DNA from: Microbacterium invictum
GTDB taxonomy: Bacteria > Actinomycetota > Actinomycetes > Actinomycetales > Microbacteriaceae
Direction: 5' to 3'
Length of the DNA stretch: 64,000 nt
NCBI RefSeq assembly: GCF_034421375.1
Contig: NZ_CP139779.1
Coordinates: 2,418,001 to 2,482,000, forward strand
The translations under genes and the position numbers were made by a program. Position 1 is the first letter of the stretch. Each line of letters opens with the position of its first letter. Below are positions 1 through 64,000 of the stretch, one piece after another. Below the pieces are notes generated by a model. The model was given only the letters and a program-made list of their open reading frames with translations, searched no databases and was not told where the DNA came from.

Positions 1-1780
1 GGTGCGGCGTCGACGCTCCGGCGCACCCAGGCCGTGCCCCGCTCGGTCCCCGTCGCCACCGGGCGCGCCGCGTCCTCCGTCCCCAGGACCGCCCGGCTGT
101 CGGCGGGATCGACCACCCGCAGGCTCAGCCGGAGCGGGAGATTCGCCCACAGGCCCTCGCGGATTACACCCGTGGTGCGCTGGGTGCCGAGGATCAGGTG
201 CATGCCGAGCGCCCGCCCCCGCGCCGCGAGATCGGTGAACAGGGCCTGGAGTTCGGGATGATCGGCCAGGAGCGCGGCGAACTCGTCGACGACGACGACC
301 AGTCGGGGCAGCTCCGCCCGGTCATCGGAGATGTCCCGGGCGCCGGTCCGGGAGAGCTCGCCCTCGCGCCACCGGATCTCCGCCCGGAGGCTGTCGATCG
401 CCCGACGGGCTCCTGCGGGGTCGAGGTCGGTGATGACGCCGGTGACGTGGGGCAGGCCGCGAGTCGCTGGAAGGCGGTTCCGCCCTTGAAGTCGGCGAGG
501 AGGAAGGTGACCTCGCGAGTGGAGTAGCGCGCGCACAGGGCCAGCACCCAGGTGACGAGGAGCTCGCTCTTGCCCGATCCCGTCATGCCGGTGACCACGG
601 CGTGCGGACCGTCCTCGACGAGATCCACCGACACCGCTGCGCGGTCGCGTCCGATGGTCGCGACGAGCCCGGCTGTCGGCGTCGCCGCCTCGCCGGCTCC
701 GAGATCGGAGAGGAGCAGCGGGCCGTCGTCGCCGGGATCGCCCCACGTGCGCGCGGCCCGCCGGGCCAGCTCGTCGGCGATCGCCGTCGCCTGCGCACGA
801 CCGACCGCTTCCGGGCGGATCTCGTACGTCTCGCCTCCGATGTCGGCATGCCCTCGATCCGGCTCGTCGACGCGCAGGACGATCGCGCAGCCGGGCGGCG
901 GCGGTTCGCCCGGCTCCACCCGGACGATGCGGATGTCTGCGCCGTCGTCGGCATCCGCTCCTCCGGCTCGCAGGGCGAGGGTCCGCCCGGCGGCTACTCG
1001 GCGGTGCGGGAGCCGCGCGAGCCACATCTCGTCGTCGTCGGCCGATGGCAGCACCGAGAATGTTCCGGGGGGATGCACGAGGCACGCCTGCAGCACCAGG
1101 GCCCGGACGATCGCCGCACTCACCACCGGTGGCCCGATGACGGCGATCCCACCCGCCAGCGGCACCGCGATCGGCGCATCCTCGAGTACTGTCGCGCGGC
1201 GGCGCAGCTCGCCCGAGCGCGGATCACCCTTTCCGCCGGTGACGCGCACCGCGCTCGGGATGCGTCCCCGGCCGACGACCACGGTGTCTCCGCGATCGCG
1301 ATGGGCACGCCAGACCTCGGCCTCCGATCCCACGAGCCGCGCGACGTCGGGGTGGACGCCCCACCATCGTTCGCGCTCCCTGCCGTGGCGCGAAGCCACC
1401 GCACGTGCCACGTCCGCGCGCACCCTCGCGCTCGACCGCTCGGCCGTGCGACGATCGCGCCGGGCGGTGCGGGCGGCATCGGCGATCGACGCGATGGCGA
1501 TGAGGGGACCGAGAGCAGCGAGCCACAGCGCGAGGATCGACCCGGTGACCAGCCACAGCGCGCCCGCTCCGAGGATCGGGACCGTCGAGGCCACGATCGG
1601 CAGGGGCGGCCGGGCCGGGCGCTCCCACGCGTCATCGAGGTGGAGAACCTCGTCGGGGGCCGGGTCGTCGCTGACGATCGCGGGCGGAGCATTCCCCTTC
1701 CGCGCGACGGACCCGGGCGGCCGGGTCGGTGGCGGCGCCGTCAGAGGGGAAGCCGGGGGCAGCGGAGTGAACGAGGACAC
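1..1780 (-). CDS. FtsK/SpoIIIE-domain ATPase, C-terminus outside window, apparent frameshift
   Basis: This is a membrane-anchored DNA- or protein-pumping ATPase of the FtsK/SpoIIIE superfamily; the substrate cannot be told. The GTG start at 1780 opens a Pro-rich N terminus, then a hydrophobic hairpin at about residues 60-100. Walker A (GMTGSGKSELL) lies near residue 395, followed by LLADFKGGTAFQRLA near 427-441. At about 453-458 the frame breaks. Reading on from 455 in the next frame restores the family sequence LPHVTGVITDLD, a clear Walker B (LVVVVDEFAAL, about 280-311) and LGTQRTTG, open to the window edge. One missing base therefore explains the break: either an assembly error or a disrupted gene. 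The gene starts 66 bp downstream of the phosphatase gene. An EccC-like secretion role is possible, but no ESX partners are visible here. Confidence 0.8.
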
Positions 1781-1846
1781 CCACCCACCCTGGACGCGCG
1801 GCGCACGCGTGGCGTGCGTCAGCGTCGATCGGTGGAGAACTCGTGC

Positions 1847-2665
1847 TCAGGCCGAGGCTGTGGAGGAGTCGACGTCGGCGGTCGCTCCGGCGGCGCTCTC
1901 GCGCAGCGAGACGTTCACCACGATGATCGTGATGTTGTCGCGGCCGCCGTTCTCCAGCGCGGCATCCAGCATCGCCCCCACCGCACCCGCCGGGTCGTCG
2001 TGCTGCGAGAGGAAGTGGTGGATGCCGAAATCGGTGAGCTCCTTGGTGAGCCCGTCGGAGCACACCACGAAGCGGTCGCCGTCGACGATGTCGAGCCGCA
2101 CGTAATCGGGGGTCACGCTCTCGCTCGGCCCCACGGCCCGGGTGATCACGTTGCCGTAGGGGTGGTTCTCGGCCTCTTCGGGGCTCAGGCGCCCCGACGC
2201 GACGAGCTCCTGGACGACGGAATGGTCGGTGGTCACCTGGACGACGTCGTCGTCGCGGAGGAGGTAGACGCGCGAGTCGCCGATGTTCAGGGTGACCCAC
2301 GTCGCCGGATCGGTCGTCGGATCCAGGTACACGCCCGTGAGGGTCGTGCCGGTGCCGTCGTCGGTCGTCTCGGGGTGCGAGGCGATGTCCTTCACCGCGC
2401 GACCGAGCGCCTTCTCGATCGTCTTCGCACTCACCGGCCCCGTCTCCACGACCGCCCGCAGCCGGTCGACGGTGCTCGCGCTGGCGATCTCGCCGCCGAT
2501 GTGTCCGCCCATGCCGTCGGCGACGGCGAAGAGGGGGAAGGACGCCAGCACCGCGTCCTGATTCACCTCGCGTCGACGCCCCGTGTGAGTCGTGGCAGCC
2601 CAGCGCAGCGACAGCGTGGCGTCGGGGAGCTCGATCACGCGGTCTCCGGAGGAGATCTCAGGCAC
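1847..2665 (-). CDS. PP2C-family serine/threonine protein phosphatase
   Basis: This is a metal-dependent Ser/Thr protein phosphatase of about 272 residues, the catalytic domain alone with no membrane segment. Family motifs appear in order: VNQDAV, ADGMGGHIGGE (metal-binding Asp and DGMGGH), LNIGDSRVYLL, VCSDGLTKEL and GGRDNITIIVV. I chose the GTG at 2665 because a strong ribosome site (GGGGAGAGGAG) sits about 7 bases before it. An alternative GTG at 2737 overlaps the stop of the upstream ABC transporter as GTGA and would add 24 residues unlike the family. In actinobacteria such phosphatases usually oppose Pkn-type kinases (PstP); no kinase gene lies in this window, so the target is unknown. 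Confidence 0.9.
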   Translation of the reverse strand: MPEISSGDRVIELPDATLSLRWAATTHTGRRREVNQDAVLASFPLFAVADGMGGHIGGEIASASTVDRLRAVVETGPVSAKTIEKALGRAVKDIASHPETTDDGTGTTLTGVYLDPTTDPATWVTLNIGDSRVYLLRDDDVVQVTTDHSVVQELVASGRLSPEEAENHPYGNVITRAVGPSESVTPDYVRLDIVDGDRFVVCSDGLTKELTDFGIHHFLSQHDDPAGAVGAMLDAALENGGRDNITIIVVNVSLRESAAGATADVDSSTASA

Positions 2666-2733
2666 CCGCTCTCCTCTCCCCACGTCGGCTCGCATGCTCC
2701 GCCGGATCAGCACGATCGCCGGCGATGGCGTCC

Positions 2734-4725
2734 TCACATCCTAGTGGACACGCGGGACGACCCCGCGGACTCCCCGGCCGCGTCGGCGGCATCCGGCTCC
2801 TCGTCCGCGTCCTCGATGACGGCAGCACGGAACTGCGCGTCCGACAGCCGCCGGTAGGCGCCCCCCGCGGCCAGCAGCTCTTCGTGCGTTCCCTGTTCGA
2901 CGATCCGGCCGTCCTCCATCACGAGGATGAGGTCGGCGTCGCGGATCGTGGAGAGGCGGTGGGCGATGACGAACGCGGTGCGATCCTGACGCAGCTGCGA
3001 CATCGCCCGCTGGATCAGCAGCTCGGTGCGGGTGTCGACCGACGACGTGGCCTCATCCAGGATGAGGATGCGGGGATCGGCGAGGAACGCCCGGGCGATC
3101 GTGATGAGCTGGCGCTCGCCCACGCTGAGGTTCCCCGCCTCGTCGTCCAGGACGGTGTCGTATCCGTCGGGCAGGGCGTGGACGAACCTGTCGACGTAGG
3201 CCGCGCGCGCGGCCGCGGCGATGGCCTCGTCGTCGGCATCCGGGTTCCCGTACGCGATGTTCTCGCGGACGGTGCCCGCGAAGAGCCACGTGTCCTGAAG
3301 CACCATGCCGGTGCGCGATCGCAGGTCGTCCCGGGTCATCCGGCGCGTGTCGACCCCGTCGAGCGTGATGCGGCCGGAATCGACGTCGTAGAAGCGCATG
3401 ATGAGATTCACCAGCGTCGTCTTGCCGGCGCCGGTCGGACCCACGATCGCGATCGTGCTGCCCGGTTCCACGGTCAGGTCGAGGTGGTCGATGAGCGGGG
3501 TGTCGGCGGCGTACCGGAACGAGACGTCTTCGAACGCCAGGCGCTTCGCCGACGCCGGCGCGGTCTCGGACGGCTGGGGATCGGGGGTCTGCTCGTCCTC
3601 GTCGAGGAGCTCGAACACGCGCTCGGCGCTGGCGACCCCGGACTGGAGGAGATTGGCCATCGACCCCAGCTGCGCGAGGGGCTGGGTGAACTGGCGCGAG
3701 TACTGGATGAAGGCCTGCACGCTGCCGATCGAGAGAAGACCGGATGCCACCTGGATGCCGCCGACGACGGCGATGGCGACGTACACCAGGTTGCCGACGA
3801 ACATCATCGCGGGCTGGATGATGCCGGAGAGGAACTGCGCGCCGAAGCTGGCGCGGTACACCTCCTCGTTCTCGGCCAGGAAGTCGGCCTCCACTTCGCG
3901 CTGGTGGCCGAACACCTTCACGATCGCGTGACCGGAGAAGGTCTCCTCGACCCGTGCGTTGAGAACCCCCGTCGCCTTCCACTGCGCGACGAAGAGCTTC
4001 TGCGAGCGGCCCGCGACGACGGCGGTGATGACCAGGGTGAGCGGCACGGTGACGAGGGCGATCACCGCGAGGAGGGGTGAGATGAGGAACATCATCACCA
4101 TCACCCCGATGACGGTGAGGAGCGAGATGATCACCTGCGAGAGCGTCTGCTGCATCGACTGGCCGATGTTGTCGACATCGTTGGTGACGCGGCTGAGCAG
4201 CTCCCCCCGCTGCACCCGGTCGAAGTACGACAGCGGAAGGCGGTGGATCTTGTCTTCGACCTGCATCCGCAGCCGGTTCATCGCCCGCTGGACGATGCCG
4301 TTGAGCAGGCGCGCCTGCAGCCAGCCGAAGATGCTCGAGAACACGTAGACGGCGAGAACGGCGAGGATGACCGCGCCGAGGGCCTCGAAGGCGATTCCGG
4401 CGCCGGGGGTGAAGTCGACGGCGGAGACCAGGTCGGCCTGCTGCTGCTGCCCCGACGCCACGAGCTGTTCGACGACCTCCTGCTTGGTCGCCCCCGCCGG
4501 CGCCTGCAGCGAGAGGAACCCGGCGAAGACGATGTTCGTGGCGTCGCCGAGGAGCTTCGGTCCGAGCACCGAGAGCCCGACGCTCAGGACGCCGAGCAGC
4601 AGCACGACGACCAGTCGCGGCCGGTCGGAGCTCAGGGTGCCGAGCAGGCGCCGCGCACTCGGGCCGAAGCTCTTCGCCTTCACCACCGGGGCGGTCTGCA
4701 TCCGCCCGTGACCCGGCCCGCTCAT
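2734..4725 (-). CDS. ABC exporter half-transporter (membrane domain plus ATPase), subunit 2
   Basis: A 663-residue type IV ABC exporter half: six membrane segments in the first ~370 residues, then a nucleotide-binding domain with Walker A GPTGAGKTTLVNL, Walker B ILILDEATSSVD with the normal catalytic Glu, and an H-loop (VIAHRLST). The signature is the unusual LSVGERQ rather than LSGGQ. Its ATG overlaps the stop of the upstream half as ATGA, so the two are translationally coupled and very likely form a heterodimer. In known heterodimers of this kind (TM287/288 type) a non-canonical signature in one subunit pairs with the degenerate Walker B of the other, as seen here. The exported substrate, drug or lipid, cannot be inferred. 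Confidence 0.93.
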   Translation of the reverse strand: MSGPGHGRMQTAPVVKAKSFGPSARRLLGTLSSDRPRLVVVLLLGVLSVGLSVLGPKLLGDATNIVFAGFLSLQAPAGATKQEVVEQLVASGQQQQADLVSAVDFTPGAGIAFEALGAVILAVLAVYVFSSIFGWLQARLLNGIVQRAMNRLRMQVEDKIHRLPLSYFDRVQRGELLSRVTNDVDNIGQSMQQTLSQVIISLLTVIGVMVMMFLISPLLAVIALVTVPLTLVITAVVAGRSQKLFVAQWKATGVLNARVEETFSGHAIVKVFGHQREVEADFLAENEEVYRASFGAQFLSGIIQPAMMFVGNLVYVAIAVVGGIQVASGLLSIGSVQAFIQYSRQFTQPLAQLGSMANLLQSGVASAERVFELLDEDEQTPDPQPSETAPASAKRLAFEDVSFRYAADTPLIDHLDLTVEPGSTIAIVGPTGAGKTTLVNLIMRFYDVDSGRITLDGVDTRRMTRDDLRSRTGMVLQDTWLFAGTVRENIAYGNPDADDEAIAAAARAAYVDRFVHALPDGYDTVLDDEAGNLSVGERQLITIARAFLADPRILILDEATSSVDTRTELLIQRAMSQLRQDRTAFVIAHRLSTIRDADLILVMEDGRIVEQGTHEELLAAGGAYRRLSDAQFRAAVIEDADEEPDAADAAGESAGSSRVSTRM

Positions 4726-6452
4726 GCCGCCTCCACCGAGAGCTGCGATTCGACGATCTCGCGGTACGTCTGGCTGGACTGGACGAGTTCGTCATGGGTG
4801 CCGATGCCGACCAGGCGCCCGTGGTCGAGGACGAGGATCTGATCGGCGTTCTGCACGGTGGAGACGCGCTGGGCGACGACGATCCGCGTCGCATGGGACA
4901 GATGGGTGTCGAGCGCCTCGCGGAGCGCGGCGTCGGTGGCGAGGTCAAGCGCCGAGAACGCGTCGTCGAAGAGGTAGATCTCGGGCTTCTTCGCCAGAGC
5001 CCGCGCGATCGCCAGACGCTGACGCTGACCCCCGGAGACATTGGTGCCGCCCTGCGCGATCGGGGCGTCGAGCTGACCGGGCATCGCGCGGACGAAGTCG
5101 GCCGCCTGGGCGAGCTCGAGGGCGCGCCAGAGGTCGTCGTCCCCGGCGTCCGGGTCGCCGTAGCGCAGGTTCGAGGCGACCGTGCCCGAGAACAGGAACG
5201 CTCGCTGCGGGACCAGACCCACCCGTCGCCACAGCTCGTCGGGGTCGAGCTCGCGGACATCCGTCCCGTCCACCCGCACCGAGCCCGCCGTCGCGTCGAA
5301 CAGTCGCGCCACGAGACCGATCAGCGTGGTCTTGCCCGAGCCGGTCGATCCGATGACGGCGGTGGTCGAGCCCGGAGCGACCTCGAACGAGATGTCGCTG
5401 AGCACTGGATCGGCGGCGCCGGGGTAGGCGAAGGCGACCTGTTCGAAGCGCACGGCGCCACGGGGGGCGGGCGGGGCGGCCGGCACGGTCGGCGGCGCCA
5501 CCGACGGCTCGGTGTCGAGCACCTCGCCGATGCGGTCGGCGCAGACCGCCGCCCGCGGGATCATCACGAACATGAAGGTCGCCATCATCACGCCCATGAG
5601 GATCTGCATGATGTAGGTGAGGAAGGCGAACAGGGTTCCGATCTGCACGTCGTTCTGCTGCACCTGGAACGCGCCGAACCAGATCACCGCGACGCTCGAG
5701 ACGTTGAGCACGAGCATCACTGCCGGGAACATCAGCGCCATGAGGTTTCCGGCGCGAAGACCCGTCGCCATCACCTCGGCGCTCGCGACCGAGAAGCGCA
5801 CGCGCTCCTGCGGCTCGCGGACGAAGGCGCGGATGACGCGGATGCCGCTGAGCTGTTCGCGCAGGATCTGATTCACCCGGTCGATCCGCTTCTGCATGAC
5901 CGTGAAGGCCGGCACCATCCGCCACACGATCAGACCGACGATCACCAGGAGGAGGGGGATCGACACCGCCATGAGCCACGAAAGGCCCACGTCCTGACTG
6001 ACGGCGAGGATGACACCGCCGACGGCGAGGATCGGGGCCGACACCATCAGCGTCGCCGAGACCTGCACGAGCATCTGCACCTGCTGGACGTCGTTGGTGT
6101 TGCGGGTGATGAGGGAGGCTGCGCCGAAGTGGCCGACCTCCCGCTGCGAGAAGGCCACGACGCGATGGAAGAGGTCGGCGCGCAGCTGGCGCCCCACTCC
6201 CATCGCCAGGCGGGATCCGAAGTACACCGCGATGATCGCGCAGACGATCTGCACCAGGCTGATGCCGAGCATGACGAGGCCCGTGGACCAGATGTAGGGG
6301 ATGTCGCCGGTGATGACGCCGTTGTCGATGATGTCGGCGTTGAGCGTGGGCAGGAGCAGCGACGCGATCGACTGCGCCAGCTGGAACACCACCACGGCGA
6401 CGATGAGCGGCCAGCCGGGCCGGAGATAACGGGCGAGGAGCTTGCCGAGCAC
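4722..6452 (-). CDS. ABC exporter half-transporter (membrane domain plus ATPase), subunit 1
   Basis: A 576-residue exporter half with six membrane segments and an ATPase domain: Walker A GSTGSGKTTLIGL, signature VSGGQRQRLAIARAL and Walker B IYLFDDAFSALD. The residue after the Walker B Asp is Asp rather than the catalytic Glu, which marks the degenerate ATP site of heterodimeric exporters. The GTG at 6452 is chosen because GGAAGG lies about 7 bases before it and the protein then begins at the usual VLGKLLARYL segment; an open frame runs upstream to 6494 but adds unrelated residues. It is the first gene of a two-gene operon with the 2734-4725 half, with the PP2C gene immediately after. Confidence 0.93.
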   Translation of the reverse strand: MLGKLLARYLRPGWPLIVAVVVFQLAQSIASLLLPTLNADIIDNGVITGDIPYIWSTGLVMLGISLVQIVCAIIAVYFGSRLAMGVGRQLRADLFHRVVAFSQREVGHFGAASLITRNTNDVQQVQMLVQVSATLMVSAPILAVGGVILAVSQDVGLSWLMAVSIPLLLVIVGLIVWRMVPAFTVMQKRIDRVNQILREQLSGIRVIRAFVREPQERVRFSVASAEVMATGLRAGNLMALMFPAVMLVLNVSSVAVIWFGAFQVQQNDVQIGTLFAFLTYIMQILMGVMMATFMFVMIPRAAVCADRIGEVLDTEPSVAPPTVPAAPPAPRGAVRFEQVAFAYPGAADPVLSDISFEVAPGSTTAVIGSTGSGKTTLIGLVARLFDATAGSVRVDGTDVRELDPDELWRRVGLVPQRAFLFSGTVASNLRYGDPDAGDDDLWRALELAQAADFVRAMPGQLDAPIAQGGTNVSGGQRQRLAIARALAKKPEIYLFDDAFSALDLATDAALREALDTHLSHATRIVVAQRVSTVQNADQILVLDHGRLVGIGTHDELVQSSQTYREIVESQLSVEAA

Positions 6453-6569
6453 GGGTGTCCCTTCCACGACGCAGGCCCATCGGGGCGCCCGCACCTCCGT
6501 GAACGCTACAGCCGTTGCCTCAGGTCAACCACCGTCTCGGGTGCGCTCTCAGCGAACCCGGTGCCGGGC

Positions 6570-7553
6570 TCAGGCTGCCGGGTCGTCCGGCAGGGGGAAG
6601 ATCGCGTCGATCTCGGCGACATCGGCGACCGTAGGCGTCCACGCCGTCGCAGCGGCGGCGTTGGCCTGCACCTGCTCAGGGCTCGTCGCTCCGGCGATGA
6701 CGCTCGAGATCGACGGCCGTGCCAGCAGCCACCCGAACGTGGCCTCGAGCATCGTGATCCCCTGCTCGCGGCAGAAGGACGCGTACGCCTCGAGGGCGTC
6801 CCACGGCGCGTTCTCCCACAGGTGAGGGCGCTGACGCATGATGCGGGTGTCGGTCGGCGCCTCGGTGCGGGAGAACTTCCCCGTGAGAAGACCGTTGTGA
6901 AGGGGGAAGTAGGGCAGGAATCCCAGACCGAAGTGCTCCGCGGCGGGGAGGCGCTCCCGCTCGACGCCGCGCGCGAGCAGGCTGTAGTGGTCCTGGGACG
7001 ACACGAAGGGGACGGTTCCGCGGCGCTCGGCGACGAAGTGCGCCTCGGCGATCTGCCAGCCGCTGAGGTTGGAGTGCCCGATGTAGCGCACCTTCCCCTC
7101 CCTCACCAGGTCGGTCAGCGCGTCGAGGGTCTCCTCGATGGGCGTTCCGGGGTCGGGCGTGTGCAGCTGGTAGAGGTCGATCCGGTCGGTTCGAAGACGC
7201 ATCAGGGAGGCCTCGACGGCGCGGCGGATGTACGTGCGCGACGCCTTGGCGCCCGCGAGGCCGTACCCCATGTCGCGCCCCGAGTGACCGAACTTCGTCG
7301 CCAGCACGACCTGGTCGCGACGGCCCACGAGGGCCTCGCCCATGAGGGTCTCGGACTGGCCGGGATCGCCGCCGTACATGTCGGCGGTGTCGAGGAAGGT
7401 GACCCCGGAGTCGATCGCGGCGTCGAGGACGGCCCGGGTGCCCTCGAGGGTCTCAGTGCGGGTCCCGGGGCGGCCGAAGTTGTTGCAGCCGAGGCCCACG
7501 GCGGAGACGAGCAGACCGGATGACCCGAGGCGGCGCAGCGGAACAGAATTCAT
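6570..7553 (-). CDS. aldo/keto reductase
   Basis: A cytosolic NADPH-dependent aldo/keto reductase of 327 residues. The catalytic tetrad is visible: D55 and Y60 in FLDTADMYGG, K87 in LATKFG and H131 in YQLHTPD. The C-terminal cofactor region SVIAGATSPEQVQANAAA is typical of the general stress/Kvβ-like branch. The physiological substrate cannot be assigned. A strong hairpin terminator of the upstream gene (7581-7615) lies just before its ATG, so it probably has its own promoter in the short gap or is read through at a low level. It ends 117 bp before the exporter operon, on the same strand. Confidence 0.9.
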   Translation of the reverse strand: MNSVPLRRLGSSGLLVSAVGLGCNNFGRPGTRTETLEGTRAVLDAAIDSGVTFLDTADMYGGDPGQSETLMGEALVGRRDQVVLATKFGHSGRDMGYGLAGAKASRTYIRRAVEASLMRLRTDRIDLYQLHTPDPGTPIEETLDALTDLVREGKVRYIGHSNLSGWQIAEAHFVAERRGTVPFVSSQDHYSLLARGVERERLPAAEHFGLGFLPYFPLHNGLLTGKFSRTEAPTDTRIMRQRPHLWENAPWDALEAYASFCREQGITMLEATFGWLLARPSISSVIAGATSPEQVQANAAAATAWTPTVADVAEIDAIFPLPDDPAA

Positions 7554-7580
7554 GGATCACACGCTACCCGCGGACGAGCG

Positions 7581-7615
7581 ACGACAGCCCCCGGCCGCGG
7601 GCCGGGGGCTGTCGT
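7581..7615 (-). terminator. Perfect 15-bp hairpin terminator
   Basis: ACGACAGCCCCCGGC is followed by a 5-base loop (CGCGG) and its exact reverse complement. It lies 6 bases beyond the stop of the membrane protein gene at 7622-8401 and before the aldo/keto reductase start at 7553, so it most likely ends transcription of the membrane protein gene. There is no clear U tract, as is common in high-GC actinobacteria. Confidence 0.8.
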
Positions 7616-7621
7616 GGAGGG

Positions 7622-8401
7622 CTAGGGACGCGGAGCGTCCGGTCCCGCAGGCGGCTCGTTCGCCGGCGGCGCCGCAGGCGGCGGGGTGGGGTCGGCCGAA
7701 GGCGGTGCGGCGGGCGGCGCCGAAGGAGGTGCCGGGGGTACCGCAGGCGGAGTGGCCGGCGGCGCGGCAGCCGGCGCGGGCGGAGCCTGGTAGCCCGGAG
7801 CGGGTTCGTAGCCTGCGGGCGGCGCGGCCGGGGCGCCGGGCGAGGCCGGCGGGTAGCCGTCACCGGGCGCCGCGACGGCGCTCGGCTGCTGCGGGATACC
7901 CGACCAGACGGTGGTGTCCTTGAGGAACGAGTTCGCCCAGGGTGCGGGAGCGATGTTCGGGTTCCAGCGCGAGCGATCGAACGCCATGATGCCCAACCAC
8001 ACGACGTAGAGGAACACCGCGAGGATGATCCACGGCGTCTCCTTGCCGAGATTCGTCTGCACGCGCCACGCGGCGAGGATGATGTAGACGAAGGCCGCCA
8101 CGCTCGGCACCCAGCCGAGCAGGAAGTTCACGTACGGGATCAGATTCAGCACGATGGCGGCGCCGATGAGGATCAGCACACCCCACGGGTTCAGGTCTCC
8201 GAGTTTGGCGAACACCATCTCGCGATAGACGGGAACCCACGCCCGCCATTTGCCCTGGACGCCGGCCTTGTCGAACAGCTTCATCGTGAAGAACGACGTG
8301 ATGAGGTAGCCGGCGAGGATGATCACCAGCCAGAAGAAGAATGCAGCGATGAGCAGTCCGACGACCGCTCCCGAGTTGTCACCGTACGGATCCATTCCCA
8401 T
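7622..8401 (-). CDS. multi-pass membrane protein with Pro/Ala-rich tail (DUF5684-like)
   Basis: No function is known. The first ~150 residues hold four or five membrane segments. The sequence between the first two (KLFDKAGVQGKWRAWVPVYR) resembles DUF5684 membrane proteins, recalled rather than searched. After about residue 165 the protein becomes an ~95-residue tail of Pro, Ala and Gly, probably disordered and outside or at the membrane surface. The ATG at 8401 is chosen because GAGAGG lies just before it; ATG at 8395 is equally possible. A strong hairpin follows the stop. The divergent neighbour at 8573 also encodes a small membrane protein. Confidence 0.75.
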   Translation of the reverse strand: MGMDPYGDNSGAVVGLLIAAFFFWLVIILAGYLITSFFTMKLFDKAGVQGKWRAWVPVYREMVFAKLGDLNPWGVLILIGAAIVLNLIPYVNFLLGWVPSVAAFVYIILAAWRVQTNLGKETPWIILAVFLYVVWLGIMAFDRSRWNPNIAPAPWANSFLKDTTVWSGIPQQPSAVAAPGDGYPPASPGAPAAPPAGYEPAPGYQAPPAPAAAPPATPPAVPPAPPSAPPAAPPSADPTPPPAAPPANEPPAGPDAPRP

Positions 8402-8572
8402 GCCTCTCGCCCGGGGAGGTCCGCGCTCCACGCGCAGACGACGGGACGGCGTCCCGCGTGTGTCATGGTAGCGACGCGACGCCGCCGTTGTGAGGAAATT
8501 CCCAGAAACGCGGGGTCGGGCGCGTCGCGGTCGGTAACGTGACGGGAGGACGTCGACGAAGGACGAGGACCC

Positions 8573-9034
8573 ATGAGCACCGACACCCCTCCCCCGCTGC
8601 CCCGTCAGCCCGCCGCCGAGGCCGCCCGTGCCACCGAGCCCGCATCGCCCGGGATCGCCGGCGTCGACGACACCGGTGTCCCAGCCGGCGGTGGTGATGC
8701 CGCCGAGGTCGGCCGCGGCTTCTTCCGCGCGCTGTTCGACCTGTCCTTCCGCACATTCATCACCCGCCGGCTGGCCGCGGTGTTCTACGTCGTGGGTCTC
8801 ATGGCGATCGGCATCGCGTTCGTGGTGTACCTCGTCACCGGGATCGTCGAGGGCGTCGGTGCGCTCTGGTTCAACCCCGGCGCCGGCATCTCCCTGATCG
8901 TGGCGACCGTCATCCTGGTGCCCCTGTTCGCGTTCCTCGCGGTGATCGCACTCCGCTTCGTCATCGAGGCCGTCGTCGCCCTCATCGCGATCGCCGAGAA
9001 CACCGAGCGCACCGCCGCGAACACGCGCCGCTAG
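8573..9034 (+). CDS. DUF4282 domain-containing membrane protein
   Basis: A 153-residue protein of unknown function. A Pro/Ala-rich cytoplasmic N terminus of about 55 residues leads into a GFFRALFDLSFRTFITRRLA motif characteristic of DUF4282 proteins, followed by two membrane segments (about residues 68-90 and 108-135) and a short charged tail. The ATG at 8573 follows a GA-rich ribosome site (AAGGACGAGG). It is transcribed away from the 7622-8401 membrane protein gene and converges on yaaA with only six bases between the stops. Confidence 0.85.
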   Translation: MSTDTPPPLPRQPAAEAARATEPASPGIAGVDDTGVPAGGGDAAEVGRGFFRALFDLSFRTFITRRLAAVFYVVGLMAIGIAFVVYLVTGIVEGVGALWFNPGAGISLIVATVILVPLFAFLAVIALRFVIEAVVALIAIAENTERTAANTRR

Positions 9035-9040
9035 CCGGCG

Positions 9041-9793
9041 TCAGACGACCAGGTCGAGCTCTGCGGCGTCGACCTCGCCGGTGAGCCGCACCCCCGCGGC
9101 ATCCGCCCACTGCCGGAATCCTGCGACGCTGCGGATGCGCGGCCGCTCGGTGGCGAGGCGTCGAACGAGTTCGCCCTTGGCGTGCTTGTTGAAGTGGTTC
9201 AGCGCCCGGACCGCCCCACCCGGGGCGTCGGTGACGACACGCAGAGAGACCACAGGGACGGAGGCGGGAACCGGCCCCAGCGCCACGTAGGCGTGGGAGC
9301 GGAGATCGAGGATGACCGGCGGCGCCGCCTCTGCGAGCGCCGCGGTGACCGCATCCGCCCAGTGCCGCCGGGCCGTCGCGAGTCCGGGAAGGCGTACCCC
9401 GGCGCCCAGCCGGTAGTCCGGGAGAAGATCGAGCGCTCCCACGGGACCGAAGGGCGCGGAGTGGATGAGCACGTGGGCCTTCAGCCACCGTCGGGCGGCA
9501 GCGTCCAGACTCGGCGCATCGAGCGCGTCGAAGAGCACACCGGTGTAGCGATCGGCCGCGGGGAGCGTCGGGCCGGTGCGCAGCGCGGCGTTCACGGCGA
9601 TCTCGTCCCGCTGCCGCGGTCCGAGCTTCAGCACCCGCGCCGCGCGGCCGGGGTCGTCCGACAGTGCGATCAGCGCCCGCAGGGCCTCCTCGCGCTGCGG
9701 GCGCAGGGAGGGCAGCGCCAGGCTGCCGAGATCGAGCACGCGGCGGTGACCGCCGCGCTGCTTCGTCTCGGACGGCGGGAGGAGGATCAGCAT
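9041..9793 (-). CDS. yaaA: YaaA (UPF0246) family peroxide stress protein
   Basis: A 250-residue cytosolic protein of the YaaA/UPF0246 family. In E. coli YaaA is induced by hydrogen peroxide and limits damage by lowering free intracellular iron; that role is transferred by family. The diagnostic start MLILLPPSETK is present, so the ATG at 9793 is preferred over an open frame running further upstream. Other family blocks are YTGVLFDAL, SAPFGPVGALDLLPDYRL and the C-terminal NHFNKHAKGELVR. There is no obvious ribosome site before the ATG. It is a single gene that converges on the DUF4282 gene. Confidence 0.9.
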   Translation of the reverse strand: MLILLPPSETKQRGGHRRVLDLGSLALPSLRPQREEALRALIALSDDPGRAARVLKLGPRQRDEIAVNAALRTGPTLPAADRYTGVLFDALDAPSLDAAARRWLKAHVLIHSAPFGPVGALDLLPDYRLGAGVRLPGLATARRHWADAVTAALAEAAPPVILDLRSHAYVALGPVPASVPVVSLRVVTDAPGGAVRALNHFNKHAKGELVRRLATERPRIRSVAGFRQWADAAGVRLTGEVDAAELDLVV

Positions 9794-9830
9794 GACGGCA
9801 CCCGGAGAAGAGGGGCGAGGATGCGTCTGG

Positions 9831-9867
9831 CCGCCGAGGGCGCGGGGTGAACCCGTGCTCTCGGCGG
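9831..9867 (-). terminator. Hairpin terminator after the ATP synthase operon
   Basis: The arms CCGCCGAGGGCGCGGG and CCCGTGCTCTCGGCGG pair along about 16 positions with one mismatch and one G-U, around a GTGAA loop. It begins 44 bases beyond the atpC stop and is the probable end of the atp operon transcript. There is no U tract. Confidence 0.65.
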
Positions 9868-9911
9868 CCAGTTGCACTCTCGCGGGGAAGGCGGAGGCGG
9901 AGGGCGGACGC

Positions 9912-10172
9912 TCAGGAGATCAGAGCGGCGTTCCCGGCGACGATCGTGACCTCGTCCTGCTCCATCGACAGGAACCCGTCCTGCGCGTTGGCGATGATCT
10001 TCGACCCGTCAGGGCGCGTGATGCGCACCTGACCTTCGGCGAGGATCGCCAGCACCGGCTCGTGGCCGGCCATGAAGCCGATCTCTCCCTCGACGGTCTT
10101 GGCGACCACGAGCGAGGCCTCACCCGACCAGACCTCCGCGTCGGCGGAGACCAGGCTGACTTTGAGGGGCAT
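9912..10172 (-). CDS. atpC: ATP synthase F1 subunit epsilon
   Basis: The 86-residue epsilon subunit of the central stalk, which links the gamma shaft to the c ring and restrains ATP hydrolysis. The N-terminal beta-sandwich blocks LKVSLVSADAEVWSG and GEIGFMAGHEPVLAIL are clear. The protein ends soon after the sandwich (EVTIVAGNAALIS), so the C-terminal two-helix hairpin of longer epsilons (about 130-140 residues in E. coli) is missing, as in other short actinobacterial forms. The ATG at 10172 lies two bases after the atpD stop, so it is translated with atpD. It is the last gene of the operon. Confidence 0.95.
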   Translation of the reverse strand: MPLKVSLVSADAEVWSGEASLVVAKTVEGEIGFMAGHEPVLAILAEGQVRITRPDGSKIIANAQDGFLSMEQDEVTIVAGNAALIS

Positions 10173-10174
10173 GA

Positions 10175-12558
<2,384 letters not shown>

Positions 12559-12577
12559 GATCCTTCACCGGTTCCGC

Positions 12578-14215
<1,638 letters not shown>

Positions 14216-14297
14216 GATCTTCCTTCGTTCGGTGGGGCCTCACCTGCGAGTGTGACCCCGAATGCTCCGACGCTTCTCGGAAGCGCCGGGAAGTCTG

Positions 14298-15089
14298 TTA
14301 TCCGGCCAGCCGCTGGCGGAGGTCGGCGAGGCGCGACGACACGCTGGCGTCGATCACGTCGTCGGCGATCTGCACACGCAGACCCCCGACCACGGTCGGG
14401 TCGACGACGGTGTTGATCGAGACCTCGGTGCCGTAGCGGGCCGAGAGCGTCCGGGACAGACGCTCGATCTGGGCGTCGCTCAACGCGACGGCGGTGATGA
14501 CCGTGGCGACCTTCCGGCCGCGCTGGTCGGCGACGATGCGCATCGCCCAGGTGAGGAGCTGCCGCACCCGTCGTTCGCGAGGCTGCTGGACGAGGGCGTC
14601 GGCGATGACGATCGCCGACGCGCTGGCACGACCCGTGAGCAGAGACGACACCAGCCGACCCTTGGCCGCCGGGTCGCCCAGCCGGCTGCCGAGAGCAAGC
14701 TCCAGCTCTCCGTTGTCGGCGACGACACGGGAGAAGGCGAACAGGTCGGCCTCGACGTCGGCCTGCGGTTCCGCCACAGCCGCCGCGCGCACCGCGAGCT
14801 CTTCGATGCCCTCCACCAGATCCGCGGCCGACGACCAGCGCTCTGCGACCACGGCGCCCAGGAGGGTGCGCGTGGTGGCCGACACCTGACGCCCGAAGAC
14901 GTCGTCGACGACCTTCTGCCGGGCCGGCGCCGGTGCCGACGCGTCGGCCAGAGCAGAAGCCAGCTGAGGGGTCTGCCCCACGGCGCGCGCGACCCCGAAG
15001 AGCTCACGCGCCACAGCGAGGTCGGTGATCGCCGCGGCATCCAGTGCGGCGATGCCCGACACCCGGGCCTGCGTGGTCGCGCTGCCCAT
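14298..15089 (-). CDS. atpH: ATP synthase F1 subunit delta
   Basis: A 263-residue delta subunit that ties the top of F1 to the peripheral stalk. It is longer than the ~180-residue E. coli form. The first ~80 residues are an N-terminal extension typical of actinobacterial delta subunits, although the fused b-like form of mycobacteria is not seen. The C-terminal block ARYGTEVSINTVVDPTVVGG and DDVIDASVSSRLADLRQRL is the diagnostic OSCP/delta motif. Its ATG shares one base with the atpF stop (TGATG), which indicates translational coupling. Confidence 0.97.
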   Translation of the reverse strand: MGSATTQARVSGIAALDAAAITDLAVARELFGVARAVGQTPQLASALADASAPAPARQKVVDDVFGRQVSATTRTLLGAVVAERWSSAADLVEGIEELAVRAAAVAEPQADVEADLFAFSRVVADNGELELALGSRLGDPAAKGRLVSSLLTGRASASAIVIADALVQQPRERRVRQLLTWAMRIVADQRGRKVATVITAVALSDAQIERLSRTLSARYGTEVSINTVVDPTVVGGLRVQIADDVIDASVSSRLADLRQRLAG

Positions 15090-15667
15090 CAGGAGCCCTG
15101 CTTCTGACCGGTCGTGGCCTTCGCGGCCTCGTCCGCCTCGAGCTCGGCGAGGAACCGATCGACGACGGCCTGAGCCTTCGCATCGTCGGAGAGGGTCTCG
15201 CCGATCACGCCGCCGGCGAGGTCGAGGGCGAGCGTGCCCACCTCGCTGCGCAGCGACACCAGCGCCGACTGACGCTCCGCCTCGATCTGGGCGTGTGCCG
15301 TCGCCGTGATGCGCGCAGCCTCGGAGGCGGCGGCGTCCTTCGCCTCGGCGAGGATCTTCTTGCCGTCCTCGCGGGCGGCGTCGCGGATCTCACCGGCTTC
15401 GCGCCGGGCGTCGGCAAGCTGCGCGGTGTACTCCTCCAGCGCGGCCTCGGCCTTGCGCTGGGCCTCGTCGGCCTTGGCGATGTTGCCTTCGATCGCGGCA
15501 GCGCGCTCGTCGAGCAGCTTCTGCATGCGCGGCAGCACGATGCGCCAGAACACCGCCAGGATGACGATGAAGCACACCAGCGACCAGATGATGTCGTAGT
15601 ACGCCGGCAGCAGCGGGTTCTGCGACTCACCCTCTTCCGCAGCGAGAGTGACAAGAGCGTTCAGCAT
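15089..15667 (-). CDS. atpF: ATP synthase Fo subunit b
   Basis: A 192-residue peripheral stalk protein. One membrane helix (about residues 24-44, YDIIWSLVCFIVILAVFWRI) is followed by a long charged coiled coil rich in Ala and Glu that reaches F1. The short N terminus before the helix is periplasmic-side. It is encoded 29 bases after atpE and overlaps atpH by one base. No second b or b' gene is present, so the stalk is expected to be a b homodimer. Confidence 0.97.
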   Translation of the reverse strand: MLNALVTLAAEEGESQNPLLPAYYDIIWSLVCFIVILAVFWRIVLPRMQKLLDERAAAIEGNIAKADEAQRKAEAALEEYTAQLADARREAGEIRDAAREDGKKILAEAKDAAASEAARITATAHAQIEAERQSALVSLRSEVGTLALDLAGGVIGETLSDDAKAQAVVDRFLAELEADEAAKATTGQKQGS

Positions 15668-15696
15668 CTCGTCTCCTTAAACGTGAGGAAGGGGGA

Positions 15697-16795
<1,099 letters not shown>

Positions 16796-16909
16796 CGCGG
16801 GCTCCAGCTTCGGGGCACCGGTCGAGGACCGTTGCGACGATGGTCGGTGAGAGTCGTTCCGCAGACGCGCGCAGAGCGGCGGGCGGGCGCAAACACCACC
16901 CTATCAAAC

Positions 16910-17425
16910 TCAGGGCGCGGCGTTTTTCCCGGTGTCCTGGTCCTTCTCGTCATCGAGAGGCCGGTAGCGGTCCTGCTCCGGGTCCGTGGTAGGCAGCGAC
17001 ACGTCGCTGACGTGCGGCACGCGCATCCGGGTGAGCACGACGACGTCGATCGTGAGCGAGGCCAGGACGCTCACCACGACGGCGACGAAGAAGACCGGTC
17101 CGTCGAGCCACGGCTGCCCGCGCAGGATGATCAGGGCGACGATGAAGATGATGAGCTTGAGGATCCAGCCGCCCATGACGATCCCGAAGAAGACCGGCAC
17201 ATAGAGAGGATCCCCGAACCAGCGGTTGGCGATGAGGATGCTCGCGCCGGTGATGCCGAGGAAGACCGCGGCCAGGATGACGCCCGAGAGGGCGCTCCAC
17301 ACCCCGTCGGGCCCCGCCACGAGACCTCCGACGATCGCCGCGGCGACGGCGAGCACCACGGTGACCACCCCCGACCACAGGAGGGTGGTGCGGAGGATGG
17401 GATTGCTGGACACGTCGGAGGTCAT
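16910..17425 (-). CDS. atpI: AtpI-like membrane protein preceding the ATP synthase operon
   Basis: A 171-residue protein with four membrane segments (about residues 12-34, 42-63, 76-98 and 104-126) and a charged, Asp-rich cytoplasmic tail (TTDPEQDRYRPLDDEKDQD). Sequence similarity to UncI/AtpI cannot be proven by eye, but position, size and topology fit the ATP synthase assembly/ring-formation factor found between wecA and atpB in other actinobacteria. The ATG at 17425 overlaps the stop of the wecA-like gene as ATGA, which shows coupling; a longer open frame upstream is antisense-like sequence within wecA. Confidence 0.75.
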   Translation of the reverse strand: MTSDVSSNPILRTTLLWSGVVTVVLAVAAAIVGGLVAGPDGVWSALSGVILAAVFLGITGASILIANRWFGDPLYVPVFFGIVMGGWILKLIIFIVALIILRGQPWLDGPVFFVAVVVSVLASLTIDVVVLTRMRVPHVSDVSLPTTDPEQDRYRPLDDEKDQDTGKNAAP

Positions 17426-18582
17426 GAGGCTTCCTGGGGGACGTCTGCGGCACTGCGGCCGCGCTGGCGAGCGGGGAGGAGGGTGACCACGAGGCAGGCG
17501 ACGACGCCGACGGCGCCGAGGGCGACGCCCAGGAGATAGTCTCCCGGCCATTCCTCCTGGGTGCCGACGTACATCAGCAGTACCGCGAGGCTGACCACCG
17601 CGGTCCACGAGTAGAAGATCAGCACGGCGTCACGGTCGCTGTGCCCCATGTCGAGCATCCGGTGATGCAGGTGCTTGCGGTCGGGCGAGAACGGCGACTT
17701 GCCCGCCCGCATGCGTCGGATGACGGCGAGGCCGAAATCGAGGAGCGGCAGCAGCACCACCACGATCGGCAGGATGATCGGGATGAAGGCACCCAGCAGC
17801 TGGGAGCGTCCGAAGCGCTCGGGGTCGAGCAGCTCGGGCGAGAGCTGCCCGGTGATGGAGATCGCGGAGCAGGCCATGAGCAGGCCCAGCATCAGTGCCC
17901 CGGAATCCCCCATGAACAGTTTCGCGGGGCTCCAGTTCAGCGGCAGGAATCCGATGCACGCGCCGATGAGGATCGCGGCGATGAGGGTGGCGAGGTTGAA
18001 GTAGGTGTTCTGCCCTGTGTCGCGGGCGAGCAGGTACGAGTAGGCGAAGAAGACCCCGTTGGCGATGAGGCAGACGCCGGCGACGAGGCCGTCCAGCCCG
18101 TCGATGAAGTTGACCGCGTTCATGACGATCACGATCGACAGGACGGTGAGCAGGAAGCTCTGCCAGCCCGAGCCGATGATGAGGTCGCCGATCGGCAGCG
18201 TGTAGATCTGCAGCCCCCCGAACCAGGCGATGATCCCCGCCGCGACGAACTGCGCGCCCAGCTTGACCATCCAGTCCAGATCGAACAGGTCGTCGGCGAC
18301 TCCGACGACGACGATCAGGGCAGTGGCGACGAGGATCGAGATCACCGTGCGCGGCTCGAGCCAGACGATGGCGAAGAACGGGTTCTGCGACGACACCAGG
18401 AAGGCCGCGACCACCCCCAGGAACATCGCCACTCCCCCCAGACGCGGGGTGGGGGTCTTGTGGACGTCGCGCTCTCGGATGCCGGGGTACAGCTTGAAGC
18501 GCAGGCTCAGTCGCCAGACCACCCACGTCAGCACGAAGGTGACGGTGGCGGTGAAGAGGACCGTGAAGACGTACTGCTTCAC
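17422..18582 (-). CDS. wecA: WecA/TagO-type undecaprenyl-phosphate N-acetylhexosamine-1-phosphate transferase
   Basis: A 386-residue polyprenyl-phosphate phosphoglycosyltransferase of the MraY/WecA family with about eleven membrane helices. It starts a cell-envelope glycan by moving GlcNAc-1-P (or a related sugar) from UDP-sugar to the lipid carrier. Catalytic Asp motifs are VGVADDLFDLDW and VNFIDGLDGLVAG, metal and phosphate loops LFMGDSGALMLG, and the WecA-type His motif SPDRKHLHHRML. The GTG start overlaps the tsaC stop as GTGA. In mycobacteria the same position is occupied by rfe/wecA, which starts arabinogalactan; in Microbacteriaceae the product could be another wall polymer. Confidence 0.93.
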   Translation of the reverse strand: MKQYVFTVLFTATVTFVLTWVVWRLSLRFKLYPGIRERDVHKTPTPRLGGVAMFLGVVAAFLVSSQNPFFAIVWLEPRTVISILVATALIVVVGVADDLFDLDWMVKLGAQFVAAGIIAWFGGLQIYTLPIGDLIIGSGWQSFLLTVLSIVIVMNAVNFIDGLDGLVAGVCLIANGVFFAYSYLLARDTGQNTYFNLATLIAAILIGACIGFLPLNWSPAKLFMGDSGALMLGLLMACSAISITGQLSPELLDPERFGRSQLLGAFIPIILPIVVVLLPLLDFGLAVIRRMRAGKSPFSPDRKHLHHRMLDMGHSDRDAVLIFYSWTAVVSLAVLLMYVGTQEEWPGDYLLGVALGAVGVVACLVVTLLPARQRGRSAADVPQEAS

Positions 18583-19274
18583 CCTGTGCCATCCGGCGCA
18601 GCCGGCTCCGCATCCTCCAGCAGGTCGCCCAGCACCTCGCGGAGCCGATCCCGTGCGATGGCGCCGTCGCGGAGGATCCGCACGCGCGGCTCCGCTCCGC
18701 GGACGACCAGGGATGTGGCGTCCAGGATCGTGGAGGCGACCCCGACGTCGGCGGGCCCGCCGTCGAGGTAGACGTCGATGCTCTCGCCGAGCATCGCCTG
18801 GGCTTCACCGATCTCGACCGCCGCCGGGCGCCCGGTGAGGTTGGCGCTGGACACGGCGAGCGGCCCGGTCTCTTCCAGCAGCTCCAGCGCGATGCGGTGG
18901 GCGGGCATGCGGACCGCGACGGTGCCGTGTGTCTCACCGAGGTCCCACGACAGCGACGGCTGGGAGGGGAGGACGATCGTCAGCCCGCCCGGCCAGAACT
19001 CCGCGACGAGGCGCTCGACCGGCTCGGGGACCTCGGCGACCAGCGCCCGGAGCGTCGCCTGGCCCGCGACGAGCACGGGCGGGGGCGACTGGCGCCCGCG
19101 ACCCTTGGCGTCGAGCAGTCGCTGCACTGCGCGGGCGTTGAAGGCGTCGGCGGCCACGCCGTACACGGTGTCGGTGGGCATCACGACGAGGTCGCCGCGG
19201 CTGATGGCCTGACGGGCCTGCCGCATGCCGGGGAGCAGCTGCTCGTCGTCACGGCAGTCGAAGAGGGTAGACAT
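18579..19274 (-). CDS. tsaC: threonylcarbamoyl-AMP synthase (TsaC/Sua5 family)
   Basis: A 231-residue cytosolic enzyme that makes threonylcarbamoyl-AMP from Thr, bicarbonate and ATP, the first step to t6A37 in ANN-decoding tRNAs. The YrdC fold is shown by VVMPTDTVYGVAADAF, the polybasic ligand loop LLDAKGRGRQSPPPVLV and AVSSANLTGRPAA. It lacks the C-terminal Sua5 domain, so it is the short TsaC type with a small C-terminal extension. It sits between prmC and wecA, the standard actinobacterial order, and overlaps wecA by four bases. Confidence 0.94.
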   Translation of the reverse strand: MSTLFDCRDDEQLLPGMRQARQAISRGDLVVMPTDTVYGVAADAFNARAVQRLLDAKGRGRQSPPPVLVAGQATLRALVAEVPEPVERLVAEFWPGGLTIVLPSQPSLSWDLGETHGTVAVRMPAHRIALELLEETGPLAVSSANLTGRPAAVEIGEAQAMLGESIDVYLDGGPADVGVASTILDATSLVVRGAEPRVRILRDGAIARDRLREVLGDLLEDAEPAAPDGTG

Positions 19275-19334
19275 GACGCCTCGAGTCTACGGCCCCGCCC
19301 TCCGCGCGCCCCGCTCCGCTCCATCCGCGCCGGG

Positions 19335-20213
19335 TCAGGGGCGGAGGGCCGTGGTCGCCCGATCGCGGAGGGTGAGGTCGCGGTGGGTCGCCGCGGCCCG
19401 CCATCCGTCCGCCGTCAGAAGAGTCCGGATGTCGGGCCCCTGCCATTCGCCGTGCTCGAGGACGAGGACGCCGCCGGGGTGGAGCAGACGCCGGCCCACG
19501 GCGCTCAGCACCCGGACGACGTCGAGCCCGTCCGGGCCGCCGTACAGCGCTGCCGGCGGATCGAAGAAGCGCACCTCGGGATCGCGCGGCACCGCGTCGT
19601 CGGGAACGTAGGGAGGGTTGGACACCAGCACCGACACCGTCCCGTCGAGGTCGGGGAAGGCCTCGGCGAGGTCGACGAAGGCGACCCGCGCGTTCGCCGC
19701 GCCCACCTCGGCGAAGTTCTCCCTGGCCCACAGGTACGCCTGGACGTCGTTCTCGGCGGCGTGCACCCGCGCGTGCGGAACCTCGGTCGCGAGGGCGAGG
19801 GCGATCGCGCCGCTGCCGGTGCCGAGATCCACGCCGATCGGCTCGGGGGTCGCCGCGGCCCGGAGGGCGTCGATGGCGAGCTGGGCGACCATCTCGGTCT
19901 CGGGCCGGGGGACGAAAACCCCGGGTCCGACGCGCAACTCGAGGTGACGGAAGGGCGCGCGTCCGGTGAGGTGCTGCAGCGGCACACGGGTTGCCCGCTG
20001 CGCGACCAGGACATCGAAGCGGGCGCGGCGGGCCGGATCCAGCCGTGCGCCTCGGATCGCGGCCGCCTGCACCTCGCCGCGGCCGACTCCCAGCGCGTGC
20101 GCGGCGAGGAGCTCGGCATCGACGTCCGCACCCCCGACACCGGCGCGCTCGAGCCGGGCCTGGGCGTCGCGCAGCGCTTCGGCGAGCGGGATCTCGGCGG
20201 GGAAGGTGTTCAT
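19335..20213 (-). CDS. prmC: release factor glutamine methyltransferase PrmC (HemK)
   Basis: A 292-residue SAM-dependent enzyme that N5-methylates the Gln of the GGQ motif in release factors such as the prfA product encoded about 6.3 kb away on the same strand. The N-terminal helical domain precedes the methyltransferase domain with SAM loop GVDLGTGSGAIALAL and catalytic VSNPPYVP. The RF-binding segment RFFDPPAALYGG is present. ATG at 20213 (MNTFPAEIPLAEAL) is preferred to an open frame extending to 20303, which would run into the divergent cysK promoter. prfA and prmC are normally adjacent; here a 6-kb cassette separates them. Confidence 0.93.
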   Translation of the reverse strand: MNTFPAEIPLAEALRDAQARLERAGVGGADVDAELLAAHALGVGRGEVQAAAIRGARLDPARRARFDVLVAQRATRVPLQHLTGRAPFRHLELRVGPGVFVPRPETEMVAQLAIDALRAAATPEPIGVDLGTGSGAIALALATEVPHARVHAAENDVQAYLWARENFAEVGAANARVAFVDLAEAFPDLDGTVSVLVSNPPYVPDDAVPRDPEVRFFDPPAALYGGPDGLDVVRVLSAVGRRLLHPGGVLVLEHGEWQGPDIRTLLTADGWRAAATHRDLTLRDRATTALRP

Positions 20214-20261
20214 GACCGCCGTCCAGACTGTCACATTCGGGCCGCGTCGCCGCTCCTCCCC

Positions 20262-20267
20262 TAGGCT
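20262..20267 (+). promoter_or_regulatory. Candidate -10 element for the cysK-cysK-cysE operon
   Basis: TAGGCT lies 35 bases before the cysK start. It fits the actinobacterial TANNNT pattern, but no good -35 hexamer is seen at 16-18 bp, so this is a weak call. The same hexamer, in the same CCCTAGGCT setting, precedes the peptide ABC operon at 50199. Confidence 0.3.
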
Positions 20268-20302
20268 TTCAAGGGTCACCCCCACCGCCCGAAAGGTCAG
20301 CA

Positions 20303-21241
20303 ATGCCCGGCATCCACCCCGACATCACGTCCGCCTTCGGCGACACGCCGCTCGTCCGACTGAACCGGGTCACCGAGGGCCTCCCCGGCACCGTCATCGC
20401 GAAGCTGGAGTTCTACAACCCGGCATCCAGCGTCAAGGACCGCCTCGGCATCGCCATCGTGGATGCGGCGGAGGCATCCGGGGAACTGAAGCCCGGCGGC
20501 ACCATCGTCGAGGCGACGAGCGGCAACACCGGCATCGCGCTGGCCATGGTCGGCGCCGCCCGCGGTTACAAGGTGATCCTGGCGATGCCGTCCTCGATGT
20601 CGATCGAGCGCCGTATTCTGCTGCGGGCATACGGCGCCGAGGTCGTCCTCACCGACCCTGCCGGGGGCATGAAGGGCGCCGTCGCCAAGGCCCAGGAGAT
20701 CGTGGCCGAGACCCCGGGCGCGGTGCTCGCCCGTCAGTTCGAGAACGAGGCGAACCCGGCGATCCATCGCAAGACCACGGCGGAGGAGATCCTCCGCGAC
20801 ACCGACGGAGCCGTCGACTACCTCGTCGCGGGCATCGGCACCGGGGGCACCATCACCGGCGTCGGGCAGGTGCTGAAGGAGCGAGTGCCGGGCGTGAAGA
20901 TCGTCGCGGTCGAGCCGGCCGATTCGCCGCTGCTGACCAAGGGCACCCCGGGGCCGCACAAGATCCAGGGGATCGGCCCGAACTTCATCCCCGCCATCCT
21001 CGACCAGGGCGTGATCGACGAGGTGTTCGACGTCGAGTTCGACGACGCCGTCGCGACGGCGCGCGACGTGGGCGCCCGCGAGGGCATCCTCGTGGGGATC
21101 TCCTCGGGCGCCGCCGTGTGGGCGGCGCTGCAGCTGGCGGCACGTCCCGAGGCCGCGGGGAAGAACATCGTCGTGATCATCCCGTCGTTCGGCGAGCGCT
21201 ACCTCTCCACGCCGCTGTACGCCGACCTCCGCGAGGACTGA
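20303..21241 (+). CDS. cysK: cysteine synthase A (O-acetylserine sulfhydrylase), first copy
   Basis: A 312-residue PLP enzyme that makes cysteine from O-acetylserine and sulfide. PLP lysine is K45 in [11 protein letters not shown]; the substrate loop [10 protein letters not shown] and the phosphate-binding [10 protein letters not shown] are intact. The ATG follows CGAAAGG by about 7 bases. It is the first gene of a cysK-cysK-cysE set on the plus strand, divergent from prmC. The second copy, 31 bases downstream, is highly similar through most of its length, so this is a tandem duplication. Either copy may be the partner of the serine acetyltransferase. Confidence 0.96.
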
Positions 21242-21272
21242 GCCGGGCTCGCCCAGGCCCACGAGCGCTCCC

Positions 21273-22226
21273 GTGTCCGCCATCCATCCCGACATCACCA
21301 CCGCGTTCGGCGGCACGCCGCTCGTGCGGCTGAACGCGCTGACCGCCGGCCTCCACGCCGAGGTGGTCGCCAAGCTGGAGTTCTACAACCCCGGCGCGAG
21401 CGTGAAGTGCCGCCTCGGGATCGCGCTCGTCGACGCCGCGGAGGCGTCCGGTGCGCTCCAGCCCGGCGGCACGATCGTGGAGTCCACGAGCGGGAACACC
21501 GGTATCGCCCTCGCCCTCGTCGGGGCCGCCCGCGGCTATCGCGTGATCCTCACCATGCCGGCGTCGATGTCGAAGGAGCGCCGGACGCTCCTGAAGGCCT
21601 ACGGGGCCGAACTCGTGCTCACCGATCCGTATAAGGGGATGACCGAGGCGGTTCGCACCGCCCAGCAGATCGCCGCCGACACCCCCGGCGCCGTCCTCGC
21701 CCGTCAGTTCGAGCATCCCGCCAACCCCGAGATCCACCGCCGGACCACCGCGGAGGAGATCTGGCGAGACACCGAGGGGCGCGTGGACTATCTCGTCGCG
21801 GGGTCGGGCACCGGCGGCACGATCACCGGCGTCGGCGGTGTGCTCAAGGAGCGGAACCCCGACGTGCGCATCGTGCTCGTGCAGCCCAAGGACTCCCCCG
21901 TCCTCACCGAGGGGCGAGCGGGCGGGCACCGCATCCAGGGCATCGGCCCCAACTTCGTCCCGGACGTGCTCGATCGCAGCGTCGTGGACGAGATCATCGA
22001 CGCCGAATTCGACGACGCGATCCAGGTCGCGCGAGACCTGGCCACCCGCGAGGGCATCCTCGCGGGGATGTCGGCGGGCGCCGCGGTGAGCGCGGCGCTG
22101 CAGATCGCACGCCGCCCCGAGGCTCGTGGCACGCGGATCGTCGTCATCGTGCCCGACTCCGGCGAGCGCTATCTCTCGACGGCGATGTACGCGGATCTCC
22201 GCGAGGAACAGGCGGTGCCGGCGTGA
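21273..22226 (+). CDS. cysK: cysteine synthase A, second tandem copy
   Basis: A 317-residue paralog of the preceding gene, with the same N terminus ([20 protein letters not shown]), PLP lysine K45, [10 protein letters not shown] and [12 protein letters not shown]. The residue after the PLP lysine motif is Cys (SVKCR) instead of Asp; enteric CysK also has SVKCR, so this is not evidence of loss of function. It starts with GTG and its end overlaps cysE by four bases (GTGA), so it is the copy translated with cysE. Amino-acid differences from copy 1 are spread along the length, suggesting an old duplication. Confidence 0.94.
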
Positions 22227-22801
22227 TCCTCACCCGAGCCCTTTCGCGCGTGCGAGAAGACCTCGCCGCGGCGAAGCTGCGCGACCCCGCGGCGCGCAGC
22301 GCACTGGAGATCGCGCTGCTCTACCCCGGACTCCACGCGATCTGGGCGCACCGCGTCTGGCATGCCCTCTGGCGCCGGCGCCTGCGCTTCGTCGCACGCC
22401 TCGGCTCGCAGGTCACCCGCTGGCTCACGGGCATCGAGATCCACCCCGGTGCGATCATCGGGCGCCGGTTCTTCATCGATCACGGCATGGGGGTCGTCAT
22501 CGGAGAGACCGCCGAGGTCGGCGACGACGTGATGCTCTACCACGGCGTGACCCTGGGCGGACGGCAGCGCGAGGGCGGCAAACGGCACCCCACGCTTCGC
22601 GACGGCGTCGCCGTCGGCGCGGGCGCCAAGATCCTCGGACCGATCACCATCGGCGCCCGCTCGGTCGTCGGCGCGAACGCCGTGGTGACCAAGGACGCCC
22701 CCGCCGACAGTGTTCTGGTGGGTGTGCCCGCCAAGCCCCGAACCCGTCGGGAGGGGATGGACACCCGGGCGGTGCTCACCGCCCCCGAGTACGTGATCTG
22801 A
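22223..22801 (+). CDS. cysE: serine O-acetyltransferase
   Basis: A 192-residue enzyme making O-acetylserine from serine and acetyl-CoA, the substrate of the two upstream cysteine synthases. The left-handed beta-helix is marked by [25 protein letters not shown], the catalytic His by DHGMGVV and GGKRHPTL. It is the short form, with a reduced N-terminal helical domain. The protein ends in EYVI; in the well-studied cysteine synthase complex the C-terminal Ile of CysE inserts in the CysK active site, so this tail predicts the complex forms here. The GTG overlaps the cysK stop. Confidence 0.95.
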
Positions 22802-22807
22802 GCGTGC

Positions 22808-23230
22808 TCACGCCCGCGTCGCCCCGCCGTCCCGCCGGTCGTCGATGCGGCGCTTGAGGAAGATCATGGGGAGGAAGAGGGTCGCGAGGGCGGTGACCAG
22901 CCAGACGATCACCGGCGCCAGGATCCAGGTGAGCACGAACGGCTGGCCGATCGTGACGCCGGCCCCGGGGATGACCACCACGACGACGAGAGCCACGAGC
23001 GTGGAGATGATCCCGATCCCGCCGAGGAGGGCCGGGGCGTTCCGCCGCGCGACGCTCGCGATCCACGGGGTGAGGATGCTCTGCAGCACCGCGAAGATGA
23101 CGATCGCGAGGGCGAACCCCCACCAGGTGCTCCAGTCGATGCGGAATCCCGGGAGAAGCAGATCCGCCACGATCAGCCCGAGCGCCGCCGAGACGAGGAA
23201 GATGAGCGCGCGGATGAGGAAGATGATCAC
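22808..23230 (-). CDS. small four-helix membrane protein, phage-holin-4-like
   Basis: A 140-residue protein of unknown role with four membrane helices (about residues 3-24, 33-55, 64-86 and 97-122) and a basic tail (LKRRIDDRRDGGATRA). Size, the GLIVADLLLPGFRI segment and spacing recall the broad phage holin 4 superfamily, which is common outside phages in bacterial chromosomes; nothing else here is phage-like. GTG at 23230 is chosen as the start of the first helix because sequence further upstream is antisense to other genes. It converges on cysE with six bases between the stops. Confidence 0.75.
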   Translation of the reverse strand: MIIFLIRALIFLVSAALGLIVADLLLPGFRIDWSTWWGFALAIVIFAVLQSILTPWIASVARRNAPALLGGIGIISTLVALVVVVVIPGAGVTIGQPFVLTWILAPVIVWLVTALATLFLPMIFLKRRIDDRRDGGATRA

Positions 23231-23320
23231 GCGCTCAGGGTACGCCCCAGCGCTCCCGACCGCCGGGCGGGCGCCCGCGCCACGCCGCGACATCCGCGGG
23301 CAGCGGCGGCAGGAGTCCCG

Positions 23321-24718
23321 GTGAGCGATCTTCTCGGGATGTCGGCGGTCGACCTCGCCGCGCTGCTCCAGCGTCGCGAGGTCCGCGCCGTGGAGCTCGT
23401 CGACGCCGCGCTCGCGCGGGCGGCGGCCACGAGCGGGCTCGGCGCCTTCGTCGAGGTGACCGCGGAACGGGCGCGCGCCGCTGCGGCACGACGCGACGCC
23501 ACGGCACCGGACGGGCCGCTGTGGGGCATCCCGATCGCGGACAAGGACCTGGTGGCGCGCGCCGGGGTGCCGACCCGGTACGGATCGCGCGCCCGCGAGG
23601 GGTTCGTCCCCACGGTGTCCGACCCGCTCGCGGCCGCTCTCGATCGCGCGGGCGCGGTGAGCATCGGCAAGACGAGCACGTCGGAGTTCGGACTCACGGG
23701 GTACACCGAGCCGCGGGGCGGCGGGGCGTGGGCGCGCGACCCCTGGAACCCCGGCGACGGCGCCGGCGGCTCGAGCGGCGGGGCCGCGGTCGCCGTGGCG
23801 ACGGGGGTGCTGGCCATCGCTCCGGCCTCGGACGGCGGTGGATCGATCCGCATCCCCGCGGCCACGGTCGGCGTCGTGGGGCTGAAGCCCTCGCGGGGGC
23901 GCCTCCCCCTCGGATCGGGCCTGGACGCCCCCGAGGGCCTCGCCGTCACCGGGCCCCTCGCGCGGACGGTCGCCGACGCGGCGTTCCTCCTCGACGCCCT
24001 CTGCGCGCTCGCCCCGTACGACTTCTCGGTGCGCGCGGGCGACGCACCGCCGTTCCTCCCGGCCACGGCGGGCGACCCGCCGCGTCTGCGTGTGGGCCTC
24101 ACCACCGTGTCGCCCTGGGACGACGACATCGACATCGCCGTGGACCCCTCCGCGGTCGATGCGCTGCACGCGGCCGCGACGATGCTCGCCTCCGCCGGAC
24201 ACGAGGTGACGGATGCCTCGTGGCAGCCGCAGCGCTACGGCCCGCTCTTCCGGGTGCTCTGGCGCGCGAGCGCCGCACGCATCCCGCTCACCCACGACGA
24301 CCTGGCAATCGTCGAGCCCCTCACGGCGTGGCTGGTGCGAGAGGGCCGGGCCCTGGACGCGCGCGTGCTGCTGAGCGCCCTGGCCGAGGCCCGCGTCTTC
24401 GAGCGGGAGACGATCCGCGCCTTCGCACCGTACGACGTGGTGCTCACCCCCGCGCTCGCGCAGACGCCGCGCCCGATCGGCTGGTACGACGGCGACGACC
24501 CCGAGAGCACCTTCGCCCAGCAGGTGCAGTATGCGCCCTTCAGCAGCTTCGTCAACGTCGCCGGGCTCCCCGCGATCGTGCTGCCCGTTGCGATGACGGG
24601 CGGGCATCCGGTGAGCGTGCAGCTCGTCGGCCGACCGGGCGGCGAGCGGGCGATCATCGCCGCCGCCGCTCAGCTCGAGGGACTGCGCGGACCGCTTCCG
24701 CTCCCGCCTACGCCGTGA
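23321..24718 (+). CDS. amidase (amidase-signature family)
   Basis: A 465-residue amidase-signature hydrolase. The Ser-cisSer-Lys triad is complete: K75 in IPIADKDLV, S151/S152 in DGAGGSSGGAAVAVA and the nucleophile S175 in DGGGSIRIPA. It hydrolyses amide bonds of small molecules; GatA is unlikely because no gatC or gatB lies nearby and the C-terminal half differs from GatA. GTG at 23321 has AGGAG five bases upstream. Its last 11 bases overlap the end of the convergent amidohydrolase gene, which hints that both belong to one catabolic unit but does not prove it. Confidence 0.9.
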   Translation: MSDLLGMSAVDLAALLQRREVRAVELVDAALARAAATSGLGAFVEVTAERARAAAARRDATAPDGPLWGIPIADKDLVARAGVPTRYGSRAREGFVPTVSDPLAAALDRAGAVSIGKTSTSEFGLTGYTEPRGGGAWARDPWNPGDGAGGSSGGAAVAVATGVLAIAPASDGGGSIRIPAATVGVVGLKPSRGRLPLGSGLDAPEGLAVTGPLARTVADAAFLLDALCALAPYDFSVRAGDAPPFLPATAGDPPRLRVGLTTVSPWDDDIDIAVDPSAVDALHAAATMLASAGHEVTDASWQPQRYGPLFRVLWRASAARIPLTHDDLAIVEPLTAWLVREGRALDARVLLSALAEARVFERETIRAFAPYDVVLTPALAQTPRPIGWYDGDDPESTFAQQVQYAPFSSFVNVAGLPAIVLPVAMTGGHPVSVQLVGRPGGERAIIAAAAQLEGLRGPLPLPPTP

Positions 24719-26435
24719 GGTGACAGCAGGCGGGGATGCCCAGGGTGCGCAGTGCCGCGAAGTCGGCGTCGTCGACCTGTCCCGATGCGGCCGCGAACGC
24801 CCCCAGGTCGATCGCCTCGCCCCCGATCCACGTGCCCTTGACGCCGATGGCACCGATCCGCTCGGGCGCCACGGCGAACGGGTCGGCGTCGAGCGCGACG
24901 AGGTCCGCGAGCTTCCCCGGCGCGATCGAGCCCACCTCGGCCTCCGTGCCGAGGGCGAAGGCCGCGTTGACCGTCTCAGCCGCGATCGCCTCGAACAGCG
25001 TCACCGCCTGATCGACGCCGCGTACCGCCCCGCTGGAGGTCCGCCGCGTGACGGCCGTCTGGATGTTCAGCAGCGGGGACGGCGGGCTGACGCTGCCGTC
25101 GTTGTGGAAGGACGGGTGCACGCCGGCGTCGAAGGCGTCGCGGAAGCGCTGCCAGCGCGATCCGACCTCCGCCTCGAAGATCTGCCCGTCCAGCAGGTCT
25201 CCCCAGTAGTGGAACTGGAACGGTCCCATCGAGGCGACGACGCCGAGATCGGCCATCCGCCGGAACTGGTCGCGACGCGCACCGCCGATGTGCTCCACGC
25301 GCCACCGATGATCGGTCCGGGTCAGCCCATGGCGATCGAGGGCGCGGCTGAAGGCGTCCAGCACGACGTCCAGGGCGATGTCGCCGTTGACGTGGAAGGC
25401 CATCTGCCACCCTGTCGGCGCGTGGGCATCGAGCAGGGCATCGAGCTGCACGCGGGTGTAGTTCATCGGCCCCTCCCCCGTCACCCCCGCAGGGATCCCG
25501 GCCGCCCGTGTCGTCGGGGTGTCGAGGTAGGGGGTGCTCATCGCCACGTTCCCCACCCAGGGTGAGCCGTCCGCCCACAGCTTGATGCCGCGCTTGCGCA
25601 GCATGGTCGCGGGCGCCGTCGAGACGAAGGGATCGGCGCAGTCGGGCTCGGTCGACATGTGGTAGAGCGTGATGCGGAGAGGGCAGTGCGGCAGCGCCGC
25701 GAGGGTCTCGTAGGCCTGTTTCAGCGGCGTCTTGTAGGTGTGCTCGGACGTCGAGGTGATCCCCGCCGAGGCCATGAGCATGTAGTACTCCACCGCGCCC
25801 TGCAGGGGCTTCGTCCCGGTCGACACCGCCTGGAGGACGGGGGTGGCCAGAGCCATCATCGCGGGCACCTCCGTGGCCCGGCCGTCCAGGCGGCCGTCCG
25901 CCCGCCGGCCGAAGCTCCCACCCACGGGATCGGCCGGAGGGTTCTCGGTCCAGCCGAGCGTCCGCAGCACCGCAGAGGTCACCGACGCCGCATGGCCGGA
26001 GTTGTTGGCCACGAGCACCATCCGATCGCCGAAGATCGCATCCAGTTCGTCGGCGTCGGGAGTGGCATGCCGCTGGAGGAGGCCGTCGAAGCCGAAGAAC
26101 GACAGCGGGGCTCCCGGCTGGGTCTCGTCGATCGCGCGGCGGAAGACGGCGAGGACGTCGTCCCAGGTGGGCGCGAACCACGGTGCGATCCAGTACGCCG
26201 GCGGCATCGTCGCCATGCCGCTGAGGACAGGATGCGAGTGCGCGTCGATGAAGCCGGGAAGAAGCGCCGCCGCCCCGGTGTCGACGAGCGCGGCGTCAGG
26301 GAGAACGGCGCGGCATTCGGCCACGGTGCCGACCGCGACGATGCGCTCCCCGGAGAGGGCGATCGCGTCGGCACGCGGCCGCGCCGGATCCATGGTGATC
26401 ACCGTTCCGGCGGTGAGGATGCGGTCAGTGGGCAT
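24708..26435 (-). CDS. amidohydrolase family protein (YtcJ-like)
   Basis: A 575-residue metal-dependent hydrolase of the amidohydrolase_3/YtcJ branch. The N-terminal beta-sandwich leads to the metal motif GFIDAHSHPVLSG (H66, H68), with later ligands in HVNGDIALDV, WRVEHIGGA and HNDGSVSPPSPL. The C-terminal part repeats the small sandwich (GSIAPGKLADLVALDADPF). Members act on N-acylated or cyclic amides; the substrate is unknown. ATG at 26435 fits the usual start DRILTAGTVITMD. The gene is convergent with, and overlaps, the amidase. It is read toward prmC but separated from it by the plus-strand cys genes. Confidence 0.9.
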   Translation of the reverse strand: MPTDRILTAGTVITMDPARPRADAIALSGERIVAVGTVAECRAVLPDAALVDTGAAALLPGFIDAHSHPVLSGMATMPPAYWIAPWFAPTWDDVLAVFRRAIDETQPGAPLSFFGFDGLLQRHATPDADELDAIFGDRMVLVANNSGHAASVTSAVLRTLGWTENPPADPVGGSFGRRADGRLDGRATEVPAMMALATPVLQAVSTGTKPLQGAVEYYMLMASAGITSTSEHTYKTPLKQAYETLAALPHCPLRITLYHMSTEPDCADPFVSTAPATMLRKRGIKLWADGSPWVGNVAMSTPYLDTPTTRAAGIPAGVTGEGPMNYTRVQLDALLDAHAPTGWQMAFHVNGDIALDVVLDAFSRALDRHGLTRTDHRWRVEHIGGARRDQFRRMADLGVVASMGPFQFHYWGDLLDGQIFEAEVGSRWQRFRDAFDAGVHPSFHNDGSVSPPSPLLNIQTAVTRRTSSGAVRGVDQAVTLFEAIAAETVNAAFALGTEAEVGSIAPGKLADLVALDADPFAVAPERIGAIGVKGTWIGGEAIDLGAFAAASGQVDDADFAALRTLGIPACCHLTA

Positions 26436-26520
26436 GGACGACCTCCGAACGGTGCGGCAGCGACGAGACGGCGCTCGCGCTCACCCGACCACATCCCCGC
26501 GCCGGTGTAAAGCGGCGGAA

Positions 26521-26538
26521 CGATCCCGGGCGGGATCG
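26521..26538 (-). terminator. Hairpin after prfA
   Basis: The sequence CGATCCCG, a two-base loop, then CGGGATCG forms an 8-bp perfect stem three bases beyond the prfA stop. It could end the thr-rho-prfA transcript before the inserted amidohydrolase gene. There is no strong U tract. Confidence 0.5.
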
Positions 26539-26540
26539 GG

Positions 26541-27641
26541 TCAGGCGTCGCCCTCGCCGCCGAGGGCGGCGAGGCGCTCCTCCTCATCCGCGGCGATGCA
26601 CGATTCGATGAGCGGCTCGAGCGCCCCGTCCATCACCTGGTCGAGGTTGTAGGCCTTGTAGCCGGTGCGATGGTCGGCGATGCGGTTCTCGGGGAAGTTG
26701 TAGGTGCGGATGCGCTCGGAGCGATCCATGCCGCGGATCTGCGACTTCCGGGCATCGGATGCCGCGGCATCGCGTTCCTCCTGCTGACGCGCCAGGAGCC
26801 GGGCCCGGAGCACCCGCATGCCCGCCTCGCGGTTCTGCAGCTGGGACTTCTCGTTCTGCATGGACACGACGATCCCGGTCGGGAGGTGGGTGATGCGCAC
26901 CGCCGAGTCGGTCGTGTTCACCGACTGGCCGCCGGGGCCTGAGGAGCGGAAGACGTCGATCTTCAGCTCGTTGGGATCGATCTGCACCTCTTCGGGTTCG
27001 TCGACCTCGGGGAAGACGAGCACGCCGGTGGTCGAGGTGTGGATCCGCCCCTGCGACTCCGTCGCCGGGACCCGCTGCACGCGGTGCACGCCGCCCTCGT
27101 ACTTCAGGTGCGCCCACACGCCCTGCGCGGGGTCGGACGAGGATCCCTTGATCGCCACCTGGACGTCCTTGTACCCGCCGAGGTCGGACTCGGTGCGCTC
27201 GAGGAGCTCGGTCTTCCAGCCCTTCGCCGCGGCGTACTGCAGGTACATGCGCAGCAGGTCGGCGGCGAACAGCGCGCTTTCGGCGCCGCCCTCGCCGGCC
27301 TTGATCTCCATGATCACGTCGCGGGCGTCATCCGGATCCCGCGGGATCAGCAGCCGCCGCAGTTTCTCCTGCGCATCGGCGAGCCGCGCCTCCAGGGACG
27401 GCACCTCCTCGGCGAACGACGCATCCTCCCGGGCGAGGTCGCGCGCGGCGTCCAGATCCTCGGATGCCGCGAGCACGGCCTCGTGCGCCGTGACGATGCG
27501 CGAGAGCTCCGCGTACCGCCGGTTGACGCGCTTGGCGCGCGCGGCGTCGGCGTGCACCGCCGGGTCGGACAGCTCGTGCTGCACCGCGGCGTGCTCGTCG
27601 ATCAGTGCGCGCACCGATTCCCACATGGCGGGCTCAGCCAC
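26541..27641 (-). CDS. prfA: peptide chain release factor 1
   Basis: A 366-residue class I release factor for UAA and UAG. The PxT anticodon-like motif is PAT at 192-194 ([15 protein letters not shown]) and the catalytic GGQ is at 237-239 in [15 protein letters not shown]. The GGQ glutamine is the target of PrmC. The start may be GTG at 27641 or ATG at 27626 ([12 protein letters not shown]); neither has a strong ribosome site, and the first is kept. It begins 11 bases after the rho stop. In many actinobacteria rpmE lies between rho and prfA, but here there is no room for it. Confidence 0.96.
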
Positions 27642-27652
27642 GGGCGACCCGC

Positions 27653-29833
27653 TCAGCGGATGCTGTTGTCGTGACCGTGGCTGCCGCCGTGGCCGCCGTG
27701 ACCGCCCTGGGTGGGAGCCGGCATCGACTTCTGCATCTGGACGAGGAACTCCACGTTCGAGCCCGTCTCCTTGAGCTTGCCGAGCACGACCTCCAGCGCC
27801 TGCTGGGGGTCCAGGCCCGCGAGGGCGCGGCGGAGCTTCCAGGTGATCTTGACCTCGTCCGCCGACATCAGCATCTCCTCCCGACGCGTCGACGAGGCGT
27901 TGACGTCGACGGCGGGGAAGATGCGCTTGTCGGCGAGCTGGCGGTTCAGACGCAGCTCGCTGTTGCCGGTGCCCTTGAACTCCTCGAAGATCACCTCGTC
28001 CATCTTCGAGCCGGTCTCGACCAGCGCCGTGGCGAGGATCGTGAGCGAACCGCCGTTCTCGATGTTGCGTGCCGCGCCGAAGAAGCGCTTGGGCGGGTAC
28101 AGCGCCGAGGCGTCGACCCCGCCGGTGAGCACGCGACCCGAGGTGGGCGCCGAGATGTTGTAGGCACGGCCGAGGCGCGTGATCGAGTCGAGCAGCACGA
28201 CGACATCGCGACCGAGCTCCACCAGGCGCTTCGCACGCTCGATGGCGAGCTCGGCGACCGTGGTGTGGTCCTCGGCGGGGCGGTCGAAGGTCGAGGCGAT
28301 GACCTCGCCGCGAACCGTCCGCTGCATGTCGGTGACCTCTTCGGGGCGCTCGTCGACGAGCACGACCATCAGGTGCACCTCGGGGTTGTTGGTCGCGATG
28401 GCGTTGGCGATCTGCTGCAGCACGATCGTCTTGCCGGCCTTGGGCGGGGCGACGATGAGGCCGCGCTGACCCTTGCCGATCGGGGCGACGAGGTCGATGA
28501 TGCGCTGCGTCAGCTTCTCGGGCGCGGTCTCCAGGCGCAGGCGCTCCTGGGGGTAGAGCGGCGTGAGCTTGCCGAACTCGACGCGCTCGGCGGCGTCGTC
28601 GACCGACAGACCGTTCACGGCGTCGACCTTGACCAGCGCGTTGTACTTCTGGCGGCTGGACTGCTCACCCTCGCGCGGCTGCTTGATCGAGCCGACGACC
28701 GCGTCGCCCTTGCGCAGGTTGTACTTCTTCACCTGGCCGAGCGAGACGTAGACGTCCTGCGGGCCGGGGAGGTACCCGGTGGTGCGGACGAACGCGTAGT
28801 TGTCGAGCACGTCGAGGATGCCCGCGATCGGGATGAGGACGTCGTCCTCGTTGATCTCGGTCTCGAACTCGTCGACCGGGCCCTGACCGCGGCGCTTGTT
28901 GCGCTGGCGTCCCCGACCGCCCGTCGACGAGGTGTCGTCGTCGGAGGCCTCCGGGCCGGCGTTGGCAGGGGTGCCGCCGTTCTGGTTCTGCGCCCCACGA
29001 CCGTTTCCGCCCTGGTTCTGAGCGCCCTGGTTCTGGGTGCCCTGGCCGTTGCCGGCCTCCTGGGCGTTGCCGTTCTGGCCGCCGCGGTTGCGGTTGCGGC
29101 TGCGGTTGCGGCTCCGTCCGCGGGACGGGGTCTCGTCGGCGCTGTCGTCGCGGGAGTCGGCGTCGCCGCTCTCGGGCGCGGCCGGCGCGTCGTCGGACTG
29201 CGCGGCGGCAGCCGCCTCGGGTTCCGCTGCACCGTCGCCGCCCGGGGCGGCGTCAGGGGTCGCGGTGGCCCCGGAGGGGGTCTCGTCGGATGCCGCGATG
29301 TCTGCGGCGGTCTCGGACCCCGAAGCTCCGGCCTCGCCGGCGGCGGGCTGGTCTTCCGCGGGCTGGTCGGCGGCAGGCTGGTCGGCAGCCGGCTGGTCAG
29401 CGGTGGGCTCGGCTGCGGCGGGCTCGACCTCGGCCGCGGATGCGGCGTCCGCAGCGGCGGCGTCGGCGGCCGCGCTGGCCTTGGTGGCGCGGGTGCGCTT
29501 GGGGCGGGTGGTCGCGGTCACGCCCTCGGTCTTTGCTCGACGGGGCGCGCGCTTGCGCGGCGCGGTCTCCGCCGGAGCCTCCTCCGCAGCCGCGTCCTCG
29601 GCGGGGGCGCCCTCAGCGGCCGGTGCGTCGGCGGGGTCAGCGGCCGGTGATTCCTCCGGAGCCGCCGCAGCGGCGGCATCCGCGCCCTCGGCCGACGCGT
29701 CGGCGTCGGTCGGAGCTTCGGCGTCAGCCGGGTTGTCAGGGGTGGTGTTCGGGTCCGTGGCGGCGTCCGCGGGCGCGTCTGCGCGCTCGTCGGTGGTGTC
29801 GTCAGGGGTGTGGACCTCGGAGATGGACTCCAC
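27653..29833 (-). CDS. rho: transcription termination factor Rho with long disordered N-terminus
   Basis: A 726-residue hexameric RNA helicase that ends transcription. The C-terminal ~400 residues are normal Rho: the RNA-binding fold from [18 protein letters not shown], Walker [16 protein letters not shown], Walker [19 protein letters not shown], and the Q/R loops. The first ~310 residues are low-complexity: Ala/Asp/Glu/Pro-rich ([14 protein letters not shown] repeats), a basic KRAPRRAK stretch, then an Arg/Asn/Gln/Gly-rich segment ([17 protein letters not shown]). I cannot find the usual N-terminal Rho_N helical domain. The GTG at 29833 has AAGGAG six bases upstream. It follows thrB and is followed within 11 bases by prfA. 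Confidence 0.97.
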
Positions 29834-30011
29834 GAGTTCTCCTTGTCAGCAGATTGCAGGCAGATGGATGTCAGACGGTGCACGATGACCGCACGCGCGG
29901 CAAAGCAGAATCTCGTCCGGTGCCCGGCGACCCGGCGTGGCTAGAGCGCCTCGGCAGGACGAGAGGTGTGCGGTGTTTTCGCAGAATTGCGACGGAGGCC
30001 AGATTCACGTG

Positions 30012-30950
30012 TCACGTGGAACCCTCCGCGTACTCCCTCACTGTACCACCCTTGACGTCCACGGCCAGCATGAGCGCCTCCCACGGGGTGTCGGTGGCGC
30101 GCTCGGCGACGGCCACCGCTTCGAGGCGCCGACCGGGTCCGTCGGCGAGCACGAGGACACTGGGCCCGGCGCCGGAGACGACCGCGGCGAACCCGACGGC
30201 GCGCAGCGCCCGCACCAGCCTGTCGGTGTCGGGCATGGCCTGCGCACGGTAGTTCTGGTGCAGCTTGTCCTCGGTCGCGGCGAGCAGCAGCTCGGGGCTC
30301 TGGGTGAGCGCGGCGATCAGCAGCGCCGATCGCGACACGTTGAAGACGGCATCCTCGCGGGGCACCTGAAGGGGCTGCAGGCTCCGCGCGACCGAGGTGG
30401 ACATCGTGAACTCGGGGACGAACACCAGCGGCGCGACACCGCGGTGCACGAGCAGCTTCTTGTGCTGCGGCCGCCCGTGGTCGACCCAGGCGATCGTGAG
30501 TCCCCCGAAGAGGGCGGGCGCGACGTTGTCGGGGTGGCCCTCCATCTCGGTGGCCAGTCGCAGCAGGGTGTCGTCGTCGAGATCGACGTCGCCGGCGAGC
30601 AGACCCTTCGCGGCGAGGAGGCCCGAGACGACGGCCGCGCCCGAGGACCCGAGGCCCCGACCGTGCGGGATGACGTTGACGGCGCGCAGCCGCAGCCCCG
30701 GCATCTCGCGTCCGACCGCGTCGAACGCATAACGGACGGCTTGCACCACCAGGTGCGAGGCGTCGCGCGGGACACCGTCCGACCCCTGGCCCTCGACGTC
30801 GATCTCGAGGTGCCCCGGGTCGAGGGCGGTGACGGTGAGCTCGTCGTAGACGCTGAGGGCCAGGCCGAGCGTGTCGAAGCCGGGGCCGAGGTTCGCGCTC
30901 GTCGCCGGCACCCGCACGACGACTTCTCGCCCCACGGGCACCGCGCTCAC
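30012..30950 (-). CDS. thrB: homoserine kinase
   Basis: A 312-residue GHMP-family kinase that phosphorylates homoserine for threonine synthesis. The ATP loop [19 protein letters not shown] and the N-terminal [21 protein letters not shown] are diagnostic, as is the C-terminal [11 protein letters not shown]. The GTG at 30950 overlaps the thrC stop as GTGA; an open frame continues upstream but only as antisense of thrC. It ends the hom-thrC-thrB run, 178 bp before rho. Confidence 0.96.
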
Positions 30951-32035
30951 GCCGGTGCCGCGACGGGCGCGAGCTCGAGCACCGAGGCGACCTCGGTGGT
31001 CGCGGCGTCGACCACCGTCGGCTGCACCTCCGAGCCGTCGGCGTTGCGCAGCGCCCACTGCGGATCCTTCAGCCCGTGACCGGTCACGGTGAGCACCACG
31101 CGCGAGCCGGCGGGAATGACCCCGGCCTCGGCGCGGTCGAGGAGCCCCGCGACGCTGATCGCCGAGGCGGGCTCGACGAAGATGCCGACCTCGCCCGACA
31201 GCAGCTTCTGCGCGGCGAGGATCCGCTCGTCGTCGATGGCGCCGAAGTAACCGTCCGTGGCCTCGCGCTCCTCGAGGGCGAACTGCCACGAGGCGGGGTT
31301 GCCGATCCGGATCGCGCTGGCGATCGTCTCGGGGTGACGCACGACGGCGCCGCTGACGAGCGGTGCGCTGCCGGCCGCCTGGAACCCGAACATGCGAGGC
31401 AGGCGCGTCGAGGCACCCCGCTCGACCTCTTCGCGGTAACCGCGTGAGTAGGCGGTGTAGTTGCCGGCGTTCCCGACGGGGATGAAGTGGAAGTCCGGCG
31501 CGTCGCCGAGGACCTCGACGACCTCGTAGGCCGCGGTCTTCTGGCCTTCGATCCGGTCGGGGTTGACGGAGTTGACCAGGTGCACGGGGTAGTTGTCGGC
31601 GAGCTCGCGCGCGATCTCGAGGCAGTCGTCGAAGTTGCCGCGGATCTGGATGAGGCGGCCCTGGTGGGCGACCGCCTGGCTGAGCTTGCCCATGGCGATC
31701 TTGCCCTCGGGCACCAGCACGGCGGCGGTGATGCCGGCGTGCGCGGCGTAGGCCGCCGCCGAGGCGGAGGTGTTGCCCGTGGACGCGCAGATGACCGCCT
31801 TCGCGCCGTGCTCGACGGCGCGCGAGAGCGCAACCGTCATGCCGCGGTCCTTGAACGATCCGGTGGGGTTCATCCCCTCGTACTTCACCCAGACGTCGGC
31901 GCCGGTGCGCCGGGACAGCGCCGGTGCCGGAAGGAGGGGCGTGCCGCCCTCCCCCAGCGTGACCACGGTGGAGTCGTCGGTCACTCCGAGTCGGTCGGCG
32001 TATTCGCGGAGGACTCCCCGCCAGACGTGCGCCAT
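30947..32035 (-). CDS. thrC: threonine synthase
   Basis: A 362-residue PLP enzyme converting O-phosphohomoserine to threonine. The PLP lysine is K62 in [11 protein letters not shown], and [16 protein letters not shown] and the C-terminal [12 protein letters not shown] are the family blocks. The ATG at 32035 lies one base after the hom stop, so it is translated directly after hom. A longer open frame upstream lies within hom and is not used. It is the short, bacterial type without an N-terminal domain. Confidence 0.97.
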
Positions 32036-32036
32036 G

Positions 32037-33377
32037 TCACTCTCCTTCCACTCGCAGCACCGAGACGACCCGTTCGACGACGCCGCTGCCGGCCAATCGT
32101 GCCACGGTCTCGCTGAGGTCCTGCTCCTTGGCTTTGTGCGTGCCGATGACCAGGCGCGCGGTGTTCTCAGGGGTCTGCGGCGCCGTGCCGCCGCCGGGGA
32201 CCGGCTCGCCGGCCACGGTCTGCTCGACGGTCGCGATCGAGACCCGGCCCTCGGACAGGATGCCCGCCACCGTGGCGAGCACCCCCGGCTCGTCGTCGAC
32301 CTCGAGGGTGATCTGGTAGCGCGTGGTGACCCGGCCGATGGGCACGATGGCGAGGTTCGCGCGGGTGGACTCCCCCACCCCGACACCGCCGGCGATGTGA
32401 CGCCGGGCGGCCGAGACGACATCGCCGAGGACGGCCGAGGCGGTCTGCACACCACCGGCACCGGCGCCGTAGAACATGAGGTTCCCCGCGGCCTCGGCCT
32501 GCACGAACACGGCGTTGTTGGCCCCGTGGACGCTCGCCAGGGGGTGCGTGCGATCGATGAGAGCGGGGTAGACCCGCACCGAGATCGACTCGGAGTCGTC
32601 GGCATCGCGCAGGCGCTCGCAGACGGCGAGCAGCTTGATCACGAGCCCGGCGTGCCGCGCGGCATCCATCATCGCCTTGTCGATGCCGGTGATGCCCTCG
32701 CGATGCACCGATTCCAGCGGCACCGAGGTGTGGAAGGCCAGGCTCGCCAGGATCGCCGCCTTCTGCGCCGCGTCGTAGCCCTCGACGTCCGCCGTCGGAT
32801 CGGCCTCCGCGTACCCGAGGCGCTGGGCGTCGGCGAGCACATCGGCGAACTCCGCGCCCTCGGTGTCCATGCGGTCGAGGATGTAGTTGGTCGTTCCGTT
32901 GACGATGCCCATGATGCGCTGCACGCGGTCGCCGGCGAGCGAATCGCGCAGCGGACGGATGATCGGGATCGCACCCGCCGCCGCGGCCTCGTAGTACACC
33001 TGCGCGCCGACCTGATCGGCGGCGTCGAAGATCTCAGGGCCGTGGGTGGCGAGCAGCGCCTTGTTGGCGGTGACGACGTCGGCGCCGGAGTTGATCGCCT
33101 GGAGCAGGTAGGTGCGCGCCGGCTCGATACCGCCCATGAGCTCGATCACGATGTCGGCGCCGACGATGAGGCTCTCGGCGTCGGTGGTGAACAGCTCCTT
33201 GGGCAGGTCGGTCTCGCGCGGGGCGTCGAGCTTGCGCACCGCGATGCCGGCGAGCTCGAGGCTCGCGCCGGCACGATCGGCGAGCTCGGCGCTGTGCAGG
33301 CGCAGCAGCGCGGCGACCTGCGAGCCGACGGCGCCGGCTCCCAGGAGCGCGACGCGCAGGCGACGGTAATCAGGCAT
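32037..33377 (-). CDS. hom: homoserine dehydrogenase
   Basis: A 446-residue NAD(P)H-dependent enzyme reducing aspartate semialdehyde to homoserine, the branch point for Thr and Met. The Rossmann start [17 protein letters not shown], the catalytic region [14 protein letters not shown] and [17 protein letters not shown] are present. The C-terminal ~80 residues are an ACT domain ([19 protein letters not shown]), the site of threonine feedback inhibition in this family. The ATG at 33377 overlaps the end of lysA by eight bases. The homoserine supplied here also feeds metX and metY at the right end of the window. Confidence 0.97.
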
Positions 33378-34812
33378 GGGGTCCCTTCGTTGACGCGTCG
33401 GACGGCCGCCAGGCGGCGCCGACGTCTCGGGCGAGGAGGTCGTCCACGCTCTCGCCGCGGACGATGAGCCGGGCCTCGCCGTCGCGCACGGCGACGACCG
33501 GGGGCCGGGGTACGGCGTTGTAGTTGCTGGCCAGCGAGTAGCAGTAAGCGCCGGTCGCCGGGACGGCGAGCAGGTCGCCCGGGGCCACATCGCCCGGCAG
33601 GTACTCGAGGTCGACCACGATGTCGCCGGCCTCGCAGTGCTTGCCCACCACCCGGCTGAGCGCCGGGTCTGCGCTGCTCGTGCGCGAGGCGATGCGCGCG
33701 GAATACTGCGCGCCGTAGAGCGCGGTGCGGGCGTTGTCGCTCATCCCGCCGTCGACGCTGACGTAGAGCCGGTCGACACCCGATTCGAGGTGCACGGGTT
33801 TGACGGTGCCCACTTCGTACAGGGTGACCCCCGCTTGGCCCACGATCGAGCGCCCGGGCTCGAACGCCAGGCGGGGAACGGGGATGCCACGGGCGGCGCA
33901 CTCCTCGGCGACGGCACCCACGATGGCGGCGGCGAGGTCGGCGATGTCCGTCGGTTCGTCGGCCTCGGTGTAGGCGATCCCGAATCCGCCGCCGAGGTTG
34001 AGCGCCGGCGCGTCACCGCCGTCGAGGAGGGACGCGTGGAGGTCGATCAGCCGCGAGGCGGCCTCTCGGAAGCCGGCGACGCCGAAGATCTGCGACCCGA
34101 TGTGCGAGTGCAGTCCGCCGAATCGAAGGCCGGGGATCTCGCGGATCCGCGCGACCGCGGCCGGAGCGTCGTGCAGGGCGAAGCCGAATTTCTGGTCCTC
34201 GTGGGCGGTGGCGAGGAACGAATGGGTCTCGGCGTGCACGCCGCTGTTGACGCGGACGAAGACGGTCTGAGGGTCGGTGCGCGGCGCGTCGGCGCGCGAT
34301 GTAAGGGCGGCCAGTCGCTCGATCTCGACGGGGCTGTCGACGACGATGGAGCCGACACCCAGGTCGATCGCTCGCTCGAGCTCGGCGACGCTCTTGTTGT
34401 TGCCGTGGAAACCCACGGCCGCAGCATCCGCTCCCCCCGCGATCGCGATGGCGAGTTCCCCGCCGCTGGCGACGTCGACGCCCAGTCCCTCGGACGTCAC
34501 CCACCGCACGATCTCGGTGGACAGGAACGCCTTGCCCGCGTAGTACACCCGCACCGTCGTGCCGTGCGCGGCGGCGGCGCGCTCGAAGGCGTCACGGACC
34601 CGCTGAGCATGCTCGCGCACCTCGGTCTCGTCCATCACGTACAGCGGCGTGCCGAATCGGGCGGCGAGGTCGCCGGCCCTGACCCCGCCCAGCATCAGTT
34701 CCCCGGCGCCGTCGCGATGTGCGCGCTCGGGCCACACGGCGGCGGCGAGGGCGTTCGGGTCGGCGGGCACGTCGCGGGACGGAGGCGAGCCGGGCGATGG
34801 GGCGGCGGACAC
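33370..34812 (-). CDS. lysA: diaminopimelate decarboxylase
   Basis: A 480-residue fold-III PLP enzyme that makes L-lysine from meso-diaminopimelate. The PLP lysine is K94 in VRVYYAGKAFLSTE; LHSHIGSQIF, NLGGGFGIAYT, FEPGRSIVG and the cross-dimer GKHCEAGDIV are all intact. The GTG at 34812 begins an N-terminal extension of ~50 residues, which is common in Microbacteriaceae. It overlaps hom by eight bases. Upstream lies a 164-bp gap that contains TAGACT (minus strand, 34916-34921) as a possible -10 element, with no clear -35 and no recognised lysine riboswitch. Confidence 0.96.
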   Translation of the reverse strand: MSAAPSPGSPPSRDVPADPNALAAAVWPERAHRDGAGELMLGGVRAGDLAARFGTPLYVMDETEVREHAQRVRDAFERAAAAHGTTVRVYYAGKAFLSTEIVRWVTSEGLGVDVASGGELAIAIAGGADAAAVGFHGNNKSVAELERAIDLGVGSIVVDSPVEIERLAALTSRADAPRTDPQTVFVRVNSGVHAETHSFLATAHEDQKFGFALHDAPAAVARIREIPGLRFGGLHSHIGSQIFGVAGFREAASRLIDLHASLLDGGDAPALNLGGGFGIAYTEADEPTDIADLAAAIVGAVAEECAARGIPVPRLAFEPGRSIVGQAGVTLYEVGTVKPVHLESGVDRLYVSVDGGMSDNARTALYGAQYSARIASRTSSADPALSRVVGKHCEAGDIVVDLEYLPGDVAPGDLLAVPATGAYCYSLASNYNAVPRPPVVAVRDGEARLIVRGESVDDLLARDVGAAWRPSDASTKGPHA

Positions 34813-34976
34813 GGGTGGGAGACCAATCGGTGGATGCTTCGGCGCGACGTCGACCGGGATCGCCGGCGTGACGGGCTGCCTCGACCGGAAGACTCACGTG
34901 CCGGGCAGTCCTTGCAGTCTAGGGCAGAGCCCCACCGCTCACCGGTCGTCCGACTCGCCGCCCCTGCGGCGACGGC

Positions 34977-35804
34977 TCACGCGCACGTGCCGTTCTCCTG
35001 CAGGGCGACGTCGCGCACGATGGCCGGGTCGACCTCGAACGATCCGGTCAGCCGGTCGCCGTCGACGACGAGGTCGGTCAGGGTGATCCCAGCGGGGACG
35101 TCGCCGGCGATGCACACCGTCCACGTCTGGAGCACTCCGTCGGCGAGCCCGCCGAACTGGTCGCGCACGCCGTCGGCGGTGAGCTCCGCCCCCGCGACCG
35201 ACACCGCCGAGGGGGTGAGGGCGAGGTCGCCCTCCACCGCGGACGGGACGACGGCGACCGTCACCGGCACCTCGACGCCGAACACCGGGAAGGACGTCGA
35301 CAGGTGCACGTCCGGCGCATCGAGCGCCACCTCGGCGCCCTCGGGGAAGCCCTCGAGGCTGCCGAGGAGGGACTGCAGCTGCGCGGCGTCGAGGGTGACC
35401 GATCCGGACCCCGCTGCGAGGTCGGCATCCCCCCGGATCGGCACGCCCTGCACGTTCACGGAGACGTCGCCGGTCAGCTGGCCGATCGTGACGTCGTCGG
35501 ACGAGATCGTCAGGTCGTCGAGGCTGCCGCGGATGAGTTGAGGCAGGACGGCCCCGTCGACCTCGACGTCGATCCGCTGATCGGCCGGAAGGGCGAGGGT
35601 GGTGATCACCTGCTCGCGGACGGTGCGGATGACGAGGTCTCGCGCGACGGCCTCGCCCACGAACCACGCGACCACCGCGAGACCTGCGACGACGAGGACC
35701 GCCAGCAGCCACGGCCACACCCGTCGCCGGCGGCGCGCGGGCGGCGCGGTGGCGATCGCCCACTCGGGGAGCGGCCGGGTCGGCTGGGTGTCGCCCGTGG
35801 TCAC
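34977..35804 (-). CDS. DUF2993 domain-containing membrane-anchored protein (LmeA-like)
   Basis: A 275-residue protein. A short cytoplasmic Pro/Arg-rich N terminus and one membrane helix (about residues 30-52) precede an extracytoplasmic beta-rich DUF2993 domain (LTISSDDVTIGQLTGDVSV, ALTPSAVSVAGAELTADGV). In mycobacteria the DUF2993 protein LmeA takes part in lipoglycan maturation; the function here is only inferred from the domain. GTG at 35804 lies four bases after the argS stop, so the two genes form one transcript. Confidence 0.85.
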   Translation of the reverse strand: MTTGDTQPTRPLPEWAIATAPPARRRRRVWPWLLAVLVVAGLAVVAWFVGEAVARDLVIRTVREQVITTLALPADQRIDVEVDGAVLPQLIRGSLDDLTISSDDVTIGQLTGDVSVNVQGVPIRGDADLAAGSGSVTLDAAQLQSLLGSLEGFPEGAEVALDAPDVHLSTSFPVFGVEVPVTVAVVPSAVEGDLALTPSAVSVAGAELTADGVRDQFGGLADGVLQTWTVCIAGDVPAGITLTDLVVDGDRLTGSFEVDPAIVRDVALQENGTCA

Positions 35805-35808
35805 GGTG

Positions 35809-37473
35809 CTACATCCGCTCGGGCGCCGAGACGCCCAGCAGAGTCAGGCCGTTCCGGAGCACCTGGCCGGTTGCGTCGTTGAGCCACAGCCGGGTGCGGT
35901 GCACCGCCTCGACGGGCTGGTCGCCCAGCGGGATGACGCGGCAGTTGTCGTACCAGCGGTGGTAGAGCCCCGCGAGCTCTTCGAGGTAGCGGGCGACCCG
36001 GTGCGGCTCGCGCACCTCGGCGGCGAACGCGACGACCCGGGGGAACTCCTGCAGGGCACCCAGCAGCGCCGATTCGGTCTCGTGGGTCAGGAGTTCGGGA
36101 GCGAACTGAGATCGGTCGACGCCCGAGTCCGCGGCGTTCCGTGCGACGTTGTGCGTGCGGGCGTGGGCGTACTGCACGTAGAAGACGGGGTTGTCGTTTG
36201 TGCGCTTCTGCAGGACGTCGAGGTCGACGTCGAGATTGGAGTCGGCCGAGCTCCGCGTGAGGGCGTACCGCGCCGCGTCCGTGCCCACGATCTCGACGAG
36301 ATCCTCCATGGTCACGACCGTGCCGGCCCGCTTGGACATGCGGACGGGCTGACCGTCTTTCACGAGATTGACCAGCTGGCCGATGAGGATCTGCAGGTTC
36401 ACGCCGGGCGTATCACCGAATGCGGCGCACATCGCCATCATCCGCCGCACGTAACCGTGGTGGTCGGCGCCGAGCATGATGATGCACTGGGTGAAGCCGC
36501 GCTCGCGCTTGTCGAGGTAGTAGGCGAGATCGCCGGAGATGTACGCCGGCTGCCCATCGGACTTGATCACGACACGGTCTTTGTCGTCCCCGAACCGGGT
36601 GGTCTCCAGCCACGTCGCACCGTCGGCCTCGTAGATGTGGCCGAGCTCGCGAAGCCGGGCGACGGCGCGCTCGACGGCGCCCGAGTCGTGGAGGTCGTTC
36701 TCGTGGAAGTAGACGTCGAAGTCGACACCGAACTCGTGGAGGCTGGCCTTGATCTCATCGAACATGAACGAGACGCCGAGTTCGCGGAACGCCTCTTGCT
36801 TCGCCTCGGCGTCGAGGGCATCGATGTCACCTTCGTAGGCGAGAGCGACGCGACGGGCGATGTCGCCGATGTACGCTCCGCCGTAGCCGTCCTCGGGAGT
36901 CGGCCGCCCTTCGTGCGCGGCGACCAGGCTGCGGGCGAATCGGTCGATCTGCGCGCCGTGGTCGTTGAAGTAGTACTCCCGCGTCACCTGGGCCCCCTGC
37001 GACGACAGCAGACGCGCCAGCGCGTCGCCGACCGCCGCCCACCGGGTGCCGCCCAGATGGATCGGGCCGGTCGGGTTGGCAGAGACGAACTCGAGATTGA
37101 TCACCTCGGCGGCCAGCGCGTCGCCGGTGCCGTAGGCCTCCCCCGCGTCGACGATCTGCTTGGCCAGGGCGCCGGCGGCAGCGGCATCCAGTCGGATGTT
37201 GATGAAACCGGGCCCTGCCACCTCCACCTCGGCGACGCCGTCGACGGCGCGCAGGCGCTCGGCGATCTCACCGGCGAACTCGCGCGGGTTGACCCCGACC
37301 GCCTTCGACAGCTTGAGCGCGGCGTTGGAGGCCCAGTCGCCGTGGTCGCGGTTCTTCGGCCGCTCCAGCACCAGGTCGGCCGCCGTCAGCCCTTCGCTCG
37401 CCCCCGGACGTCGGGCCTCGGCGAGCGGGGCGATGACGTCGAGCAGGGCGGCGGAGAGCGTGTCGGGATTCAT
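35809..37473 (-). CDS. argS: arginyl-tRNA synthetase
   Basis: A 554-residue class I aminoacyl-tRNA synthetase. The N-terminal Add-1 domain precedes [17 protein letters not shown], where HLGG is the HIGH motif; the KMSKS equivalent is [16 protein letters not shown]. The C-terminal anticodon-binding DALR domain ends [17 protein letters not shown]. The ATG at 37473 is the obvious start ([19 protein letters not shown]). It heads the argS-DUF2993 unit, followed by lysA after a gap. The substrate tRNA-Arg(CCG) gene lies 1.8 kb away. Confidence 0.97.
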
Positions 37474-37521
37474 AGCCCGACCAGTCTAGATGTGGCGGGT
37501 ATGCCCGCCGGATGCCGCGGG

Positions 37522-38343
37522 TCAGCCGATCCGCACGAGGGCGCGGTGGTCGTCGGCGCCGCCCGGGAGATCCGGATCGACGTCCTCCCCCGCCGTCCAT
37601 TCGGCGTCGACCCGGAGGTGCTGGAGCCCCACCGCACCCCCGTGGTAGCTGAGGAAGGCGCAGTCGGCGGCATCCCGCCCCGTCGCGATGCGCACGAGGG
37701 AGCGACGGTCTGCCAGGCGCGTGGCGTCGATGACGTACCAGGCGCCGTCGAGGTAGGCCTCGGCGACGGCGTGGAAGTCCATCGGCTCGAGACCGGGGGC
37801 ATAGCAGGCGGTGTAGCGCGCGGGCACATCCATGGCCCGCAGCAGCGCGATGACCACGTGCGCGTAGTCCCGGCAGACGCCCTGCCCGGTCATGAGTGTG
37901 GTGACCGCGCTGTCGGTGCCCTGGCTGAGGCCGGGGGCGTAGGTCGTGCTGGACGCGACGAAGTCCTCGACAGCCGTCAGCAGCTCGGCGCCCTCGAGTC
38001 CCCGGAACTGACGGCGCGCCTGGGCGAACACCTCGTCGGACTGGCAGTACCGGCTCGGCCGGAGGTAGGTGATCGTCTCGAGGTCGCGGGGTTCGGTCGC
38101 CGCGGCGGGGCCGGTGACGATCGCACGGTAGCGGACCTCGAGCACCCCCGCCTCGCCCGTGATGCGGTGCAGACGGCTGCCGTTCTGGTCGACGATCTCG
38201 GTCGGCGTGTACTCGCGATCACCTTGACGCAGCGTCAGAGACTCCTCGGCGAGGGGGGTGTGACGGGTCGCCGCGACCTGGAGGATCAGGTCGACGGGAG
38301 ACCAGATCTCCAGGTCCATCTCAGCGGTCACGACACGCGGCAC
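37522..38343 (-). CDS. transglutaminase-like family protein
   Basis: A 273-residue protein. The N-terminal ~110 residues form a beta-rich domain found in bacterial transglutaminase-like proteins; the C-terminal papain-like domain has the triad C157 (GQGVCRDYAHV), H191 (PMDFHAVAEAYL) and D206 (YVIDATRLA). Such proteins may act as proteases or cross-linkers; the substrate is unknown, and no signal peptide is seen, so it is probably cytosolic. GTG at 38343 is chosen because GAGGATAC lies just upstream; ATG at 38319 is an alternative. It is divergent from the SGNH hydrolase gene. Confidence 0.85.
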   Translation of the reverse strand: MPRVVTAEMDLEIWSPVDLILQVAATRHTPLAEESLTLRQGDREYTPTEIVDQNGSRLHRITGEAGVLEVRYRAIVTGPAAATEPRDLETITYLRPSRYCQSDEVFAQARRQFRGLEGAELLTAVEDFVASSTTYAPGLSQGTDSAVTTLMTGQGVCRDYAHVVIALLRAMDVPARYTACYAPGLEPMDFHAVAEAYLDGAWYVIDATRLADRRSLVRIATGRDAADCAFLSYHGGAVGLQHLRVDAEWTAGEDVDPDLPGGADDHRALVRIG

Positions 38344-38357
38344 CGGAGTATCCTCGC

Positions 38358-38372
38358 ACGCTCCGAGAGCGT
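38358..38372. promoter_or_regulatory. Short inverted repeat between divergent genes
   Basis: ACGCTC-CGA-GAGCGT is a perfect 6-bp inverted repeat in the 69-bp gap between the transglutaminase and SGNH hydrolase starts. It could be an operator or part of an overlapping promoter. Short palindromes are frequent in GC-rich DNA, so the call is weak. Confidence 0.25.
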
Positions 38373-38412
38373 CGGATTCGGTGCAGGGCCGAGAGTGATT
38401 TACCCTTCCCGT

Positions 38413-39234
38413 GTGACCCGTGCCCTCGCCCCTCGGCCGTCGTGGCGTGGCCGCCTGATCGCGGCCGTCCTCGCGCTGGCTGTGGCCATCGGCGCGGTGG
38501 CCGCCGTGGCGGTCATCCGGGACTGGCTGACGCCGCCTCCCGCGGCGCCCGTCGCCGTCGCCGCACCCGAGGACGCGGTCATCCAGCCTGCTCCGCTCGT
38601 CTTTCCGGACAACCCCCGGGTCCTCGTCTTCGGCGACTCGTGGACGTTCGGCTCCGCCGCCAGCGACCCGTCCCTGGGATACGCCTACCTTCTGGCCGAT
38701 CGCCTGAGCGCGGAGGTGGTCGTGGACGGCGTGCGCGGCAGCGGGTACCTGAAGCCGGGTCTGGACGGCGGATCCTTCGGCGAGCGCGTGGCGGCACTGG
38801 ACCCGGCGCTGGACCCCGACGTGGTGATCCTGCAGGGCTCGATCAACGACCGCCGCCTCTACCCGGCCGGGTACCGCGAAGCGGTGACGGCGGTGTGGGA
38901 CACGGTCGCGGCGACCTACCCCGACGCGACGGTGGTGATCCTCGGGCCGGCGCCGCAGGTGCTGCCGGTGGAGACGGCGACCGCGCAGATCGACGACGAC
39001 CTCGCCGCCCTCGCGGCCGGTCGCGGCTGGTGGTACATCTCCCCGGTCGACGAGGAGTGGATCACCGAGGCCAACTACGACGCGATGATCGACACCGGCA
39101 TCGGCCGCGATCATCCCTCGACCGAAGGCCACGCCTACCTGGCCGACCGGGTCGCCGAGGCCGTGCGCCGTCTCGGCGACGGTGCGGATGTCATCGCGGA
39201 TGCGCCCGCGGAGGAGGACCTCGTCGCCCCCTGA
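38413..39234 (+). CDS. secreted or membrane-anchored SGNH/GDSL hydrolase
   Basis: A 273-residue esterase-like protein. One N-terminal hydrophobic segment (about residues 15-35, LIAAVLALAVAIGAVAAVAVI) acts as a signal anchor, followed by a Pro/Ala linker. The SGNH blocks are VFGDSWTFG (nucleophile S76), GVRGSGYL, LQGSINDRR and DHPSTEGHAYL (Asp-His pair). It probably deacylates a wall or extracellular ester. GTG at 38413 gives a short basic start before the helix; GTG at 38395 is also possible, and neither has a strong ribosome site. tRNA-Arg follows 44 bases after its stop. Confidence 0.83.
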   Translation: MTRALAPRPSWRGRLIAAVLALAVAIGAVAAVAVIRDWLTPPPAAPVAVAAPEDAVIQPAPLVFPDNPRVLVFGDSWTFGSAASDPSLGYAYLLADRLSAEVVVDGVRGSGYLKPGLDGGSFGERVAALDPALDPDVVILQGSINDRRLYPAGYREAVTAVWDTVAATYPDATVVILGPAPQVLPVETATAQIDDDLAALAAGRGWWYISPVDEEWITEANYDAMIDTGIGRDHPSTEGHAYLADRVAEAVRRLGDGADVIADAPAEEDLVAP

Positions 39235-39278
39235 CCGGTCGGGGAGGCCCGCTCGCGGGTGGTAATCTCGTTCGGCAC

Positions 39279-39351
39279 GCCTCCGTAGCTCAGGGGATAG
39301 AGCGTTGGTTTCCGGTACCAAAGGTCGCAGGTTCGATTCCTGTCGGGGGCA
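39279..39351 (+). tRNA. tRNA-Arg (anticodon CCG)
   Basis: A 73-base cloverleaf: acceptor stem GCCTCCG pairs with CGGGGGC (one G-U), D arm GCTC/GAGC, anticodon arm TTGGT/ACCAA with loop TTCCGGT (CCG at 34-36), variable loop AGGTC, T arm GCAGG/CCTGT around TTCGATT, discriminator A. It decodes CGG, a frequently used codon here. CCA is not fully encoded (ACCC follows). The gene is followed directly by the 73-bp tandem repeats but shows no duplicated 3' end that would mark an integrated element. Confidence 0.97.
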
Positions 39352-39767
39352 CCCCTTCTTCACCGCGTGAATGGCGTCTCGGCGCGCGTTCGCGATGTCG
39401 GCGCGGGGCGGTGAGCCCTCCGCGATCGATGGGTCGCGAATGGCGACCTTCGAGCCCGGAACCCCGCCATTTTCGCCACCTCGTCTGAGCGCCGCTGATC
39501 GAGGGGTCGCGAATGGCGACCTTCAGGCGCGCAAACCCGCAATACGCGCCACCTCGCCGTCGGCGCCGCCCATCGAGAGGTCGCGAATGGCGACCTTCGG
39601 GCGCGCAACCCCGCCATTTGCGCCACCTCGTCTGGGCGCCGCTGATCGAGGGGTCGCGAATGGCGACCTTCAGGCGCGCAAACCCGCCATACGCGCCACC
39701 TCCGAAGCCGGCTCCGCGGGGCCCACACTGGTGTCGGCCCGCAGACCCCGCCATTCCGCTCCGAGCG
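39352..39767. repeat. Non-coding region with four 73-bp hairpin-bearing tandem repeats
   Basis: Four units start at 39433, 39506, 39580 and 39653 (spacing 73, 74, 73), each opening with GTCGCGAATGGCGACCTTC. Every unit contains the inverted repeat GGTCGC-GAATG-GCGACC and ends in a GCGCCACCTC / GCGCCGCTGATCGAG block; the fourth decays after about 39702. Units 1 and 3 resemble each other more than 2 and 4 do, and vice versa, so the array also reads as two copies of a ~147-bp dimer. No credible gene is seen here; short open frames across the array are repetitive. It lies between tRNA-Arg and a convergent membrane protein gene. Confidence 0.85.
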
Positions 39768-40580
39768 TCAGCCCACGCCGCGGCGGGCGCGAAGCGCCCG
39801 CACCACCACCGTCGAGCCGACGACGATCGCCACGCCCACGCCCAGCGCCACCGCGAGGACGGCGAAGCCGCCGAGGCTCGACGAGATCCCCGCGCCCACG
39901 AGCGCGTACGACGCGGCGAGCGCGTAGAACGCGCTTCCGCCGCTCAGCACCACGAACACGACAGCGACGCCGGCCGCGGCGGCGATGACGAGCAACTGCC
40001 ACGTCGTGCCCCACGCGCCCTCGTTCGGGGCCCCGGTGCCCTGGGCGACCGTGGCGACGTTCACGAAGAAGGCCATCGAGGTCCACCCGGCGTAGATCCC
40101 CTGCGAGACGTACAGCGTGATGCGGTCCACGGGCTTCCAGCCGGCGATCTCGGCGCGTCCCTGGCTGATCCGCCGCCACGCGACGGCGTGGGCCCCGACG
40201 ATGAGCACGAACACCGCGAGCGTGAGCGGCGACTGCTGACCGAGCGACGCGGCCGCAAGCCACAGCGCGAATCCCGCGTAGACGAGGCTCAGCGGCACGA
40301 CGAGCCGGTCGCGCACCGCAGAGTCGCGCACGGACGGCCGCACCTGCAGCACCGCCCACAGGATGCTCGCGGCGATGATGACCCCCCAGATCGCGAACAT
40401 CGGCCCCGGCGGGACGATCGGCGAGAACTCCACGCCCGACTGGAGGTCGTTCGGTGAGAACACCTCGAACGCGACGTTGGACACGATCTGCCCGAGGGCG
40501 AGGACGAGCACCGCTGCGCGCCCGACGAAGACGCGGTCGACGGACGCCGCGGCGCGGCCGGTTCCAGCGTGGGCGGACAT
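39768..40580 (-). CDS. multi-pass membrane protein, possibly TspO/MBR-related
   Basis: A 270-residue integral membrane protein with about eight helices and a short basic tail. The block PGPMFAIWGVIIAASILWAV resembles the start of large tryptophan-rich sensory (TspO/MBR)-like proteins, and YVSQGIYAGWTSMAFFVNVA follows a similar pattern; the link is tentative. Function and ligand are unknown. Two ATGs are close together; the one at 40580 is preferred because AAGGGG lies six bases upstream, while 40586 would place that site too near. It reads toward the tandem repeat array. Confidence 0.72.
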   Translation of the reverse strand: MSAHAGTGRAAASVDRVFVGRAAVLVLALGQIVSNVAFEVFSPNDLQSGVEFSPIVPPGPMFAIWGVIIAASILWAVLQVRPSVRDSAVRDRLVVPLSLVYAGFALWLAAASLGQQSPLTLAVFVLIVGAHAVAWRRISQGRAEIAGWKPVDRITLYVSQGIYAGWTSMAFFVNVATVAQGTGAPNEGAWGTTWQLLVIAAAAGVAVVFVVLSGGSAFYALAASYALVGAGISSSLGGFAVLAVALGVGVAIVVGSTVVVRALRARRGVG

Positions 40581-40618
40581 CGTCATCCCCTTCCGACGTC
40601 TGCCACGCTACGCCCGAC

Positions 40619-41512
40619 TCAGGGGCTCGGGACGAAGAACAGTCCGTCGAGGAGCCCCGGGTTGTGGGCGTGCACGAGCACGGCGAACACCACCGCGTCG
40701 AAGAGCAGGTGCACCGTCACCACATACGCCAGCGACCGCGTGCGCATGAAGATGTAGCCCTGCAGGAGCGCGAACGGGATGGTGAGCACCGGCCCCCAGG
40801 CGCGGTAGCCCAGCTCCCACAGGAACGACACGAAGATGATCGCCTGCAGCACGTTGGCCTGCACGTCGGGGAAGTGGCGGCGCAGCAGCGCGAAGCACGT
40901 GCAGATGAAGAACAGCTCGTCCCAGATGCCCACCGCCCCGACGCCGACGAACAGGCGCGCGATGAGGTCGGGCGTGTCGACGACGGGCCAGTTCTGGTAG
41001 ACCCCCGAGGTAATGAAGTAGAACGGCAGGATCAGCCAGCCGAGCACGAGGACGCCGACGAGCCAGCCCCACTGCAGCCCGCTCCAGCGGCCGCCGCCAC
41101 GCCACGGGAAGCGGATGGCGTAGTCGCGGTAGACGAAGCGCGACACCAGGTAGGGCACCAGCACCGCTCCCCCGAGCGCCACGGTGAACCGCAGCATCGC
41201 GAGGTTGTCGAGCTCGGCCTTGAGGGGGATCGCGCTGACGATGAGCATCCCCGCGGCGATCAGAGACAGGTCGCGGAGGATGCCGGGGGGCCGGCGTCCC
41301 TCGAACTGCTCTTCCGCGGGGCCGCCGCGACGGGCCTCGGACCGCTCGACGAGGAACGCCGCGACCAGTCCGGCCGCCAGCAGCACCCACCCGAGCCAGG
41401 GCAGCAGCAGCACGAAGAACGCAGGGGCCGCGAGGCACACCAGGATCGCCGGGGCGAGCTTGGCCGACAGCGCCGGCCGGTGAAGGGTCGCGACCTCGGG
41501 GAGCGCCGGCAT
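40619..41512 (-). CDS. CPBP-like membrane protein with degenerate protease motifs
   Basis: A 297-residue membrane protein with about eight helices. The C-terminal half matches the layout of the CPBP (CAAX protease/bacteriocin-processing) family: IWDELFFICTCFALLRR in the place of EExxxR, then SFLWELGYRAWG, ending with SLAYVVTVHLLFD. The first Glu is Asp, the Arg is missing and the second-motif His is absent, while the last His remains, so the protein may not be proteolytic. The start ATG shares one base with the trmB stop (TGATG), so the two are cotranslated. Confidence 0.75.
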   Translation of the reverse strand: MPALPEVATLHRPALSAKLAPAILVCLAAPAFFVLLLPWLGWVLLAAGLVAAFLVERSEARRGGPAEEQFEGRRPPGILRDLSLIAAGMLIVSAIPLKAELDNLAMLRFTVALGGAVLVPYLVSRFVYRDYAIRFPWRGGGRWSGLQWGWLVGVLVLGWLILPFYFITSGVYQNWPVVDTPDLIARLFVGVGAVGIWDELFFICTCFALLRRHFPDVQANVLQAIIFVSFLWELGYRAWGPVLTIPFALLQGYIFMRTRSLAYVVTVHLLFDAVVFAVLVHAHNPGLLDGLFFVPSP

Positions 41513-42246
41513 CAGCGTCCGCCGTCGGTGCGATAGGCGAGGTCGCGGATCGCGCGTCCCGCACGCTCGCCCTTGCGCTCGAACGCCGTGAGCACGCGGC
41601 CGGGGTGGCGCTCGGCCCACTCCCCCGCGAAGTCGCGGGCGAAGCCCGACGCATCGTCGAAGACGGCGCGCATCTGCTGCGCGTAGTCCTCCCAGTCGGT
41701 GGCCAGACGCACCACACCTCCGGGGCGGAGCGCGCGCCGCACCGTCGGGGCGAAATCCGCGTCGATCAGGCGACGCTTGGTGTGCCGCTTCTTGTGCCAC
41801 GGGTCGGGGAAGAAGATCCACAGCTCGTCCACCGAGCCCGCCGGCAGCAGGTGCTCCAGCACCTCGGGGGCGTTCGCCTCGGCCAGGCGGAGGTTCCGCG
41901 CCCCGGCGCGACCGGCGTCGAGCATCGTACGGGCGAGGCCCGCCCGGAACACTTCGACGGCCAGGAAGTCGACGTCGGGACGGGATGCCGCGGCGTGGAC
42001 GATCGCGTGCCCCTGGCCCGAGCCGATCTCCACCACGAGGGGCGCTCGCCGGCCGAAGACCCGCGCGGGGTCGATGGCGGCGTCCGGACGCACGCTCGTC
42101 GCGGCCTCGCCGCGCTCGAACTCCAGCAGGTAGTGCCCCGACAGCTCCTCCCACGCGCGCTCCTGCGCCTCGGACATCCGGCCGCTGCGCCGGACGAATG
42201 ACACCGGCCGCTCGCGGAAGACGCGCACGTCGGTGGGTTCGGGCAT
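41512..42246 (-). CDS. trmB: tRNA (guanine-N7-)-methyltransferase
   Basis: A 244-residue SAM enzyme that makes m7G46 in the variable loop of many tRNAs. The SAM loop VVEIGSGQGHAIVHAA, the block WIFFPDPWHKKRHTKRRL and the C-terminal LATDWEDYAQQM and TAFERKGERAG are diagnostic. The ATG at 42246 opens MPEPTDVRVFRERPVSFVRR, a usual actinobacterial start. It is followed by the CPBP-like gene with a one-base overlap and preceded by the DUF3097 gene after 20 bases. Confidence 0.96.
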   Translation of the reverse strand: MPEPTDVRVFRERPVSFVRRSGRMSEAQERAWEELSGHYLLEFERGEAATSVRPDAAIDPARVFGRRAPLVVEIGSGQGHAIVHAAASRPDVDFLAVEVFRAGLARTMLDAGRAGARNLRLAEANAPEVLEHLLPAGSVDELWIFFPDPWHKKRHTKRRLIDADFAPTVRRALRPGGVVRLATDWEDYAQQMRAVFDDASGFARDFAGEWAERHPGRVLTAFERKGERAGRAIRDLAYRTDGGR

Positions 42247-42266
42247 GCCCCCAGGCTACCGACCGC

Positions 42267-43112
42267 TCACGCGGCGCCGGGTTCGGTCACGAAATCGATG
42301 AGCTCCTCCACGCGTCCGAGGAGGGCGGGCTCCAGGTCGCGGAACGACGTCACCCGCGCGAGGATCCGCTGCCAGGCCCGGGCGATGTCGGCCTGATCGC
42401 GGGCAGGCCATCCCAGTGCGCGGCACACCCCGACCTTGAACTCGGTGCCCCGCGGCACCTCGGGCCACGCGGTGATCCCCATCGCCCGCGGCGTGACGCA
42501 CTGCCACACGTCGATGAAGGGGTGCCCGACGATGCGCACCGACGGCCCGTGCCGGGATGCCTCGACCGCGGCGGCCAGCCGCGACTCCTTCGACCCGGGC
42601 ACGAGGTGGTCGACGAGCACGCCGTACCGGCGGCCGGGTCCCGGCGGATCGGCGTCGAGGACGTCGGCGAGATGATCGACCCCCTCGAGGTACTCCACCA
42701 CCACCCCCTCGACCCGCAGGTCGTCGCCCCACACCTTCTCGACCAGTTCGGCGTCGTGCCGTCCCTCCACGAGGATGCGACTCGCGCGGGCCGTACGCGC
42801 CCGCGCGTCGGCGACCGCGAACGACCCCGAGGCCGTGCGCCGCGGCGCCGACGCCGCCGCGGGGCGCGGCGGGTCGAGGATCACGTCCGCGCCGTCGATG
42901 AGGAATCCGGGGCCGAGGGGGAACACCCGCCGGCGGCCCAGACGGTCCTCGAGCTCGACGAGACCTCCGGTGACCCCGGTCACGGCGCCGCAGAATCCGT
43001 CGTCGGCGACCTCGATCACCAGGTCGCGCTCGGCCGCCACGCGCGCCACCACCGGGCGGCCGCGCTCGCGCCATCCCGCCGACAGCACATCGCCACCGTA
43101 TCGATCGTCCAT
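42267..43112 (-). CDS. DUF3097 domain-containing protein
   Basis: A 281-residue conserved actinobacterial protein of unknown function. The segment ILVEGRHDAELVEKVWGDDL, followed by the Asp-containing YGVLVDHLV, looks like a TOPRIM-type fold (conserved Glu then Asp), which suggests nucleic acid chemistry; that is inference. A Cys-containing HPFIDVWQCVTPRAMG block is well conserved in the family as I recall it. The ATG at 43112 has GGAGGG eight bases upstream. It lies next to trmB on the same strand and may be cotranscribed. Confidence 0.82.
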   Translation of the reverse strand: MDDRYGGDVLSAGWRERGRPVVARVAAERDLVIEVADDGFCGAVTGVTGGLVELEDRLGRRRVFPLGPGFLIDGADVILDPPRPAAASAPRRTASGSFAVADARARTARASRILVEGRHDAELVEKVWGDDLRVEGVVVEYLEGVDHLADVLDADPPGPGRRYGVLVDHLVPGSKESRLAAAVEASRHGPSVRIVGHPFIDVWQCVTPRAMGITAWPEVPRGTEFKVGVCRALGWPARDQADIARAWQRILARVTSFRDLEPALLGRVEELIDFVTEPGAA

Positions 43113-43252
43113 GCATCGCCCTCCGGAACCGCGAGAACCCTACCTGCGCGCCGCGGGGGCTCCGCGCAGCGACCCGCGGCTCGGGCGAGCCTGGACGTTT
43201 CCCTACCGCGGTGTCTCCGCCCCTGCATAGACTCACGGTGGGAGGCTGATCC

Positions 43253-45253
43253 ATGCGTGCGCGATGGGCGGCGGCGCTCACGGCGGCGCTGACGATGATC
43301 CTCGTGGGTGTCGGACCCGCCGCCTCGGCGACCGACCCGGTCGAGCTGGGGGCCGGCTACGTGGTCGACGAGTCCGATGTGCTCGACCAGGCGCAGGAAT
43401 CCGCCGTGCAGGACCGTCTCGCCGAGCTGTACGACCAGACCGGCATCGACCTCTACACGGTGTTCGTCTCGGAGTTCACCAATCCCGCCGACAGTCAGCA
43501 GTGGGCCGACGAGGTCGCCCGGCTGAACGGGCTGGGTGTGGATCAGTACGTCCTCGCCGTCGCGACCGACGGGCGGGAGTACTACATCTCCGCCGACAGC
43601 GCCGGTCCCGTCTCGGCGGACGAGCTCACCGCCATCGAAGGCGAGATCCGTCCCTTCCTCCGCGACGGCGACTGGGTGGGCGCGGTGTCCACCACGGTCG
43701 ACGGCTTTGAGTCCGCCACGACCGCCGGTGCCGGGGCGGGGTGGATCTTCGTTCTCGTCGTCGTGGCGATCGGCGCGATCGTCGTCATCTGGCTCGTCGT
43801 GCGTCGCCGCCGCTCCAGAGGCTCCGGCGCTTCCGGCGCGACCGGCCCGCCCGTGGCCGCGCAGGTGCCGCTGGCCGACCTCGAGCGGCAGGCCTCCTCT
43901 GCCCTCGTCGACACCGACGACGCCGTCCGCACGAGCGAGCAGGAGCTCGGCTTCGCCCGCGCGCAGTTCGGTGACGATGCGACCGTCGACTTCGTGGCCG
44001 CCCTCGAGAGCGCCAAGGCGCAGCTCGCCGAGGCCTTCACGCTCAAGCAGCGCCTCGATGACGAGATCGCCGACACCGACGCCGACCGCCGCGAGTGGAA
44101 CGAGCGCATCCTGCAGCTCTGCCAGGCCGCCAACGCCGAGCTCGACGAGAAGGCCGCCGACTTCGATGCGCTGCGCGAGCTCGAACGGACCGCCCCCGAC
44201 GCGCTCGCCCGGGTAAGGGCGGAGCGCGAGACCGCGATCACCCGACTCCGCGACACCGAAGAGCGGATGACGCAGCTGCGCACGACCTATCGCGACACCG
44301 CGCTCAGCGCCGTCGCCGACAACGTCGATCAGGCGCGACAGCGTCTCGGGTTCGCCGAGCAGCAGCTGACCGAGGCCCAGACGGCTCTCGACGCCGGCGA
44401 CGGCGGCGAGGCCGCCGTCGGCATCCGCGCGGCGGAAGAGGCCGTCGACCAGGCGCAGACCCTCGAGAACGCGGTCGAGAAGCAGGCTGCCGATCTGAGC
44501 GACGCCGAGGCGGCGGCATCCGCTCTCATCGCCGAGCTCGAGCGCGAGACGGCCGCGTCCGGCGCGCTCCCCGATCCGGACGGTCAGGTCGCCGCTGCGG
44601 TGGCGGCCACGCGGCAGGTCACCCAGCTCGCCCGCGACGAAGTGGCGGCGACGCCTCGCGACCCGCTGGCGACCCTGCAGCGGCTCCAGGCCGCCGATCA
44701 GCAGCTGGATGCCCTCGTGGCGGGCATCCGCGATGCTCAGGCCGAGCAGCAGCGGCTGACCGAGGGCCTGGCACGCACCCTCGCCGCCGCCCGCGCCCGA
44801 GTCGCCGCGGCCGAGGATTACATCATGACCAGGCGCGGGGCGGTGGGCGCGAACGCCCGCACCCGCCTGGCCGAAGCCGGCGCGGCCGCGGTCCGCGCCG
44901 AGCAGCTGCAGACCTCCGACCCGCGCGCGGCGCTGGCCGAGGCGCAGCGCGCTCAGGCGCTCGCCGACGAGGCCCTCGCCTCGGCTCAGCGCGACGTCGG
45001 CGCGTTCGACCGCGGCGGGTACAACAGCGACGGCATGTTCGGCGGCGGCCCGGGCGGGGGTGGCGGCAGCGACATCCTCGGCGCGATCCTCGGCGGCATC
45101 GTGGTGAACTCCCTCCGCAGCGGCGGCGGCTCATCGCGGCGCTCCGGAGGGTCCGCCTCGTTCGGCAGCCGCCGCTCGGGCGGCGGCGGATTCCGCACCG
45201 GTAGCTTCGGTGGTGGAGGCACCCGCGGGCGCCGCGGAGGTGGCCGCTTCTGA
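43253..45253 (+). CDS. TPM-domain membrane protein with coiled coil and Gly-rich tail
   Basis: A 666-residue exported, membrane-anchored protein. A signal peptide (residues 1-26, ending AASA) precedes a TPM (DUF477) domain at about 30-160 with the family block YVVDESDVLDQAQESAVQDRL. One membrane helix follows near 162-182 (WIFVLVVVAIGAIVVIWLVV), then about 400 residues of Ala/Glu-rich helices predicted as coiled coil in the cytoplasm, and finally a Gly/Ser/Arg-rich tail (GGGPGGGGGSD, SFGGGGTRGRRGGG). The pspA gene starts 88 bases downstream. An envelope maintenance role with PspA is inferred from that pairing. Confidence 0.85.
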   Translation: MRARWAAALTAALTMILVGVGPAASATDPVELGAGYVVDESDVLDQAQESAVQDRLAELYDQTGIDLYTVFVSEFTNPADSQQWADEVARLNGLGVDQYVLAVATDGREYYISADSAGPVSADELTAIEGEIRPFLRDGDWVGAVSTTVDGFESATTAGAGAGWIFVLVVVAIGAIVVIWLVVRRRRSRGSGASGATGPPVAAQVPLADLERQASSALVDTDDAVRTSEQELGFARAQFGDDATVDFVAALESAKAQLAEAFTLKQRLDDEIADTDADRREWNERILQLCQAANAELDEKAADFDALRELERTAPDALARVRAERETAITRLRDTEERMTQLRTTYRDTALSAVADNVDQARQRLGFAEQQLTEAQTALDAGDGGEAAVGIRAAEEAVDQAQTLENAVEKQAADLSDAEAAASALIAELERETAASGALPDPDGQVAAAVAATRQVTQLARDEVAATPRDPLATLQRLQAADQQLDALVAGIRDAQAEQQRLTEGLARTLAAARARVAAAEDYIMTRRGAVGANARTRLAEAGAAAVRAEQLQTSDPRAALAEAQRAQALADEALASAQRDVGAFDRGGYNSDGMFGGGPGGGGGSDILGAILGGIVVNSLRSGGGSSRRSGGSASFGSRRSGGGGFRTGSFGGGGTRGRRGGGRF

Positions 45254-45341
45254 TGATCCGCATATGCGGGCACCCCACCCACCCACGACGACGTCCGAAC
45301 CCCGAGCTCCGGCTCACCTCACGTACCGACAGGAAGGAAAC

Positions 45342-46097
45342 ATGATGGCCAAGCAGTCCATCTTCGGTCGCATCTCCACGCTCGTCCGAGCGAACATCAA
45401 CGCCCTCATCGACCAGGCCGAGGATCCGCAGAAGATGCTCGATCAGCTGGTGCGCGACTACACCAACTCGATCGCCGACGCCGAGTCGGCGATCGCCGAG
45501 ACCATCGGCAACCTGCGCCTGCTCGAGCGCGACCACCAGGAGGACGTGCAGGCCGCGGCCGAATGGGGCAACAAGGCCCTCGCCGCCAGCCGCAAGGCCG
45601 ACGAGCTGCGGACCCAGGGCAACACCGTCGATGCCGACAAGTTCGACAACCTCGCCAAGATCGCGCTGCAGCGCCAGATCAGCGAGGAGAGCGAGGCGCG
45701 GGCGATCGCCCCGACCATCGCCACGCAGACCGAGGTCGTCGACAAGCTCAAGGACGGCCTGAACGGCATGAAGCAGAAGCTCGAGCAGCTGAAGTCCAAG
45801 CGCTCCGAGCTGCTGTCGCGTGCGAAGGTCGCCGAGGCGCAGACCAAGGTGCACGACGCCGTCCGGTCCATCGACGTGCTCGACCCCACGAGCGAGCTCG
45901 GCCGGTTCGAGGATAAGGTCCGGCGCCAGGAGGCCCTGGCCCAGGGCAAGCAGGAGCTGGCCGCGTCGAGCCTGGACGCCCAGTTCAACGCCCTCGAGGA
46001 TGTCGGCGAGCTGACCGAGGTCGAAGCGCGCCTGGCTGCGCTGAAGACCGGCGGCCCGACGCCCCAGGCGCTCCCGGCCAGCCCCGACACGGTCTGA
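45342..46097 (+). CDS. pspA: PspA/IM30 family protein
   Basis: A 251-residue cytoplasmic, membrane-binding ESCRT-III-like protein that guards membrane integrity. The start FGRISTLVRANINALIDQAEDPQKML is the amphipathic helix plus the diagnostic PspA block, followed by long helices (LRLLERDHQEDVQAAAEWGNK, AIAPTIATQTEVVDKLKDG). ATG ATG at 45342/45345 follows AGGAAGG; the first is used. It lies just downstream of the TPM-domain gene, and a strong hairpin terminator follows 7 bases after the stop. No PspBC or PspF partner is nearby. Confidence 0.95.
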   Translation: MMAKQSIFGRISTLVRANINALIDQAEDPQKMLDQLVRDYTNSIADAESAIAETIGNLRLLERDHQEDVQAAAEWGNKALAASRKADELRTQGNTVDADKFDNLAKIALQRQISEESEARAIAPTIATQTEVVDKLKDGLNGMKQKLEQLKSKRSELLSRAKVAEAQTKVHDAVRSIDVLDPTSELGRFEDKVRRQEALAQGKQELAASSLDAQFNALEDVGELTEVEARLAALKTGGPTPQALPASPDTV

Positions 46098-46104
46098 TCG
46101 CACG

Positions 46105-46138
46105 GACGGGGGTGGGCGCGTCGTCGCCCACCCCCGTC
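46105..46138 (+). terminator. Perfect 14-bp hairpin terminator after pspA
   Basis: GACGGGGGTGGGCG, a six-base loop (CGTCGT) and the exact reverse complement. It begins seven bases past the pspA stop and 26 bases before the next gene, so it closes the TPM-pspA unit. Confidence 0.85.
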
Positions 46139-46163
46139 GCCGTTCTCAACGGAAGGAGCAGAC

Positions 46164-46976
46164 GTGGCACGGTTCATCGTCGTCCCGCAGTGGCAGGGCT
46201 CGTCGTCGTCACGGGCCATGCGTCTGATCGACGGGGCGCTCGCGATCGCCGGCGACCTCCCCCGCACCGCGACCACGATCCTCGAGGTCCCCACCGAAGC
46301 CGGCGAGGACCTCGGCTCAGGGGTGCGCCGATTCAGCTCGCTCACCCGGATCGCCGAACTCGTCTCGCGCGCGGTCACCGATGGCGACGGGCCGGCGGTG
46401 GTGGTCGGCGGCGACTGCGGGGTGGCGCTCCCCTCTCTCCGGGCGCTCGACACCTCGGACATCGCCGTCCTCTGGCTCGACGCCCACGCCGATCTGCAGA
46501 CACCGGCGACCTCGCCGAGCGGCGCCTTCCACGGAATGGTCGTGCGAGCCCTCCTCGGCGACGCTCCGGCGGGGCTCGCCCTGGATCCGCCCCTCCCCGC
46601 CGCGCGGGTCCTCCTGGCCGGAACCCGCGAGTTCGATCCCGAAGAGGAGGCCTTCGCCCCGGCATCCGGGATCACCCTCCTCGGCGCTGACGCCCTCGCC
46701 GACCCCGACCGGATCGCCGACGCGGTCGTGGCGACCGGCGCGAGCCGGGTCTACCTCCACGTCGACCTCGACGTGCTCGACCCCGGACTCATCAGCGGGG
46801 TGAGTCATCCCGTGCCCTTCGGCGCAACGGTGGAGCAGGTCGTCGGCACGATCCGCGCCGTCCGCGCCAAACTCCCACTTGCGGGCGCGACCCTCACCGA
46901 GTTCTCCCCCGCCGAACCCGAGGTCGCCGTCGACGACCTCGGCGCCATCCTGCGCATCGTCGGGGCGCTGGCGTGA
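46164..46976 (+). CDS. arginase/agmatinase/formimidoylglutamase superfamily protein
   Basis: A 270-residue ureohydrolase-fold enzyme. The metal site is mostly intact: DAHAD at 106-110 and HVDLDVLDP at 199-207. In the first ligand motif the usual GGDHS reads GGDCG, so the metal-binding His is Cys at residue 85. It therefore belongs to a divergent group; arginine, agmatine or another guanidino compound cannot be assigned. GTG at 46164 has GGAAGGAG upstream. Its stop overlaps the start of the next gene as GTGA. Confidence 0.85.
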   Translation: MARFIVVPQWQGSSSSRAMRLIDGALAIAGDLPRTATTILEVPTEAGEDLGSGVRRFSSLTRIAELVSRAVTDGDGPAVVVGGDCGVALPSLRALDTSDIAVLWLDAHADLQTPATSPSGAFHGMVVRALLGDAPAGLALDPPLPAARVLLAGTREFDPEEEAFAPASGITLLGADALADPDRIADAVVATGASRVYLHVDLDVLDPGLISGVSHPVPFGATVEQVVGTIRAVRAKLPLAGATLTEFSPAEPEVAVDDLGAILRIVGALA

Positions 46977-47398
46977 GCGGCGAGGGCGCCGATCCCGACC
47001 GGCTCATCCCCGCGTTCCTGCTGGACTCCCCCGTCAGCTACCTCGGATACCTCTACGGGTGCGCCCTCGGCCGCGTGTGGGGCGCCCTGTGGAGCACCGG
47101 CCGGGTCGAGCGCCGGGGCGGCCTGGTCGTCTTCCGCGGGATGCCGCGCTGGACCTTCGCCCGCGGGGGCGTCTGCGTGGGCGACTGCTTCCTCACCGGT
47201 GCGGGCACGATCGACGATCGGCTCCTCCGTCATGAGGCGGTGCACCGGCGCCAGTGGCGACGGTACGGACTGCTGATGCCGGTGCTCTACCTGCTGGCCG
47301 GCCGCGATGCGCTCCAGAACCGTTTCGAGATCGAAGCGGGCCTGGAGGACGGTCGCTACCTTCCCCGAAAGCCGGAGCGCCTCAGCGCGGAGAGCTGA
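46973..47398 (+). CDS. conserved small protein with HExxH motif
   Basis: A 141-residue protein of unknown function. It carries HEAVH at 87-91 (LLRHEAVHRRQWRRYG), followed by a hydrophobic stretch LLMPVLYLLAGRDALQNRFEIEAGLEDGRY. HExxH with the downstream Glu in FEIEAG could form a metallopeptidase-type zinc site, but the family is not an established protease. It has no signal peptide. The GTG overlaps the stop of the arginase-like gene (GTGA), so the two are coupled. Its last 17 bases overlap the end of the convergent SIP-domain gene. Confidence 0.8.
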   Translation: MSGEGADPDRLIPAFLLDSPVSYLGYLYGCALGRVWGALWSTGRVERRGGLVVFRGMPRWTFARGGVCVGDCFLTGAGTIDDRLLRHEAVHRRQWRRYGLLMPVLYLLAGRDALQNRFEIEAGLEDGRYLPRKPERLSAES

Positions 47399-47858
47399 GG
47401 CCGTAGCGGGGCGGCGTGTGGATGTGGGCGGGCGCGATCCCGCGGACGCCGGTCAGGTGCTCGACGATGTCGGCGGTTCCGAGGTACCCGCCGAGCAGGT
47501 GGATGCGCGTGGCGTCACCGTCGTCGCAGAGCATCTCGTCGGCCCAGGCGATCACCGCGCGGGACAGTGCCTCACCCGAGGCGCAGCCGCGGCCCGTGCC
47601 GGGAGCGCCGCTGCGGCGCGAGCGGTCGAGCCACGTGAGCACCATCCGCGGCGGCACCGCGATGTCGGTGCAGGCGGTGTCGTCGGGGATCTCGATGAAC
47701 ACACGACCGGTCGAGCACAGCGGCAGGGTCGACAGGAGCGCCTCGAGCTCGGCGAGCGAGGTCTCGTCGGCGGCGATCACGTGCTGCACCCGGGTGTGGC
47801 GCGACGACCGGCAGGCGGCGGTGTTGTGCTCGGTGGGCGACGGGGCGATCTTCGACAT
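47382..47858 (-). CDS. SIP-domain (siderophore-interacting protein C-terminal) protein
   Basis: A 158-residue protein matching only the NAD(P)-binding, C-terminal half of siderophore-interacting ferric reductases: VQHVIAADETSLAELEALLSTLP at the start and a C-terminal region with HLLGGYLGTADIVEHL. The FAD-binding N-terminal domain of full-length SIP (about 270-300 residues) is absent and no neighbour encodes it. Short SIP-only proteins occur in actinobacteria; whether this one reduces ferric siderophores alone is unknown. ATG at 47858. The promoter has a near-ideal -10 and an iron box. Confidence 0.82.
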   Translation of the reverse strand: MSKIAPSPTEHNTAACRSSRHTRVQHVIAADETSLAELEALLSTLPLCSTGRVFIEIPDDTACTDIAVPPRMVLTWLDRSRRSGAPGTGRGCASGEALSRAVIAWADEMLCDDGDATRIHLLGGYLGTADIVEHLTGVRGIAPAHIHTPPRYGLSSPR

Positions 47859-47867
47859 GGCCCTCTC

Positions 47868-47873
47868 ACTATA
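47868..47873 (-). promoter_or_regulatory. -10 element of the SIP-domain gene
   Basis: On the minus strand TATAGT lies nine bases before the ATG at 47858. Transcription would start only 2-4 bases before the ATG, so the message may be leaderless. The -35 region falls in the iron box at 47882-47900. Confidence 0.65.
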
Positions 47874-47881
47874 CCGCCGAG

Positions 47882-47900
47882 GAAGGGTTGCCTAACCTGA
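47882..47900 (-). promoter_or_regulatory. DtxR/IdeR-type iron box
   Basis: The plus-strand 19-mer GAAGGGTTGCCTAACCTGA matches 14 of 19 positions of the consensus TTAGGTTAGCCTAACCTAA. It covers the -35 region of the SIP-domain gene, where an iron-loaded DtxR/IdeR repressor would block RNA polymerase. It also overlaps the end of the phosphatase gene that precedes it. Confidence 0.75.
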
Positions 47901-48659
47901 TTCGCTCGATGCGAGGTCTTTCTCGGACGCGCCGGCCGGCTCGTCCACGAGAACCTCGCGCAGGCGCCGCACCTCGTCCTCGCCGAGCCCGTGCGCGACG
48001 AGGAAGCCCGCCGCGGACCCGTATCGCTCGTCGAGGTCGTCCAGGAAGGCGCGCATCACCGGCGCCGGGGATCGGGTGGCGAGCTCCTCCAGGTGGACGG
48101 CTTCGGGATGCCGCTCCTTCAGCCGCGCCACGATGTCACGGTTTCGCCACTCGGGCAGGAGCTCCTCGGTCCGGGCGTAGTCCGAGATGACCGCCTCGCG
48201 GTCCACTCCGACCGCAGCGAGCGCGATCGCGACGGTGACCCCCGTCCGGTCCTTCCCCACCGTGCAGTGGACCAGTGCGGGCGGGCCGTCGAGGATGGCG
48301 CGGATCGCCGCCACGATCTGCCCGCCCGACTCCTCGGCGAGCGAGCGGTACATGTCGGACAGGCTCATGTCCTCGGTGAAGAACGAGGTGACCGATCCGA
48401 GGAACAGCGGCACGTGCGCCGTGGTGACCGCCAGTGACTCCACCCGACTCGGAGCGTGGGCCACCTCGTCCTCGGCCCGCAGATCGACGATGGTCCGGAT
48501 GCCCAGGCGACCGAGCGCCGCCACACCGTCGTCGTGGAGCTGGGCGAGGTTCCCCGACCGGAAAAGCACGCCCGAGCGCGTCCGCCCACGACCGGCCGGG
48601 AGCCCCCCGGTGTCGCGGAGATTGACGCTGCCGGGAACGGGCGGATCCGCGCCGGTCAT
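47892..48659 (-). CDS. tyrosine-protein phosphatase
   Basis: A 255-residue protein tyrosine/lipid phosphatase of the PtpB (MptpB-like) group. The P-loop HCTVGKDRTG holds the nucleophile C132 and R138; the N-terminal NLRDTGGLPAGRGRTRSGVLFRSG block is typical of this group, as is the acidic loop near residue 98. It has no signal peptide and should be cytosolic, though some relatives are secreted. ATG at 48659 overlaps the stop of the AhpD-like gene as ATGA. The substrate is unknown. Confidence 0.9.
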   Translation of the reverse strand: MTGADPPVPGSVNLRDTGGLPAGRGRTRSGVLFRSGNLAQLHDDGVAALGRLGIRTIVDLRAEDEVAHAPSRVESLAVTTAHVPLFLGSVTSFFTEDMSLSDMYRSLAEESGGQIVAAIRAILDGPPALVHCTVGKDRTGVTVAIALAAVGVDREAVISDYARTEELLPEWRNRDIVARLKERHPEAVHLEELATRSPAPVMRAFLDDLDERYGSAAGFLVAHGLGEDEVRRLREVLVDEPAGASEKDLASSESG

Positions 48660-49141
48660 CGCGGGGTCGCCGCGGCAGTCTCGCGCGGCGGAACCGGGTA
48701 GCGCCCGGCGATGGTGAGGCGGTTGAAGGCGTTGATCGAGATGAGGATCCAGCTGAGTGCGACGTACTCGGCCTCCGTCAGGACGCCCCCGACCCGGTCG
48801 TAGACGTCATCGGGGATCCCGTCCTCGTGGATGAAGGTGAAGGCCTCCGCGAGCTCCAGCCCGGCGCGCTCCCGATCGGAGAAGACGCCCGAATCACGCC
48901 AGGTGGCGATCTGCGTGACGGCGTCGGCGTCGAGCCCGGCCTTGATCCCCTTCTCCACGTGCACGCGCACGCAGTAGGCGCACCCGTTCAGCTGCGACGC
49001 ATGGATCTGCACGATCTCCTTCAGACGATCGTCGATCCCGGCCTCGGCCGCGATCGCCCCGACCTGCTTCGCCAGGCCCGCGAGCGAGCTGTAGACGGCC
49101 GGAGCCGACTTCGACAGGTGTACGCGCTGTTCCGCGGTCAT
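48656..49141 (-). CDS. carboxymuconolactone decarboxylase/AhpD-like protein
   Basis: A 161-residue helical protein of the AhpD-like superfamily. The redox motif is C54-x-x-C57 with H61 (LNGCAYCVRVH), and the preceding Glu (LKEIVQIHASQ) completes the AhpD-type proton relay, so an alkylhydroperoxidase role is likely. The C-terminal ALSWILISINAFNRLTIAGRYP is common in this branch. ATG at 49141. It is coupled by a four-base overlap to the phosphatase and is divergent from the alpha/beta hydrolase. Confidence 0.88.
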   Translation of the reverse strand: MTAEQRVHLSKSAPAVYSSLAGLAKQVGAIAAEAGIDDRLKEIVQIHASQLNGCAYCVRVHVEKGIKAGLDADAVTQIATWRDSGVFSDRERAGLELAEAFTFIHEDGIPDDVYDRVGGVLTEAEYVALSWILISINAFNRLTIAGRYPVPPRETAAATPR

Positions 49142-49192
49142 GGCGCCAGCCTACTCGCGCGCCCGCGGCCGGGCCTGCGGCAGAATGGCCGC

Positions 49193-50146
49193 GTGACCGA
49201 ACCCGCCGATGAGTTCTCGTTCCTCGCCGATCAGGCCGCCGATGCCGGCCTCACTGGCCCGCTCCCTCGCGGTGAGCGCCTGCAGATCGACCTCGCCGAC
49301 GGCCGGGTGGTGAGCGGACTGCGCTGGTGGTTCGACTCCCCCGACGACCGCCCCGTCGTGACGCTCCTGCACGGCGCCGGGCTAAACGCCCACACCTGGG
49401 ACACGACGGTCATCGCCCTGGGCCTCCCCGCCGTCGCGATCGACCTGCCCGGCCACGGCGATTCGTCGTGGCGCACCGACGCGGCCTACGTTGGGCGGAT
49501 GCTGGCACCCGACGTCGCTGCGGCGATCACCGCGTGGACCGATGGGCCGCAGGTGCTGGTGGGGCAGTCGCTCGGGGGCCTCACCGCCGCCGCGGTCGCC
49601 GCCGCGCAGCCCCATCTCGTCGAGAGCCTCGTGGTGATCGACATCACGCCCGGCCTCGACCCGAACGCGGGGGCGGCGGAGATCCGACGATTCTTCGCCG
49701 GCCCCACCGACTGGGCCAGCCGCGACGAGCTCGTCGACCGTGCGATGGCGTTCGGGCTCGGCGGCGGCACGCGGCAGAAGGCGGCCCGCGGAGTGTACTT
49801 CAACTCGCGCGTCCGCGCGGACGGACGCGTGGAATGGAAGCATCACTTCGCCCACCTCGCCGCGGCAGCGGGCGCCTCACCCGCCGAGGACGGCACCGCG
49901 GACGCCGGGAACGACGCCGTCGCCGCGGTCCTCGGCGAGGCAGGGTGGGAAGATCTCGCCGCCGTCCGCGTACCGCTCGCGCTGATCCGCGGCGAGCGCG
50001 GCTTCGTCACCGACGCCGATGTCGACGTCTTCCGCGAGCGCGTGCCCGCGGCATCCGTCCTCACTCTGGCGGGCGGCCACAACCTGCAGGAGGACGCCCC
50101 CGTCGCCCTGGCTGCGGAGCTGCGTCGCGCGGCCGGGAAGGGTTAA
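49193..50146 (+). CDS. alpha/beta hydrolase
   Basis: A 317-residue alpha/beta hydrolase. The oxyanion region LLHGAGLNAHTWD, the nucleophile elbow GQSLGG (S126), VAIDLPGHGDS and the C-terminal His in LAGGHNLQEDAP form the expected catalytic set. It has no signal peptide. The substrate is unknown; esterase or a C-C hydrolase-like role is possible. GTG at 49193 is the first start near the family N terminus, with no strong ribosome site. It lies 51 bases from the divergent AhpD-like gene and 134 bases before the peptide ABC operon. Confidence 0.88.
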   Translation: MTEPADEFSFLADQAADAGLTGPLPRGERLQIDLADGRVVSGLRWWFDSPDDRPVVTLLHGAGLNAHTWDTTVIALGLPAVAIDLPGHGDSSWRTDAAYVGRMLAPDVAAAITAWTDGPQVLVGQSLGGLTAAAVAAAQPHLVESLVVIDITPGLDPNAGAAEIRRFFAGPTDWASRDELVDRAMAFGLGGGTRQKAARGVYFNSRVRADGRVEWKHHFAHLAAAAGASPAEDGTADAGNDAVAAVLGEAGWEDLAAVRVPLALIRGERGFVTDADVDVFRERVPAASVLTLAGGHNLQEDAPVALAAELRRAAGKG

Positions 50147-50198
50147 CGCTTCTGTTGCGTTCGGTGTAACGGGTTCGGCAGGGCTCCCGAGGGTTCCC

Positions 50199-50204
50199 TA
50201 GGCT
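50199..50204 (+). promoter_or_regulatory. Candidate -10 element for the peptide ABC operon
   Basis: TAGGCT, 76 bases before the first gene, in the same CCCTAGGCT context as the cysK candidate. No convincing -35 hexamer at 16-18 bp was found. Confidence 0.3.
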
Positions 50205-50280
50205 GTATCCGCACCACGGCTCGCCCGCGCGGGCCGGCAGGCATCCCCCACCCCCCGGATGCCGTCCCGAAAGGAATCAC

Positions 50281-51792
50281 ATGCTTCGCCGCACGGCCCT
50301 CGCCGCCACTGCTCTCTTCGCCGCCTCCGCCCTCGTGCTCGCCGGCTGCACCGCCTCCACCGGACCTGGCCCGACGGGCGCGACGGGCGAGCCCGACGCC
50401 GACGCCTCGGTCGCGATCCGGCTGGTGCTCGAGCCCGGAAACCTCGACATCCGCCAGACGACCGGCGCCGCCCTCGACCAGGTGCTCATCGACAACGTCT
50501 ATCAGGGACTGGTATCGCGGACCACCGATCAGGAGATCGTCCCGGCGCTCGCCAGCGACTGGGAGGTTTCGGACGACGGCCTGACCTACACCTTCACGCT
50601 CGAGGAGGGCGTCACTTTCCACGATGGCCAGGAGCTGACCCCGCAGGACGTGGTCTGGTCGCTGCAGACCCGCAAGGACACCCCGGAATGGGCGGATTCC
50701 GCGCGTCTGGCGAACGTGTCGTCGATCACCGCGGACGGGCAGACCGTCACCCTGACGCTCGCGCAGCCCGACTCGAGCCTGCTGTGGAACCTCACCGGCC
50801 GCGCAGGGATCATCCTCAAGGAGGGCGACACCGTCGACTACCAGACGGCGGCCAACGGCACCGGGCCGTTCGTCCTCGAGGAGTGGCAGCAGGGAGCGAG
50901 CATCACCCTCACCCGCAACGACGCCTACTGGGGCGACGCCGCGGGCGTCGGCGAAGTGGTCTTCCAGTACATCGCCGAAGACCAGGCCGCGGTGAACGCC
51001 GCGGCCGCGGGCGAGGTCGACGTGCTCACCGGGTTCGACCCGAACCTCACCGAGCAGATCGAGCAGAGCGGCGACTGGACCGTCGTGCTCGGCACCGCCA
51101 CCGACAAGAGCGTGCTGGCGATGAACAGCACCGCCGCACCCCTCGACGACCAGCGCGTGCGCCAGGCAATCCGTCAGGCGATCGATCACGACGCCATCGT
51201 CGAGGCGGTCGGTGCCGGGCAGACCCTGTACGGCCCCATCCCCGAGCCCGACCCCGGCTACGAGGACCTCAGCGACACGGCGCCGTACGACCCCGAAGCC
51301 GCGCGCGCGCTGCTCGAGGAGGCGGGGGTGGAAGACCTCGAGCTGACCCTCACGATCCCAGCCGACTACGGCACGACCATTCCGCAGATCCTCGTATCAG
51401 ATTTCAACGAGGTCGGCATCACCCTCGAGGTCGACGCGGTCGACTTCGGCGTGTGGGTGAACGACGTATACACGAACAAAGACTACGAGCTCAGCTACGT
51501 GAATCACGCGGAGGCCCGCGACTTCGAGAACTGGGCCAACCCCGACTACTACTTCACGTACGACAACCCCGAGGTGCAGGACCTCTACGAGCAGTCGCTG
51601 CGCGCCACGGACGAGGCGGAGGCCGATGCCCTTCTCGCCGAGGCCGCGCGCATCGTCGCCGAGGATGCCGCGGCGGACTGGCTGTTCAATTGGGCCGGCG
51701 TGAGCGCGGTCGCCGCGGGCATCAACGGAATGCCCGTGGATAGCGTCAACGCCCGCCTGAACCTTGCAGAGCTGACCAAGAGCGACGGGTGA
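50281..51792 (+). CDS. ABC transporter substrate-binding lipoprotein (family 5, peptide/nickel type)
   Basis: A 503-residue solute-binding lipoprotein. The signal peptide (residues 1-22) ends in a lipobox with C23 (LVLAGC), so it is attached to the membrane outer face. Family 5 blocks include VYQGLVSRTTDQEIVPALASDWEVS, DGLTYTFTLEEGVTFHDG and a C-terminal lobe NEVGITLEVDAVDFGVWV. It probably binds di- or oligopeptides; nickel or other ligands are possible. ATG follows AAAGGAAT. It heads a five-gene operon in which every junction is a four-base overlap. Confidence 0.93.
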   Translation: MLRRTALAATALFAASALVLAGCTASTGPGPTGATGEPDADASVAIRLVLEPGNLDIRQTTGAALDQVLIDNVYQGLVSRTTDQEIVPALASDWEVSDDGLTYTFTLEEGVTFHDGQELTPQDVVWSLQTRKDTPEWADSARLANVSSITADGQTVTLTLAQPDSSLLWNLTGRAGIILKEGDTVDYQTAANGTGPFVLEEWQQGASITLTRNDAYWGDAAGVGEVVFQYIAEDQAAVNAAAAGEVDVLTGFDPNLTEQIEQSGDWTVVLGTATDKSVLAMNSTAAPLDDQRVRQAIRQAIDHDAIVEAVGAGQTLYGPIPEPDPGYEDLSDTAPYDPEAARALLEEAGVEDLELTLTIPADYGTTIPQILVSDFNEVGITLEVDAVDFGVWVNDVYTNKDYELSYVNHAEARDFENWANPDYYFTYDNPEVQDLYEQSLRATDEAEADALLAEAARIVAEDAAADWLFNWAGVSAVAAGINGMPVDSVNARLNLAELTKSDG

Positions 51793-52739
51793 TCCGGTAC
51801 GCGCTGACCCGGGGAGCCCTGCTACTGCTGGGGCTGTTCGTGGCCAGCGCGCTCATCTTCCTCACCCTGCGCGTCCTACCCGGCGACGTCGCGCAGCAGA
51901 TCGCCGGCACGAACGGCACCCCCGAGCAGGTCGCGGCGATCCGTGAGAGCCTCGGGCTGAATGCGCCGCTGTGGGCCCAGTACGTCGACTGGATCGGCGG
52001 GGTGTTCCGGGGAGACCTCGGCACCTCGCTCTACACGGGCCTGACGGTGACCGCTGAGCTCGCCGAGAAGGCCCGCGTGACGGTGCCACTCGGCATCCTG
52101 TCTCTCCTGTTCGCCCTCGCCGTCAGCATCCCGCTCGGCGTGCTCTCGGCGCTCCGGCGCGGGCGCGCCGACGGCACCGCGCTGAGCGTCGGGGCGCAGG
52201 CCGTCGCCGCGGTGCCTGTGGTGTGGGCCGGCATGATGCTCGTCGTGGTCTTCGCGGTGTGGCTGGGCTTGCTCCCCGCCCAGGGCTTCCCCCGGGGCGG
52301 CTGGAGCCAGCCGGTCGACGCCCTCCGCGCCCTGATCCTCCCCGCGCTCACGATCGGCATCATCGAAGGGGCGATGCTGCTGCGGTTCGTGCGGAGCGCC
52401 ACCCTCCAGGCGATCGGGCAGGACTACGTCCGCACCGCCGCGGCCAAGGGCCTCACCCGCAACGCCGCCCTGATCCGGCACGGGCTGCCGAACGTCGGGC
52501 TCTCGGTCATCTCGGTGCTCGGCCTCCAGGTGGCCGGCATCGTCGTGGGAGCCGTGATCATCGAGCAGCTGTTCAGCCTGCCCGGGATCGGACGGATGCT
52601 GGTGAGCGACGTCGGCGCTCGGGATCTGCCGATGGTGCAGGGCGAACTGCTGATCCTCACTGGTTTCGTGCTGCTCGTCGGCTTTTTCGTCGACCTCGTC
52701 CACCGCCTCCTCGACCCTCGGCAGCGGGAGGCGGCATGA
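51789..52739 (+). CDS. peptide/nickel-type ABC transporter permease (DppB-like)
   Basis: A 316-residue permease with six membrane helices. The N-terminal LVASALIFLTLRVLPGDVAQQI block, including LPGD, and the coupling loop DYVRTAAAKGLTRNAALIRHGLPN (EAA motif) are diagnostic of the DppB type. GTG at 51789 overlaps the substrate-binding gene stop (GTGA). It pairs with the following DppC-type permease to form the channel. Confidence 0.94.
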   Translation: MIRYALTRGALLLLGLFVASALIFLTLRVLPGDVAQQIAGTNGTPEQVAAIRESLGLNAPLWAQYVDWIGGVFRGDLGTSLYTGLTVTAELAEKARVTVPLGILSLLFALAVSIPLGVLSALRRGRADGTALSVGAQAVAAVPVVWAGMMLVVVFAVWLGLLPAQGFPRGGWSQPVDALRALILPALTIGIIEGAMLLRFVRSATLQAIGQDYVRTAAAKGLTRNAALIRHGLPNVGLSVISVLGLQVAGIVVGAVIIEQLFSLPGIGRMLVSDVGARDLPMVQGELLILTGFVLLVGFFVDLVHRLLDPRQREAA

Positions 52740-53614
52740 GCGCCCTCCGACGACTCTGGGCCCTCTCGACCGGGCGCTTCGGGCTGATCGTCGTCGCCGT
52801 CATCCTCCTCACGGCCGCGGTGTCGCTCGTCTGGACCCCCTTCGACCCGCAGCAGGTCGACATCCCGAACCGCTGGGCGCCGCCCGGGTGGCCGCACGTG
52901 CTCGGCACGGACGGCACGGGCCGCGACATCCTGAGCCTCCTCATCGCCGGCTCGCGGACGACCGTGGTCGTCGCGGTCGGCGCGGGCGTCGTGGCGACCG
53001 TGCTCGGCCTCGCCCTCGCAGCGCTCGGCGCGCTCACCCGCCGGTGGGTACGGGAGACGGTGGCGGTGGCCGTCGACATCCTCATCGCCTTCCCGGTGCT
53101 CCTCATCGCCATGATGATCTCGGCGGTCTGGGGCGGGTCGCTCTGGGTCGTGATCTGGGCCGTGGGCATCGGGTTCGGCGTGAACATCGCCCGCGTCACC
53201 CGCCCCGAGCTCCGCCGCGTTCTGCAGAGCGACTTCGTGCTCGCCGGCCGGGCCTCGGGTCTCACCCCGGCGCAGAACCTCGTCCGCCACCTGCTGCCGA
53301 ACGTCGCGCCGGTCTTCATCGTCCAGCTGTCGTGGGGCATGGCCGTGGCCGTCCTCGCCGAGGCGGGACTGTCGTACCTCGGGTTCGGCGCTCCCCCGAC
53401 CGAGCCGTCGTGGGGGCTGCTGCTGGCGGAGCTTCAGCAGTACCTCACCGTGTATCCCCTCTCGGTGCTGTGGCCGGGACTCGCGATCACCTTCACGGTG
53501 CTCGGGCTGAATCTGCTGGGCGACGGCATCCGCGACGCCACCGACCCCACCCTGTCCCGCCGGGGCGGGTCCGCCCGCCGCGCCCGGACGCACGTGCCGG
53601 AGGTCGTCGCATGA
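52736..53614 (+). CDS. peptide/nickel-type ABC transporter permease (DppC-like)
   Basis: A 292-residue second permease. The N-terminal GTDGTGRDILSLLIAGSRTT is typical of DppC/OppC, the EAA motif is LAGRASGLTPAQNLVRHLLPN, and SYLGFGAPPTEPSWGLLL is near the C terminus. Six membrane helices. ATG at 52736 overlaps the previous stop (ATGA). It is followed without a gap by the first ATPase gene. Confidence 0.94.
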   Translation: MSALRRLWALSTGRFGLIVVAVILLTAAVSLVWTPFDPQQVDIPNRWAPPGWPHVLGTDGTGRDILSLLIAGSRTTVVVAVGAGVVATVLGLALAALGALTRRWVRETVAVAVDILIAFPVLLIAMMISAVWGGSLWVVIWAVGIGFGVNIARVTRPELRRVLQSDFVLAGRASGLTPAQNLVRHLLPNVAPVFIVQLSWGMAVAVLAEAGLSYLGFGAPPTEPSWGLLLAELQQYLTVYPLSVLWPGLAITFTVLGLNLLGDGIRDATDPTLSRRGGSARRARTHVPEVVA

Positions 53615-54402
53615 GCCTGTCGGTGCGCGACCTCGTCGTCGAGATCGACGGCCGACGCGTCGTCGACGGCATCTCGTTCGAGGTTCCCGACGGCGCGCGG
53701 CTGGGACTCATCGGCGAGTCGGGCTCGGGCAAGTCGCTCACCGCGCTGGCGATCCTCGGGCTCCTCCCCGACGGTGCGACCGCGTCGGGAAGTGTGTCGT
53801 GGAACGGCCGCGAGCTCATCGGCCTTCCCGACCGAGAGCTCGCCGAGCTTCGCGGCGACGAGATCGGCATCGTCTTCCAAGAACCCCGCACGGCGCTGAA
53901 CCCGATCCGCACGATCGGGCGCCAGATCGCCGAGTCGGTGCGCATCCACGAGGGTGCGAGCAGGAGGGATGCCGCGACGCGGGCCGTCGCCGAAGCGGCG
54001 CGCGTCGCCCTGCCCGACCCCGACGGGATCGTCAGGCGCTACCCGCACCAGCTCTCCGGCGGGCAGCGCCAGCGGGTCGCGATCGCCATGGCCCTCGCCT
54101 GCCGGCCGCGGCTGCTCATCGCCGACGAGCCCACCACCGCCCTGGACGTGACGATCCAGGCCGAGATCCTCGAGCTCCTCCGCGCCCTCGTCACCGACGA
54201 CGGGATGTCGCTGATCTTCATCACCCACGACCTCGCCGTCTTGGCGCAGGTCGCCACCCACGCCGTCGTCCTCGAAGACGGCCGGATCGTCGAGACCGGC
54301 CCGGTCGCCACGCTCCTGCGCGACCCCGCCTCCCCCGTCACGCGGGGACTGCTCCGCGACGCCACCGCCACCCTGTGGCGCCCCGAGGGGAGGACGCCGT
54401 GA
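53611..54402 (+). CDS. peptide ABC transporter ATPase (DppD-like)
   Basis: A 263-residue ATPase with Walker [16 protein letters not shown], signature [15 protein letters not shown] and Walker [14 protein letters not shown]. Its C-terminal region is short; the Cys-containing oligopeptide ABC domain that extends most OppD/DppD proteins to about 330 residues is not present. ATG at 53611 overlaps the permease stop (ATGA), and the end overlaps the next ATPase by four bases. Confidence 0.94.
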
Positions 54403-55223
54403 GCGACATCCTCGTGAGCGCCCGCCGCCTCACCCGCCGGCACGCGCTGCCGAAGAAGACCCTCTTCCAGCGGCGCGGGTACACAACCGCGCTCGAGGAC
54501 GCCGACATCGATGTCCGAGAGGGCAGCACCCTCGGCATCATCGGCGAGTCGGGTTCGGGCAAGTCCACCCTGGTGAGACTTCTTCTCGGGCTCGATGCCC
54601 CCACCTCCGGCACCGTCGAGGTCGACGGTCGCGCCGTCGACGCCACCGCCTCGGCGCGCTCGCTGCACTGGCTCCGGCGCCTGACGGGCGTGGTGTTCCA
54701 GGACCCCTACGCCTCGCTCGATCCGCGGATGAGCGTCGGGCGCATCGTCGGAGAGCCCCTCTGGGCCCTGGGCATCGAGGGCGACCGGCGGGCGAGGGTG
54801 CGGGAGGTGCTCGCGCAGGTCGGACTCGAGGCCGAGATGACCGAGCGCTTCCCTCACGAGTTCTCGGGCGGCCAGCGGCAGCGGATCGCCCTGGCCCGCG
54901 CGCTCGTGCACCGGCCGCGCCTGCTCGTCGGCGATGAGCCGCTCTCGGCGCTCGATGTCACCGTCCGAGCGCAGATCCTCGCTCTGCTCGCCGACCTCCG
55001 ACGTCAGGAAGACCTCACCCTCGTGATGGTCTCGCACGACATCGGCGTCGTCCAGAGCATCTGCGACGAGGTGGTGGTGATGAAAGACGGCCGCATCGTC
55101 GAGGAGGGGCCGACCGAGAAAGTGCTCCAGCAGCCGCAGGTGGCCTACACCCGGCGGCTGCTGGCCTCCGTGCCCACGATCGATCCGCCCGGCGACCGCC
55201 CCGGCGTCGGAGGGGGGCGTTAG
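54399..55223 (+). CDS. peptide ABC transporter ATPase (DppF-like)
   Basis: A 274-residue ATPase with Walker [17 protein letters not shown], signature [15 protein letters not shown] and Walker [15 protein letters not shown]. The N terminus [21 protein letters not shown] is typical of the F-type subunit. The GTG overlaps the previous stop (GTGA). Its stop TAG is one base before the GTG start of the metalloprotease gene, and its GGAGGGGG tail serves as that gene's ribosome site. Confidence 0.94.
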
Positions 55224-55224
55224 C

Positions 55225-56286
55225 GTGGTCGCCATGCGCGCGATCATCCCCCCCTATCTCCTTGCCCGTATCGCCTCGGTCGGTGAACCCGCCTTCGCCC
55301 ACGCGGCCGCCGCGGCGCGCGCCACCCTCCAGGCCACCCCGCCCTACCGCATCGCCCGCCGTCGCCTGCGTCTGTCGATCGACGAAGACGGCACGATCAC
55401 CGCCGAGACCGCCCCCGCGCCAGACCGCACGATCTCCGATGCCGGCGGTCGCGAGGTGCTGCCCGGCCGGCGGGTACGCGGCGAAGACGACCCCGCCACC
55501 GGCGACGCCGCCGTCGACGAAGCCTTCGACGGCCTCGGCATCACCTTCGACGCGTTCTGGGACGCCTTCGCGCGCAACAGCATCGACGGCGCCGGAGCAC
55601 CGCTCCTGGCCACGGTGCACTACGGACGCGACTACGACAACGCGTTCTGGAACGGCGAGCGCATGGTCTTCGGCGACGGCGACGGCGAGGTGTTCACGGG
55701 ATTCACCGGATCGCTCACCGTCATCGCCCACGAGCTCGCTCACGGGGTCATCGAGGCGGCGGGGGGCCTGGAGTACCAGGACCAGTCGGGAGCGCTGAAC
55801 GAATCGATCGCCGACGTGTTCGGCGTGCTCGTCGAGCAGCAGCACTTCGGACAGACCGCCGACGAGGCCAGCTGGCTCGTCGGCGAGGGGATCTTCACTG
55901 ACGCCGTGCAGGGGCGGGCCCTCCGATCGCTCGCGGCGCCGGGGACGGCGTATGACGACGACATCCTCGGCCGCGACCCGCAGCCGGGGCACATGGATGA
56001 CTTCGTCGTGACCGACGACGACAACGGCGGCGTCCACATAAACTCCGGCATCCCCAATCGCGCGTTCCACCTGTGCGCCACCGCCCTCGGCGGCTACGCC
56101 TGGGAACGCGCGGGACGGGTCTGGTATCTCACCCTGACGTCGGGCACGCTCTCCCCCACCGCGGACTTCTCGACGTTCGCGGCCGCCACGGTCGCCGTCG
56201 CCCGGGCGGAGTACGGTGAATCATCCGAAGAAGCAGCGGCCGTGCGCGCCGCCTGGGCGGGCGTCGGGGTCGACCTCGCCGGGTAA
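55225..56286 (+). CDS. protealysin-like M4 family metalloprotease
   Basis: A 353-residue zinc metalloprotease of the thermolysin family. The zinc motif is HELAH at 169-173, with the third ligand E193 in [12 protein letters not shown] and the catalytic His in [12 protein letters not shown]. There is no signal peptide; instead the N terminus has [14 protein letters not shown], the PPYLL motif of protealysin-type propeptides, so the protein is probably cytosolic and self-processing. GTG at 55225 is chosen because GGAGGGGG lies seven bases before it. The one-base gap from the ABC operon suggests cotranscription, and the next gene is its likely inhibitor. Confidence 0.9.
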
Positions 56287-56321
56287 GGCGTCGCGGCCCC
56301 GAGAGAGCGACGTGGACGGGG

Positions 56322-56642
56322 ATGAGCGATCAGACGGATGACGGCGACGGCACGGACGCGGTGGTGGTGATCCTGGTGGAGCGCACCGGGGGTGTCACCG
56401 GGATCCCCCGGCGATGGCGCGCGGAGGCCGAGGGCGACGACGCGTCATCCTGGTTGCCGCTCATCGACGCCTGCCCCTGGGACGGGTCCTCTCGCCCAGG
56501 ACGCGGCGCAGACCGGTTCCGCTGGCGGGTGCACGCGAGGTGGCACGGCGCCGACCGCGAGGCCGAGTTCGGCGACGCCGACCTGGAAGGACCGTGGCAG
56601 ACCCTCGTCGAGCGCGTGCGCGAGCACGGCCGGCCGGGCTGA
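56322..56642 (+). CDS. emfourin-type inhibitor of M4 metalloprotease
   Basis: A 106-residue acidic protein 35 bases downstream of the protealysin-like gene. Its core VVVILVERTGGVTGIPRRWR matches the signature of emfourin, the protealysin inhibitor of Serratia (a V-x-R-S/T-G-G-x-x-G-I/I-x-R pattern). Gene order protease-inhibitor is the same as in Serratia. The N-terminal ~12 residues are Asp-rich and probably flexible. It would hold the cytosolic protease in check until needed. Start ATG 56322. It converges on the acetyltransferase with no gap. Confidence 0.85.
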   Translation: MSDQTDDGDGTDAVVVILVERTGGVTGIPRRWRAEAEGDDASSWLPLIDACPWDGSSRPGRGADRFRWRVHARWHGADREAEFGDADLEGPWQTLVERVREHGRPG

Positions 56643-57257
56643 TCAGCGCCCGAAGAGCGCGCGGCGCTTCTTCTGAGGTTTCAGCGACTTCTGCAGGTAC
56701 ACCGTTCCGAGCCACCGGCCGAACTTGAAGCCGACCCGGCCCATGCGCCCGACCTCTTCGAAGCCGAGCTTCTCGTGCAGCGCGATGGACGCCTCGGCGC
56801 CCTTGTCGCTGATCACCGCCACCATCTCGCGGATGCCCGCCTGCTCGCACGCGGCGATCAGCGCCTCCAGCAGCGCCCGCCCGAGCCCTTTCCCCGTCGC
56901 GGCCTGCCCGAGGTAGATGGAGTTCTCCACCGAGTACCGGTAGGCCGACTTGCTCGACATCGGCTGCACGTAGGCGTAGCCGAGGATCTGACCCGACGGC
57001 GACTGGGCCACGAGGAACGGCAGGCCGAGCTTGTGCAGGTGTGCGACCTTGTCGCGCCACTGCGCGACCGACCACTTCTTCTCGTCGAAGGTGACCACGG
57101 AGTTGGTGACGTAGTAGTTGTAGATCTCCCGGATGTCGGGGATGTCGGCGTCGGCGACCGGGCGGATCTCGAACGAGAACGGGCGCTCCGGCTCGGGACG
57201 GCGGCGAAGATGACGGGGCACCCGGCGCCTCGCCGTTTCGTACTCCTCCTCCAGCAT
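56643..57257 (-). CDS. GNAT family N-acetyltransferase
   Basis: A 204-residue acetyl-CoA-dependent acetyltransferase. The pattern IREIYNYYVTNSVVTFDE, VENSIYLGQAATGKGLGRALLEAL (acetyl-CoA loop) and ALHEKLGFEEVGRMGRVGFKFGRW is that of the phosphinothricin/methionine sulfone acetyltransferase (Pat/MddA) group. The substrate, an amino-acid analogue or amine, is unknown. An extra N-terminal basic segment of ~28 residues precedes the domain. It begins 9 bases after the ung stop and is probably cotranscribed with ung. Confidence 0.88.
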   Translation of the reverse strand: MLEEEYETARRRVPRHLRRRPEPERPFSFEIRPVADADIPDIREIYNYYVTNSVVTFDEKKWSVAQWRDKVAHLHKLGLPFLVAQSPSGQILGYAYVQPMSSKSAYRYSVENSIYLGQAATGKGLGRALLEALIAACEQAGIREMVAVISDKGAEASIALHEKLGFEEVGRMGRVGFKFGRWLGTVYLQKSLKPQKKRRALFGR

Positions 57258-57266
57258 GGCGACAGC

Positions 57267-57968
57267 CTACGCGGCGGCCGGCAGGCGCCAGTCGACCGGT
57301 GATGCGCCCTGCGCGGCGAGGAGCTCGTTCGTGCGCGAGAAGGGCCGGGACCCGAAGAATCCGCGGCTCGCCGACAGGGGCGACGGATGCGCCGAGGAAA
57401 GGACGGGGGTCTCGCCGAGGAGCGGACGCAGGGTCGCCGCATCCCTCCCCCAGAGGATCGCCACGAGGGGACGGTCACGGGCGGCGAGCACGCGGATGGC
57501 GTGGTCGGTGACGCGCTCCCACCCCCACCCGCGATGCGAGCCGGGTTCTCCGGGCCGGACGGTGAGCACGCGGTTCAGCAGCATGACGCCCTGATCGCTC
57601 CACGCCGACAGGTCGCCGTGCGCCACGGGCTCGATGCCGAGGTCGTCGTCGAGCTCGCGGTAGATGTTCGCCAGGCTCCGCGGCAGAGGGCTGACGCGGG
57701 GGTCGACCGCGAACGAGAGCCCGATCGGATGCCCCGGGGTGGGGTACGGGTCCTGCCCGACGATCAGCACCTTGACGTCGTCGAGCGGGCGTGAGAAGGC
57801 GCGCAGGACGGCATCCCCGGCGGGGAGGTAGCGGGCGCCCGCGGCGGTCTCGGCACGCAGACGCTCGCCGAGCGCGGCGATGTCGGGAGCGACGGGGGCG
57901 AGGGCGTTCGCCCACCCGGCGTCCAGGAGACCGGCCTCGGCGAGCTCGTCGAGCGTGCGCGCCATCAT
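57267..57968 (-). CDS. ung: uracil-DNA glycosylase
   Basis: A 233-residue family 1 uracil-DNA glycosylase that removes U from DNA. The catalytic Asp D73 lies in [20 protein letters not shown] (the family PYH reads PYP, as in other actinobacteria), and the His loop is [18 protein letters not shown]. The ATG at 57968 overlaps the SDR stop (ATGATG), so translation is coupled. It is a short, well-conserved enzyme in the cytosol. Confidence 0.95.
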
Positions 57969-58786
57969 CCCGCCGTGCGCGCGTGCAGCGGCCCGCGGGC
58001 CAGCAGGTGCTGCGCCGACTGCGCGACCGGTCGCATGGTGACGAGGTCGAGGTTGACGTGCCCCGGCGCCGAGAGCGCGTAGCCGATCACGTCGGCGACG
58101 TCGTCGGCGGTGAGGGGCGCTTCGACGTCCTCGTACACACGGTCGGCGGCGGCGCGGTCGCCGCCCAGCCGGTTGAGGGTGAACTCCTCGGTCTGCACCA
58201 TGCCCGGGGCGATCTCGATCACCCGGAGCGGCTCGCCGTTGAGCTCCAGACGCAGCGCGTGGGCGATCATCGACTGCCCCGCCTTCGCGGCGTTGTACCC
58301 GGCGCCGCCGGCGTAGGCGACCTGCGCGGCCGTCGAGGTGACGAAGACCACGTCGGCGTGGGCGGCCCGGTCGGCGGCGGCGCGGCGCAGGAGCGGCAGC
58401 AGCGCCGCGGTGAAGCGCTGCGTGGCGAGCACGTTGACCTCGAACATCCACTGCCAGTCGTCGGGGTCGCCGTCTTCGACGCGGTCGGCGCCGCGCGCGC
58501 CCCCGGCGACGTTGACGAGCGCGTCGACCGGTCCGGTCTCGGCGAGCCACTGGGCGAGCGCCTCGACGTCGGCCGCCGCGGTGAGGTCGGCGGCGAACGC
58601 GGCCGCGCCGATCTCGTTCTCCAGCGCTGCGAGGCGTTCCGCCCGCCGCGCCACGGCGACCACGTCCCAACCGAGGGTTCGAAGCTTCCGCGCCGTCGCC
58701 TCGCCGATCCCCGAGCTCGCTCCGGTGACCACCGCGCGCCGGGCGGTCGGTCGATCTGCGGCATCCGTCGTCGTGGCATCGGTCAT
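57965..58786 (-). CDS. short-chain dehydrogenase/reductase
   Basis: A 273-residue SDR. The cofactor loop [20 protein letters not shown] and the catalytic YNAAKAG (Tyr and Lys) are intact. A positively charged ARRAERL after beta-2 suggests NADP(H). The substrate is unknown. ATG at 58786 gives the usual start; an open frame to 58825 is unlikely. It is divergent from metY and heads the SDR-ung-acetyltransferase unit. Confidence 0.9.
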
Positions 58787-58864
58787 ACACCTCACGCTAC
58801 AAGCCGCGCCCGGCGCCGGGCGCACCGCGCCTGCGCGCCCGCGTTACGTCACATTTCCCCGCCA

Positions 58865-58893
58865 TTGTCGGGTCGAGACGCCTTCCGTACCCT
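58865..58893 (+). promoter_or_regulatory. Candidate sigma70-type promoter of metY
   Basis: TTGTCG and TACCCT are separated by exactly 17 bases, leaving an untranslated leader of about 45 bases to the metY ATG at 58946. No SAM riboswitch structure is recognised in that short leader. Confidence 0.55.
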
Positions 58894-58945
58894 CGGAGAG
58901 GTCGCGGGACCCGCCGCGGCACCCATCGACCGGTAGGAGCAGCCC

Positions 58946-60268
58946 ATGTCCGCACCCGAGAACTGGCGTTTCGAGACCAAGCAGATCCACTCGGGCGCCC
59001 AGCCCGACCCGGTGACGAAGGCCCGCGCCACGCCCATCTACCAGACCACGTCGTACGTGTTCGACAACACCGACCACGCCGCGAACCTCTTCGCGCTGGC
59101 CGAGTTCGGCAACATCTACACCCGCATCCAGAACCCCACGCAGGATGTCGTCGAGCAGCGCATCGCGGCGCTCGAAGGCGGCACCGGGGCGCTCCTGGTC
59201 TCCAGCGGCCAGGCGGCCGAGACCTTCGCGATCCTGAACCTCGCCGAGGCGGGCGACCACTTCGTCTCGTCGAGCTCGATCTACGGCGGCACGTACAACC
59301 TCTTCAAGTACACCCTCGCCAAGCTCGGCATCCAGGTCACGTTCGTCGAGAATCAGGACGACCCCGAGGAGTGGCGTCGCGCGGTGCGACCCAACACCAA
59401 GGCGTTCTTCGCCGAGACGATCGGCAACCCCAAGATCAACGTCCTCGACATCCGCACCGTCGCCGACGTCGCGCACGAGGCGGGGGTTCCGCTCATCGTC
59501 GACAACACCATCGCCACGCCGTACCTCATCCGTCCCTTCGAGCACGGCGCCGACATCGTCCTGCACTCGGCGACGAAGTTCCTCGGCGGCCACGGCACGG
59601 TGATCGGCGGCGTGATCGTCGACGGCGGGTCGTTCGAGTGGTCGAAGAACGTCGACCGCTTCCCGGCCTTCACCGAGCCCGACCCGTCGTACCACGGGGC
59701 GAGCTACACCGCGGCGGTCGGCGACGGGCTGGCCTACATCATCAAGGCGCGCGTGCAGCTGCTCCGCGACCTCGGGTCATCCATCTCCCCCAACAGCGCC
59801 TGGCTGCTCCTGCAGGGCATCGAGACGCTGTCGCTGCGCATCGAGCGTCACGTGCAGAACGCACAGGAGATCGCCGAGTGGCTCGAGAACCAGTCCGACG
59901 TGGCGTCGGTGAACTACTCGGGCCTTCCCACCTCGCCCTGGTACGCCGCCGCGAACCGCTACGCCCCGAAGGGCGTCGGCGCCGTGCTGTCGTTCGAGTT
60001 GAAGGGCGGTGTGGATGCGGGCCGCGCGTTCGTGAACTCGCTGACCCTTTTCAGCCACCTGGCCAACATCGGCGACGTGCGCTCGCTCGTCATCCACCCC
60101 GCCTCGACCACCCACTCGCAGCTCACGCCCGAGCAGCAGCTCACCGCCGGGGTGACCCCCGGGCTCGTGCGCCTCTCGGTGGGCATCGAGAACGTCGACG
60201 ACCTCAAGGCCGACCTCGAGCAGGCCCTCGCCGCCGCGCGCCAGGTCTCGGAGGCCGCGCGCGCCTGA
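58946..60268 (+). CDS. metY: O-acetylhomoserine sulfhydrylase (aminocarboxypropyltransferase)
   Basis: A 440-residue PLP enzyme of the Cys/Met metabolism family. It makes homocysteine directly from O-acetylhomoserine and sulfide, the partner of metX at the right edge. The PLP lysine is K211 in SATKFLGGHG; SSGQAAETFAILNL, IVDNTIATPYLIRPFEHGAD and the C-terminal GLVRLSVGIENVDDL identify the subgroup. ATG at 58946 has TAGGAG upstream. A strong hairpin follows at 60285. metX is 2.6 kb away rather than adjacent. Confidence 0.95.
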   Translation: MSAPENWRFETKQIHSGAQPDPVTKARATPIYQTTSYVFDNTDHAANLFALAEFGNIYTRIQNPTQDVVEQRIAALEGGTGALLVSSGQAAETFAILNLAEAGDHFVSSSSIYGGTYNLFKYTLAKLGIQVTFVENQDDPEEWRRAVRPNTKAFFAETIGNPKINVLDIRTVADVAHEAGVPLIVDNTIATPYLIRPFEHGADIVLHSATKFLGGHGTVIGGVIVDGGSFEWSKNVDRFPAFTEPDPSYHGASYTAAVGDGLAYIIKARVQLLRDLGSSISPNSAWLLLQGIETLSLRIERHVQNAQEIAEWLENQSDVASVNYSGLPTSPWYAAANRYAPKGVGAVLSFELKGGVDAGRAFVNSLTLFSHLANIGDVRSLVIHPASTTHSQLTPEQQLTAGVTPGLVRLSVGIENVDDLKADLEQALAAARQVSEAARA

Positions 60269-60284
60269 CCCGGCGCGCCCCGGG

Positions 60285-60319
60285 GCGCCCCGCGAACTCG
60301 ACCAGGGTTCGCGGGGCGC
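60285..60319 (+). terminator. Perfect 13-bp hairpin terminator after metY
   Basis: GCGCCCCGCGAAC, a nine-base loop and the exact complement, followed by TCTGCGTCT. It lies 16 bases beyond the metY stop and is a good terminator candidate. Confidence 0.8.
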
Positions 60320-60369
60320 TCTGCGTCTCGGTGCGGACGCGCGGCGCGGCGCGGCACCGAGGCACGACG

Positions 60370-60386
60370 CCCCCCCCCCCCCCCCC
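60370..60386 (+). repeat. Poly-C tract of 17
   Basis: An uninterrupted run of 17 C residues in the non-coding gap after metY. Such tracts vary in length by slippage and are hard to sequence correctly, so the true length may differ. Confidence 0.9.
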
Positions 60387-60438
60387 GCGGCATCCGTCCC
60401 CTTCTCCGGCAGCGCGTGTGGCCGTCCGGCGCACTCCC

Positions 60439-60771
60439 GCGGAGATCCACGCTCCCACGGACCGATCCCGCCTCACACGACCGCGCGAACGCGGATCTCC
60501 TCGGGAGCGAAAGGATGCGACGCCGCCGCCGCGCCCACAGGACCCGCATCCCTCACTCAGTTCCGCACTTTCCCGCGGAGATCTACGCTCCCGCGGACCG
60601 ATCCTGCCCACACGACCGCGCGAGCGTGGATCTCCGCAGGAGTGCGAGGATGCCACCACGCGCCTCGCCCGCAGAACGCCACTCCTGGGCTCAGCCCGCC
60701 GGGTTCCCGCGGAGATCTACGCTCCCGCGGACCGATCCTGCCCACACGACCGCGCGAGCGTGAATCTCCGC
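60439..60771. repeat. Three ~135-bp tandem repeats, each with a long hairpin
   Basis: Hairpin cores at 60439-60502, 60575-60637 and 60709-60771, spaced 136 and 134 bases. Each has arms GCGGAGATCTACGCTC and GAGCGTGGATCTCCGC (or close variants) around a ~31-base centre that begins CCGCGGACCGATCCTG. The spacers are also related (AGGATGC, CGCCCGCAG), so these are tandem units, not scattered elements. They resemble REP/BIME-type intergenic repeats. No gene is seen in 60269-60883. Confidence 0.85.
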
Positions 60772-60789
60772 GTGTGCGAAGTGGGCCTG

Positions 60790-60817
60790 CACGCCGCACG
60801 CCGCACGCCGCACGCCG
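60790..60817 (+). repeat. ACGCCGC heptamer repeat
   Basis: The heptamer ACGCCGC repeats about 3.5 times just after the third hairpin unit in the non-coding gap. It is a short microsatellite. Confidence 0.7.
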
Positions 60818-60883
60818 GGCGCCGCGCACCCGTGTGCACCCGACCGCCGCCAGACCCAACCGCCGCGCGCGACCGCGGCGCCG

Positions 60884-61582
60884 TCAGACCTTCATGCGCG
60901 GGCGCACCCGCGCCAGCCCGCCGTCGACGGCGAGCACCTGACCGGTGATCCAGTCGTTCGCGGGGTCGAGGAGGAAGGCCACGGCCCGCGCGACGTCATC
61001 GGGCTGGCCGAGGCGCCCGAGCGCGTGCATGGCCTCGGACACCTTCCGCGCCCCCTCGGTCTCGGTCAGCGACGCCGTCAAGGACGTCTCGGTCAGCCCG
61101 GGGGCGACGGCGTTGACCCGGAGGTTCCGCGACGCGTACGTCGCCGCAGCCGACAGCGCCAGCCCGATCACTCCGGATTTCGCGGCCGCGATCGCCTCGT
61201 GGTTCGCCGTTCCGTGCATGGCCGCCGCGGATGACACGAGCACGACCGATCCGCCGCGCTTGAGGTGCTTGCCCGCACCGCGCACGGTCGCGAACGCCGT
61301 CGTGAGCGAGGCGGCGATCACCTCGTCGTACTCCTCGGCGGTGGTCAGGTGCGCCGGCTTGAGCAGCAGCGACCCGGCGAAGCACGCCACGCCGTCGAGC
61401 TCGCCCGCCGCGGCGAACACGTCGTCGACGGCCGCGAAGTCGGTGGCGTCGAGGATGTGGTCGGGGGTGATGGTGTGGTCGCCGCGGGCGGTCGTGATGA
61501 CCTCGTGTCCGCCGTCGCGCAGGATGTCCGCGGTGGCCTGGCCGATGCCGCTCGATGCGGCGATGAGAAGGAAGCGCGCCAT
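60884..61582 (-). CDS. divergent short-chain dehydrogenase-like protein lacking catalytic Tyr
   Basis: A 232-residue SDR-fold protein. It opens directly with [21 protein letters not shown], a shortened cofactor loop. Ser ([10 protein letters not shown]) is kept, but in the catalytic YxxxK motif the Tyr position is Ile: the sequence is [11 protein letters not shown], with K135 retained. The C-terminal [29 protein letters not shown] is standard. It may bind a nucleotide without classical dehydrogenase chemistry, or use another residue. It reads toward metY's repeat region, and the histidine kinase ends 18 bases before its start. Confidence 0.85.
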
Positions 61583-61600
61583 GCTCCCATCATCGTGCGC

Positions 61601-62797
61601 TCAGACGGGGGCGGGCTCGAATCGGCCGGATCCGGGCAGGGCGACCCAGACGCGGGCACCGCCGAGCGGCGCGTCGCTGATGCCGATCTGCCCGCCGTGC
61701 GCTTCGACGATGCGGCGGCAGGTGGCAAGGCCCAGCCCCAGTCCCGGCGCGACGACGTTCTCGCCCCGCTCCATGAGCCCGAAGACCCGTTCGCGCTCGG
61801 CGACGGGGACGCCGGGGCCGTTGTCGTCCACGACCAGACGGATGCCCGCGGCCGAGCGCTCCGCACGCACCTCGACGTGCGGCCGCGTCCCCGTGGCGGC
61901 GGCGAACTTCACGGCGTTGGCGACCAGGTTCTCGACCAGGACCCGCAGCATGGTCCGATCGCCCTCGAGGTCGGAGTCGGCGATCACCGCGATGTGCGCG
62001 CCGCTGTCGCTCAGGGCGGCGTGCAGGTCATCCTGGATCTCCTCCAGCAGGTCTGCGACGTCCACGCGCACCGGCGTCGGCGGCACCCCGCCCACGCGCG
62101 CGAAGGCGAGCAGGTCGTCCAGCATGTTCGACATGCGATGCGCCGCGGCTTCGGCGCGCTCGATGGCCCGGGATGCGGCGGGCGCACCGGCGAGCTCGGG
62201 GGCGTCGACGGCGAGCTCGAGGAATCCGCTGATCGCGGTCAGCGGGTTGCGCAGGTCATGGCTGACCTGGCGGGCGAAGCCCTCGAGGGCCTCGTTCGAC
62301 CGGCGCAGCTCGCGCGCGAGCCTCCGCAGCTCGAGGACGTCGACCACCTGGCGGGCGAGGACGTCGAGCGCCGCGCCCTGCTCGGCGGTGAGCGCGCCGG
62401 GATCGTCGTCGAAGACGCAGAGGGTGCCGATGGGCACGCCGCCCGGCGTCACCAGGGGGCTCGAGGCATAGAACCGGATGCGGGCGATGTCGCCGGTGAC
62501 GAAGGGGTTCTGAGCGAATCGCTCGTCGCGTCGGGCATCGCTGACGATGACGCGCTGGGCGTTCTCGAAGACGACCGCGCACATGGAATCGTCTCGCGAG
62601 CAGGTGGACGCCGCGATCCCCACCGTGGCGATCTGGTGCTGCTGCCGGTCGTCGATGATGTTGATCACCGCCGTGGGCACCCCCGAAATGGTCGCCGCCA
62701 GGCGCACCAGGCCCTCGAGGTCGGGCTCGGGAGGCTCGCCGATGACGCCGTACTGCGCGATCACCTCGCGGCGCGTCGCGTCCTGTGCTGTGCTCAC
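61601..62797 (-). CDS. GAF-domain sensor histidine kinase
   Basis: A 398-residue soluble histidine kinase without membrane segments. An N-terminal GAF domain (about residues 20-155, with ISGVPTAVINIIDDRQQHQ and PLVTPGGVPIGTLCVFD) precedes the HisKA domain with H180 in QVSHDLRNPLTAISGF and the HATPase domain with ENLVANAVKFA, DDNGPGVPVA and APGLGLGLATC. A pair of Cys (C66, C73) in the GAF domain could serve as a sensor, but this is speculation. No response regulator is nearby, so it is an orphan kinase. GTG at 62797 has a GGGGGG ribosome site. Confidence 0.9.
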   Translation of the reverse strand: MSTAQDATRREVIAQYGVIGEPPEPDLEGLVRLAATISGVPTAVINIIDDRQQHQIATVGIAASTCSRDDSMCAVVFENAQRVIVSDARRDERFAQNPFVTGDIARIRFYASSPLVTPGGVPIGTLCVFDDDPGALTAEQGAALDVLARQVVDVLELRRLARELRRSNEALEGFARQVSHDLRNPLTAISGFLELAVDAPELAGAPAASRAIERAEAAAHRMSNMLDDLLAFARVGGVPPTPVRVDVADLLEEIQDDLHAALSDSGAHIAVIADSDLEGDRTMLRVLVENLVANAVKFAAATGTRPHVEVRAERSAAGIRLVVDDNGPGVPVAERERVFGLMERGENVVAPGLGLGLATCRRIVEAHGGQIGISDAPLGGARVWVALPGSGRFEPAPV

Positions 62798-62876
62798 GTG
62801 CGTCCCCCCGGGCCCCACAATAGCCGGGGGCGTAACACGGCGCTGGGCGGCGCGGCCAACGGCGAGAATGGCAGGC

Positions 62877-64000
62877 ATGGACTGGCAGACCTCCGAAGAC
62901 ACGGTGCCGAGCGCCCCCGTGACAGAGGCCGATGCCCGTCTGCTCCTCGGCCGCCCGCCCGTGACCGGCGCCTGGCGCGACGGCGACCCGGCAGGAGCAC
63001 GCCAGTTCGCCGCCTTCGGGGCGTTCCGCACCGAGGGCGGCCGGGAGCTCCCGGGCATCCGCATCGCGTTCGAGACCTGGGGCGAGCTGAATCCGGCTCG
63101 CGACAACGCCGTGCTGATCCTCCACGCCCTCACCGGTGACAGCCACGTCACCGGCGAGGCCGGTCCGGGGCATCCCACCGACGGCTGGTGGGACGACATC
63201 GTCGGCCCGGGCGCACCCGTCGACACCGACCGCTGGTACGTGGTCGCACCCAACATGCTGGGCGGATGCCAGGGCTCGACCGGGCCGGCGAGCGTCGCGC
63301 CCGACGGCTACGAGTGGGCGTCGCGGTTCCCGTACCTGACCATCCGCGATCAGGTCGCCGCCCAGGTGCGCCTCGCCGACGCGCTCGGCGTCGACAGCTG
63401 GGCGGCGGTCATCGGCGGATCGATGGGCGGCATGCACGCGCTGGAGTGGGCCGTCTCGCACCCCGAACGGGTGGAACGGATGGCGGTGCTCTCGGCCCCG
63501 CCCGTGACCACCGCCGACCAGGTGGCGCTCAACTCGGTGCAGCTCGAGGCGATCCGCATCGATCCGCGGTTCCAGGGCGGGGAGTACTACGACGCCGGCG
63601 ACGGCGACGGACCGCACCGCGGGCTCGCCCTCGCGCGTCGGATGGCGCTTCTGAACTACCGTTCGCCGACCGAGCTCAATTCGCGCTTCCAGCGCTCGTG
63701 GCAGTCCGGTGTCAGCCCGCTCGGCCACGGCGGACGCTTCGCGGTGGAGAGCTACCTCGACTTCCACGGCAACAAGTTCACGCGCCGCTTCGACGCGAAC
63801 AGCTACCTAACCCTCGTCGAGGCGATGAATTCGCACGACATCGGTCGCGACCGCGGCGGGGTCGAGAGCGCGCTGGAGCGGGTGACGGCACGCGCACTGG
63901 TGCTCGGTATCGACAGCGACCGCCTCTTCCCGGTCGACGGACAGCACCGCATCGCCCGGGGGCTGCGCCACAACATCGACGGCGACCGCGCTGTGGAGCT
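62877..64000 (+). CDS. metX: homoserine O-acetyltransferase, cut by the right edge
   Basis: The N-terminal 374 or so residues of the alpha/beta-hydrolase-fold enzyme that acetylates homoserine with acetyl-CoA, providing the substrate of metY. AVLILHALTGDSHVTGEAG, the nucleophile S182 in VIGGSMGGMHALEW, YLTIRDQVAAQVRLADALG and the Arg-rich FTRRFDANSYLTL block are diagnostic. The final Asp-His pair lies beyond the window or at its end (IDSDRLFPVDGQ is present). ATG at 62877 gives the usual MDWQT start; ATG at 62868 in the same frame is possible. It is divergent from the histidine kinase. Confidence 0.95.
   Translation, partial: MDWQTSEDTVPSAPVTEADARLLLGRPPVTGAWRDGDPAGARQFAAFGAFRTEGGRELPGIRIAFETWGELNPARDNAVLILHALTGDSHVTGEAGPGHPTDGWWDDIVGPGAPVDTDRWYVVAPNMLGGCQGSTGPASVAPDGYEWASRFPYLTIRDQVAAQVRLADALGVDSWAAVIGGSMGGMHALEWAVSHPERVERMAVLSAPPVTTADQVALNSVQLEAIRIDPRFQGGEYYDAGDGDGPHRGLALARRMALLNYRSPTELNSRFQRSWQSGVSPLGHGGRFAVESYLDFHGNKFTRRFDANSYLTLVEAMNSHDIGRDRGGVESALERVTARALVLGIDSDRLFPVDGQHRIARGLRHNIDGDRAVE

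Follow-up and report, generated by a model that had tools for sequence, protein, structure and literature searches.

Gene content of the locus

The stretch of DNA analysed here, 64,000 nucleotides of the Microbacterium invictum genome (contig NZ_CP139779.1; hereafter 'the window', with coordinates counted from its first letter), carries on its forward strand a pair of genes lying between an ABC importer and a convergent GNAT acetyltransferase gene. The first gene of the pair encodes a protealysin-like M4 metalloprotease (55234..56286; 350 amino acids from ATG 55234) and the second an emfourin-like M4 inhibitor (56322..56642; 106 amino acids). Upstream on the same strand, Pfam matches identify a family 5 solute-binding protein (SBP_bac_5; 50281..51792), two permeases (BPD_transp_1; 51789..52739 and 52736..53614), and two ATPases (ABC_tran; 53611..54402, with the start chosen by eye, and 54399..55223, whose last bases carry the putative promoter described below). 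Thus, the five-gene importer at 50281-55223 that had been recognised from the sequence alone is borne out. The GNAT gene, also assigned with Pfam, occupies 56643..57257 on the reverse strand; its product's best NCBIfam match, arsinothricin acetyltransferase ArsN1 family B, scores 133 bits, under the cut-off of 210.

The protease matches both M4 domain models (Peptidase_M4, 90.8 bits; M4_C, 180.3 bits), and the M4 catalytic and helical domains, the zinc ligands of HExxH (here HELAH), and the downstream glutamate are all present. Residues H166, E167, H170, and E190 (numbering from ATG 55234) are invariant in the 30 genus sequences aligned. Its best PDB match (374 bits over residues 4-349, vs 180 bits for thermolysin) is 2vqx, an entry titled METALLOPROTEINASE, which we take to be the protealysin precursor. 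Judged by these matches, the protease is nearer to protealysin than to thermolysin, propeptide included. A PPYLL motif stands at the propeptide start (55249..55263), corresponding to the PPL motif reported as a feature of protealysin-like precursors (PMC6778150), but the protealysin propeptide model (PF16485) scores 14.4 bits, under its cut-off of 28.1, and at E 0.1 it matches five of 30 genus protease sequences. No hydrophobic signal sequence is apparent by eye at the N-terminus. Hence, the earlier description of an M4 protease with HELAH, an N-terminal PPYLL, and no signal peptide holds. An AlphaFold prediction for the protease was of low confidence (pLDDT 69.4) and was set aside.

The 106-residue protein, which begins 35 bp past the protease stop codon, had been assigned to the emfourin family by its pattern; Pfam agrees, albeit by a narrow pass (PF20242, 28.1 bits vs a cut-off of 27), and at E 0.01 the same model matches 38 of the 39 genus emfourin sequences scanned. 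Searches with this protein returned nothing relevant among PDB sequences and no Foldseek match at 0.001 or better.

The protease was found in 105 of 119 genus genomes, that of M. invictum included. Besides the window, 105 genus loci were retrieved (100 at first, then five more, L169-L173); every count leaves out five second M4 matches of lower significance (E 2.6e-28 to 2.6e-4). Emfourin lies directly behind the protease in all 100 regions retrieved first, the spacing ranging from -56 to +34 bp (measured from the furthest-upstream emfourin start, with a limit of -60 set in the script), and in two of the five later ones (tblastn). The conserved order argues that the protealysin-like protease and emfourin form a real pair, their order being more than chance. 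Behind three genus proteases (L170, L171, and L173; one is a second copy), tblastn detected no emfourin; two of the three (L170 and L171) nonetheless have strong PafBC-type sites.

The arrangement resembles the protealysin-emfourin operon of Serratia proteamaculans in having an M4 protease with a PPL-type propeptide start and an inhibitor gene directly behind it, and in neither system is a signal peptide seen. It differs from that operon in an emfourin that lies near the family cut-off and in a PafBC-type promoter; to our knowledge, PafBC is not used in Serratia.

A predicted PafBC-type promoter at the protease start

Motif matching places two promoter elements on the forward strand directly ahead of the protease gene: a PafBC-type -26 element, GTCGGAG (55206..55212), within the 3' end of the ATPase 2 gene, and a -10 element, TAGCGT (55221..55226), whose first three bases are the stop codon of that gene. 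The resulting GTCGGAG-N8-TAGCGT (55206-55226) stands seven bases ahead of ATG 55234. It keeps the core of the published consensus for PafBC-dependent P1/RecA-NDp promoters, given as tTGTCRgtg-8 nt-TannnT (PMC5656591), while the leading tT is missing and A replaces t at one position. The same report notes that the P1 motif has also been ascribed to ClgR (PMC5656591).

The sequence-only reading had started the protease at GTG 55225, one base past the last importer gene, with the 3' end of that gene acting as ribosome site. This is probably wrong, since GTG 55225 overlaps the -10 element and ATG 55234 is the start codon that keeps a fixed place behind the -10 element conserved across the genus; the bases in question would serve as a promoter instead. 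The protease mRNA is probably leaderless, beginning at about 55234. Overlap of the promoter with the upstream gene recurs in the genus: the ATPase stop codon falls inside the -10 element in seven of 62 measured regions besides the window, and the -26 element begins inside the ATPase gene in 10 of the 62. A parallel is provided by Rv1955 of Mycobacterium tuberculosis, for which a RecA-NDp motif within the annotated gene, a start mapped further downstream, and increased expression after mitomycin C have been reported (PMC2897130). A scan of 54800-57000 for a sigma-70 consensus and for terminators found neither.

By the scoring matrix described below, the protease site is the second best in the 64-kb window. 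The best, at 33151, lies antisense within an open reading frame that by eye encodes a homoserine dehydrogenase, and was taken as chance.

PafBC and its predicted targets in the genome

The pattern GTCGGNG-N8-TANNNT-N6-7-RTG occurs at 30 sites in the M. invictum genome, the protease site among them, vs one for the reversed pattern; the looser TGTCRGNG-N8-TANNNT occurs at 37 sites vs two reversed. Half of the 30 sites lie ahead of repair or replication genes, encoding RecF, HolA, a RecQ-like helicase, RadA, SbcD, DnaX, Mfd, an AlkZ-like glycosylase, a UvrD-like helicase, RecG, LigA, UvrA, UvrB, DnaE, and exonuclease III; several of the genes behind the 30 sites were scanned as fragments ending at the edge of the locus. 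The other 15 sites precede genes not counted in these classes (e.g. those for SpoIIM, an epoxide hydrolase, and an alpha/beta hydrolase). The recA gene has a PafBC-type site upstream and is not leaderless. Leaderless sites stand ahead of the core replication genes dnaE, dnaX, and holA and of ligA as well, a set wider than repair.

The regulator itself is encoded in the genome: a pair of WYL-domain proteins (genome positions 2090893-2092079) matches the solved PafBC structure 6sj9 and corresponds to PafB and PafC. PafB is present in 119 of 119 genus genomes; PafC was looked at in M. invictum alone. A search for Pup ligase/Dop found it in none of the 119 genus genomes and detected the positive control, Corynebacterium glutamicum. 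The predicted regulon thus resembles that of mycobacteria (PafBC/RecA-NDp) in motif, spacing, the PafB-PafC pair, and the DNA repair genes behind the motif, and differs from it in the missing Pup ligase and in counting a protease/inhibitor pair among its members. By eye, the surroundings of pafB-pafC in M. invictum comprise an FKBP-type isomerase gene, tatC, and a helicase gene, with no proteasome gene recognised among them.

Conservation of the promoter

To score sites across genomes, we used a matrix built from the 37 pattern-matched genome sites with the protease site excluded; because those sites were chosen by pattern, the fixed letters of the matrix are imposed. With both strands of the whole region scored (mostly 13 kb), the protease site ranks first in 79 of 100 genus regions and among the top three in 94. 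First ranks were obtained in 55 of 65 regions with the importer upstream and in 24 of 35 without it. One hundred column-permuted matrices gave, per 100 regions, a mean of 0.6 first ranks and a maximum of 10.

High scores are confined largely to the protease. A best score of at least 10 near the gene start was found for 89 of 100 proteases and one of 100 emfourin genes; for the importer, the counts were 0/64 each for the binding protein, permease 1, and permease 2, 0/65 for ATPase 1, and 1/65 for ATPase 2, and for other neighbours 1/60 (GNAT), 2/61 (AhpD), 0/56 (TyrP), 3/19 (SDR), and 3/18 (MetY). The SDR and MetY starts reached in these last cases (three of 19 and three of 18 in the genus regions) carry PafBC-type sites scoring at least 14.

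Independently of the matrix, 92 of the 100 genus regions (62/65 with the importer, 30/35 without) have GTC-N12-TANNNT-N6-8-ATG where the protease starts, and eight do not; elsewhere in those regions the same architecture occurs at 19 sites. Fifty-one of the 92 starts have the stricter GTCRGNG form. As background, GTCRG precedes any ATG by 26-32 bases in 3.0% of cases (735/24480).

Of 299 Microbacteriaceae genomes searched, 141 carry the protease, and these represent 41 of 85 genera. Outside the genus, we examined 64 of the 136 family matches, covering all 40 other genera; the protease site ranks first at 40 of these 64 loci and among the top three at 49. At the fixed distance, GTCRG occurs in one or more loci from 27 of the 40 genera and is missing from the other 13, some of which still rank first by the matrix. 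The fixed-distance rule, satisfied by 44 of the 64 loci, takes in low-scoring, doubtful loci (L332, L343, L349, and L360), which makes the rank by matrix the more reliable measure. In Frigoribacterium and at some other loci (L232, L234, L235, L237, L244, L315, L316, and L320), the -26 element is intact and the -10 element departs from TANNNT, a combination that would fit a strongly activator-dependent promoter.

A sample of the phylum yielded the protease at E 1e-50 in 35 of 396 genomes. Among 37 loci from other clades (Streptomyces-like, Actinomadura-like, and others), the site ranks first in only four, including two of the same order, and such regulation is therefore not a general trait of protealysins. 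As far as these predicted sites indicate, the promoter is a trait of the Microbacteriaceae branch rather than of protealysins at large, and it is the pair's own, travelling with it independently of the importer.

The importer as a neighbour

The order of importer, protease, and inhibitor had been read as one seven-gene unit, possibly for the uptake and processing of peptides. The evidence favours the pair within that unit but not the functional unit with the importer, which as one operon serving these purposes is highly improbable. In its favour, importer and protease share a strand, only 10 bp separate the ATPase 2 stop codon from ATG 55234, no terminator was found, and the importer lies upstream of the pair in 65 of 100 genus regions. 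It is not so placed in the other 35 (for two of which, L101 and L117, the upstream sequence covered was limited to about 3 and 0.8 kb), and none of the 64 other-genus loci has an importer match in the 0.5-2 kb covered upstream; the seven-gene order is accordingly kept in part of the genus and at none of those loci. On a tree of 131 proteases (FastTree), adjacency amounts to one change, with a support of 97 for that side; one gain is the simplest reading with the outgroup used, although counting changes is no proof of a gain as opposed to a loss. Between ATPase 2 and the protease ATG lie 4 to 1934 bp (median 55; 62 genus regions measured). Moreover, the surrounding genes in the genus regions are kept too, on both strands, so that adjacency alone is no argument for an operon and may be background synteny.

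Importers also occur without the pair. Of 119 genomes, 117 have a match to the importer binding protein at E 1e-60 or better, among them 13 of the 14 that gave no protease hit. We inspected eight regions in which an importer has no adjacent pair (in three genomes the pair is elsewhere, in five there is none): the GNAT gene follows ATPase 2 within 41 bp in six, lies about 0.5 kb past it in one (G054), and was not seen in the last (G090). The five-gene set directly upstream of the pair resembles family 5 ABC import operons of the dipeptide, nickel, and glutathione types; with its binding protein reaching no NCBIfam cut-off, peptides are a putative substrate. Together with the promoter at the protease start, these observations suggest that the link to the importer is real and looks incidental, the importer being a neighbour that we judge to lie outside the unit. 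In M. invictum, with its 10-bp gap and no terminator found, transcripts possibly read through from the importer into the pair.

A proposed role in the DNA-damage response

We consider it probable that the protease and emfourin genes form a two-gene PafBC-controlled DNA-damage unit, supplying an inhibited cytosolic protease that serves the damage response, with the importer a mere neighbour. PafBC is reported to be activated by single-stranded DNA and to adapt housekeeping RNA polymerase to its promoters (PMC11804915). Upon DNA damage, single-stranded DNA would thus activate PafBC, and PafBC would adapt the polymerase to the 55206-55226 promoter. The transcript, leaderless and starting near 55234, would then supply the cytosol with a protealysin zymogen and the emfourin inhibitor, making an inhibited protease available during or after the damage response. 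RecA and FtsZ, known substrates of protealysin in Serratia, would be the first candidate substrates. Damage induction, the leaderless start, inhibition, the substrates, and the purpose of the pair are what we infer here from the sequence comparisons.

Two other explanations grant the promoter or the inhibitor a different meaning. DNA damage often triggers toxin-immunity and lysis systems, and the protease might accordingly harm its own cell or neighbouring cells, with emfourin as the immunity protein and release upon damage. For Serratia protealysin, a part in interbacterial competition has been proposed (PMC9505478), and the enzyme is reported to be stored in precursor form and to become active after lysis (PMC6778150). 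However, no secretion signal is apparent by eye and no delivery or lysis gene was recognised among the neighbouring genes read, and presence in 105 of 119 genus genomes would suit a housekeeping function better than a mobile weapon; we regard this explanation as unlikely. The motif might instead serve these bacteria as a leaderless housekeeping promoter of general use, devoid of PafBC specificity, as the sites ahead of genes with no repair link (SpoIIM, the two hydrolases) would allow. This has little probability in view of the half of the 30 sites that serve repair or replication genes, the site upstream of recA, the several other genera that keep the -26 part while the -10 part departs from TANNNT, and the protease locus itself, where no sigma-70 consensus was found.

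The DNA-damage-type promoter, which follows the pair across genera and differing gene neighbourhoods, points to a definite condition in which the cellular role of protealysin and emfourin could be sought, and connects to the reported cutting of RecA and FtsZ by protealysin. A second issue is how actinobacteria with PafBC and without Pup ligase dispose of their damage-response proteins. In mycobacteria, the Pup-proteasome is reported to remove RecA and other regulon members on the return to normal (PMC8223512), and no Pup ligase was found in Microbacterium. We therefore advance, as a tentative and rather doubtful extension, that in Microbacteriaceae a PafBC-induced, emfourin-held protealysin replaced the Pup-proteasome, either clearing RecA and other response proteins or cutting FtsZ to hold division during recovery. 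Within the literature searched, mostly freely readable papers, none linked PafBC with protealysin or with emfourin, and only one (PMC9505478) brought protealysin together with 'DNA damage'. Elsewhere in the M. invictum genome, between divergent open reading frames lacking a Pfam match at 1e-5, two PafBC-type sites stand back to back (443815-443872).
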